Shown here piece after piece: positions 1 through 40,111 of a DNA stretch of 40,111 bases. The first letter of the stretch is position 1. Each line of letters begins with the position of its first letter. A program made the position numbers and the translations under genes. The notes beneath the pieces are model-generated. The model had not been told where the DNA came from. It saw only the letters and a program-made list of their open reading frames with translations, and searched no databases. Source of the DNA: Sulfurimonas sp. (GTDB lineage Bacteria > Campylobacterota > Campylobacteria > Campylobacterales > Sulfurimonadaceae); the NCBI GenBank assembly GCA_028689055.1, contig JAQTWZ010000004.1, positions 55,324 through 95,434 of the forward strand. Direction: 5' to 3'.

Positions 1-872
1 TGCTGTATTGTCTCTACAAATGCAAGGAGTTTCAAAAACCGATATATTTTGTCCATCTGCATTTCATGCAAGCAAAAAAAAGTTTTAAGAGACTTGAGTG
101 GATTGTAAAGATACTTATTTTTGTATTGTTATGTATTGCGCTGAGTTCGCCTATCATCATCGACAGATTTGATCCGCAAAATAGAGACGGAAAAGATATC
201 GTTTTGTCTATTGATGCGAGCGGTTCGATGAACTCTTCTGGTTTTGACAGCGCAAATGAGCTGAGTGACGGGGAGCGTCTGAGCCGTTTTGAACTGAGTA
301 AACGCGTACTCCAAGAGTTTATAAACGCAAGGCTAGAAGACAATATCGGTATCGTAGTTTTTGGAGATTTTGCCTTTATCGCCTCTCCTATCACGTATGA
401 AAAAGAGATACTTTCTCAGATGCTTGCATATCTCACGCAGGGAATGGCAGGACAAAATACAGCTATAGGTGAGTCTATCGCCATGAGCGTGCGTGCCTTT
501 AAACACTCAAAAGCCAAAACAAAAATCATCATCCTTCTCACCGACGGAGAACATAATAGCGGCGCTATCTCCCCAAAAGAAGCACTTGAAGAAGTCAAAA
601 CGCAGGGGATAAAAATCTACACCATAGCGATGGGAAACAAAGGTGAAGCGGATGAAGCCTTGCTTGAGAAAATAGCCCAAGAGAGCGGAGGAGAGTTTTT
701 TCGCGCATCAAACGCAGGCGAACTTCAAGAGATTTATGCGCAGATAGATACGCTTGAATCTTCAAAAATAAAGAGCCGACAACACAAGGCAAAAGAGTAC
801 TATTACCACCTCTTTTTGTTTGGAGCATTGGCACTTTTGGTCTTTTTATTTTTGCGGGAGATGCGCCGATGA
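1..872 (+). CDS. BatA-like von Willebrand A membrane protein, cluster A (5' partial)
   Basis: The open frame runs in from the left edge (first full codon at 3), so the true start lies outside the window; an in-frame ATG at 66 is internal. A membrane segment (about nt 95-155) is followed by a vWA domain with a full MIDAS: DASGS near nt 213, a Thr in GQNTAIGES, and the Asp of LLTDGEHNSG. A C-terminal membrane helix ends in LREMRR. It closely resembles the BatA of cluster B (7655-8584) in order and wording. The family sits in the inner membrane with the metal-binding domain in the periplasm and works with MoxR ATPases; its substrate is unknown. It overlaps the next gene by 4 bp (ATGA). I am confident of the family but not of a specific role. 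Confidence 0.88.
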   Translation, partial: LYCLYKCKEFQKPIYFVHLHFMQAKKSFKRLEWIVKILIFVLLCIALSSPIIIDRFDPQNRDGKDIVLSIDASGSMNSSGFDSANELSDGERLSRFELSKRVLQEFINARLEDNIGIVVFGDFAFIASPITYEKEILSQMLAYLTQGMAGQNTAIGESIAMSVRAFKHSKAKTKIIILLTDGEHNSGAISPKEALEEVKTQGIKIYTIAMGNKGEADEALLEKIAQESGGEFFRASNAGELQEIYAQIDTLESSKIKSRQHKAKEYYYHLFLFGALALLVFLFLREMRR

Positions 873-2314
873 GTTTTTTGTATCCGCACTATTTTTGGCT
901 CTTGTTATTGCCTCTTGCGTTTTTTGCCACGCAAGGTTTTTTCCTACGACGCGCCGCTGCGTTTGGATATTTGCTGACATTTTTGTTTCTGGTTTTTGCG
1001 CTTGTGCGTCCTGTTTTGCCGGCGCAAGCTGTAGAAAGTGATGCAATACTGAGTGATGTTATCATAGCGGTCGATCTCTCCTATTCGATGCAGGCGACAG
1101 ATGTGCAGCCAAGCCGTTTGGGTTTTGCAAAGGAGCGTTTGCATGAGCTGGTGATGTCTGAGCAGAAGAGCAGATTTGGCGTTTTGGGTTTTACGACAAA
1201 CGCCATCGTACTCTCTCCGCTTACGAGTGACTCAGAACTTTTACTGCACCTGTTTGCTTCACTGGATGAAAAACTTATCATCACAAAAGGAAGCTCCATC
1301 ATGTCGGCACTGCAGCTTGCTAGAAAGATGTCAAACTCTAAGATGCCAAGCGTGCTTTTGCTCACAGACGGCGCGGATGAGAGCGATTATGAAGCAGAAG
1401 CTGCGTTTGCAAAAGAAAACGCCTTGCGCGTCAATATTTTGATGATAGCGAGTGATTTTGGGACAACGCTGCGTTTGGCAAACGGCGAACTTCTCAAAGA
1501 CGAACTGGACAATCTTGTCACAACAAGAGCCAACGAAGCTGTAGCACACATCGCGCAAGTGAGCGGCGGCGTTTATAGCAGAGACTTCGGTACGATACAA
1601 TCTGCACTCGAAGCACAAAGAGAAAACGACTTTACGACAAAAAGTATCAATGTGCAGTATGTGGAACTTTTTTACTATTTCGTATTTTTGGCTTTACTGA
1701 GTTTTTTACTGAGCGTGACAACACTCAAACGCTACCTTATTGCGTTTGTATTGCTTTTTGGGCTGCAGCTGCAAGGGGGCGTTTTGAACTATTTTGAAGA
1801 TGCCGACAGAGTTGCGTTTAAAGAAGCAAATGCCTATTATAAAGTCGGAGAATACGAAAAAGCACTCAGCGCGTATGGGCGCGTGAAGTCAGATAGTCCT
1901 GCGTTTAAGGCTCTTGTTTTTTACAACAAAGCCAACACGCTTGTGCGTTTGGGAGAGTTTGAAAAAGCAAGAGAGAGTTATCTCAAGTCGCTCACACTTC
2001 TCTACTCAAAAGAGGCGGATGAAAACCTTGAGTATATCAAAGAGGCAAAAAAGTCCAAAGAGATGCAAACAGGACAACAAAAAACAGATAAAAAATCCTC
2101 TATCGCCAAAGAGCAAGAAAACACGACAAAACAAAAAGAGGGCGGAAGCTCCAATATGAAAGTGAGTGCAAGTGCAGGAAGCGGAGAAAATAAAAACGAA
2201 AAAAAATCTGCTCAGGAAAATATCTTCAACATGAGCCAAGGCAAAGCAAAACTCAGCTCAAAACAGTATGAACTCATCAACAAAAGGCAAATAGATGAAA
2301 AAAAACCTTATTAA
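869..2314 (+). CDS. BatB-BatC fusion, vWA plus TPR protein, cluster A
   Basis: A 481-residue protein. Two N-terminal membrane helices (about 5-25 and 33-52) precede a vWA domain with DLSYS at 69-73 and LLLTDGADESD near 164-174. The usual MIDAS Thr is Ser142 (KGSSIM), whereas the cluster B paralogue has Thr166 (KGTDIL). A membrane helix follows near residue 270, then TPR-like helices (about 310-390), then a Lys/Glu/Gln-rich tail ending KKPY. This is the BatB (vWA) plus BatC (TPR) layout in one chain. It starts on the ATGA overlap with the preceding gene and overlaps the next by 20 bp, so translation is probably coupled. The tail is much shorter than in the cluster B copy. Confidence 0.87.
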   Translation: MSFLYPHYFWLLLLPLAFFATQGFFLRRAAAFGYLLTFLFLVFALVRPVLPAQAVESDAILSDVIIAVDLSYSMQATDVQPSRLGFAKERLHELVMSEQKSRFGVLGFTTNAIVLSPLTSDSELLLHLFASLDEKLIITKGSSIMSALQLARKMSNSKMPSVLLLTDGADESDYEAEAAFAKENALRVNILMIASDFGTTLRLANGELLKDELDNLVTTRANEAVAHIAQVSGGVYSRDFGTIQSALEAQRENDFTTKSINVQYVELFYYFVFLALLSFLLSVTTLKRYLIAFVLLFGLQLQGGVLNYFEDADRVAFKEANAYYKVGEYEKALSAYGRVKSDSPAFKALVFYNKANTLVRLGEFEKARESYLKSLTLLYSKEADENLEYIKEAKKSKEMQTGQQKTDKKSSIAKEQENTTKQKEGGSSNMKVSASAGSGENKNEKKSAQENIFNMSQGKAKLSSKQYELINKRQIDEKKPY

Positions 2315-3404
2315 AACGCTTCTTTTTTGGGTCTTACTCCAAACGCAGCTTTTTGCAAGTGACTATGAGTGGAGTGCACTCAGTAGCAAAGCTGAGGTCT
2401 ATACCAACGAAGCTATTCATCTGCAATATACTTGTAGTTTCAGTGATGAGGCGGAGCTCTACGCTATAGAGTTTGACCCGACACAGGAAAATGAAAATCT
2501 TACAATCAAACTTTTGAGCAAAGATGAAAAAATAGTAGAAGGCAAAAAAATAAGCAAATATGAGTTTGTAGCCTTCGCCCACAGAGCAGGAATTCAGGAG
2601 TTTGCTTTTGATGTGCAGATGAAAAAGACAAACAAAGACTCTATAGAAAACACGGTTATCGGTCGAGACAACGGGCACTATGCCGAGTATGAGACCAAAA
2701 TCATCAAACAAAAAGAACTCACGCTAAGCGTACATGAGCACAACAGCACGCTAGTGGGTGCACTTGCGATGGAAATCAAAAAAGATACGCCAAACATCAA
2801 GGCTTACACGCCCTATCATATGCAAATCACCCTCAGCGGTAAGGCAAATTTTGATGCTATCAAACCTTTTGTTTTTGAGATAGAAGGTGTCAAAATCCTC
2901 TCAGAAGAACCGCAAAAAAATATCAAACTGACAAAAGAAGGATACGAAGGTGTGTGGAGTCAGAAGTTTGTTTTTATCGCAACGAAAGATTTTACTATCC
3001 CACAAATGACTCTTGCGTACTTTGACCCGATAAACGCAGTAGAGAAAAAACTCTCTTTTGAGCAAACGCAGGTAGAAGTTGTAGCGCCTGCGTTTAAGCA
3101 AGAAGAGCTTTTGGATGCAGTAGAGGACTCTTTTGTATTTGAAAAAGAGTATCTCTATTATTTATTAACATTCATCGCAGGGTTTTTATTTGCAAAAATA
3201 AAGATAAAATTGCACAAAGAAAATAAAACGCAAAAAGATATCTTTCATGAGCGAGTCAAAAACGCAGCTTCACTGGATGCGCTGTGTATGATTTTGGCGC
3301 TTGAAGATGCACAAAAATATGAATCTTTGATTCTAAAGATAGAGACTAAAGAGCTTACATCTTTGAAGCAAACAAAAACATTGATAATCAAAGGAACTTT
3401 ATGA
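2295..3404 (+). CDS. BatD-like membrane-anchored periplasmic protein, cluster A
   Basis: A 369-residue protein with a signal peptide (MKKNLIKTLLFWVLLQTQLFA), a beta-rich extracytoplasmic region and a late membrane helix (about 285-302, YYLLTFIAGFLFAKIKI) before a short cytoplasmic tail. This layout and its position directly after the vWA-TPR gene fit BatD ('oxygen tolerance' family). It is about 110 residues shorter than the cluster B copy. The start at 2295 lies inside the end of the preceding gene, with AAAGG about 9 bp upstream. It overlaps the next gene by 4 bp. BatD is thought to be a scaffold for the vWA proteins; no catalytic motif is visible. Confidence 0.8.
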   Translation: MKKNLIKTLLFWVLLQTQLFASDYEWSALSSKAEVYTNEAIHLQYTCSFSDEAELYAIEFDPTQENENLTIKLLSKDEKIVEGKKISKYEFVAFAHRAGIQEFAFDVQMKKTNKDSIENTVIGRDNGHYAEYETKIIKQKELTLSVHEHNSTLVGALAMEIKKDTPNIKAYTPYHMQITLSGKANFDAIKPFVFEIEGVKILSEEPQKNIKLTKEGYEGVWSQKFVFIATKDFTIPQMTLAYFDPINAVEKKLSFEQTQVEVVAPAFKQEELLDAVEDSFVFEKEYLYYLLTFIAGFLFAKIKIKLHKENKTQKDIFHERVKNAASLDALCMILALEDAQKYESLILKIETKELTSLKQTKTLIIKGTL

Positions 3405-4405
3405 ATAAAATACTTTTATTTTTTGTATGTACGGGTGTTTCCATCTTTATGGGTGGCTGCGCACAAAAAGTATCCATAAGAGCACTTGAACCTGCTGAAA
3501 TAGATAGAGCATCTCAGACAAAAAAGATCACTGTTGCAGGTTTTGAACACGACAGAGTCGGTCTTGCCAATAAGATAGAAGCAAATCTTGCAGGCTACAG
3601 AATTGACAGCCAAAAATATTTTACTATCGTAAGCCGTAGCGATTTTGATAGAATCATCAGTGAACAAAAGATACAAAACAGCGGACTTGTCGCAACTGCA
3701 ACAGTTGTGGAGGTCGGCAATCTAATCGGTGCGCAAGCTATCATCTCCGGAAATGTCGGACATCTGAGCTCTTCAGATACAAATTACTACGAAGAGCGTG
3801 CACGATGTGCAGACTCAAAATGTAAAGAGATGGTACGATATAACGTAGGATGTGTCAAAAGAGTTGTCGGTTTGTCGGCTGAACTCAAGATGGTAGATAT
3901 CGAAGCCGGAGATATTATCTACGCCGATACTATGAGTAAAGTCGCGAATTATTACCATTGTAGTGATGATTCAAGAACGATTCCTTCCCCTGAAGCTGCA
4001 GGGCAAAACTTGGCAAGTGCGATGGCAGATGAGTTCACATTTAAGCTAACGCCGCACTACAGACATTTTGATGTTGTATTGCTTGAAGATCCTGATTTGG
4101 ATTATACGGATGAGCAGGAAAAACTTTTGGAAGTCTCTATCGAATATATCAAACAAAAAAGATATGACAAAGCGGAAAAATTTCTTTTTGATCTTATAGA
4201 CACGACGGCTGCACAAAGTTATGTTGCGTTTTACAATTTAGGTGTTGTCAAAGAGGCTGAAGGACAATACGATGAGGCGCAAGAGTATTATGAAAAAGCC
4301 GACTCTCTTATGGTAAAACCCGTTGCTGAGGTAAGTGAGGCGTATGTAAGGATACAAGCACTTATAGAGCAACATCAAAAAACGCAAGCGCAGATACAAA
4401 GGTAG
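3401..4405 (+). CDS. CsgG-like lipoprotein with C-terminal TPR
   Basis: A 334-residue lipoprotein. The signal peptide ends in the lipobox FMGGC. The middle (about 40-220) has the layout of CsgG/LpoB/GNA1162-type envelope lipoproteins: ITVAGFEHDR, then FTIVSRSDFDRIISEQKIQNSG, then GNLIGAQAIISGNV. Four extra Cys (in ARCADSKC, YNVGC and YYHCSDD) could form disulphides. Residues about 235-315 are TPR-like (YDKAEKFLFDLI, YNLGVVKEAEGQYDEAQEYYEKA). It starts on the ATGA overlap with batD and is followed three bases later by another lipoprotein gene, so it appears to belong to the cluster A operon. The family match is by fold pattern, not by search; the specific role is unknown. Confidence 0.65.
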   Translation: MNKILLFFVCTGVSIFMGGCAQKVSIRALEPAEIDRASQTKKITVAGFEHDRVGLANKIEANLAGYRIDSQKYFTIVSRSDFDRIISEQKIQNSGLVATATVVEVGNLIGAQAIISGNVGHLSSSDTNYYEERARCADSKCKEMVRYNVGCVKRVVGLSAELKMVDIEAGDIIYADTMSKVANYYHCSDDSRTIPSPEAAGQNLASAMADEFTFKLTPHYRHFDVVLLEDPDLDYTDEQEKLLEVSIEYIKQKRYDKAEKFLFDLIDTTAAQSYVAFYNLGVVKEAEGQYDEAQEYYEKADSLMVKPVAEVSEAYVRIQALIEQHQKTQAQIQR

Positions 4406-4408
4406 AAG

Positions 4409-5407
4409 ATGAAGATATTTGCACTTTTTTTTATTATATTTTTTATTTTTGGCGGCTGTAGCTCTGACAAACAGGTGGTTGTCGCACAGAAAAAAGAGGT
4501 GCCTGCTTGGTATGTTGCTATTGCGGAAAATGATGAAACATATATCTATGGCAGAGGCGATGGAAAAAACAAAGAAGAGGCTGTTGCCAATGCTCTGAGT
4601 TTTATGGTGTCAACTTTGAGTGTTTCTATAGCTTCCGAATTTGAAGCAGAAACTATCGTAAAAGAAGGGTATAACAGTTCTGTCCAATCCACTTATACAA
4701 ACAATATACGCAGCGATGTCAAAAAGATTCGTATAAGCAATTATGAGCTCATGGAGATTGAAGAGATCGGCTACAAAAAGTTTGTAGTCCTCGTGAGATC
4801 CAATAGAAAAGAACTTTTTGCAAGTATGCACAGCGAGATAGAACAGAACTTCACTTTGGTAGAAAAAAAGAAAAATGTCCTTGCTTATGCGAGCGCACTC
4901 AAAAAACTTGCGTTTTATAAGCAAACGCAAGAGACTTTTGCAAATTTGCCCGATACTTTGTTGGTGATGCAATCTTTGGATAAAAGTTTTGATCCTGAGG
5001 GATATCTCTCTATGGCGCAAGAGCTTGACAAAGAGTATGAAGCCCTGCAAAAGAGTATAAGTTTTAGTGTCCAAAGCAATGAAGATGGTATAAAACTTGT
5101 TCCAAGTGTTGCAAAAGGTTTGAGTGATAAAAAACTCACACTTGATGAAAATGAAAATCCAGATCATTTTAAGGTCATCATCACTTCAAATACACAAGAA
5201 GCTTTTGCCTATGGATTTACACTAGCAAGAAGTGCTATAGAGATAAATGTACAAGATGCTGAGGGTGCTGTAATCGCCTCAAATAAGCTCAATATCACAG
5301 GTCAATCAACACAAGGGTATGAGATAGCAAAAGAAAATGTAGCTATGAAACTTGATGAGCTCATTAAAAAAGAGGGCATTGAAAAAGTTATCGGTTTGAG
5401 TATTTAA
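4409..5407 (+). CDS. LPP20-family lipoprotein
   Basis: A 332-residue lipoprotein with lipobox IFGGC at about residue 17. The early part, PAWYVAIAENDETYIYGRGDG followed by KEEAVANALS, is the pattern of LPP20 family proteins of Helicobacter and relatives, where a 'P.W' motif is followed by an alpha/beta domain with a helix rich in Ala and Glu. The C-terminal half (about 180-332) is mixed alpha/beta with no motif I recognise. It is three bases after the CsgG-like gene, and both look like outer-membrane lipoproteins. A perfect inverted pair of the AAACGCA repeat lies inside this gene near 4907-4930. The family is moderately certain and the function unknown. Confidence 0.65.
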   Translation: MKIFALFFIIFFIFGGCSSDKQVVVAQKKEVPAWYVAIAENDETYIYGRGDGKNKEEAVANALSFMVSTLSVSIASEFEAETIVKEGYNSSVQSTYTNNIRSDVKKIRISNYELMEIEEIGYKKFVVLVRSNRKELFASMHSEIEQNFTLVEKKKNVLAYASALKKLAFYKQTQETFANLPDTLLVMQSLDKSFDPEGYLSMAQELDKEYEALQKSISFSVQSNEDGIKLVPSVAKGLSDKKLTLDENENPDHFKVIITSNTQEAFAYGFTLARSAIEINVQDAEGAVIASNKLNITGQSTQGYEIAKENVAMKLDELIKKEGIEKVIGLSI

Positions 5408-5419
5408 GCATTTACTCCA

Positions 5420-5447
5420 TTGCGTTATACTTTTGCCACATTAAAAT
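5420..5447 (+). promoter_or_regulatory. Candidate sigma-70 promoter for the moxR (cluster B) operon
   Basis: The 70-bp gap after the LPP20-like gene holds TTGCGT (5420-5425), 16 bp, then TAAAAT (5442-5447), about 30 bp before the moxR ATG. TATACT at 5426-5431 is an alternative -10 box. No terminator hairpin with a T run was seen, so read-through from cluster A is also possible. Confidence 0.4.
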
Positions 5448-5477
5448 AAAAAACAACTCTCCTAAAGGCTATTATAG

Positions 5478-6425
5478 ATGATTTCAAAAATCGTAAGTAT
5501 TAAAAACGAAGTTGCAAAAGTTGTCGTTGGACAAGAGAAGATGGTTGACTCTCTTCTCATCGCATTTTTATGTGAGGGACATATTCTTATCGAAGGTGTC
5601 CCCGGTCTTGCTAAGACGACTACGGTCAATGCTTTGGCAAAAGCGCTTGGACTTAACTTCAAACGTGCCCAGTTCACACCCGATCTTCTTCCTTCTGATA
5701 TTTTAGGTGCGGAGATCTATGATCCCCAAAACAACAGTTTTAAAATCAAAAAAGGTCCTATTTTTACCAACCTTCTTTTAGCCGATGAAATCAACCGTGC
5801 TCCTGCAAAAGTCCAATCCGCACTTCTTGAAGTTATGCAAGAAAAGCAGGTAACACTTGGAGATACGACTTTTAAGCTCAAGCCTCCATTTTTTGTTATG
5901 GCGACGCAAAACCCTGTAGAACAAGAGGGCGTTTATCAGTTGCCAGAAGCGCAACTTGACCGTTTTATGCTCAAACTCATCATCGGGTATAACACCAAAG
6001 AGCAAGAGCTAGAGATCGCACGACGTATATCTAGCGGAAAAATTGAAGAGATACAAGCTGTTGTCAGCCCAGAAGATTTGGATGCGCTCAAAGATGCTAT
6101 CAAAAATATCCATGTTGATGAACAGGTCGAAGAGTATATGATAGAACTTGTAAACGCAACGAGATATCCTGAGGAGTACGGACTTGATGCCCTCAAAAAC
6201 TATATCCAGTTTGGAGCAAGTCCGCGTGTAAGTATCGATATGTTCAAAGCAGTCAAAGCGATGGCGTTTATGCGAGGCAAAGATTTTGTGACTCCTGTAG
6301 ATGTCGCATATATCGCAAAAGAGCTCATGCGTCACCGTATAGTGCTTACCTATGAAGCAGAAGCCGAGGGCATCACTACCGATCAAATTATCCAGCAAGT
6401 GTTAGAAACTGTAGCAATACCTTAG
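5478..6425 (+). CDS. MoxR-family AAA+ ATPase, cluster B
   Basis: A 315-residue ATPase of usual MoxR length. Walker A is GVPGLAKTT (40-48) and Walker B is LLLADE (99-104), followed by INRAPAKVQSALLEVMQE. The ATQNPVEQEGVYQLPEAQLDRF block carries sensor 1 and the arginine region, and the C-terminal lid contains GASPRVS (about 246-252). MoxR proteins act as cytoplasmic chaperone-like ATPases on partners carrying vWA domains, five of whose typical partner genes follow here. It is the first gene of cluster B, with a candidate promoter in the gap upstream. No moxR of its own is visible for cluster A, which is truncated by the window. Confidence 0.93.
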   Translation: MISKIVSIKNEVAKVVVGQEKMVDSLLIAFLCEGHILIEGVPGLAKTTTVNALAKALGLNFKRAQFTPDLLPSDILGAEIYDPQNNSFKIKKGPIFTNLLLADEINRAPAKVQSALLEVMQEKQVTLGDTTFKLKPPFFVMATQNPVEQEGVYQLPEAQLDRFMLKLIIGYNTKEQELEIARRISSGKIEEIQAVVSPEDLDALKDAIKNIHVDEQVEEYMIELVNATRYPEEYGLDALKNYIQFGASPRVSIDMFKAVKAMAFMRGKDFVTPVDVAYIAKELMRHRIVLTYEAEAEGITTDQIIQQVLETVAIP

Positions 6426-6433
6426 GCTGATAG

Positions 6434-7264
6434 ATGTCAAAATTACAGAGAATTTTGGTTCGGGCGCGTCGTCAAGTTTTTAGCGAAATGGTTGGCAACA
6501 ATCCTTCTATCTTTCAAGGTGAGGGTTATGACTTTATAGAACTGCGTGAATATATGCCCGGTGATGATATCCGCCATATCGACTGGAATATCACTGCAAA
6601 AATGCAAAAGCCTTTTATCAAGATATTTCGTGAAGAGAGAGAACTCAATGTAGTCATCGTCTCTATTTTAAACGGAAGTGTGCATTTTGGATCAAAGATT
6701 TTCAAACAAGAGATGATTGCCGAGATTGTGGCACTTTTGAGTTTTTCTACGCTCAAAAATGGAGATTTGCTGAGTTCTTATATCTTTACCGACAAGATAG
6801 AATACCACTCAAAACCAAGTAAAAAACTCAGTCAGATACAAAAAAACGTCCAAGAGATTCTCGAATTTGATGCGATTCATAAAAAAGTAGATTTCAAATA
6901 TATTCTCGATACGCTTTTTGCAAGGCTCAAACGCAAGTCACTTATCCTTGTAGTGGGTGATTTTTTTGAAGTACCTGATTTGAGACTTCTGGCAAAAAAA
7001 CATGAGGTTTTAGCGGTTGTAGTGCGTGATTTATTGGAAGAAAAACCACCGCAGATGGGTTTTTCTTCGTTGATGGATCCAGAGAGTGGCGCTGTGCTTG
7101 AAGGTGATTTTAACGCTGCAAGTGTCAAGAGTTATGCAGACAAAGTGCTTGAACATGATTTGGCACTCTATGAGATGTTTAGAAAAAATCAGGTGCGATT
7201 TACAAAAATCTACACCCATGCTCATGCAGGTGTAGAACTTAGAAGATTATTTGAAGGGCGATGA
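6434..7264 (+). CDS. DUF58 protein, cluster B
   Basis: A 276-residue soluble protein with the DUF58 signature GEGYDFIELREYMPGDDIRHIDWN followed by ITAKMQKPFIKIFREER (split here; residues about 28-70). The C-terminal half has a vWA-like alpha/beta arrangement without a clear MIDAS. In known MoxR operons DUF58 follows the ATPase directly, as it does here (8 bp gap). It overlaps the next gene by 4 bp (ATGA). No membrane segment is evident. The role is inferred from the operon only. Confidence 0.9.
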   Translation: MSKLQRILVRARRQVFSEMVGNNPSIFQGEGYDFIELREYMPGDDIRHIDWNITAKMQKPFIKIFREERELNVVIVSILNGSVHFGSKIFKQEMIAEIVALLSFSTLKNGDLLSSYIFTDKIEYHSKPSKKLSQIQKNVQEILEFDAIHKKVDFKYILDTLFARLKRKSLILVVGDFFEVPDLRLLAKKHEVLAVVVRDLLEEKPPQMGFSSLMDPESGAVLEGDFNAASVKSYADKVLEHDLALYEMFRKNQVRFTKIYTHAHAGVELRRLFEGR

Positions 7265-7662
7265 TGCAAGAGTATGATATTCCACTTCACGATATAAAAC
7301 CGATTTTGGAAGTTCAGGAGTATTCGCTCTATTATTTTGTGGCAGTGAATATACTTGTAGTTCTTCTTTTACTTGCGTTTGGATATATCTTGTACAAACA
7401 TTTCAAAACCAAACAAAGATTGAACTTGCGCGCAGAGCATTACAATTTGCTCAAAACACTTGATTTGAATGATACTAAAAACGCAGCCTATAGCATCACA
7501 CTCTACGGACTGACATTTAGAGATGACAGTCCAAGACACGCGGAGATGTATCAAAATATAGTGACCAGACTTCAAGAGTATAAATACAAAAAAAATGTTG
7601 CCGCATTTGAGAGCGAAGTTTTGGGATATATCGATGTCTATAAAGGTATGGTTGATGTTTGA
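7261..7662 (+). CDS. Small single-pass membrane protein of the Bat operon (DUF4381-like)
   Basis: A 133-residue protein with one strong membrane helix (about 22-43, YFVAVNILVVLLLLAFGYILY) and a cytoplasmic tail of about 90 residues with helical heptad character. Its size, topology and position between DUF58 and BatA match the small DUF4381-type protein of many Bat operons. The start at 7261 overlaps the DUF58 stop (ATGATG), and the 3' end overlaps the following batA by 8 bp. No catalytic motif is seen. Confidence 0.7.
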   Translation: MMQEYDIPLHDIKPILEVQEYSLYYFVAVNILVVLLLLAFGYILYKHFKTKQRLNLRAEHYNLLKTLDLNDTKNAAYSITLYGLTFRDDSPRHAEMYQNIVTRLQEYKYKKNVAAFESEVLGYIDVYKGMVDV

Positions 7663-8584
7663 GGGGATTTACTTTGAATTTCCGCGTGTTGTTTCATTCT
7701 TATTTATTTTTATAGCGTGTGCGGCAGTTTGTAAGATGCGTCTTCCTTCGATCTATTTTCCGCATACAAGAGAGTTCGTAAAACAAACGGTCTCAACTTC
7801 AAAGAGACTTTTTTTTCTCAAGTGGTTTGCTATTGTGATGATGATTGTAGCGCTCATGTCACCCGTAAAAGATGAACCTTACGAGCTTGACCCAAAAAAC
7901 GGGTATGAGATAGCGCTTATTCTTGATGCTTCTCAGTCTATGCAGGCAAAAGGATTTGACATGAGCAATCCCAGCCTCAACCGCTTTGATGTTGTCAAAA
8001 GTATCGTAGGGGACTTTATCAATACAAGAAAAAATGACAATATAGGACTTGTAGTTTTTGGGGAATATTCTTTTATAGCTTCTCCTTTGACCTATGATGA
8101 GCATATCCTCACACGAATAGTTTCCCAGCTTCAAATCGGTATGGCGGGGCAATACACAGCACTTTACGAATCTTTGGCGCAGGGTGTAAATCTTTTGAAG
8201 ATGAGTGAGTCAAAAAGCCGTGTTGCTATACTTTTGACGGATGGTTTTAGTACGGTAGGCAAAGATAGAGTGCCGCTTGAAGTAGCGATAGAGATGGCAA
8301 AAAAAGAGGGTGTCAAAGTCTATCCGATCGGTATAGGCGCTGAGTACGAATACAACCAAAAAGTGCTCCTTGAGATTGCAGCGGGGACGGGTGGGGTTGC
8401 GTTTGGCGCGTCAAGTGCAAATGAACTCAAAGATATTTATACAAAGATTGATTCACTTGAGAAGTCACAGATAAAAAATGAAACCTATACATATATGAAT
8501 TATTACTATTTTTACCCTCTTTTTTTAGCGCTTTTATCTCTGATGTTTTATGTGTATCTACGCAACAAAAGGGGGTCGGCATGA
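7655..8584 (+). CDS. BatA-like von Willebrand A membrane protein, cluster B
   Basis: A 309-residue protein from ATG 7655. A longer frame opens at 7595, but 7655 has AAAGG eight bases upstream, overlaps the preceding stop by 8 bp and gives the expected N-terminus MFEGIYFEFP. Membrane helices lie at about 11-27 and 54-70. The vWA domain has a full MIDAS: DASQS (91-95), Thr in GQYTALYES, Asp in LLTDGFSTVG. A C-terminal helix (about 283-302) is followed by a short basic end. It is paralogous to the gene at the window's left edge. It overlaps the next gene by 4 bp. Confidence 0.9.
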   Translation: MFEGIYFEFPRVVSFLFIFIACAAVCKMRLPSIYFPHTREFVKQTVSTSKRLFFLKWFAIVMMIVALMSPVKDEPYELDPKNGYEIALILDASQSMQAKGFDMSNPSLNRFDVVKSIVGDFINTRKNDNIGLVVFGEYSFIASPLTYDEHILTRIVSQLQIGMAGQYTALYESLAQGVNLLKMSESKSRVAILLTDGFSTVGKDRVPLEVAIEMAKKEGVKVYPIGIGAEYEYNQKVLLEIAAGTGGVAFGASSANELKDIYTKIDSLEKSQIKNETYTYMNYYYFYPLFLALLSLMFYVYLRNKRGSA

Positions 8585-10494
8585 GTTTTTTACATCCTGA
8601 ATTTTTGTATTTTATGTTGCCGCCGCTTTTTATACTTTTTGGTTTTTTACTCACACAAAAAGAACAACAGGCACATTTCTTTAGTGACGAGGTCTTGCAA
8701 AAACTCCGTGTAAACGCAAATACATTGACACTTAGAGCCAGAAATGGGCTTTTCTTTTTGATTGGTTTTTTGATGATTGTCGCACTAAGTGCTCCTGTCA
8801 TCAAAGAAGGCACTGTTTTGGTGAAAGCAAAAAGTGCGGATATCATCATAGCCCTTGATATTTCCGACTCTATGTTGGCTGAAGATGTTTATCCTAGCAG
8901 ACTTCAAGTGGCAAAACAAAAAGCACTTGAACTCCTTGAGGTAGCACCCAATGAACGAGTAGGCGTGGTTGCATTTGCGAAGAACTCTTATCTTGTTTCA
9001 CCCCTGAGTTTTGATCATAATGCTGTGCGTTTTTTACTCTCACAACTTGATACGGCTTCCATCACGCAAAAAGGAACGGATATACTCTCCTTGCTTGAAG
9101 TGGTGGCAGAGTCGATACAAAGTACGGGAAAAAAATATCTTCTTATACTCAGTGACGGTTCGGATGCGAGTGATTTTTCCAAAGAAATTGCCTTTGCAAA
9201 AGAGAAAAACATAGTGATTTTTGTTTTAGGTATAGGCACGCAAAAAGGTGCACCTATAAAACTCTCCGATGGAACTTTTATCAAATATAACGGGGAAATT
9301 ATCGTCTCCAAACTCAATCAGGAGATCGCTGCTCTTGCAACACAAAGCGGCGGTGTCTATATAGAAAATGTCAAATCTCAAGAAGATATCAAAACCATGC
9401 TCAGTGAAATCGAGCGTCACAGCGAACAAAAAGAGCTAAAAAGCGAAGAGATAGCACGTTTTATACCGCTGTTTTATTATCCTTTGGGATTGGCACTTTT
9501 GCTTTTGCTGTTTGCAACGAGCTCCATGAGCAAACGTGTCAAAGTCAACCTTCCTTCTGCGTTTATATTTGCTGCGTTTTTAGTTTATCAGCCAAACGCA
9601 GAGGCTGCAATATTTGATTTTGTAGCATTAAACAAAGCAAAAAGTGCTTATGAAGAGGCAGATTATGAGCGTGCTGCAAAGATTTATGAGGAGTATGCGA
9701 AACGCACAAATGATGCGCAGAGTTATTTTAATGCCGCCAATGCACTCTACAAAGCGCAAAAATATGAAGATGCACTCAAAAATTATGAAAAAGCTGATGT
9801 GAAAAGTAAACAAGAAAAAGCAAATAAATATGCAAACATAGGCAATACTCATGCAAAAATAGGCGGCAAAGAGCAGCTCCAAGAAGCACTCGTTGCGTAT
9901 GAAAAATCTTTGGAGTTTGAAGAAGATAAAGCAGTAAGAGAAAATCATGAGCTTGTGAAAAAAGCTTTGCAAGAGCAGGAAGAACAAGATAAAGAGAATC
10001 AAAAAGACGAAGACAAACAGCAGCAAAACGACCAAAAAGAGAATAAAGAAGAGCAAGATAAACAAGAGCAAAATAAAGAAGAAAAACAAGAAGAAAAACA
10101 AGATAAACAAGAGCAAAATAAAGACGAAAATCAAAAATCAGAGCAAGAGGATAAGCAAAATAAAAACAAAGAGACTTCAAAAAATAATGAAGGGACAAAA
10201 TCTGAGCAAGAGAAAAAAGATGACAACTCTAAAGAAAATGAGGAAAATCAAAAAGACGACAAAGAACAAAAAGCAAAAAATATAAAAGAAAAAGAGTCCC
10301 TAAAAGAGCTGCAAAAAGAAGATAAAAAAGAACAAAACACTTCTGAAGAAACACAAAACGCAGCACCGGACAAAATGAGCGATGCAGAAGAAGAGAAGTG
10401 GATTAGAGAGCTAAATCTAAACCAAAATTCGTATATGTATAAGCTCAACAATACAAACAAAAATGAGGAGAAAACAGATGAAAAACCTTGGTAA
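8581..10494 (+). CDS. BatB-BatC fusion with very long charged tail, cluster B
   Basis: A 637-residue protein. Helices at about 8-24 and 56-72 precede a vWA domain with MIDAS DISDS (93-97), Thr166 and LILSDGSDASD. A helix at about 293-313 follows, then TPR-like repeats (350-455: YEEADYERAAKIYEEYAK, YFNAANALYKAQKYEDALKN). Residues about 465-605 are almost only Glu, Lys, Gln, Asp and Asn, ending TDEKPW. The tail accounts for most of the 156-residue excess over the cluster A copy and contains a 26-bp direct repeat. It overlaps batD by 17 bp. A long hydrophobic frame antisense to the tail is a composition artefact. Confidence 0.88.
   Translation: MSFLHPEFLYFMLPPLFILFGFLLTQKEQQAHFFSDEVLQKLRVNANTLTLRARNGLFFLIGFLMIVALSAPVIKEGTVLVKAKSADIIIALDISDSMLAEDVYPSRLQVAKQKALELLEVAPNERVGVVAFAKNSYLVSPLSFDHNAVRFLLSQLDTASITQKGTDILSLLEVVAESIQSTGKKYLLILSDGSDASDFSKEIAFAKEKNIVIFVLGIGTQKGAPIKLSDGTFIKYNGEIIVSKLNQEIAALATQSGGVYIENVKSQEDIKTMLSEIERHSEQKELKSEEIARFIPLFYYPLGLALLLLLFATSSMSKRVKVNLPSAFIFAAFLVYQPNAEAAIFDFVALNKAKSAYEEADYERAAKIYEEYAKRTNDAQSYFNAANALYKAQKYEDALKNYEKADVKSKQEKANKYANIGNTHAKIGGKEQLQEALVAYEKSLEFEEDKAVRENHELVKKALQEQEEQDKENQKDEDKQQQNDQKENKEEQDKQEQNKEEKQEEKQDKQEQNKDENQKSEQEDKQNKNKETSKNNEGTKSEQEKKDDNSKENEENQKDDKEQKAKNIKEKESLKELQKEDKKEQNTSEETQNAAPDKMSDAEEEKWIRELNLNQNSYMYKLNNTNKNEEKTDEKPW
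10054..10124 (+). repeat. In-frame 26-bp direct repeat in charged tail
   Basis: Positions 10054-10079 and 10099-10124 are identical over 26 bp, 45 bp (15 codons) apart, within A-rich sequence encoding the Glu/Lys/Gln tail of the BatB-BatC protein. This suggests the tail grew, and may vary between strains, by in-frame slippage or unequal recombination. Confidence 0.85.
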
Positions 10495-11911
10495 AATAGT
10501 TCTTATATTTTTATGCACACCACTTTTTTTGTATGCTGAAGTCAAGGCTTATGTTGATGCAACGGAAGTCTCTATCGGTGATGTCGTTACACTCAATCTT
10601 AGTATCAGCGGTGAAGATATAAAAAAACCAAATCTTTTTAGTATCTGTGAGAGTGATATCATCGCAACAAGCTCGCAGACAAGCATACAAATGATCAATT
10701 TGGAGTACAAAAAAGCCTATACGCTCTCTTATAAGTTTATGCCTAAAAAAAGTTGTGTTATCGCACCGATTGATATTATCGTTGATGCAAAAGTGGAGAA
10801 AACGCAGCCGATAAATATTGAAGTAAAAGCAAGAAGTAAAAAAGCTGATTCAAATTTTGAGTTATCACTCAAGAGTGCTAAAAATGAACTGTATGTCGGT
10901 GAGCCTTTTGATGTAGAGCTGCTTTTTAGACAAAAACGCTCCGCTGAAGCACTTGATAGTAAATTCGTGGCTCCTGAGTTCAAAGGCTTTTGGATCAAAG
11001 GTGAAACGCAGCCTCAAAGAACAGAAGAGGGCAATTTTATTTTGACAAAAATTGCTTATAGACTCGCGCCTCAAAGAGAAGGTGCGCTACAAATATCTCC
11101 GGCACAGATGAGTATCGCTTCTCGTGCAAATTCTCAGGATAGTTGGGGCTCATGGGCTGCGAATGTGACTTGGAAATCATACTTCTCAAACGACCTCAAT
11201 ATCACCGCGAAAGCGCTTCCAAATGGAGTAAGTTTGGTTGGTGATTTTACTCTCAAGGCAACGGCGGATAAAACGCAGATAAATCCTAATGAAGCAGTAA
11301 ATATCACGATTGAAGTTCTTGGTGAAGGCAATCTTGAAGATATCCAAAGTTTTAAGCCTTTTATCTCAGGTGTGAGTGTGTTTGATGAAAAGATAGTTAT
11401 AGATAAAACAAAATTAACACAAAAAATAGCTTTTGTAGCCGATGGAAATTTTACAATAGAACCGTTTACGCTGCATTATTTTGATTTGAAAGAGCAACAG
11501 GTCAAAAGTATAAGCAGTGCTGCGATAGATATTGAAGTCAAGGGTGCAAGCAGTTCCAAACAAGAACTTCTTGTCAAAAGAGATGAAACAACTGCCCAAA
11601 ACCCATCTACAGATATTGCTTTGGAGGACAATGAAGAGATCTCACTTGTCATGGGCTTTGTTCTGCTTTTGAGCGGTTTTATATTTGGTGTTGCGTTTAT
11701 GCTGCTGCAACCTTGGAATTATTTCAAAAGAGAAAAAACCGTCTCTATCAAAGAGCCAAAAATAGTTCTTATGAAACTTTTTCCTTATAAAGATAATGAA
11801 GAAGTGCAAAAAATTATAGATATCTTAGAAAAAAATATCTATGAAGGCGAAGAGATAAAGATAGATACAAAAGTGTTAAAAGAGATATTTAAAAAATACG
11901 AGATATCTTAG
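10478..11911 (+). CDS. BatD-like membrane-anchored periplasmic protein, cluster B
   Basis: A 477-residue protein. I chose ATG 10478 over the in-frame ATG at 10463 because AGGAG (10465-10469) lies seven bases before it and it yields a clean signal peptide (MKNLGKIVLIFLCTPLFLYA). A long beta-rich periplasmic part has repeated BatD-like segments (NELYVGEPFDVELLFRQ, INPNEAVNITIEVLGEG). A membrane helix (about 390-412, VMGFVLLLSGFIFGVAFMLL) precedes a cytoplasmic tail. It closes cluster B. Its stop overlaps the convergent tyrA stop by 4 bp, so there is no room for an intergenic terminator. Confidence 0.83.
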   Translation: MKNLGKIVLIFLCTPLFLYAEVKAYVDATEVSIGDVVTLNLSISGEDIKKPNLFSICESDIIATSSQTSIQMINLEYKKAYTLSYKFMPKKSCVIAPIDIIVDAKVEKTQPINIEVKARSKKADSNFELSLKSAKNELYVGEPFDVELLFRQKRSAEALDSKFVAPEFKGFWIKGETQPQRTEEGNFILTKIAYRLAPQREGALQISPAQMSIASRANSQDSWGSWAANVTWKSYFSNDLNITAKALPNGVSLVGDFTLKATADKTQINPNEAVNITIEVLGEGNLEDIQSFKPFISGVSVFDEKIVIDKTKLTQKIAFVADGNFTIEPFTLHYFDLKEQQVKSISSAAIDIEVKGASSSKQELLVKRDETTAQNPSTDIALEDNEEISLVMGFVLLLSGFIFGVAFMLLQPWNYFKREKTVSIKEPKIVLMKLFPYKDNEEVQKIIDILEKNIYEGEEIKIDTKVLKEIFKKYEIS

Positions 11912-12738
11912 TCTAAGACGTTGTGCAAGTCGCTGCCCTGCTGCAGTGTGCTGTGTACTTTATCCCACTCGTCGTTTTGTATGCTTGTTTTGAGAGAAGT
12001 GAGTTCACCTTCAAAAAGTTCTATTGCTTCGAGCAGGTTTTTTTTGTTCTGTCTAAAAATATCTTCCCACATCGTCGGAGAACTTTTTGCCAAGCGGCTC
12101 ATGGAACGAAATCCACCCGCTGCAAGGAGTAAAATATTGCGTTTGTTTTCTTGTTTCATCACGGTATTTGCAAGTGAATAAGAGATAGCATGAGGCATAT
12201 GTGAGATAAACGCAGCATGACGGTCATGCTCATGAGACTTCATAAAATATTTTTTCATACCGATAGATCTAAATATCTTCCTAGCAATAGTGCTTTGAAG
12301 TTCACCACTCTCTTCAAGATCACACAAAACGACCACTTTATCCTCATAAAGACCTTCAAGTGCGGCATAAGGTCCAAAGTTTTCAGTTCCCGTCATAGGG
12401 TGCGCTGCAACAAAGTTTTTGCGTATCTTTGGCGGTACGGAAGCTAGGATGATCTCTTTTGTACTTCCCAAATCTATCACAGTTGCAGCTTGTGGTATAT
12501 CTGTAAGCTTTTGAAGTGCTCCAATGATGCCGTTTACCGGAATGGCTAAAATAATTACATCATAATTTTTTACATCCTCAAAAGCCACGACTCTATCAAC
12601 TAAACCCAATTTTAGAGCGTCACTTTGATGTTGTATGTTGTGGTCTGAGCCAACGATTTCATTTATAAAATCAAGCTTCTTAAGGCTTAAAGCCAAAGAG
12701 CCTCCCATCAATCCTAATCCTACAATTGCTACATTCAT
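11908..12738 (-). CDS. tyrA: Prephenate dehydrogenase
   Basis: A 276-residue enzyme catalysing oxidative decarboxylation of prephenate (or arogenate) to the tyrosine precursor, using NAD(P). The N-terminal Rossmann motif is VGLGLMGGSLALSL (6-19), and the conserved HPMTGTENFGP block (about 116-126) holds the catalytic-site His. The C-terminal helical dimer domain includes HDRHAAFISHMPHAISY. The length fits a monofunctional TyrA without chorismate mutase or ACT domains. It is transcribed alone, divergent from bamA, with a TATAAT box on the minus strand at 12765-12770. Its stop overlaps that of the convergent batD. Confidence 0.93.
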   Translation of the reverse strand: MNVAIVGLGLMGGSLALSLKKLDFINEIVGSDHNIQHQSDALKLGLVDRVVAFEDVKNYDVIILAIPVNGIIGALQKLTDIPQAATVIDLGSTKEIILASVPPKIRKNFVAAHPMTGTENFGPYAALEGLYEDKVVVLCDLEESGELQSTIARKIFRSIGMKKYFMKSHEHDRHAAFISHMPHAISYSLANTVMKQENKRNILLLAAGGFRSMSRLAKSSPTMWEDIFRQNKKNLLEAIELFEGELTSLKTSIQNDEWDKVHSTLQQGSDLHNVLD

Positions 12739-12764
12739 ATCTTTTCTTAATTTTAAGTTGAGAA

Positions 12765-12770
12765 ATTATA
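12765..12770 (-). promoter_or_regulatory. Candidate -10 box for tyrA
   Basis: The minus strand reads TATAAT here, about 27 bp before the tyrA start. No good -35 match was seen, as is usual for Campylobacterota promoters. Confidence 0.5.
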
Positions 12771-12780
12771 CATAATTTAG

Positions 12781-12808
12781 TTGACATTAACCACATAGCA
12801 GGTAAAAT
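12781..12808 (+). promoter_or_regulatory. Candidate sigma-70 promoter for bamA
   Basis: TTGACA (12781-12786), 16-bp spacer, TAAAAT (12803-12808), 29 bp before the bamA ATG. This is the best -35/-10 pair in the window. Confidence 0.65.
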
Positions 12809-12837
12809 CTCTTCTAATTTACATATACGGGATATTA

Positions 12838-15075
12838 ATGAGAATCTTTTTAGCTATTTTATTTTTACTGCTCACAACTCACTCTTTCGCAACAGTTATA
12901 AAATCAATCGAATACAACGGTATGGTTCATATGTCAGAACCCGTAGCTCTCAGGATGCTTGAGTTTAGCGTCGGTGACGATGTTGATGAAATGATGATAA
13001 ACAAAGCAATCAAGAAGTACTTTGAACAGGGATATTTCAATGATGCTTGGGCAGAAATAAAAGGCACTACTTTGGTGTTTTATTTTAAAGAAAAAGCAGT
13101 TATTTCTCAAGTAGAACTCAAAGGCTGGAAAGAAGATGAAGAAGATATCAAAGAGAGCGTCGTTCAGATAAAAAAAGGTTCTCTTTACAATGAAAGAAAA
13201 CTTGAAGATGCGAAAAAAAGAATCATCAGCGCCATCAACGCCAAAGGGAAAATAGACAGTGTTGTTGAAGTAGAGACAGAATATCTCGCCAATGGAAGTA
13301 TGAAGGTCACATTTTTGGTAAGCGAAGGTGAAGAGATAACAATCGAAAATCTTAAGTACAGCGGTGTTTCCGGACTAGAGAGTGATGGCTTTGACAGCGT
13401 CATAGCAAATAAAGAACATGAATGGATGGGCTGGTTTTGGGGTCGAAATGATGGAAAAATGAGTCTCGGTGACTTAGAATATGACAACCTCAGAATCCGT
13501 GATTATTATATGCAATACGGCTACCTTGATTCTAAAGTCGATGCACCGTTTGTTCGCGTAAACTTTAATCACTATACAGCCGACATGAGCTACCAAATTG
13601 AAGAGGGTGCTGTTTATTCGATAAGCGGGATATCTATCGAGCAGATGAAAAAGGTAATAGGTGATGAGAAGATACGTGAAATCATTACACTCAAAGAGGG
13701 TGAAGTCTTTAATATCAAAACTTTCCGCGAAGATGCAGAAAAAATAAAAACACTCATTGCCGATATGAGCTACGCTTATGTGCAGGTTGTCCCGGATTTG
13801 AAAAAAAACAAAGAGAACAATACGGTTGAAGTTGTCTTTAGAATCACTCCGGGTGATAAAGTAAAAGTACGTGATGTTGTGATCTCAGGAAACACAAGAA
13901 CTCTTGATAGAATCGTCAGACGAGAACTTTACCTTGGACCAGGAGATATGTACTCTTTGACTGACTTGAAAGATTCAAGAAACTCTCTGGGGCGTCTTGG
14001 TTTCTTTGATGGAACGACGATAGAAGAAAAACGTATCGATAACCAAACTATGGACCTTATCGTAAAAGTAAAAGAAGCTCCGACTGGAAATATCCAAGTT
14101 GGTGGCGGATATGGAAGCTATGGTGGACTTTTGGTCTCTATCGGTGTAAATGACAGAAATATTTGGGGTTCAGGTATCGATGTAGGTGTGCAAGCTGAAA
14201 AATCTGAAACAAGTCAAAACTACTCCTTTAACATCTCAAATCCGAGACTCAATGACAGTGACTTTAGCGGAAATTTTTCTATCTTCAAATCCGTGTATGA
14301 ATACAATGATTATACGGTTTTCTCTGATGGGGTGAATCTTGGACTAGGACATAGATTTTCAAGATACATCACGGGATATCTTGGTTATGGATATTCGAAA
14401 AATGCTTATACTTTTAAAGATAATATTGATCTAAACAATACCTACTATGATGCTTATTATTTTGAAGATTATTCCAAAAGCTCTGTAACTGTGAGTGCTA
14501 AATTTGACAATACGGATGATTATTATCTGCCTCGTGAAGGTTTGACTTTGAGCCAAAGCTTTGAGAAATCAGGTATAGGCGGAGATGCTGACTTTATGAA
14601 AAGCAGAACCACTTTTGGTAAATTTAACGGACTTGAAGAGTATTTCGATTTTGATGCTATATTCAGATACAAAGCGCGCTTTAATGGTGTTGTTGATAAC
14701 GGCTATATTCCTCTAGCTGAGAAGTTTTACATGGGTGGTATAGGAAGTGTTAGAGGATACCAATCTTATTCACTCTCTCCTACTATCACTACTGATGGGG
14801 TTGTACGAAGAGTAGGGGGAAATATGACTTTTTCAAACTCTGCTGAGATGAGTTTTCCTCTCGTTCCTGCTGCAAAAATGCGACTAGTGAGTTTCGTGGA
14901 TTGGGGATTTATAGGAGATACTTCTGTTGATGAGATTTCTCGCGGTGGTTACGGGCTTGGATTGGAATGGTTTTCACCTGTAGGACCTATACAGCTCATG
15001 TTCGCAAACCCACTCAATGAACAACCGGGTGACAAAACAGCAAACTTTGAATTTACTATGGGGCAAAGATTCTAG
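12838..15075 (+). CDS. bamA: Outer-membrane protein assembly factor BamA (Omp85)
   Basis: A 745-residue outer-membrane insertase. A signal peptide (MRIFLAILFLLLTTHSFA) is followed by POTRA domains (about 20-390; repeats such as IKSIEYNGMVHMSE and VKVRDVVISGNTRTLDRIVRRELYLGPGD, split here). The C-terminal barrel (about 400-745) contains the Omp85 motif region VRGYQSYSLSP and ends in an aromatic residue (MGQRF), as outer-membrane barrels do. The length is typical. It stands alone on the plus strand with a promoter at 12781-12808. It carries no AAACGCA repeat in 2.2 kb, unlike its neighbours. The stop codon lies in a palindrome shared with the convergent gppA. Confidence 0.95.
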   Translation: MRIFLAILFLLLTTHSFATVIKSIEYNGMVHMSEPVALRMLEFSVGDDVDEMMINKAIKKYFEQGYFNDAWAEIKGTTLVFYFKEKAVISQVELKGWKEDEEDIKESVVQIKKGSLYNERKLEDAKKRIISAINAKGKIDSVVEVETEYLANGSMKVTFLVSEGEEITIENLKYSGVSGLESDGFDSVIANKEHEWMGWFWGRNDGKMSLGDLEYDNLRIRDYYMQYGYLDSKVDAPFVRVNFNHYTADMSYQIEEGAVYSISGISIEQMKKVIGDEKIREIITLKEGEVFNIKTFREDAEKIKTLIADMSYAYVQVVPDLKKNKENNTVEVVFRITPGDKVKVRDVVISGNTRTLDRIVRRELYLGPGDMYSLTDLKDSRNSLGRLGFFDGTTIEEKRIDNQTMDLIVKVKEAPTGNIQVGGGYGSYGGLLVSIGVNDRNIWGSGIDVGVQAEKSETSQNYSFNISNPRLNDSDFSGNFSIFKSVYEYNDYTVFSDGVNLGLGHRFSRYITGYLGYGYSKNAYTFKDNIDLNNTYYDAYYFEDYSKSSVTVSAKFDNTDDYYLPREGLTLSQSFEKSGIGGDADFMKSRTTFGKFNGLEEYFDFDAIFRYKARFNGVVDNGYIPLAEKFYMGGIGSVRGYQSYSLSPTITTDGVVRRVGGNMTFSNSAEMSFPLVPAAKMRLVSFVDWGFIGDTSVDEISRGGYGLGLEWFSPVGPIQLMFANPLNEQPGDKTANFEFTMGQRF

Positions 15076-15093
15076 ATTTTAAAAAATCTAGAA
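15070..15093. terminator. Hairpin between convergent bamA and gppA
   Basis: TTCTAGATTTT (15070-15080), two bases, then its perfect reverse complement (15083-15093). The 11-bp stem has T/A runs near the apex rather than a GC stem followed by a T run, so a bidirectional termination role is plausible but atypical. The bamA stop lies in the left arm and the gppA stop directly abuts the right arm. Confidence 0.5.
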
Positions 15094-16557
15094 CTAGATG
15101 ATAGTAACGCTAAATCCTTCGACAGAATCGAGTTTATTGACTGCTTCTTTACTCAAATAGAGTCTTTTTTCAGAATTTACAAAAAGTACTCCCTCTTCAA
15201 ATCGTAAATCAAAATCAATGTTTCGAGGACGATGACTTAGTAGTGCTATACTCAAAGAGAGCAGATAGCTAAGAAAATTCAGTGTATGCGTATCCGGAAG
15301 TAAAGACGCATATTTTTTGCTATGTGACTCATCTGGAAGTTTTTTCTTTGCGTATTTTGCGAGAGTAGAGATAAGGACTATTTGTTTGTGGGTAAAACCA
15401 TACTCTAACGCAGTTTGTATAAGATAGTAGCTATGTTTGTTTTTGGAATAAAAATGAACATTTCCTCCGGCAGGGTAGAGTTTTGCCGCAACTCCGAGTT
15501 CATAGCGATAGGATCCATCTACAGTAAAATACTCGGATGTGATATCAAAAAGTTTTTTACTCAGAGCGTTTAGTTGGTTGGAAAAGTTTGTATCCAAGAG
15601 ATGTGAGTCTAAAATGTATCTTACAGAGGTATTATAATTAACAGGAAGCTTATCTTTAGCGCCTCGTAAAAGATCTGCGAGATAAACACCTTCTCTTACG
15701 CCAACCCCACTCGTTAGAGCGGTTTTAGGCGCTATTTTGTGTAATACCCTCTCTAAGATAAGTGCTCCCGGTTTGATGACATCAAATCTATTACTTTGGA
15801 TACCAAGTTTTTTGAGTTCTGATTCATCCGCTTCAAGTATATTGGAGATAAATTTTTGAAGTTTTTTTACTGAATACTCATAAGCATGAAGTTTTTGCAG
15901 AGGATACGATTCTTGATTCATAATAGCACTTGAAATCGCTCGAAAGGTACCACCTATACCGATAAGTGTAGATGCATCTAATCCATTAAGGAGTTCAAGT
16001 TTTTTATCGATGTAGATGATAGCTTGATCAATCGCTCCCTTATCAAAAAAGAGCTCTTTTAGCCTTACTGTTCCTAGTTCCAAAGAGAGAGTATGACTAA
16101 CATTTTTTCGATTTATAATACTAAACTCCGTGGAACCGCCACCTATATCTATGCTGATTGCGTTTGTCTGTTCTGGAAGGAGGTTGGCACAGGCGATAGC
16201 ACCGTAATATGCCTCTTTTTCACCGTCAATTATTTTGATACCGAGTTTGAGTTCTTCTTTTACTTTTTGAAGAAAATCTTTTTTATTGGGAGCATCTCTG
16301 AGTGCTGATGTAGCGACACAGAAAACTTTTCTTGCGGAAAAAGAAGCACATATTGTTAAGAAATCAGCCAAAGCATCAAAAGTTCTCTGCATAGGAACTT
16401 CCTGAAGATAACCCCCATGCTCATAAGCATTTTCGGAGATTCTTACTTTGCTTTTAGCTTCGTGAAGGAGATGAAACGCAAAACGAGAAGTTCTCTCATA
16501 AACAACCATTCTAACTGAGTTAGAACCGATGTCTATAACTGCGACTCTTTTCGCCAA
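15094..16557 (-). CDS. Exopolyphosphatase / pppGpp phosphohydrolase (Ppx/GppA family)
   Basis: A 487-residue member of the ASKHA-fold Ppx/GppA family, which removes phosphate from polyphosphate or pppGpp. The N-terminal phosphate-1 motif is VAVIDIGSNSVRMVVYE (5-21), and phosphate-2 is SIDIGGGSTEFSII (about 135-148). The IGIGGTFRAIS block (about 203-213) is the adenosine-side motif. A helical HD-like C-terminal region (about 310-487) is as in long Ppx forms. It lies 4 bp after the ferredoxin gene on the same strand, the order (regulator, ferredoxin, phosphatase) I recall from Campylobacter jejuni near cosR. Which substrate is preferred cannot be read from sequence. Confidence 0.9.
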   Translation of the reverse strand: MAKRVAVIDIGSNSVRMVVYERTSRFAFHLLHEAKSKVRISENAYEHGGYLQEVPMQRTFDALADFLTICASFSARKVFCVATSALRDAPNKKDFLQKVKEELKLGIKIIDGEKEAYYGAIACANLLPEQTNAISIDIGGGSTEFSIINRKNVSHTLSLELGTVRLKELFFDKGAIDQAIIYIDKKLELLNGLDASTLIGIGGTFRAISSAIMNQESYPLQKLHAYEYSVKKLQKFISNILEADESELKKLGIQSNRFDVIKPGALILERVLHKIAPKTALTSGVGVREGVYLADLLRGAKDKLPVNYNTSVRYILDSHLLDTNFSNQLNALSKKLFDITSEYFTVDGSYRYELGVAAKLYPAGGNVHFYSKNKHSYYLIQTALEYGFTHKQIVLISTLAKYAKKKLPDESHSKKYASLLPDTHTLNFLSYLLSLSIALLSHRPRNIDFDLRFEEGVLFVNSEKRLYLSKEAVNKLDSVEGFSVTII

Positions 16558-16561
16558 AATA

Positions 16562-16810
16562 CTATAGTTCTTCTAAATTTTTGTATTTAAATTGCAACTC
16601 CGCAATAGACTCTATATTGTCTTTGTCAGGAACGATACAATCAACTGGACACACAGAGATACAAGCAGGCTCGTCATAGATACCAACACACTCAGTACAT
16701 CTATCCGGATCAATAAAGTAGATCGGATCTCCTTCTTCTATCGCAGTAGTAGGGCACTCTTCGCGGCACGCATCGCACGCTATACACTCGTCATTTATTA
16801 GTAATGCCAT
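16562..16810 (-). CDS. 2[4Fe-4S] ferredoxin, YfhL/FdxB type
   Basis: An 82-residue small electron carrier. The first cluster ligands are Cys9, Cys12, Cys15 and Cys19 (CIACDACREEC). The second set is Cys38, Cys41, Cys50 and Cys54 with the eight-residue insertion (CTECVGIYDEPACISVC) that marks the YfhL/Alvin-type ferredoxins. There is an extra Cys at 58. The C-terminal extension of about 25 residues is also typical. It lies between the histidine kinase and gppA on the minus strand; a 75-bp gap upstream could hold its own promoter. Confidence 0.93.
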   Translation of the reverse strand: MALLINDECIACDACREECPTTAIEEGDPIYFIDPDRCTECVGIYDEPACISVCPVDCIVPDKDNIESIAELQFKYKNLEEL

Positions 16811-16885
16811 ATTAGTAAACCTTATATTTTTTTCTTGTTCGATTTATAGCAAAATAATGCTTTATTCAATTTTAAATAGAGTGTT

Positions 16886-18187
16886 TTATTTTTTTTGAGG
16901 TAAGATGCACGACAATTTAGAGTTGAGTTGCAAAGATGCACGAGTCCCATCTATGCCGTCTTTTCTATTTTCTATTTTGATTTTTGCACCCAAAGCATCT
17001 GCGCCGCTCTTCGCTAAAAAAAGACCAAGACCAACTCCCGATTTATTTCCTTGGCGTTTAAAAGGGGCAAAAAGATCCATACTTTCATCTATACCGCAGC
17101 CCTCATCTATAACTTCTATCAAAAGACCTACATCATCCTGCGAACTTCTAAGGGTTACACTTTTCTCTTTTGGTGTAAATTTGAGTGCGTTTTGTAGAAA
17201 ATTTTGCACAATTTGATTGAGCAGCGGTACTTGAAGCATCGCCATAAATCCATTCGGCTCAAAATGTATATTTAAAACTTTTCCTTCATTTTCAGCCAAA
17301 AGTTTGAAGTCATTTGCTTTTTGTTTGAGTATTGCTATCACATCGACTTCTGTTGGTTTGTCAAGTTGCGCTCCTTCTTGACGACCTATGTTGAGGATAT
17401 TCGAGACGATGATATTCATCTCATCTATTGTTTTATTGGTTATTTTGAGTGCTTCGATATACTCTTCAGGTGTTCTTTTTTTGATAAGTGTTACCTGATT
17501 TTTTAGTTTGATAACTGCAAGAGGCGTTTTGAGCTCATGTGCCGTTCCGATAAAAAGTTCTTTTTGGTATTTTACAAAGTTTTGTATTCTGGCAATAAGA
17601 TGGTTGATGGTTGTTCCAAGCGGTTCAAACTCTTGAGGAAGTTCTTTTACATGAATGGGCTTCATGAGGTACTCATTCATATTTGCAAGCCTTGAACTGA
17701 GAGTTTTGATTGGTGAGACAAGCATATTGGATATTGCGATTGCGTACAAGACAACAAGAACAAAACCGCCGATATTTATAATAAAAATATAGTGAAGGAT
17801 TTTATCCAAAAGTAAAGTAGTCGGGGTGATCTCTTTACTGACTTTGAGGTAACTTGCATCATTGATATTAAAAGGATAAATCAAGGTGAGAAAAGTTTTC
17901 ATATTTTGCGTTTTTTCATAAACTTCAATACCTGTTTCTGCGTTTTTGAGATAGATGATTTCAATACTGAGCGATAAAATATTTTCCGGATACATCCCGT
18001 CATTTTGCATAATGGCTGTGTTGTTGGAGATGTTTTTTGCATATTGCAAGAGTTCTTGTTGTTTTTCTTCATAAATAGATGTTTTGATAAAAAAATACAA
18101 AGCAGAAGAAAATAAAAGGATGAGCAAGGCTGAAGAAAATATCAGTTGGATTAAAAATCTATTTCGAATACTTCTTGGTGAAAACAT
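16886..18187 (-). CDS. Sensor histidine kinase adjacent to the CosR-type regulator
   Basis: A 433-residue membrane kinase. Helices at about 11-33 and 131-157 flank a periplasmic sensor of about 100 residues (no Cys, no recognised fold). A HAMP-like linker (about 158-210) leads to HisKA with the phospho-accepting His217 (GTAHELKTPLAVIKL). The ATPase domain has the N box (QNFLQNALKF), G1 (IDEGCGID) and G2 (GVGLGLFLAKSGADALGAKI). All kinase motifs are intact. The response regulator gene lies 250 bp upstream on the same strand, separated by a hairpin-rich stretch, so pairing is likely but transcription may be attenuated. The stimulus is unknown. Confidence 0.9.
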   Translation of the reverse strand: MFSPRSIRNRFLIQLIFSSALLILLFSSALYFFIKTSIYEEKQQELLQYAKNISNNTAIMQNDGMYPENILSLSIEIIYLKNAETGIEVYEKTQNMKTFLTLIYPFNINDASYLKVSKEITPTTLLLDKILHYIFIINIGGFVLVVLYAIAISNMLVSPIKTLSSRLANMNEYLMKPIHVKELPQEFEPLGTTINHLIARIQNFVKYQKELFIGTAHELKTPLAVIKLKNQVTLIKKRTPEEYIEALKITNKTIDEMNIIVSNILNIGRQEGAQLDKPTEVDVIAILKQKANDFKLLAENEGKVLNIHFEPNGFMAMLQVPLLNQIVQNFLQNALKFTPKEKSVTLRSSQDDVGLLIEVIDEGCGIDESMDLFAPFKRQGNKSGVGLGLFLAKSGADALGAKIKIENRKDGIDGTRASLQLNSKLSCILPQKK

Positions 18188-18437
18188 AAACGCAGCCTTT
18201 GTTTAAAGTGAAGGATTATAGCATTATTTTGTTTTGTTGATTGTTTGGACGAAAGGCAAAGTTTTGCTGCCAAAGCTGCTAGCAAAGCAAGAAAGAATGA
18301 GTTCCTTCTTGCGTTTAAGATAGATAAAACACCTTGTAGTTCTCGAAAAACGTAGTTTTTCGTAGTTTTAGGGTGTTGTAGGGACTCCAGTCCCTACCAC
18401 TAAAACGGACGAGTTCGTTTTAGTGTGTAAATATCAG
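18188..18437 (-). other. Hairpin-rich intergenic region between regulator and kinase genes
   Basis: There is no gene in these 250 bp. At least four stems can be drawn: AAGAAAGAA against 18302-18310 (one mismatch); CGAAAAAC (18344-18351) with GTTTTTCG (18355-18362), enclosed by AACACC (18328) and GGTGTT (18372); GTAGGGACT (18378-18386) with AGTCCCTAC (18389-18397); CACTAAAACG (18398-18407) with CGTTTTAGTG (18416-18425). The last two abut and lie just after the regulator's stop in its direction of transcription. None is followed by a clean T run. Two AAACGCA repeats also lie here (18188 and 18310). It looks like a structured 3' UTR or a dispersed palindromic element. Confidence 0.7.
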
Positions 18438-19112
18438 TTAGTTCATCTCTTTAGGAAAACAAAAACGGTATCCACGACGACGTACAGTCTCAATAGTAGT
18501 AATACCTAATGGTTTGTCCATTTTTTGTCTGATTTGGTTGATTGCAACTTCGATTACATTTGGAGTTACAAGTTCAGGTTCTTCCCAAATTGCGTCGAGA
18601 AGTTGCTCTTTAGATACGATTTGGTCACGGTGGCGAGCAAGGTGTGTCAAAACTTCAAAAGGTTTCCCTTTAAGTTCGATTTCTACCTCTTTGTATGTGA
18701 TTTTTTCTTCTTCAGGATTGATGATAAGATCTTCAATCTCGATAATGTTACTGCCGCCAAAACGTAAACGCGCTTCAATACGAGCGATAAGAACATCAAA
18801 ATCAAAAGGTTTTCTGATATAGTCATCCGCACCACTTCTAAGTGCTTCGATTTCACTTTCATTGTCATCTCTAGCAGAAAGCACAACAACAACAGTTTTT
18901 GGAGTTTTTGTTTTGATATCGCTGATGATATCTATAGAGTTTCCATCCGGAAGCATCCAATCCATAAGCACTAAGTCATAGTTACGAATATCTAAATAAT
19001 ATTCGCCGTCTTTGAGCGTTTCTACCACATCACTTTGGTAGCCGAATTCTTTGAGTCCTTCAGCTAGCATTTTGTTTAATGTTACTTCATCTTCTATAAT
19101 TAGAATGCGCAT
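18438..19112 (-). CDS. cosR: OmpR-family response regulator, CosR/HsrA type
   Basis: A 224-residue regulator. The frame extends upstream to 19157, but ATG 19112 starts the canonical MRILIIEDE and has AGGAA eight bases before it. The receiver has acidic Glu7/Asp8, Asp51 (LVLMDWMLPDG) and Lys101 (YIRKPFDFD). The winged-helix DNA-binding domain (about 125-224; GKPFEVLTHLARHRDQIVSK, NVIEVAINQIRQKMDKP, RRRGYRFCFP) matches my memory of Campylobacter CosR almost word for word. CosR and H. pylori HP1043/HsrA are essential orphan regulators of redox and core metabolism that lack the phospho-acceptor Asp. This protein keeps it and has a kinase neighbour. The flanking folB, fdx and gppA support orthology. 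Confidence 0.88.
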   Translation of the reverse strand: MRILIIEDEVTLNKMLAEGLKEFGYQSDVVETLKDGEYYLDIRNYDLVLMDWMLPDGNSIDIISDIKTKTPKTVVVVLSARDDNESEIEALRSGADDYIRKPFDFDVLIARIEARLRFGGSNIIEIEDLIINPEEEKITYKEVEIELKGKPFEVLTHLARHRDQIVSKEQLLDAIWEEPELVTPNVIEVAINQIRQKMDKPLGITTIETVRRRGYRFCFPKEMN

Positions 19113-19145
19113 TAATTGTTTCCTATTTGTGAATATTTTGGCGAA

Positions 19146-19151
19146 ATGATA
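19146..19151 (-). promoter_or_regulatory. Candidate -10 box for the cosR-type gene
   Basis: The minus strand reads TATCAT in an AT-rich context, about 33 bp before the ATG at 19112. The match is weak, but this is the only reasonable one in the 101-bp gap between folB and the regulator. Confidence 0.3.
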
Positions 19152-19213
19152 CCACACTTTTAGATTACTTTAAAGTTTTTTTCAATTTCCTTTAAAAAAA
19201 AATGAAGTTTTTC

Positions 19214-19543
19214 TTAAGAATTGAAATGATAAATATTACTCAGACTGACCTTGGCATCGGGTAAAATGGATGGTTTTGTTATTTTTAAGGAGAGGGTGTT
19301 TGTGAGTGGAAATTTTTCTTTAAGTTTAGTGCTCAGAGAACTTAAAGCATCTTCAAGAAGTAGAAATTGACTTTTTTTTGTGTGAATTTTGATAAATAAG
19401 ACGACATCAGCATAATTGATAAACTCATCTTTATACTCATAATCAATAGTGAGATTTATAATAATATCCTGCTCTTTTTCTCTTTCAAAATCTAGAATCC
19501 CAATAATACATGGAAATTCTAAATCTTCAATATGAATCTTCAC
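19214..19543 (-). CDS. folB: Dihydroneopterin aldolase-like protein
   Basis: A 109-residue protein. FolB cleaves dihydroneopterin to 6-hydroxymethyldihydropterin, the substrate of FolK (also in this window). FPCIIGILDFEREKEQDIIINLTI (split in reading; residues 9-32) matches the FolB N-terminal signature. INYADV and LEDALSSLSTKL fit the middle, and ITKPSILPDAKVSLS (about 88-102) holds the conserved Lys. The start is GTG, directly after the plsY stop with no spacer, so it is coupled to plsY. The family is often short in Campylobacterota. Confidence is good for the fold and slightly lower for activity. Confidence 0.82.
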   Translation of the reverse strand: MKIHIEDLEFPCIIGILDFEREKEQDIIINLTIDYEYKDEFINYADVVLFIKIHTKKSQFLLLEDALSSLSTKLKEKFPLTNTLSLKITKPSILPDAKVSLSNIYHFNS

Positions 19544-20158
19544 TTAGATAACTCTTTTTTCTTCGCCTTTGAGTACGCGAATAATATTTGGTATATGTTT
19601 GTAATAGAGAATAAATACAATAAATACAACCGGTGCATGAGCCATATCAGGATGGATAAAAAAACTTGATATCAAAAGTGCGGCTACTCCGGTGAGAGAA
19701 GAGACCGAAGAGATACGCACTGTTTTTGCCATTATAAGCCAAACAACTAAAGCAATAATAGTTTCAAGAGGTATCATAAACATCATTACACCCATACCGG
19801 TTGCGATGCCTTTGCCGCCTTCCAGACCAAGATAGGGTGAAAAACAGTGACCGATAACTGCTAAAACAGATATTCCCCAAAGTGTTGATTCGCTCATGCC
19901 CATGAAATAAGCGACTATAAGCACCAAAATACCTTTGAGGGCATCAAGTGCCAAAGTTGCAGCTCCAAGTTTTTTTGCAAGTGCAGGGTTCGTTTCTTTG
20001 ACAACGCGAAGAACATTTGTTGCACCGATACTCCCGCTCCCACTTGCCTTGACATCTACGCCGGCAAATTTCTTTGCCAATAAAAGACCAAAAGGTATGC
20101 CTCCAATAAGGTATGCTGCAATAAAAAACTGTACGTTCGTGTTAAATAAAAATTCCAT
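19544..20158 (-). CDS. plsY: Glycerol-3-phosphate acyltransferase PlsY
   Basis: A 204-residue polytopic inner-membrane enzyme that acylates glycerol-3-phosphate from acyl-phosphate, the first step of phospholipid synthesis. The family motifs are visible: GGIPFGLLLAKKFAGVDVKA and SGSIGATNVLR (about 41-51), YLGLEGGKGIATGMGV (about 108-123) and the C-terminal YYKHIPNIIRVLKGEE. About five hydrophobic segments are present. It is the first gene of a short minus-strand unit with folB and divergent from nadA across a 103-bp gap. Confidence 0.95.
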   Translation of the reverse strand: MEFLFNTNVQFFIAAYLIGGIPFGLLLAKKFAGVDVKASGSGSIGATNVLRVVKETNPALAKKLGAATLALDALKGILVLIVAYFMGMSESTLWGISVLAVIGHCFSPYLGLEGGKGIATGMGVMMFMIPLETIIALVVWLIMAKTVRISSVSSLTGVAALLISSFFIHPDMAHAPVVFIVFILYYKHIPNIIRVLKGEEKRVI

Positions 20159-20227
20159 AATTTTCCCATCTCGATTTGTTGCGACATTCTACACTTTGTA
20201 TATTTATAAGCATATAAATTTTTTCGA

Positions 20228-20233
20228 TATAAT
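20228..20233 (+). promoter_or_regulatory. -10 box for nadA
   Basis: TATAAT in the context GATATAATTGCA, about 29 bp before the chosen TTG start. The same 12-bp context recurs at 27604-27615 before ylxR, supporting it as a promoter core. Confidence 0.6.
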
Positions 20234-20261
20234 TGCAGGACTATTGAAAGAGGATATTTTT

Positions 20262-21260
20262 TTGCAATACACAAACGAAGAATTAAAACAAAAAATCAAT
20301 GAATATAAAGCAAAATTGAGTGTTACGGTAGTAGCACATTTTTATCAAAGAGATGAAGTCTTTGAGATGGCAGATATCACGGGAGATTCGCTTGAACTTG
20401 CTATGCGAACTCGTGATGATGATGCAGAATTTGTAGTCTTCTGCGGCGTTGGTTTTATGGGACAAAGTGTCAAAGTTCTTTCTCCGCAAAAACGCGTAGT
20501 GATGCCAAAGATTGCCTGTTGTGCTATGGCTAGAATGATTGATTCACTCTACTTTGATGATTCGGTAAAATATCTTGAAAAAAATGGCATATCCAAAGAA
20601 AATATTTTGCCTATAACTTATATCAATTCAAACGCAGATGTTAAAGCCAAAGTAGGTGAGATGGGAGGCATGGTCTGTACAAGCTCAAACGCAAAACATA
20701 TTATAACTACGGCACTGAGTGAAGGTAAAAAAATACTTTTTGTTCCAGATAGATGTTTGGGGCAAAATATAGCCAATCAAATGGGTCTGAACTCTATGGT
20801 TATAGGGCAAGAGGGTGATCCAAAAGAGGCGGATATTATCTGCTACGACGGTTTTTGTTCGGTCCATCAGCTTTTTAGTGTGGGTGATATTGCGTTTTAC
20901 CGCAAAAAATATCCCGGTATCCTTATCGCGACACATCCTGAATGTGATCCTGCTATCTGTGATGCTTCTGATTTTGTAGGTTCGACTTCTCAACTTATTC
21001 GTTACATCAAAGAACTGCCAGAAGATCAAAAAGTGGCAGTCGGGACCGAGTTTAACATGGTAAACCGTTTACGTTCTAAAAATACTTATATACTCTCTTC
21101 TACAAAACCTGAATGCCCTACAATGAATGAGACAACTTTGGAAGATCTTTATCTCACACTCAAAGCGATTGATGAGGGTGCGCCGATAAACGAAATAGAT
21201 GTAGATGAAAAAACGCAAAAATGGGCAAAAATCGCTCTTGAGAGAATGTTGGCATTATGA
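20262..21260 (+). CDS. nadA: Quinolinate synthase
   Basis: A 332-residue enzyme that condenses iminoaspartate with dihydroxyacetone phosphate to quinolinate, using a [4Fe-4S] cluster. I chose TTG 20262 (AAAGAGG about 9 bp upstream), giving M-QYTNEELKQ. The much longer upstream frame overlaps plsY and the promoter and is rejected. The substrate block is VVAHFYQRDEV. Likely cluster ligands are in IACCAMARMID (Cys87), YDGFCSVHQLF and HPECDPAICD. The position usually Gly before the first ligand is Cys86. It overlaps nadC by 4 bp (ATGA). Confidence 0.94.
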   Translation: MQYTNEELKQKINEYKAKLSVTVVAHFYQRDEVFEMADITGDSLELAMRTRDDDAEFVVFCGVGFMGQSVKVLSPQKRVVMPKIACCAMARMIDSLYFDDSVKYLEKNGISKENILPITYINSNADVKAKVGEMGGMVCTSSNAKHIITTALSEGKKILFVPDRCLGQNIANQMGLNSMVIGQEGDPKEADIICYDGFCSVHQLFSVGDIAFYRKKYPGILIATHPECDPAICDASDFVGSTSQLIRYIKELPEDQKVAVGTEFNMVNRLRSKNTYILSSTKPECPTMNETTLEDLYLTLKAIDEGAPINEIDVDEKTQKWAKIALERMLAL

Positions 21261-22072
21261 TAGAAGCATTTGTAAAAGCAACTTTAGCTGAAGATGTCGG
21301 TCGTGGAGATTTGTATGCTTTGGTAGAGCCGAGTATTGATGCAAGTGCGAAGATTATCGCTAAAAGTGACGGCGTTTTGGCAGGTCGCAAATACATCGAT
21401 GTTTTAGCAAAAATGGAGAATTTTGAGATTGTGTGGGGAAAACATGATGGAGAGTTTTTTGTAAAAGGTGAGATTTTAGCTATCGTCCGTGCGGACTCAC
21501 ATACACTTTTACGTATAGAGAGAACTTTGCTAAATATGTTGCTCCATGCGAGTTCTATCGCGACTTTGACACAAAAGTATGTTGCCATTATCAAACCCTA
21601 CGGTGTCAAACTTTTGGATACGAGAAAAACACGACCTCTGCTTCGTGTTTTTGAAAAATATGCAACCCGTTGCGGTGGTGCTGTAAACCATAGAATGGGT
21701 CTTGATGATAGTCTGATGATAAAAGATACACATCTCAAAACCATAAAAGATTTGCCTCTATACATCAAAAAAGCAAGAACGCAGATACCTTTTACGGCAA
21801 AAATAGAGATAGAAGCCGAAACACTTGTTATTGCAAAAGAGGCGATGCAAGCAGGTGCGGATATTGTTATGTGTGACAATATGTCTCCCGCTCATGTAGC
21901 AGAAGTCGTTGCGTTTAGAGATGAAAACTTCAAACATATACTCCTTGAGGCAAGCGGAAATATCTCTTTAGAGACTATCGAATCGTATGCAAAATGCGGA
22001 GTTGATGCCATCAGCAGCGGTTCACTTATCCACCAGGCTAACTGGATAGACCTTTCCATGAAGGTCGATTGA
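21257..22072 (+). CDS. nadC: Nicotinate-nucleotide pyrophosphorylase (carboxylating)
   Basis: A 271-residue enzyme converting quinolinate plus PRPP to nicotinate mononucleotide, the step after NadA. The diagnostic block LLDTRKTRPLLRVFEKYA (about 117-134) is followed by GGAVNHRMGLDDSLMIKDTHL. Further on are IEIEAETLVIAKEA, VMCDNMSP and LEASGNISLETIESYA with SSGSLIHQ. Length and order are normal. The start overlaps the nadA stop, so the two are translated together. No nadB is next to them in this window. Its stop is 8 bp before the decoy copy of the flhB start. Confidence 0.95.
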   Translation: MIEAFVKATLAEDVGRGDLYALVEPSIDASAKIIAKSDGVLAGRKYIDVLAKMENFEIVWGKHDGEFFVKGEILAIVRADSHTLLRIERTLLNMLLHASSIATLTQKYVAIIKPYGVKLLDTRKTRPLLRVFEKYATRCGGAVNHRMGLDDSLMIKDTHLKTIKDLPLYIKKARTQIPFTAKIEIEAETLVIAKEAMQAGADIVMCDNMSPAHVAEVVAFRDENFKHILLEASGNISLETIESYAKCGVDAISSGSLIHQANWIDLSMKVD

Positions 22073-22080
22073 TACGCTAA

Positions 22081-22161
22081 ATGGCAGATGATTTAGAAAA
22101 GACAGAAGCTATTATTTTAAACGAAAAAAGAACAAGTACTTTTTTCTACGCTAAGCGCTAA
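22081..22161 (+). pseudogene. Decoy or remnant flhB start: 26-codon reading frame
   Basis: An ATG here opens a 26-codon frame whose first nine residues, MADDLEKTE, equal the FlhB N-terminus, after which it diverges (AIILNEKR) and stops at 22159. The DNA is identical to the real flhB start over 28 bp. No good ribosome binding site precedes it: AAGG is about 15 bp away, at the end of nadC. It may be a duplication relic or a leader peptide; I see no proof of translation. Confidence 0.6.
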
Positions 22162-22204
22162 GCTACTAAAGTAAAATCTTTGCCAAGATTTTAGTGGGTT
22201 CTTC

Positions 22205-22211
22205 AGGAGAG
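22205..22211 (+). promoter_or_regulatory. flhB ribosome binding site, inside hairpin loop
   Basis: AGGAGAG lies four bases before ATG 22216. It decides the flhB start over the identical ATG at 22081, which lacks such a site. It sits in the loop of the 22194-22250 stem. Confidence 0.75.
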
Positions 22212-22215
22212 ATGT

Positions 22216-23268
22216 ATGGCAGATGATTTAGAAAAGACAGAAGAACCCACCGACAAGAAGATAGAAGATGCTAGGAAGGAGGGAAATGTTCCCAAGTCTC
22301 AGGATGCTTCAGGAGTTGTTACTCTTTTTGTAGCTATTTTAGGACTTCTGATGCTTTTTCCTTTTATGGCAAAACATATGATTATCCTTTTTCAGTATTA
22401 TTTTTCTCTTATCGGTATGCATCTTGATAAGGTTTCTATGCTTGATATTGCTATTGTGACGATACGGGAGTTTTTACTTATCGTTATGCCCCTTTCTATC
22501 GCAGTGGCGGTTGCCGGTGTTATCGCCGCAGTCTCACAATTTGGGTTTTTGTTTACCACCAAAGCTATCATGCCTGATTTTAAAAAGATAGATCCTATCA
22601 AAGGAACAAAAAATCTTTTCTCATTGAAAAAATTGATTGAAGGGATGAAAGTCACCTTTAAATCCTTTACTACTTTGGGTGTTGGTTTTGTTTTTTTCTT
22701 TTATTTTATATTAGAGCTCCCGACTGTAGCGCTCTTTAGCCTTGCGGACCAAATGGAGTGGCTCAAAGATAAAAGTATCATCATCGCTTTTGTCATGTTG
22801 GTTATCATTTTTATTTTTGCCATCATTGACATTGTAATCGTACGAAAACAATATTTTGATGGGCTAAAGATGAGTAAACAAGAGATAAAAGATGAGATGA
22901 AAAATATGGAGGGAGATCCTCTAGTCAAATCTAAAATTCGTCAAATTCAGATGCAAGCTTCAAGAAAAAGGATGATGGCGCAAGTCCCTACCGCAGATGT
23001 CGTTATCACAAATCCGACGCATTATGCAGTTGCCATCAAGTATGATGAAGAGAAGTTTAGAGCACCTGTTGTAGTCGCAAAAGGTGTCGATAATATTGCC
23101 ACACAAATCAAAAAGATAGCCAGAGAGAACAATGTACATATTGTCCAAAATCCACCTTTAGCACGTAGTTTATATGCGGAGGTAGATTTGGATAAGGCGA
23201 TTCCTCAGACACTTTTTGCCGCTGTAGCGGAAGTTTTGGCCTATGTATATAAGATGAATAGAAAATAA
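22216..23268 (+). CDS. flhB: Flagellar export apparatus protein FlhB
   Basis: A 350-residue inner-membrane protein of the flagellar type III export gate, which switches substrate specificity. The N-terminal EEPTDKKIEDARKEGNVPKS is the FlhB/YscU signature. Four membrane segments lie at about 34-62, 76-110, 148-176 and 187-209. The cytoplasmic domain carries the autocleavage motif NPTH (266-269), followed by YAVAIKYDEEKFRAPVVVAKG. It is complete and intact despite the rearranged 5' end. It is far from most flagellar genes, though flhF starts at the other end of this window. Confidence 0.96.
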   Translation: MADDLEKTEEPTDKKIEDARKEGNVPKSQDASGVVTLFVAILGLLMLFPFMAKHMIILFQYYFSLIGMHLDKVSMLDIAIVTIREFLLIVMPLSIAVAVAGVIAAVSQFGFLFTTKAIMPDFKKIDPIKGTKNLFSLKKLIEGMKVTFKSFTTLGVGFVFFFYFILELPTVALFSLADQMEWLKDKSIIIAFVMLVIIFIFAIIDIVIVRKQYFDGLKMSKQEIKDEMKNMEGDPLVKSKIRQIQMQASRKRMMAQVPTADVVITNPTHYAVAIKYDEEKFRAPVVVAKGVDNIATQIKKIARENNVHIVQNPPLARSLYAEVDLDKAIPQTLFAAVAEVLAYVYKMNRK

Positions 23269-23277
23269 AAAAAACTG

Positions 23278-23283
23278 TATAAT
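23278..23283 (+). promoter_or_regulatory. -10 box immediately before the DHH-like gene
   Basis: TATAAT followed by only 8 bp before ATG 23292. Transcription would start at or next to the ATG, giving a leaderless or nearly leaderless mRNA. Confidence 0.45.
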
Positions 23284-23291
23284 CCCGCCTC

Positions 23292-23966
23292 ATGAATGAG
23301 ATTTTTAAAAGTATCCAAAACGCCAAACATATTGAAATAATTGTGGAAGCTGATTTTATGGGGTCTGCTAGTGCACTTTATACTTATATACTCACATTAC
23401 ACAAAAAAGTTTCGATGACTTGTAAGGCGGAGAATATTGATAAAAAGTTTTCGTTTTTACCATGGTTTGAAAAGATAAAAAGCTCTGATACCCCTTCGGC
23501 TGATTTAAGTATTGTATGTGATTTTAGTGCAAAAAGCTTGTTTGAAGTGTTTCAAATAAACGAAATAAAGCTCAATAAAAAAATGGCAACAGCGCTTTAT
23601 GGAGCCCTTGTTTACGAAACGCAAGGTTTTACAAAAGGTATCGATGGCACAATTTTTGCTATGGCTGAAGTATTGGTTGCGTGTGGTGCAGAGCATCTTT
23701 TGTGTACGCGTGCTTTACTTCAAAGTACTTCGTTGGCTTTTTTGAGATTACAATCCGTAATGCTTAAAAGTATGCTTTTGCAAAACAGTGCAAAAGCAGC
23801 TGTTTTTAACATTTGTGAAGATGAGCTTAAAGCAACGGGAGCAAATAAAAAAGATGCATACGAAATAATGCAAGAAGCGTTTAAACTGGAATATGTAGAG
23901 ATGGTTGTACTTTTGGACAGTGACCATGAATATGAAATAATAAAAGTAAAATATAAGGAAAAGTAG
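23292..23966 (+). CDS. Degenerate DHH-phosphoesterase-like protein
   Basis: A 224-residue protein. The layout recalls the N-terminal domain of NrnA/RecJ-type phosphoesterases: EADFMGSASALYTYIL sits where those enzymes have 'H.NPDGDALGS', and MATALYGALVYETQGF matches their 'LYTGI.TDTGGF' segment. The metal-binding residues appear lost: Asp and His of the first motif are replaced, and no DHH triplet is visible. There is no C-terminal DHHA1 domain. It lies between flhB and an M23 peptidase gene, one base before the latter. It may bind rather than cleave nucleotides or RNA. The family assignment is tentative. Confidence 0.5.
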   Translation: MNEIFKSIQNAKHIEIIVEADFMGSASALYTYILTLHKKVSMTCKAENIDKKFSFLPWFEKIKSSDTPSADLSIVCDFSAKSLFEVFQINEIKLNKKMATALYGALVYETQGFTKGIDGTIFAMAEVLVACGAEHLLCTRALLQSTSLAFLRLQSVMLKSMLLQNSAKAAVFNICEDELKATGANKKDAYEIMQEAFKLEYVEMVVLLDSDHEYEIIKVKYKEK

Positions 23967-23967
23967 T

Positions 23968-25332
23968 TTGAGAAATAGTAATAAATCTTCGTTTGGCATA
24001 TTGGTGTTATTAGCTTTGATTGTTGGTGGTGTGATTTACATCTTCAATTCGGCAATGTTTGAGAGAGATGTTCCAGAGATTAAAATGGTAAACAACGGAT
24101 ATTGGAATCTCAAAGATCCTCTTAAAATAGAGATTACAGATGCGAGCGGTGTAAAAACATATAAGGTAATACTGAAAACGGCTGCAGAAGAGAGTGTGCT
24201 TTTTTATGAGCAGGTAGTAGAACCAAAAACAACTGTTACACTTGAAGTCAAACCTCCAAGAAGTGCTTATGCGATGAAAGAGAACAAAGTTAGCATACGA
24301 ATAGAGGCACTTGATGCCAGTAAATGGAATTTTCTCAAAGGCAATAGTATAACAACAGAGACAACTTTGGAAATAGACAAGAAAAAACCACAAGTAAGTG
24401 TCTTAAGTAACTCTTATAAAATTACAAAAGGCGGTTCTGCTTTAGTTGTTTTCAAAGCAGAAGATGAAAATCTTAAAGAGTTATATATTCTTTCAAATTT
24501 TAACAAAAAATTTAAAGCACAACCATTTTACAAAGAGGGATATTATATCGGACTTTTTGCATGGCCTGTGGGTGAAGCAGACTTTAAAGCGGATGTTATA
24601 GCAGAAGATAAAGCAGGAAATTTAACAAAAACATATATCCCTCTTTATCTTAAAGATGCAGCATACAAAGTATCAAATATTGCATTGACAGATGGTTTTC
24701 TCAAAGGAAAAATCGCAGAACTTGCAGATGAATTTGAAGAAACGCAGGGTATAACAGATTCTATTGAGCAGTTTAAACTTATCAATGAAACCGTAAGAGC
24801 AAAAAATGAAAAACTCATTCATAGTATTACATCTAATGTTCCGACAGATATGATCAGCGACTTTAAAATAAGTAAAATGTACCCACTGAGAAATGGACAG
24901 GTTGTAGCGACTTTTGGTGATCATAGGGTTTATTCGTACAATGAAAATCACGTAAGTGATTCTGATCATATGGGTCTGGATCTTGCAAGCAACTCTATGG
25001 CAGATATTACACCACAAAATGATGGCGATGTTGTTTTTTCAGACTATAACGGTCTTTATGGAAATATGCCGATAGTACACCATGGACTTGGTCTTTATAC
25101 ACTTTATGGGCACTGCTCCAGCACAAAAGTAAATAGCGGTGAGAAGTTTCAGGCACAATCAGTTATTGCCAATACCGGTAAAAGTGGTTATGCTATGGGC
25201 GATCATTTGCACTTTGGTGTTTTAGTGCAAGGTATAGAAGTCAGACCTGTAGAGTGGATGGATAGCACTTGGATACAATTAAATATCACGGATGTTATAG
25301 AAAGTGCTAAAAAAATGATAGATCAAAAGTAA
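23968..25332 (+). CDS. M23 (LytM) family metallopeptidase, membrane anchored
   Basis: A 454-residue protein from TTG 23968 (AAGGAAAAG just upstream, one base after the preceding stop). One N-terminal membrane helix (about 10-27) leads to a long beta-rich periplasmic region. The LytM domain has zinc ligands His334 and Asp338 (DHMGLDLA) and His415 with His413 (DHLHFGV). It is a probable peptidoglycan D,D-endo- or carboxypeptidase of the Csd/Pgp cell-shape type. Proximity to lpxC, thrB and infB recalls the Campylobacter Cj0131-Cj0136 order (from memory). All active-site residues are present, so it should be catalytic. Confidence 0.88.
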   Translation: MRNSNKSSFGILVLLALIVGGVIYIFNSAMFERDVPEIKMVNNGYWNLKDPLKIEITDASGVKTYKVILKTAAEESVLFYEQVVEPKTTVTLEVKPPRSAYAMKENKVSIRIEALDASKWNFLKGNSITTETTLEIDKKKPQVSVLSNSYKITKGGSALVVFKAEDENLKELYILSNFNKKFKAQPFYKEGYYIGLFAWPVGEADFKADVIAEDKAGNLTKTYIPLYLKDAAYKVSNIALTDGFLKGKIAELADEFEETQGITDSIEQFKLINETVRAKNEKLIHSITSNVPTDMISDFKISKMYPLRNGQVVATFGDHRVYSYNENHVSDSDHMGLDLASNSMADITPQNDGDVVFSDYNGLYGNMPIVHHGLGLYTLYGHCSSTKVNSGEKFQAQSVIANTGKSGYAMGDHLHFGVLVQGIEVRPVEWMDSTWIQLNITDVIESAKKMIDQK

Positions 25333-25349
25333 AGACAAAAGGATTTTAG

Positions 25350-26234
25350 ATGTATCAAACAACGATAAAAAAAGCTGTTGAATTGGTTGGAATAGGTCTG
25401 CATAAAGGTTCTCCCGTAAAGTTGAGACTTGAACCTTTGGAATCTAATTCTGGTATCGTTTTTTACCGTAGTGATGTTGATGTATCTATACCTCTAAAGC
25501 CGGAAAATGTTGTAGATACCCGCATGGCTACTGTCATCGGAAAAGATGGTTATGTTATCTCGACGATTGAACATTTACTTTCAGCCGTTTATGCGTATGG
25601 TATCGATAATTTGCGCGTTGTTGTGAGTGCCGATGAAGTGCCTGTAATGGATGGAAGCAGTGCTAGTTACTGTATGCTTCTCGATGAAGCCGGCATAGCG
25701 CAGCAAGATGTCGCAAAAAAAATCATGCGTATTACAAAAGAGATAGAAGTCGTAGAAGGTGAAAAGTATGTTAAGCTTTCTCCATCACCAAATCTAACGT
25801 ATAACTTTACTATCAAATTTCCTCATCCAGTGATTCAAAAACAAGAATATGTTCTTGCGTTTACAAAAGAAAACTATAAAAATGAGATAGCCAGAGCGAG
25901 AACTTTCGGATTTTTACATGAAGTGCAGTACTTGCGCTCAAAAGGTTTAGCACTTGGTGGTTCCTTGGAAAACGCAATCGTACTTGATGAAAAAAAGATT
26001 TTAAATCCTGAAGGACTGCGTTTTACTAATGAATTTGTGCGCCATAAAATCCTTGATGCTATCGGCGATATGTCACTTATCGGGATGAATTTTGTAGGTA
26101 ATTATGAAGCAATGGCAGGAAGTCATGATCTCAATCACAAGCTCACGCTTGAGCTTCTCAAAAATCCAGAAAATTACGAAGTTGTCGAATTGGTCGGAGA
26201 AAAAACAAAAGAACTTGAAAAAGCTTATGCGTAA
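25350..26234 (+). CDS. lpxC: UDP-3-O-acyl-N-acetylglucosamine deacetylase
   Basis: A 294-residue zinc enzyme of lipid A synthesis. It starts [20 protein letters not shown], the family N-terminus. Glu74-His75 ([17 protein letters not shown]), DGSSASY (about 96-102) and the zinc ligands His232 and Asp236 ([10 protein letters not shown]) are present. [14 protein letters not shown] carries the catalytic-side His. The length is normal. It overlaps the following tsaB-like gene by 8 bp and heads the long co-oriented housekeeping run. Confidence 0.96.
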
Positions 26235-26688
26235 GCAGGTCGATGTTCTTCTTATCGCACTCTCTTCACCTATTTTTATAGGTGTCTATGAAAACAATCA
26301 GCTTATTGAAACAATAGAGACACACGAAAAAAGTTCAGATATTTTACCGTTACTGTTTGATGGATTATTTAAAAAATATACAGTAGAAAAACTTTTTTAT
26401 GCCAATGGTCCTGGGAGTTTTATGGCGATAAAAGTGGCATATATATTTTTAAAATCTATGAGTGTATTAAAAAAAATCCCACTTTATGCAACAGATGCAT
26501 TTTTTTTCAATAAAAATCATCCTATAAAAGCGATTGGAAAGCTATACTTTGTTAAAATTTCATCAGAAATAAAAACTCAAAAATTAGAACAGGCATCGGA
26601 AGCCTCTTTTTCACTCCCGGATGTGCTTCAGTATAACGAGTTTAGCAAAAACGCAACGCCACTTTATATGATAGGTGCTGTTGGATAG
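26227..26688 (+). CDS. TsaB-like (YeaZ) protein of tRNA t6A synthesis, short form
   Basis: A 153-residue protein from ATG 26227, inside the end of lpxC; a longer frame from 26104 would overlap lpxC by 131 bp and is rejected. [21 protein letters not shown] matches the first strands of the ASKHA fold. [24 protein letters not shown] matches the TsaB signature 'GPGSFTGLR.G...A.gL', with FTGLR altered to FMAIK. It is about 60-80 residues shorter than typical TsaB, with little of the C-terminal lobe. TsaB partners TsaD in threonylcarbamoyl transfer to tRNA A37. I am fairly but not fully sure. Confidence 0.65.
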
Positions 26689-26696
26689 GAATAGAA

Positions 26697-27578
26697 TTGA
26701 CAATAAGCGTACCAGCAACCAGCGCAAACCTTGGACCAGGTTTTGACTCATTAGGTCTTGCAGTTGATCTTCGAAATGTGGTTGAATTTCACCCGTCGAA
26801 ATTTTTTAGCGTAAGCATCAAAGGTGAGGGTGAAAATAACCCTAGATTAAAGGGAAATAACCTTTTTATTAGTATTTTCAACGAACATTACAACCGTTTG
26901 ACTCAGAAAAAGCAAAACTTTAAATTTACTTTTTTCAATCAAATTCCTATGTCTCGTGGTCTTGGAAGCTCTTCAGCCGTAATAGTAAGCGCAATAGCAA
27001 GTGCTTATGAAGCAGCGGGGATACGGGTATCTAAACGCAGAATACTTAACCATGCACTTGTATATGAATCCCATCCTGATAATATAACGCCTGCCGTAAT
27101 GGGCGGATTTAACGCCGCGACTGTAGAAAAGAACAAAGTTTTTTCCCAAAGAAAACATCTTCCTGACTATCTTAAAGCGGTTGTCGTTATCCCAAACAAG
27201 CAGATGAACACATCCAAAACAAGAACCTTACTTCCAAAGTCGTACTCAAAAGAAAACGCAGTTTATAATCTTTCACATACTGCACTTACCGTTGCTGCAT
27301 TTTTTAATGAAGATTGGGAAATGCTAAAATTATCAACGCAAGATAGATTTCATCAAAAAGCAAGGATGAAAACTCTACCGGAACTTTTTAATGTGCAAAA
27401 AATGGCTTATGAAAGTGGCGCTCTTATGAGCACTCTCTCAGGAAGTGGCTCTACTTTTTTCTCATTGGCTTATGATGATGATTCTGCAATGCTCGCAAAT
27501 AAATTTAAGCAAAAATTTCCTGAATTTGGTGTGAAAATTTTAGACTTTGATAACGAAGGATTGATAATAGAGAAGTAA
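26697..27578 (+). CDS. thrB: Homoserine kinase
   Basis: A 293-residue GHMP-family kinase phosphorylating homoserine for threonine synthesis. The start is TTG 26697 with AGGA six bases upstream, giving [23 protein letters not shown], the ThrB N-terminus (shown as read). The ATP loop [16 protein letters not shown] lies at about 84-99. [13 protein letters not shown] and the C-terminal [15 protein letters not shown] (GHMP motif 3) are intact. It is co-oriented and tightly spaced with its neighbours; the order lpxC, tsaB-like, thrB, infB is as I recall for Campylobacter. Confidence 0.95.
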
Positions 27579-27600
27579 GCTCTATTAAATAAAGTAACTT

Positions 27601-27873
27601 TTGGATATAATTGCACAAATTTTTAAACAACCTACTAGAATGTGTATCTCATGTAGAGAAAGAGACGCACAGAATAATCTCTATAGGCTTCAATGCATAG
27701 ATGGCTCTGTCGGAACATTTACTGGTGCTGGCAGAAGTTTTTATCTATGCAAAAAATGTTTTTGCCAAGAAAAAAAAGTTCATAAAGCGCTCATGCGACA
27801 ATGCAGAAGCAATGATAAAGATAAACTTATGAATAAACTAAAGGAGATCGTCACTGATGATAGAAAAAGTTAG
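27601..27873 (+). CDS. ylxR: YlxR-family (DUF448) RNA-binding protein
   Basis: A 90-residue protein that precedes infB in many bacteria. The signature [12 protein letters not shown] (about 11-22) and later Cys pairs (YLCKKCFC) are present, with basic residues through the C-terminus. The start is uncertain: TTG 27601 covers the expected N-terminus but lies in a perfect TATAAT (27606-27611) and has no ribosome binding site; ATT 27619 or ATG 27640 (which would lose the conserved PTR) are alternatives. It overlaps infB by 17 bp. YlxR proteins bind RNA and have been tied to RNase P. Confidence 0.82.
27606..27611 (+). promoter_or_regulatory. -10 box before ylxR-infB
   Basis: TATAAT in the context GATATAATTGCA, identical over 12 bp to the nadA promoter at 20226-20237. 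It would start transcripts near 27618, inside the annotated ylxR N-terminus. Confidence 0.5.
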
Positions 27874-30436
27874 AGTACACGAAATTGCAAAAGAGCTAGG
27901 AATAGCTTCTAAAGACGTTCTGGATAAAGCTAAAAAAATGGGTCTTGAAGTAAAATCAGCACAAAGTGTTGTGACTATGGAAGAAGCAGAAGGATTAGCA
28001 AATTATATCATGAATGGAGAACCTGCAGCAGCAGCTCCAGTTACAGAACCTAAAGTAGCAAAAAAAACTAACAGTGATACTCCAAAACAAGAAACTTCTA
28101 CTGTAGATGTCGCAGCAGAAGTGAACACTCCAAATAAACCTGAAGAAGCAACAGCTTTAAAAAATGAGTCTGTCACTTTAGAGATTGTAGAAGAAACGAA
28201 AAAAGATACTCTTAAAATAATTGAACCTGTTGAGTCAAAAATCAAAAAATCTGGCCTAAAAATTGTTAAGAAAAAAATAGTAGTTCCAGAAGTAAAAGAG
28301 AGCTTCCAAAAAGTTGAAAAACAGGCTCCTAGTGTCTCTTCTTATGGGAAAATTTCTGCTGAAGTTTTAGAAGAACTCGCACAAAAGAAAAAAGCAAAAC
28401 AACAATCAGGTACTGCACCAACAAGAAAACAAGATCAAGGTATCAAAATAGATATCTTCGGTGGTTCTATGGCTGAACTTTCAATGGACATGGATGATCA
28501 GGTCGTTCTTTTGGATTTGAACGAAACGCAAAGAGCGCCGCTTGAGCCTGAAGAGGTAAGAAAACCAAGAGCACCAAAACCTGCAGGTAGAAATGCGAAT
28601 AAAAAACAATCTTCAAAAGGTAGAAATGTTTCTCGTGATAAGAGAAAAAAATATATCAAAGATAAAGCTACGGATGAAGTTGTAACACACGTGGAAATTC
28701 CTGAAGATATCCGTGTATATGAGTTCGCAGAAAAACTCAATAAACCAATGTCGGAAATCATCAAAGTTCTTTTTGACCTTGGTCTGATGATGACAAAAAA
28801 TGACTTCCTAGGCGCAGATGAAATCGAAATTCTTTCCGAAGAGTTCGGTGTAGAAGTAACTATTGTCGATCCTAAAGATGAGTTTAACTATGAAGAAGAT
28901 TTGAGTGAAGAAGTAGGCTCAAATGCAACTGAAAGACCTCCTGTAATTACTATCATGGGACACGTTGACCACGGTAAAACTTCACTTCTTGATGCTATCA
29001 GAAGTGCCAAAGTTACACAAGGCGAAGCGGGCGGTATCACACAACATATTGGGGCTTATACGGTAGAACAACACGGCAAAGCGATCACATTCCTCGATAC
29101 TCCGGGACATGCTGCGTTTAGCTCTATGCGTCAACGCGGAACAAATGTAACGGATATAATCGTTATTGTTGTTGCTGCTGATGATGGTGTAAAACCTCAG
29201 ACACTTGAAGTTATCAAACTGGCAAAAGAGTCAGGTGCTCCGGTTATCGTTGCACTCAATAAAATGGATAAAGAGACTGCTAACCCAGATATGGTTAAGG
29301 GTCAAATGGCAGAACAAGGTCTTAATCCTATTGAGTGGGGCGGAGATATCGAATTTGTCCCTGTATCTGCAAAAACAGGTAAAGGTATCGACGATTTGCT
29401 TGAGAATATCCTCATCACTGCAGATATGCTTGAGCTTCGTGCAGACAAAGATGCGCTTGCAAAAGCGGCAGTTGTTGAGTCTTCACTCGAAAAAGGCCGT
29501 GGTCCAGTTGCTACGGTAATCGTACAAAACGGAACACTCAGAGTAGGAGACTACGTTGTTTGTGGAAGTTCTTACGGGCGCGTAAAAGCGATGATCGATG
29601 ATAAGAAAAATATGATTAAGTTCCTTGAGCCAAGTCATACGGCTGTTGTTGTAGGACTCAATGAAGTACCATCTTCAGGTGAAATTATGATGGCGATGGA
29701 AAATGAAAAAGAAGCAAGAGAATACGCGAAAAAACGTCATGAATATGACAGACACAAAGAGCTTTCTCACAGTACGAAATCAACTTTAGAAGATATGACT
29801 TCTATGATTGCTGAAGGAAGACTCAAATCTCTTAAAGTTGTTCTAAAAACTGATGTTCACGGTTCCCTTGAAGCGATTCGTTCATCTCTAAGTGAACTAA
29901 GAAATGAAGAAGTTAAAATCGATGTTATCTCTTCAGGTGTCGGTGGAATCACTGAAAATGACGTAGAACTTGTAAACGGTAGTGAAAACTGTGTTCTCCT
30001 CGGCTTCAATGTACGTCCTACGGGTTCTGTAAAAGCACTTGCAAAACAAAAAAATGTAGATATCAGAACTTACTCTATCATTTATCAGCTTCTTGATGAT
30101 ATGACGGGAATGCTTACAGGTATGATGTCTCCTAAATTTACTGAAGAAAATACAGGTCAGGCTGAAGTACGTGATACATTTAAATCACCAAAAGGTATGG
30201 TTGCCGGATGTGTGGTTGTCGATGGTAAACTTGTTCGCGGTGGGCTTGTCCGTGTTATCCGTAAAGGTGTTGTTGCTTATGAAGGTAAACTTACTTCACT
30301 CAAACGCTTCAAAGATGATGTTGAAGAAGTTGGATATGGTTATGAATGTGGTGTTATCATTTCGAACTATGATGATGTTTTAGTAGGGGATGTTATCGAA
30401 ACATTCAAAAAAGTTGAGCAAAAAGTATCTCTGTGA
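27857..30436 (+). CDS. infB: Translation initiation factor IF-2
   Basis: An 859-residue GTPase that brings initiator tRNA to the 30S subunit. The N-terminal IF2_N motif is [25 protein letters not shown] (split in reading). A Lys/Glu/Ala-rich linker (about 55-270) follows, then a second IF2_N-like segment ([23 protein letters not shown]). The G domain starts near 360: G1 [10 protein letters not shown]3 DTPGHAAF, G4 NKMD, G5 SAKTG. Domains II-IV follow, ending [20 protein letters not shown] lies ten bases before the ATG. It overlaps ylxR upstream and rbfA downstream (GTGA). Only two AAACGCA repeats in 2.6 kb. Confidence 0.97.
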
Positions 30437-30798
30437 CAGAAGCACAAATAAAACTCAAAAGAACTGAGTCTATCTTACTCCAGCTTATACCTGAGGCTAT
30501 AGGTTCGCTCAATGATAACAGGCTTCATGCTCTGGATATTATCGAAGTGAAATGTTCTCGCGGTAAAAGTGATGCTAAAGTTTATATCAATCCGCATAAT
30601 TTGAGCGAAGAAGAAAAAAAAACATATATAAAACTTCTCTCAAAAGCACGTCCAATCGTAGAAGATTTTTGTCTCAAAGATCAGGGTTGGTATCGCTGCC
30701 CAAAACTCACATTTGAATTCGATGAACTTTTCCAACAGTCACAAAATATAGAAGAGTTATTTAAACTTATAGCAAAGGATAAAAAAGATGAGTCTTGA
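30433..30798 (+). CDS. rbfA: Ribosome-binding factor A
   Basis: A 121-residue KH-fold protein for 16S rRNA 5' maturation. The start is GTG 30433 overlapping the infB stop (GTGA). The frame begins [21 protein letters not shown] and continues [22 protein letters not shown] and [26 protein letters not shown] (read across lines). The last part corresponds to the conserved 'R..P.L.F..D' end of RbfA. It overlaps rimP by 11 bp, giving the infB-rbfA-rimP order known from Campylobacter. Confidence 0.88.
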
Positions 30799-31237
30799 GA
30801 GCGATATAAAATCATTGGTAGAGTCTGTAAATCTTGAGCTTTATGATATCAGTATAGTAAACGAAAATGATGAGACCATCTACAGAGTAGGCATAATGTC
30901 AAAAGAGATGGATGGAACGAAACGCAGCGGCGTGAGTTTAGACGCTTGTGTGGAACTAACACACATGATCTCTCCATTGCTAGATGTTACTCCACCTGTT
31001 TCTGGGGATTATAGACTTGAAGTCGGCAGTGCAGGTATTGAGAGAAAAATCTCTACACTTGCCCAGTTCACAAAGTCTCTTGGAGAAAATGTCCTTTTAA
31101 GCGCTACAGGTAAAGATAAAATCAAAGGTATTCTTACTGATGTTCGGGGCTCAAAAATATTTGTCCAAACTCCAGAAGAACTTTTGGAACTTGAATACAG
31201 TGATATCAAAAAAGCAAGAACATACTTTGAATGGTAA
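30788..31237 (+). CDS. rimP: Ribosome maturation factor RimP
   Basis: A 149-residue protein acting in 30S assembly. SLVESVNLELYDISIV matches the N-terminal alpha/beta fold. LDACVELTHMISPLLD, then YRLEVGSAGIERKI (the 'Y.LEVSSPGL.RPL' motif), is diagnostic. The C-terminal Sm-like domain has GKDKIKGILTDVRGSKIFV and LEYSDIKKARTYFEW. It overlaps rbfA and, by 7 bp, ribD. RimP usually precedes nusA-infB; the arrangement after rbfA is the Campylobacterota one. Confidence 0.93.
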   Translation: MSLESDIKSLVESVNLELYDISIVNENDETIYRVGIMSKEMDGTKRSGVSLDACVELTHMISPLLDVTPPVSGDYRLEVGSAGIERKISTLAQFTKSLGENVLLSATGKDKIKGILTDVRGSKIFVQTPEELLELEYSDIKKARTYFEW

Positions 31238-32247
31238 TAGATTCTAACTTTTATATGAACCTAGCCTTGAGAGAGGCTTGGAAATATCAAGGTCTGACTT
31301 ATCCAAACCCTGCTGTCGGCTGTGTTGTCGTCGGAAAACATGGTGAGCTTTTAGCGATAAACGCACACAAAAAAGCCGGCGAAGCACACGCAGAGGTTCT
31401 AGCACTTAAAGATGCTTATATCAAAATTACAAACGATACTACTATAGCAAATATATTTAGTTCACATGAACTTCATACTTATCTTATCAAAAACCACAAC
31501 AATTGTTTTGCTGCAACATCTCTTTATACAACTTTGGAACCATGTGCTCATGTAGGAAAAACGCCATCCTGCGCTTCGCTTATAGCTTCACTTGGAATAC
31601 AAAAAGTGTATGTTGGCGCTCATGATACAAACAAAGAAGCGGCGCATGGAAATAGGATTTTAGAAAATAATGGTCTTGATGTTGTTAATAGTGTTTTAAA
31701 AAAAGAGTGTGAGGATCTTTTGCTTCCTTTTAAAAAATGGCAGGAGAGAAATTTTGTCTTTTTCAAATGGGCGCAAAGACTCAGCGGAACGATAGATGAA
31801 GGTGTCGTTAGTTCCAAAAAATCAAGAAAACATGTGCATGCCATGCGTTCACTCTGTGATCTTATAGTCATCGGCGGCAACACGGTGCGTTGTGATAGAC
31901 CAACACTAGATGCCAGACTTGTGGATGGAAGAGCTCCTGATGTGCTCATCATATCAAAAGAAAAAGAGTTTGATAGAACGATACCTCTTTTTGATGTTCC
32001 GGGCAGAAATGTCTATATCTATGACAACTTTTCAAAGCTTCATACATATAAAAATATTATGATTGAAGGTGGCTCACAGATGTTTGATTTGACGCGGGAA
32101 TATGTTGATTTATATCTTTGTTATATAGCTCCGAAGTTCGGAGGTAATGAAGGATTTACAAATTTAGATGATAATTTTGAGATAATAAATATCCAAAAAG
32201 ATGAAGAAGATATACTAATGTGGATGAAAAAAGGAAAAGAGATATGA
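31231..32247 (+). CDS. ribD: Bifunctional riboflavin deaminase/reductase
   Basis: A 338-residue enzyme for two consecutive riboflavin steps: pyrimidine deamination and side-chain reduction. The deaminase domain has PNPAVGCVVV, HAE (His53-Glu55) and LEPCAHVGKTPSC (Cys105, Cys114). Between HAE and PC there is an insertion of nearly 30 residues (about 63-92, DAYIKITNDT...LIKNHNN). The reductase domain begins near 175 with FFKWAQRLSGTIDE and has RSLCDLIVIGGNTVRCDRP and IEGGSQMFD, but is short at its end. It overlaps rimP and menG. Confidence 0.93.
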   Translation: MVIDSNFYMNLALREAWKYQGLTYPNPAVGCVVVGKHGELLAINAHKKAGEAHAEVLALKDAYIKITNDTTIANIFSSHELHTYLIKNHNNCFAATSLYTTLEPCAHVGKTPSCASLIASLGIQKVYVGAHDTNKEAAHGNRILENNGLDVVNSVLKKECEDLLLPFKKWQERNFVFFKWAQRLSGTIDEGVVSSKKSRKHVHAMRSLCDLIVIGGNTVRCDRPTLDARLVDGRAPDVLIISKEKEFDRTIPLFDVPGRNVYIYDNFSKLHTYKNIMIEGGSQMFDLTREYVDLYLCYIAPKFGGNEGFTNLDDNFEIINIQKDEEDILMWMKKGKEI

Positions 32248-32978
32248 GCCAAAACGCAACACAAAGAGTTGAAAAACAAGAAAAAATTGTCTCTATGTTT
32301 GACAATATAGCGCCGACATATGATACGGCTAACCGCGTAATGAGTATGGGTGTAGATAAAAGCTGGAGACGTAAAGCGTGTGATTTGGCCTACAACTACT
32401 ACGCTCATGATACAATAGACAAAATCGTCGATGTCGCTTGTGGAACGGGTGATATGATGGAATTTTGGAAAAGCAGAGCTGAGAAAAGCGGTATCGCTCT
32501 AGGCAGTATCATAGGGGTTGATCCTTCTGTTGGTATGCTTGATGTAGCCCGCCAGAAATTTCCAAAATTTGCCTATTTTGTTTCAAAAGCTACACAGATT
32601 CCTCTTCCTGACATGAGCGCGGATATACTGAGTATTACTTACGGTATCCGTAATGTTGTCGAGCGAGAAGAGGCACTTAGAGAGTTTAACAGGGTTTTAA
32701 AACAAAAAGGACTTGTTGTTATTTTAGAGTTTATGAAAAATGAAAATCCTTCGTTTTTAGGAAAAATAAGAGACTTTTATATGAATAAAATTCTTCCAAA
32801 AGTGGGCGGTTTTATCTCTAAAAATCTTGAAGCTTATGAGTACCTTCCAAACTCTATAGAGGATTTTTCAACTGTTGAAAATATGCAAAATGAACTCAAA
32901 GCTGCTGGTTTTGAGATTTTATATACAAAAAGTTTCTCTATGGATATCTCTACGCTTATCATCGCGCAGAAAAAGTAA
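32244..32978 (+). CDS. ubiE: Demethylmenaquinone methyltransferase (UbiE/MenG)
   Basis: A 244-residue SAM-dependent methyltransferase for the last step of menaquinone synthesis. I chose ATG 32244 (ATGA overlap with ribD; AAAGG upstream) over the in-frame ATG at 32220. The motifs are VSMFDNIAPTYDTANRVMSMG, VDVACGTGDMM (SAM motif I), IPLPDMSADILSITYGIRNV and GLVVILEF. As Campylobacterota use menaquinone and no ubiquinone, MenG activity is expected. The probable aminofutalosine deaminase at 37,385-38,602 belongs to the same pathway. Confidence 0.94.
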   Translation: MSQNATQRVEKQEKIVSMFDNIAPTYDTANRVMSMGVDKSWRRKACDLAYNYYAHDTIDKIVDVACGTGDMMEFWKSRAEKSGIALGSIIGVDPSVGMLDVARQKFPKFAYFVSKATQIPLPDMSADILSITYGIRNVVEREEALREFNRVLKQKGLVVILEFMKNENPSFLGKIRDFYMNKILPKVGGFISKNLEAYEYLPNSIEDFSTVENMQNELKAAGFEILYTKSFSMDISTLIIAQKK

Positions 32979-32987
32979 GTTTCTCTT

Positions 32988-34238
32988 ATGCATACTCTGA
33001 GCGTTTCTGCTTTAAATGAGCAGATTAAGGGCATCATTGAGACGACATTTGAGCATGTTTTTGTAGAAGGTGAACTCTCTCGCGTCACTTTTCACAACAG
33101 CGGGCATATATACTTTACCCTCAAAGATGCCAACTCAAGTATCAAAGCCGTGATGTTTCGTACAAACGCAATGAAACTCAAATTTGAGCTCAAAGAGGGA
33201 CTTAAAGTTATCCTTGATGGGGCCATCACCCTTTACAAACCCCGTGGTGAATATCAAATCAATTGTTTTAATATTGAACCCTCAGGCAAGGGAGCATTGG
33301 CACTTGCTTATGAACAACTCAAAGAAAAACTTGCACACAAGGGCTATTTTGAGCCAAGTCATAAAAAGCTTTTGCCAAAATTTCCTTCACGTATCGCACT
33401 GATTACATCGGCAACGGGTGCGGCTTTGCAAGATATGTTACGTGTTGCTAATACACGATACAGACTTCTTGAAATGGATATCTATGATGTCTTAGTGCAA
33501 GGGGAGAGTGCTTCGTACGCAATAGCAAACGCAATCTTTTTGAGTGATACTAAAGGCTATGACCTTTTAGTCATCGGCCGTGGAGGCGGGAGTGTAGAAG
33601 ATCTTTGGGCGTTTAATGAAGAGCGAGTCGCAGATGCTATCTTTGCTGCAAAGACCCCGATTATCTCAGCCGTCGGACATGAGATAGACTGGGTGATAAG
33701 TGACTTTGTAGCCGATGTGCGTGCCGCGACCCCAAGTGCGGCGATGCAGATAGCACTTCCTGATACAAATGAACTCTATCAGTACTTAGACTCACTAGAG
33801 TCCCAATACACTCATAATCTTTCTCAAAAAATAGCGCATAAACGTCAAGAACTACTTTATCTCACAAACTCCTATGCGCAGCACTCTATAGAAAAAAAAC
33901 TTTTGCAAAAAATGCAAGAGCTCAAACAACTCCAAGAAAATTTTTATCAAAACATTGCGTTTAAGTTGCAAAACGCAAACAGAGAAGTCGCTTATGTCAA
34001 AAATGCTTTTCCAAACGCTATAGATATGCTCTTTACGCTTGCGCAAAATCAAGTTTTCAATCTTACAAAAATGCTAGAATCCAACCATCCAAAATTTAAA
34101 ATAAAAAAAGGTTTTGCACAGATATCTCAGAACAAAAAAGTGATAGATATTTCTCAACTTGAAAGAGATGATGATTTTGAGCTTCAGAGTGATACTGTTC
34201 GTATCTGCGCAAAAGTGACACAAAAGGAACTGTTATGA
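32988..34238 (+). CDS. xseA: Exodeoxyribonuclease VII large subunit
   Basis: A 416-residue subunit of the single-strand exonuclease ExoVII. The N-terminal OB fold is LSVSALNEQIKGIIETTFE and VEGELSRVTFHNSGHIYFTLKD. The catalytic part has IALITSATGAALQDML, VIGRGGGSVEDLWAFNEE and ISAVGHEIDWVISDFVADVRAATPSAA (read in parts). A coiled-coil segment (about 265-360) and a C-terminal strand domain (IKKGFAQISQNKKV) follow. The small subunit xseB is not adjacent. It overlaps the next gene by 4 bp. An inverted pair of AAACGCA lies inside at about 33955-33980. Confidence 0.95.
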   Translation: MHTLSVSALNEQIKGIIETTFEHVFVEGELSRVTFHNSGHIYFTLKDANSSIKAVMFRTNAMKLKFELKEGLKVILDGAITLYKPRGEYQINCFNIEPSGKGALALAYEQLKEKLAHKGYFEPSHKKLLPKFPSRIALITSATGAALQDMLRVANTRYRLLEMDIYDVLVQGESASYAIANAIFLSDTKGYDLLVIGRGGGSVEDLWAFNEERVADAIFAAKTPIISAVGHEIDWVISDFVADVRAATPSAAMQIALPDTNELYQYLDSLESQYTHNLSQKIAHKRQELLYLTNSYAQHSIEKKLLQKMQELKQLQENFYQNIAFKLQNANREVAYVKNAFPNAIDMLFTLAQNQVFNLTKMLESNHPKFKIKKGFAQISQNKKVIDISQLERDDDFELQSDTVRICAKVTQKELL

Positions 34239-34834
34239 GTTATCCGAAATTTTTTGATGCGATAGAGTCTATACAAGTAAGTGATCCTCTCTCCAAGGCA
34301 CTTGGTGCGTTTGATGATGGAATGTATGCGTTTTGTTATCTGGATGTTGTAAAGTCCGCAGGGCACAGTTGTCCAACGGTTGCAGGAGCTTATTTGATGA
34401 CATTGGAAGCTTTGAAGTTTTTGTATCCACATGAGCGCGCTGTACGAGGCAATATCAAAGTTGCGTTTGAAGAAGATGCGAAAGAGGGTGTGGCAGGAGT
34501 TATCGCAAATGTTATCTCACAGATAACGGGTGCAACGGAACAAAGCGGCTTTAAAGGTCTTCAAGGCAAATTTGCCCGTCATTCGCTCATGGAGTTTAAT
34601 ATGCCGATAAATGCTTCGGCAAGATTTACACGCACGGATACGGGAAAAGGTGTCGATGTTTTTTATAATCCATCTTCAATAGTTCCAAATCCTGATATGC
34701 AAGTCATTATGCAGAAGATGCAAAAAGGTCAAGCAAACGCAGATGAACTTCAAAAATTCGGCGTACTTTGGCAAGAAAGAGTGAAAAGAATTTTTGAGAA
34801 TAAAGAACAAGTGATACGCATAGAAGAAGTTTAA
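34235..34834 (+). CDS. FmdE-like protein
   Basis: A 199-residue soluble protein. SAGHSCPTVAGAYLMTLEAL (about 47-66) resembles the FmdE-type motif 'GH.CPG...G', where His and Cys bind metal in relatives; VRGNIKVAFEEDAKEGVAGVIANVI fits the next region. There is no C-terminal zinc ribbon, unlike methanogen FmdE. It starts on the ATGA overlap with xseA and is the last gene of the run. Campylobacterota lack formylmethanofuran dehydrogenase, so the name implies fold only. The biochemical role is unknown. Confidence 0.5.
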   Translation: MSYPKFFDAIESIQVSDPLSKALGAFDDGMYAFCYLDVVKSAGHSCPTVAGAYLMTLEALKFLYPHERAVRGNIKVAFEEDAKEGVAGVIANVISQITGATEQSGFKGLQGKFARHSLMEFNMPINASARFTRTDTGKGVDVFYNPSSIVPNPDMQVIMQKMQKGQANADELQKFGVLWQERVKRIFENKEQVIRIEEV

Positions 34835-34884
34835 CGGGCTATTATAAAGGCTTGCGCTCTTTTACTTCTGTAAGGTTTGGATGA

Positions 34885-34890
34885 TAAAAT
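34885..34890 (+). promoter_or_regulatory. Candidate -10 box for the sulP gene
   Basis: TAAAAT in ATGATAAAATACGG, 41 bp before the ATG. AAAGGA at 34920-34925 is the ribosome binding site. Confidence 0.4.
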
Positions 34891-34931
34891 ACGGCAAAAG
34901 GTATATAGATTTGCCCAAATAAAGGAATCCA

Positions 34932-36428
34932 ATGATACAAACATATTTCAAAAAAGATGAGTGGTTTGGAAATATTAAAAACGACACCTTAGCGGGATTA
35001 GTCGTTGCACTCGCACTTATACCTGAAGCTATCGCTTTTTCTATTATTGCAGGAGTTGATCCCAAAGTCGGACTCTATGCTTCATTTTGTATAGCGGTCG
35101 TTATCGCTTTTGTCGGCGGAAGACCGGGGATGATTAGTGCGGCTACCGGAGCTATGGCACTGCTTATGGTTACGCTGGTCAAAGAGTATGGCTTAGAGTA
35201 TCTTCTTGCCGCAACACTTCTAACGGGAGTTTTGCAAATAGCAGCGGGTTATTTACGCCTTGGAAGATTTATGAGTTTTGTGCCTCGCGCGGTTGTTGTG
35301 GGTTTTGTAAACGCACTGGCTATTTTGATTTTTATGGCGCAATTGCCCGAACTTACCAATGTCACATGGCATGTGTATGCCCTTACTCTTGCAGGACTTG
35401 GAATCATCTATCTTTTTCCCTATATTCCAAAAATAGGAACTCTGCTTCCATCACCTCTGGTTACTATCGTTGTTCTAAGCGTAGTGGTTTATTTTATGGG
35501 AATAGATGTCAGAACAGTCGGTGACATGGGACAACTTCCTGATACACTGCCTGTTTTTTTGATTCCGAATATTCCTCTCAATCTTGAAACGCTTATGATT
35601 ATTTTGCCATATTCTATCTCTCTTGCCGTTGTAGGACTACTTGAGTCGCTCATGACATCAACCATTGTCGATGACCTAACAGATACGACAAGTGATGCAA
35701 ACAGAGAGTGTAAAGGTCAAGGGATAGCAAATATCGCTTCGGGTTTTATGGGAGGTATGGCAGGTTGTGCCATGATTGGACAATCTGTGATCAATGTAAA
35801 ATCAGGCGGACGGGGAAGATTATCTACATTTTTGGCAGGATTTTTCTTACTTATTATGGTCGTTTTTTTAAGCGATATTATTTCGATTATTCCTATGGCG
35901 GCACTTGTTGCGGTTATGATAATGGTCTCTATCTCTACATTTAATTGGGAGAGCGTTAAAAAGTTAAAAACTTTACCGCTCTCAACCAACATTGTTATGC
36001 TTGCAACCGTCGTAGTGACGGTAGGCACGCACAATCTCGCCGCAGGTGTATTTACGGGAGTTTTGTTAGCTTCACTCTTCTTTGCCAACAAAATCTCTCA
36101 CTTTATGTATTGTGAAACATCCTATAGTGAAGATCACATGAGCAAAACTTACAAGTTTGTCGGGCAGGTATTTTTCAATAGTGCGGACAAATTTTACAAA
36201 ATATTTGATTTCAAAGAGGGTCTTGATAGAGTTGTTATAGATGTAACTAGAGCTCATTTTTGGGATATTTCTGCTGTGTATGCTTTGGATAAAGCGGTTG
36301 TAAAATTACGAAGAGAAGGCGCGGATGTTGCAATTATCGGTCAAAATGAAGCAAGTTCGACTATTATAGATAGATTTGGTATCCATGATAAACCCGAAGA
36401 GATTGAAAAAGTTATGGGAGGACATTAA
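34932..36428 (+). CDS. SulP-family anion transporter with STAS domain
   Basis: A 498-residue transporter. The N-terminal [35 protein letters not shown] is the SulP signature (read in parts, about 19-53). About 11-13 hydrophobic segments run to residue 390. The cytoplasmic STAS domain (about 395-490) has [23 protein letters not shown] and [13 protein letters not shown]. Family members move sulfate, bicarbonate or other anions; the substrate cannot be told from sequence. It stands alone with a short upstream gap and is followed one base later by a truncated stress-protein remnant. Confidence 0.92.
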
Positions 36429-36429
36429 G

Positions 36430-36477
36430 ATGCAAAAAGTATTGGTTTGTCTTGAAGATTCGGAGTTATCAAAATAG
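36430..36477 (+). pseudogene. Truncated universal stress protein (UspA-like) remnant
   Basis: A 15-codon frame, MQKVLVCLEDSELSK, then TAG, starting one base after the SulP stop. The wording is that of the first strand and loop of UspA-family proteins ('KVLVC.D.SE.S'). The rest of the gene is absent: the next bases form a hairpin and then sppA. This suggests a deleted gene that once formed a sulP-usp pair. Confidence 0.55.
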
Positions 36478-36481
36478 GTAG

Positions 36482-36501
36482 CTTTGAAGCTTACTTCAAA
36501 G
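36482..36501. terminator. Hairpin between sulP remnant and convergent sppA
   Basis: CTTTGAAG (36482-36489), loop CTTA, CTTCAAAG (36494-36501): a perfect 8-bp stem between convergent units. T runs are weak on both sides, so termination is inferred from position. Confidence 0.5.
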
Positions 36502-36511
36502 AAGTAAACTT

Positions 36512-37381
36512 TTAGCGTAAAACCATATTTGGAAAGTAGGTATGGATGAGCAGATTACCTTCTGTGGCAAGCTGTTTCATAAATTTATCAAATTTATCTT
36601 CTTTGTTCCAGACCGGATCCTTGACACCGCTAAGTGTAATAAGGCGTATTTTTGCATCGTATATCACGCCCAGAGAATCTACGAGACCGACATCTTTTGC
36701 TTGAGCGGCTGTAAAAATATGTGCGTTTGCATACATATCGCGTTTTGTGATATCAAGACCGCGCGCATTTGCGACATCTTGTGTAAACATATCATAAGTT
36801 CCTTGGATGACTTTGTTGAGTTCGTTTAACTCAAAATCACTCCAAGCTCTATCGGCTGTTCCTACTTTTTTATATTTTCCTGCCTGAACACTTTGGCTTT
36901 TGACACCGACTTTCTCCATGAGCTCACTCAAATCGGCACCTTGCATCACAACTCCGATACTGCCGACCATAGAGCCCGGATTGACAATTATCTCATTTGC
37001 CCAGATACTTGCATAGTAACTTCCACTTGCGATAGTGCCCATAGCATAGACGATGACAGGTTTTTTCTCTTTGAGTCTTTTGATAGCGTAGGCAACTTCT
37101 ACAGAAGGTGCAACAGCGCCGCCGGGAGAGTCAATGACAAAAAGTACACCTTTGATGTGCTCATTATTGGCTGCCTCATCGATTTGCTCTACAAGTTCAG
37201 AGACCTCAAATATGGGTCCTATAAGAGAAATTTGCTGGAGATTGTTTGGAGTAAAATCATCTTCACTTGAAGGTGCAAAAAGTAGAAAAAGTATCAAGAC
37301 AAAAAGCATCGCCTTGAAGTGGTTTTGTATAAATGAAAGTGTAGCGGTTATAGGTGAAAAGAGTTTTTTTAAAAATTCCAT
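36512..37381 (-). CDS. sppA: Signal peptide peptidase SppA (S49 protease)
   Basis: A 289-residue membrane-anchored serine protease that degrades cleaved signal peptides. One N-terminal helix (about 20-38) is present. GVLFVIDSPGGAVAPSVEVAYAI, VYAMGTIASGSYYASIWANEIIVNPGSMVGSIGVV (read in parts) hold the S49 core, with the catalytic Ser in GSMVGSIGV and the general-base Lys likely in AGKYKKVGTADRAWSDFE. The length matches single-domain forms. It lies three bases after the amidohydrolase gene on the same strand. Campylobacter has the same neighbour set (aroQ, amidohydrolase, sppA). Confidence 0.94.
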   Translation of the reverse strand: MEFLKKLFSPITATLSFIQNHFKAMLFVLILFLLFAPSSEDDFTPNNLQQISLIGPIFEVSELVEQIDEAANNEHIKGVLFVIDSPGGAVAPSVEVAYAIKRLKEKKPVIVYAMGTIASGSYYASIWANEIIVNPGSMVGSIGVVMQGADLSELMEKVGVKSQSVQAGKYKKVGTADRAWSDFELNELNKVIQGTYDMFTQDVANARGLDITKRDMYANAHIFTAAQAKDVGLVDSLGVIYDAKIRLITLSGVKDPVWNKEDKFDKFMKQLATEGNLLIHTYFPNMVLR

Positions 37382-37384
37382 AAA

Positions 37385-38602
37385 TTATCCTTTTTTGAGT
37401 GTGCCGTTGATATAAACTTTTGCGACATTATAGCGGTGAAGTATTAAATGAATTGCCAATTCATCACTCGGTTCTTTGTCAAGATCTAAAACAATCATGT
37501 CTGCGTTTTTCCCCTCGGCTATTGCACCGGTATTGAGTCCAAGAGCCTCTGCTGCGTTTATAGTGACCGCGCGCAGAAGGGCTTTGGAGAATTCCAAAAG
37601 AGGTGCATTTGCGTGCATGAGCAGGGAAGCTTTCATCTCTTCAAAAAGATCGAGTTTGTAGTTTGAACTCAAACCGTCAGTCGCTACAATCCAACGAATA
37701 TTTTTGTCATTTAGAGCTTTGATATCGAGTGTTTTGTTGCCTAAAAGTCTGTTTGAAATAGGGCAATGGATGATGGTGTGTTTTTCTCTTGCAATCGTAT
37801 CTAGTTCCTGAGCGTTTGCTTCGACTGCGTGTGTGAGCAGCGCGTTGTGACCCTCAAAATGTTTCAAAAATTCTTTGGCATCGCTGACATTTGCATTTTG
37901 TTTGAGAAGGGTGTGAAAAAACTCTTTGAAGTCTCCTTCACTCGTATCCAGCCACTCACGCTCTGCTTTGCTCTCCATAAAGTGAGCTGTGAGTTTAAGT
38001 CCTTCGTTTTTGACGATTTGAAGTGCTTTTTTGATAAGAATCGGGTGCACGGAATAGGGTGAATGGATTGCTACAGCCGGATAAAATCCCTCGCGTTTGA
38101 CACTTTTGGAGGCATCAAGTCGGGCAATAAAATCACCAAATAGCGCATCCGCCATTGTGGCTTGTGAACCTATAAGCTCATTGAAAAAAACAACATTTTG
38201 CGCTGCACCTTCACAGGCTTCTAGATCCAAACCATGAGAACTTATCGCTCCAAAAGTAGTGATACCACTCTCTAACATAGCGCTAATTGCTTCGCTCATG
38301 CACGTTTTGTCACAGCCGCCCATGAGAGTATCGCGGTTTTCTATCACGCTGTAGAGCCAGCTCATGAAGTCTCCATAGCTTAGTTGCGTTTTGTTTGCAG
38401 AAAATTCGATATGGACATGCGCATTGATAAGTCCGGGCATGAGCAAAGAGTTTTTGTCGAGTTGTACAACTTCTACTTCTGGCCACTTTTGTTGGAGCTC
38501 ATGCAGGGGAGCTATCTTGATGATATGTTTTTCAAATAGAACAGCCATGTTTTTGAGTAAGGTATCGGGCGTGAGTATGTAGTTGGGAACGAGTATTTGC
38601 AT
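37385..38602 (-). CDS. mqnX: Probable aminofutalosine deaminase (amidohydrolase family)
   Basis: A 405-residue metal-dependent amidohydrolase. HVHIEF (His62, His64) supplies the first metal ligands, HSPYSVHP and LTAHFMESKAEREWL the next, and IVATDGLSSNYKLDLFEEM the late Asp and substrate loop. The C-terminal GAIAEGKNADMIVLDLD is typical. In Campylobacterota, related proteins next to aroQ deaminate 6-aminodeoxyfutalosine in the futalosine route to menaquinone. Annotation pipelines often call it chlorohydrolase or SsnA-like. The family is certain; the substrate is inferred from lineage and gene order. Confidence 0.78.
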   Translation of the reverse strand: MQILVPNYILTPDTLLKNMAVLFEKHIIKIAPLHELQQKWPEVEVVQLDKNSLLMPGLINAHVHIEFSANKTQLSYGDFMSWLYSVIENRDTLMGGCDKTCMSEAISAMLESGITTFGAISSHGLDLEACEGAAQNVVFFNELIGSQATMADALFGDFIARLDASKSVKREGFYPAVAIHSPYSVHPILIKKALQIVKNEGLKLTAHFMESKAEREWLDTSEGDFKEFFHTLLKQNANVSDAKEFLKHFEGHNALLTHAVEANAQELDTIAREKHTIIHCPISNRLLGNKTLDIKALNDKNIRWIVATDGLSSNYKLDLFEEMKASLLMHANAPLLEFSKALLRAVTINAAEALGLNTGAIAEGKNADMIVLDLDKEPSDELAIHLILHRYNVAKVYINGTLKKG

Positions 38603-38659
38603 TTTTTGTCTTTAAAAGTTGAATTTGTAAAATTTAAAATAGATTATGCTTTAATTAGA

Positions 38660-38665
38660 TAAAAT
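38660..38665 (+). promoter_or_regulatory. Candidate -10 box for aroQ-folK-flhF
   Basis: TAAAAT in TTAGATAAAATAAGCGC, 38 bp before the aroQ ATG, with AAAGG at the ribosome binding position just before the start. Confidence 0.4.
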
Positions 38666-38703
38666 AAGCGCTTAAAATTTCAGATAGATTATAAAGGTTC
38701 GCA

Positions 38704-39183
38704 ATGAAAATAGTCGTGATACAAGGTCCAAATTTAAATATGTTAGGTGTTCGTGAAAAGCAGATTTACGGGCCAATGAGATTAGAACAGATCCATGCAC
38801 AGATGAAAGATGTGGCAGCGCAAAACGGTGTAGAAATAGAGTTTTTTCAAACAAATTTAGAAGGTGAAATTGTTGATAAGATTCAGGAGTGTTATGGTGA
38901 AGCAAATGGCATCATCATCAATCCAGCGGCATATACACACACTTCTATAGCGATTCGTGATGCTATTTCAGCAGTGGGTATCCCAACTATTGAAGTGCAT
39001 ATCAGCAATATTCACCGTCGTGAAGAGTTTAGAAAAGTGAACATGATTGCACCTGTGTGTGCTTCTTCTATCGTTGGTTTTGGTCCTTTTGGATACCATT
39101 TGGCTATGGTCGGTATGTTACAAATCATGAGTGAGCTCAAAGCGGTTCATGATGCACAGTTAGCGGCACAAAACGAAGCATAA
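38704..39183 (+). CDS. aroQ: Type II 3-dehydroquinate dehydratase
   Basis: A 159-residue enzyme of the shikimate pathway. [16 protein letters not shown] holds the catalytic Tyr22. [15 protein letters not shown] and [15 protein letters not shown] contain the catalytic His and the phosphate-side loop. It is of normal length for the dodecameric type II enzyme. It is first in a probable aroQ-folK-flhF unit, with a 6-bp gap to folK, an order shared with Campylobacter. Confidence 0.97.
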
Positions 39184-39189
39184 TCTTCT

Positions 39190-39678
39190 ATGTATCTTAA
39201 ACGCAATGTATCGAAAAATCTAACGACTTTTACAAGCTTGTGTTTCCCATACAAAAACTCTCAGTGCAGTTCGCATCGCTATAGCGTTACTGTAGGAATC
39301 GGTGGCAATATAGGAGATGTGAAACGCAGGTTTGAACATCTTTTTGTCTTTCTCAAACGAGATCCGAGAGTAAAACTCAAAGAAACTTCTTTGATTTTGA
39401 AAAATCCTCCTTTTGGTTTTGTAAATCAGGATGATTTTTTTAACTCAATCATGGTTTTTAAGGTCAATATGCAAGCCCACGCTTTTTTATCGTATCTGAT
39501 GCGAATCGAGAAAAAGTTTGGTAGAAAAAGAAGTTTTGCCAACGCACCAAGGACATTAGATTTGGATATATTATTTTTTGATAGCAGAAACATCAAGACA
39601 AGTAAACTAACTGTTCCGCATCCGGCGTGGTCTGAGCGTGAAAGTGTACGTATCCCGCTCGCAGGAATGAAGAGATGA
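39190..39678 (+). CDS. folK: 2-amino-4-hydroxy-6-hydroxymethyldihydropteridine pyrophosphokinase
   Basis: A 162-residue HPPK that activates hydroxymethyldihydropterin for folate synthesis, downstream of FolB. GIGGNIGDVKRRFEHLFVFL is the N-terminal motif, starting near residue 37. FVNQDDFFNSIMVF and the signature RKRSFANAPRTLDLDILFFD (Asp residues bind Mg) follow, then VPHPAWSERESVRIPLAG. The first 36 residues (MYLKRNVSKNLTTF...) are an extension with two or three Cys/Phe clusters not needed for the fold. It overlaps flhF by 4 bp. Confidence 0.94.
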   Translation: MYLKRNVSKNLTTFTSLCFPYKNSQCSSHRYSVTVGIGGNIGDVKRRFEHLFVFLKRDPRVKLKETSLILKNPPFGFVNQDDFFNSIMVFKVNMQAHAFLSYLMRIEKKFGRKRSFANAPRTLDLDILFFDSRNIKTSKLTVPHPAWSERESVRIPLAGMKR

Positions 39679-40111
39679 AGATTTTGACATTTACAGGAAG
39701 AACTCCCTCCGAAGCACTCAAAAAAGCCAAGCTTGAGATTGGCGATGAGGGAATGCTTATAGAGACAAAAGAGATCCAAAAAAAGAGACTCAACCGCGAA
39801 GCTGTATATGAAATAGTAATAGGAATAGATGAGGAAAAACTGCCAAAAAACTATAAAAGATTTGGTAAACCGCTTCAAGATCAAAAACCTATCATACAAG
39901 AGAGTGAAGATATACTTTTTGATATCTCAAACGCAGCGAAACAAATATCTCAGATAGCAGATGTTACACAACCACATTTTGAATATGGTCTTCCAAAAGC
40001 AACACAAACATTTACTGCTCCTTCGTTTGAACCTAAAGAACTTAAAGAGATAAAAAATGAGATCAATAAACTCGGTGATAAAGTAAAGTTGATCCAAAAT
40101 ATGTTTTGGAA
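39675..40111 (+). CDS. flhF: Flagellar SRP-like GTPase FlhF (3' partial)
   Basis: The N-terminal 145 residues of FlhF; the gene runs off the right edge. MKILTFTGRTPSEALKKAKLEIGDEGMLIETKEI (read in parts) is the B-domain start, with NREAVYEIVIGID next. A low-complexity linker follows, then a helix-rich stretch (KELKEIKNEINKLGDKVKLIQNMFW) before the missing NG GTPase domain. FlhF sets the place and number of polar flagella. It starts on the ATGA overlap with folK; folK-flhF adjacency is also seen in Campylobacter. Confidence 0.93.
   Translation, partial: MKILTFTGRTPSEALKKAKLEIGDEGMLIETKEIQKKRLNREAVYEIVIGIDEEKLPKNYKRFGKPLQDQKPIIQESEDILFDISNAAKQISQIADVTQPHFEYGLPKATQTFTAPSFEPKELKEIKNEINKLGDKVKLIQNMFW

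Follow-up and report, generated by a model that had tools for sequence, protein, structure and literature searches.

The stretch of DNA analysed here, hereafter the window, comprises 40,111 nt of a Sulfurimonas sp. whose source genome was labelled G000. In it nadC is followed on the same strand by flhB, and the leader of flhB consists of a duplicated gene start enclosing an insert. The following features were located (SD, Shine-Dalgarno sequence; H1 to H3, hairpins; R2, the covariance model introduced below):

21257–22072, + strand: nadC, 5' neighbour of flhB (Pfam PF01729/PF02749)
22073–22080, + strand: native nadC–flhB spacer TACGCTAA; also found (TATACGCTAG) before flhB in G122, a relative that lacks the element
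22081–22108, + strand: upstream copy U (old start) of the first 28 nt of flhB, an exact repeat of 22216–22243; its place and flank follow from the comparison with G122
22081–22161, + strand: upstream frame of 26 codons, MADDLEKTEAIILNEKRTSTFFYAKR; stop TAA 54 nt 5' of flhB
22109–22215, + strand: 107-bp insert, a three-hairpin repeat element plus new SD; R2 match at 22117–22203 (54.2 bits, E 1.5e-10)
22123–22146, + strand: H1, GAAAAAAG/CTTTTTTC; RNAalifold consensus, compensatory changes and fold
22154–22164, + strand: H2, AGC/GCT, in the conserved core, then ACTAAAG; G-C/A-U and C-G/G-C swaps among flhB leaders
22172–22193, + strand: H3, TAAAATCTT/AAGATTTTA, a 9-bp stem (arms 22172–22180/22185–22193); consensus structure and fold
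22194–22204, + strand: GTGGGTTCTTC, 5' arm of the start-enclosing stem, exact complement of 22240–22250; complementarity conserved in 35 leaders
22205–22209, + strand: SD of flhB, AGGAG, borne by the insert; relatives have UAGGAG in the same place
22216–22243, + strand: downstream copy D of the flhB start, now joined to the gene; exact repeat of 22081–22108
22216–23268, + strand: flhB, 350 aa (Pfam PF01312, E 2.8e-120)
22240–22250, + strand: GAAGAACCCAC, 3' arm of the start-enclosing stem, flhB codons 9–12; contains the insertion point GAAG|AACCCAC
18233–18318, − strand: second copy of the repeat family in the window (R2 31.1 bits, E 3.2e-5); orthologous copies in G139 and G122

U and D match each other in all 28 nt, are spaced 135 nt from start to start and enclose 107 bp; a perfect repeat of 28 bp with such spacing is no chance match. 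The original prediction, made from the sequence of this stretch, had described the duplication and the insert with exact coordinates, and the 9-bp stem of H3 and an upstream ATG opening its own 26-codon frame were likewise present as described, while two hairpins of the insert, H1 and H2, had been overlooked. It also recognised GTGGGTTCTTC as the exact reverse complement of GAAGAACCCAC 36 nt further on, AGGAGAG and the ATG being looped out between the two, but took it for the end of the insert, whereas a further 11 nt (AGGAGAGATGT) follow. In the minimum-energy fold the stem of H3 and the start-enclosing stem appear exactly as described (−30.6 kcal/mol, z −1.8). No promoter or terminator above chance was found in the 107-bp insert. 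The short stretch TACGCTAA was considered as a remnant of the element and rejected, because the element-free G122 carries the same spacer.

The sequence inserted at flhB is a divergent member of a repeat family that lies between genes, in multiple copies, in the Campylobacterota. Other copies of the insert, for which a search had been suggested, were found with a first covariance model built from nine flhB inserts, up to 47 per genome away from flhB. The covariance model R2, which comprises 63 copies, none of them at flhB, matched the window insert with 54.2 bits and an E value of 1.5e-10 in the window and of 8.3e-9 in the whole genome, H1, H2 and H3 following in order and with covariation. 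Members of the family are elements of about 86 nt (86–107 nt) with three hairpins, which lie between genes in both orientations and share a core between H1 and H3, CTACGCTAGCCGCTNNGGCACTAAAGC, that is nearly invariant. In the window the core reads CTACGCTAAGCGCTAAGCTACTAAAGT, the linker and ACTAAAG being kept, the arms of H2 swapped with compensation and the last C changed. In the R2 alignment every one of the 11 pairs of H1 and of the 6 pairs of H3 has changes on both sides. The whole structure stands far above shuffled and slid controls, two-sided changes being counted in 223 cells versus 84 after shuffling (score 0.377 vs 0.138).

Within Sulfurimonas, sampled in the broad GTDB sense, the family was multicopy and present in 93 of 120 genomes, and in the order Campylobacterales 61 of 249 genomes and 18 of the 73 genera sampled gave a match. 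At least 119 stretches matched the exact core pattern; among the matches listed all were Campylobacterota by title, namely Sulfurimonas, Sulfuricurvum, Sulfurospirillum and Helicobacteraceae MAGs. Viral contigs yielded two exact core matches only, and no copies of the family were found on plasmids. For the repeat no Rfam family rose above the gathering threshold and no matching family was found in the literature searched, in which this family, and likewise REP/ERIC-kind repeats of Campylobacterota, seem to be undescribed. Open reading frames (ORFs) are largely spared, 150 of 159 copies lying outside them as against 57 of 318 control positions in the same count. Between co-directional genes lay 118 of 144 copies, the element running along the genes in 50 and opposite to them in 68; that no strand is fixed argues for the family as a whole being DNA of the REP/ERIC kind and not a single strand-specific RNA. 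Some sites are common over long distances, such as narG–narH, a gap that holds the element in G000, Sulfurospirillum sp. SCADC and a Helicobacteraceae MAG (L093, L203, L207) and is either an old or a recurrent site.

Several copies depart from the common layout. An extra hairpin, AATGAAGG..CCTTCATT, stands about 20 nt before H1 in many of them (L079, L083, L094, L164, L199, L206, L243, L263, L284) and is possibly a fourth module. In two unrelated copies, L084 and L067 (the latter from the flhB leader of G069), an identical small hairpin, GGAGAATGCCATTGGTTAGCATTCC, interrupts the ACTAAAG linker, as though this were an insertion site of another element. Next to the second copy in the window stands a stretch of about 115 nt (approx. 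18322–18436, − strand) with three more hairpins (e.g., GTAGGGACTGGAGTCCCTAC), which G139 and G122 lack at this site. On contig C20 of G000 (16343–16519) two tandem elements precede a HIT-type gene, where G139 has one copy and a remnant, indicating a recent change in copy number.

The closest kinds of known repeat are ERIC and other small repeats on the one hand (PMC2229807) and REPINs on the other (PMC3116915). ERIC/IRU of enterobacteria are counted among the MITE-like small repeats together with Correia/NEMIS, RUP and RPE (PMC2229807). Like ERIC/IRU, the present family is about 100 bp long, intergenic and multicopy, its transcript folds into stem-loops, either orientation is met with between co-directional genes, one frame is open, and it can occupy untranslated leaders. 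Unlike ERIC and MITE-like repeats, it possesses three separate hairpins and no terminal inverted repeats joining the ends (none links the two ends of the insert, and no inverted pair of at least 12 nt was found, the consensus being three local hairpins), belongs to a different phylum and leaves the sequence of H1 and H3 free while pairing is kept; nor was a short TA-type target duplication seen. Where the flanking sequence, here called X, is duplicated, it measures 24–36 bp; a general flanking repeat was not found, repeats of 28, 36 and 24 bp appearing in three cases and none clearly at a site on contig C40 of G000. With REP/REPIN and their RAYT transposases (PMC3116915) the family shares the nature of extragenic palindromic repeats in large numbers, and its reverse strand reads GTAG and then H1, but its three hairpins are separate instead of a REP doublet forming an inverted pair in one hairpin, and no linkage to a RAYT/Y1 transposase was found at the loci checked. 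As defining features of REPINs and of MITEs are lacking, we file the family as REP/ERIC-like in behaviour and as a member of neither. Hairpins near both ends also recall IS200/IS605 and their non-autonomous derivatives; elements of the IS200/IS605 type are not known to duplicate their target, and no linkage of the family to a transposase was found in the scans for Y1_Tnp.

Two candidate movers were examined and rejected. The RAYT/Y1 transposase (Y1_Tnp) was only weakly tied to copy number (Mann-Whitney p 0.026), several high-copy genomes do without it, and the nine Y1_Tnp loci checked held no copies of the element. The reverse transcriptase RVT_1 occurs in 25 of 120 genomes (p 0.05) and is absent from the high-copy genomes G061, G025, G036 and G092. 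The family thereby combines unusually strong covariation with no known mover.

Of about 106 readable flhB leaders, 27 carry the full element together with the duplicated flhB start, which is about a quarter of the Sulfurimonas-type genomes. In every one of these it is the species' own flhB start (approximately the first 28 nt) that is copied before the element, with the gene after it, and the junction is the same in 27 of 27: an AT-rich spacer and then H1 follow ...GAAG(A), at about codon 9. The copies are 135–142 nt apart in the 27 leaders; G121 possesses an extra tandem unit, with 140 nt per unit, and in G069 an extra hairpin insert raises the distance to 174 nt. A single leader (G131) bears the full element without duplication, eight contain remnants, chiefly H3 and the SD, likewise without duplication, and the remainder contain neither. 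Clean pairs of filled and empty sites exist between sisters (G011/G116, G024/G084, G093/G115 and window/G122), and since the native spacer directly precedes U in such pairs, it is U that occupies the original position, the addition being the element and the second copy. The flhB site offers a natural experiment, as dozens of related species present one insertion in states that range from full and tandem through eroded and collapsed to empty. That a short element insertion had rebuilt the flhB leader was rightly predicted, the insert belonging to a multicopy family and sister species having the empty site. A leader conserved in relatives had been named as evidence against an insertion. This applies in part, for the leader turns up at one and the same junction in species throughout the genus, whereas sisters lack it.

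Two further origins were weighed against these data. As G000 is a draft of 82 contigs, an assembly artefact might be suspected, but with the same layout in the single- or two-contig genomes G009, G011, G077 and G090 we give it practically no credence. A single replication template switch in the G000 lineage would account for the duplication and the inverted 11-mer at once, since such switches typically leave one direct and one inverted copy of a single short target, and would make the family resemblance incidental. This is very improbable in view of the same junction, element type and duplication in 26 other leaders and of the independent covariance-model match; the original prediction, where it allowed for a one-off switch in G000, was wrong because the arrangement is shared with relatives. 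In an ancestor, a template switch could still have been the origin.

The unit is subject to turnover. Collapsed forms are found in G062, G123 and G139, and the pairs G140/G062 and G025/G123 are read as collapse because the relative retains remnants of the element. At variable sites U and D agree in 0.95 of cases within a genome and in 0.56 between genomes, and the element-derived 36 nt before each start, in genomes with two such stretches, have an identity of 0.93 within versus 0.73 between genomes. The likeness of these element-derived stretches is beyond what a target duplication could produce; recombination between the repeats accordingly homogenises, expands and deletes the unit. The history we propose begins with a member of a three-hairpin multicopy family (step 1), which lies at one fixed junction after about codon 9, with the old start and the native spacer upstream and the gene joined to a second start (step 2). 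Recombination between the direct repeats multiplies the unit (G121) or collapses it (G062, G123) and holds the copies alike in each genome, and the empty site returns exactly when one unit is lost (step 3). Jointly, family membership, the fixed flhB junction with its direct repeat of about 28 nt and unit turnover are held with high confidence; family membership and tandem turnover of the flhB unit are well supported, and turnover taken singly is shown in part. Two different flhB starts, with and without the element, occur on contigs C10 and C66 of G026 (L010, L040), a bin with 8% contamination which probably unites two organisms.

How often the flhB site was entered is a question on which the evidence is divided. 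One origin is favoured by the common junction, by a local agreement in which the nearest element neighbour was among the three nearest flhB neighbours for 13 of 25 elements, as against 3.3 after shuffling, and by the flhB elements forming a sequence type of their own, unlike the other copies in each genome. Against it speak a scattered occurrence on the tree and the distances, those of element and flhB showing no overall correlation (Mantel r −0.004 for protein, 0.09 for DNA). The elements of G001 and G025 are 91% identical at a DNA distance of 0.32 for flhB and 0.29 for nadC, so vertical descent alone is insufficient. On the tree, the duplicated state requires about 22 changes versus 23.5 with shuffled labels, at least eight of them forced. 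Step 4, which appears moderately probable, would be a single entry in an ancestor common to some members of the genus, followed by numerous losses and a measure of lateral exchange.

Its serious rival is repeated independent insertion of a mobile element that would recognise the flhB start through its 3' end, which carries the reverse complement of GAAGAACCCAC, and would duplicate about 24–36 bp of target each time; the start copies would then match the host because each event copied it. Patchy presence and clean empty sites in sisters speak for such insertions, as do start copies and an inverted 11-mer that track the host sequence and the close likeness of the G001 and G025 elements in distant hosts. 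In two unrelated copies, moreover, the element lies at a gene end between repeats of the last 36 nt (L250) or 24 nt (L280) of the preceding gene, stop codon included, so that the layout X-element-X is not confined to flhB. However, when 159 copies were checked for flanking repeats, long ones were found in only a few, most of those being tandem arrays, and the presence/absence site on contig C40 of G000, compared with G139 and G122, has no clear long duplication. Nor do the flhB elements resemble the other copies of their genomes, unit turnover alone can make copies alike, and no mobiliser was found in the scans for Y1_Tnp and RVT_1. The unusually long target duplication of the original prediction fits the layout at flhB and the two unrelated copies, but most copies of the family lack a long flanking repeat, and a tandem duplication with later loss is a conceivable alternative. 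We favour an early entry that was frequently lost and to some extent exchanged laterally, and regard repeated insertion as unlikely. A fuller version of repeated gain, in which a mobile hairpin element would insert at gene boundaries again and again with a variable target duplication of 24–36 bp, would find flhB by the complementarity of its own 3' end, and would be tolerated thanks to the returned start copy and the new SD while remaining exactly reversible by recombination, seems distinctly improbable.

By the favoured history the insertion would have rebuilt the start of a flagellar export-gate gene, and two questions become directly testable: how small repeats with long flanking duplications spread, and whether an insertion of this sort alters the translation of its host gene. 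In the last step proposed (step 5), which is the weaker one and advanced tentatively from sequence comparison, the element would have supplied a new SD, and a stem UUCUUC/GAAGAA of up to 11 bp would loop out SD and AUG. This start-enclosing stem has on average 8.8 of 11 pairs in 35 genomes, compared with 3.3 for random 11-mers of the leader, and pairing falls once leaders are exchanged at random between genomes (p 0.004, without correction for phylogeny). In 26 of 35 leaders the variable third position of the Pro codon faces a base with which it makes a standard pair. Energy models predict a strong stem in about half of the duplicated leaders and a weak one in about half of the species, and the UUCUUC/GAAGAA pairing rests partly on flhB sequence constrained by the protein. 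The upstream copy was also considered as partner of the 5' arm and discarded, its pairing being negligible in most species.

In 19 of 27 leaders the frame opened by the old start stops between −10 and +1 of the flhB start (12 at −9, three at −10, one at 0 and three at +1), a feature also of translationally coupled leader ORFs, which terminate at the SD or start codon of the main gene. A ribosome that terminates there would open the stem, as in known cases of translational coupling, and by analogy a ribosome opening the stem could couple flhB translation to the leader frame in most carriers among the relatives. Unlike known leader ORFs, the frame opens with a copy of the first nine codons of flhB. 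Two of the three forward frames of the element are stop-free by composition, hence the open upstream frame is a weak, suggestive sign of coupling, and its openness was rejected as proof of selection.

Alternatively, the hairpins, the SD/AUG stem and the leader frame might be maintained as a cis-regulatory leader under selection for useful translation control of the export gate. Compensatory changes at 9 of 19 pairs within flhB leaders alone, the conserved UUCUUC-UAGGAG with its complementarity to codons 9–12, the frame ends on SD or AUG in 19 of 27 and the persistence of a 28-bp direct repeat that should be deleted easily would all suit this reading. It is nevertheless doubtful, as the leader is missing from about two thirds of leaders, nearest sisters included, eroded and collapsed forms are common, and the full-length leader frame is lost in the window; moreover, a structure that recurs on either strand in hundreds of copies beside unrelated genes is not readable as flhB-specific. 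The explanation preferred as a whole, a family element at a fixed junction with turnover, ancestral entry and a rebuilt leader, is probably correct. Under it, control of the FlhB level by the insert, as originally predicted, is possible; the start-enclosing stem is conserved in its general form. In the window itself the upstream frame ends 54 nt 5' of flhB without overlapping SD or start, and the otherwise conserved UAGGAG reads CAGGAG; the stop after 26 codons and this change make coupling in G000 unlikely, and since the leader frame is cut short, the flhB of this genome probably depends only on its new SD.
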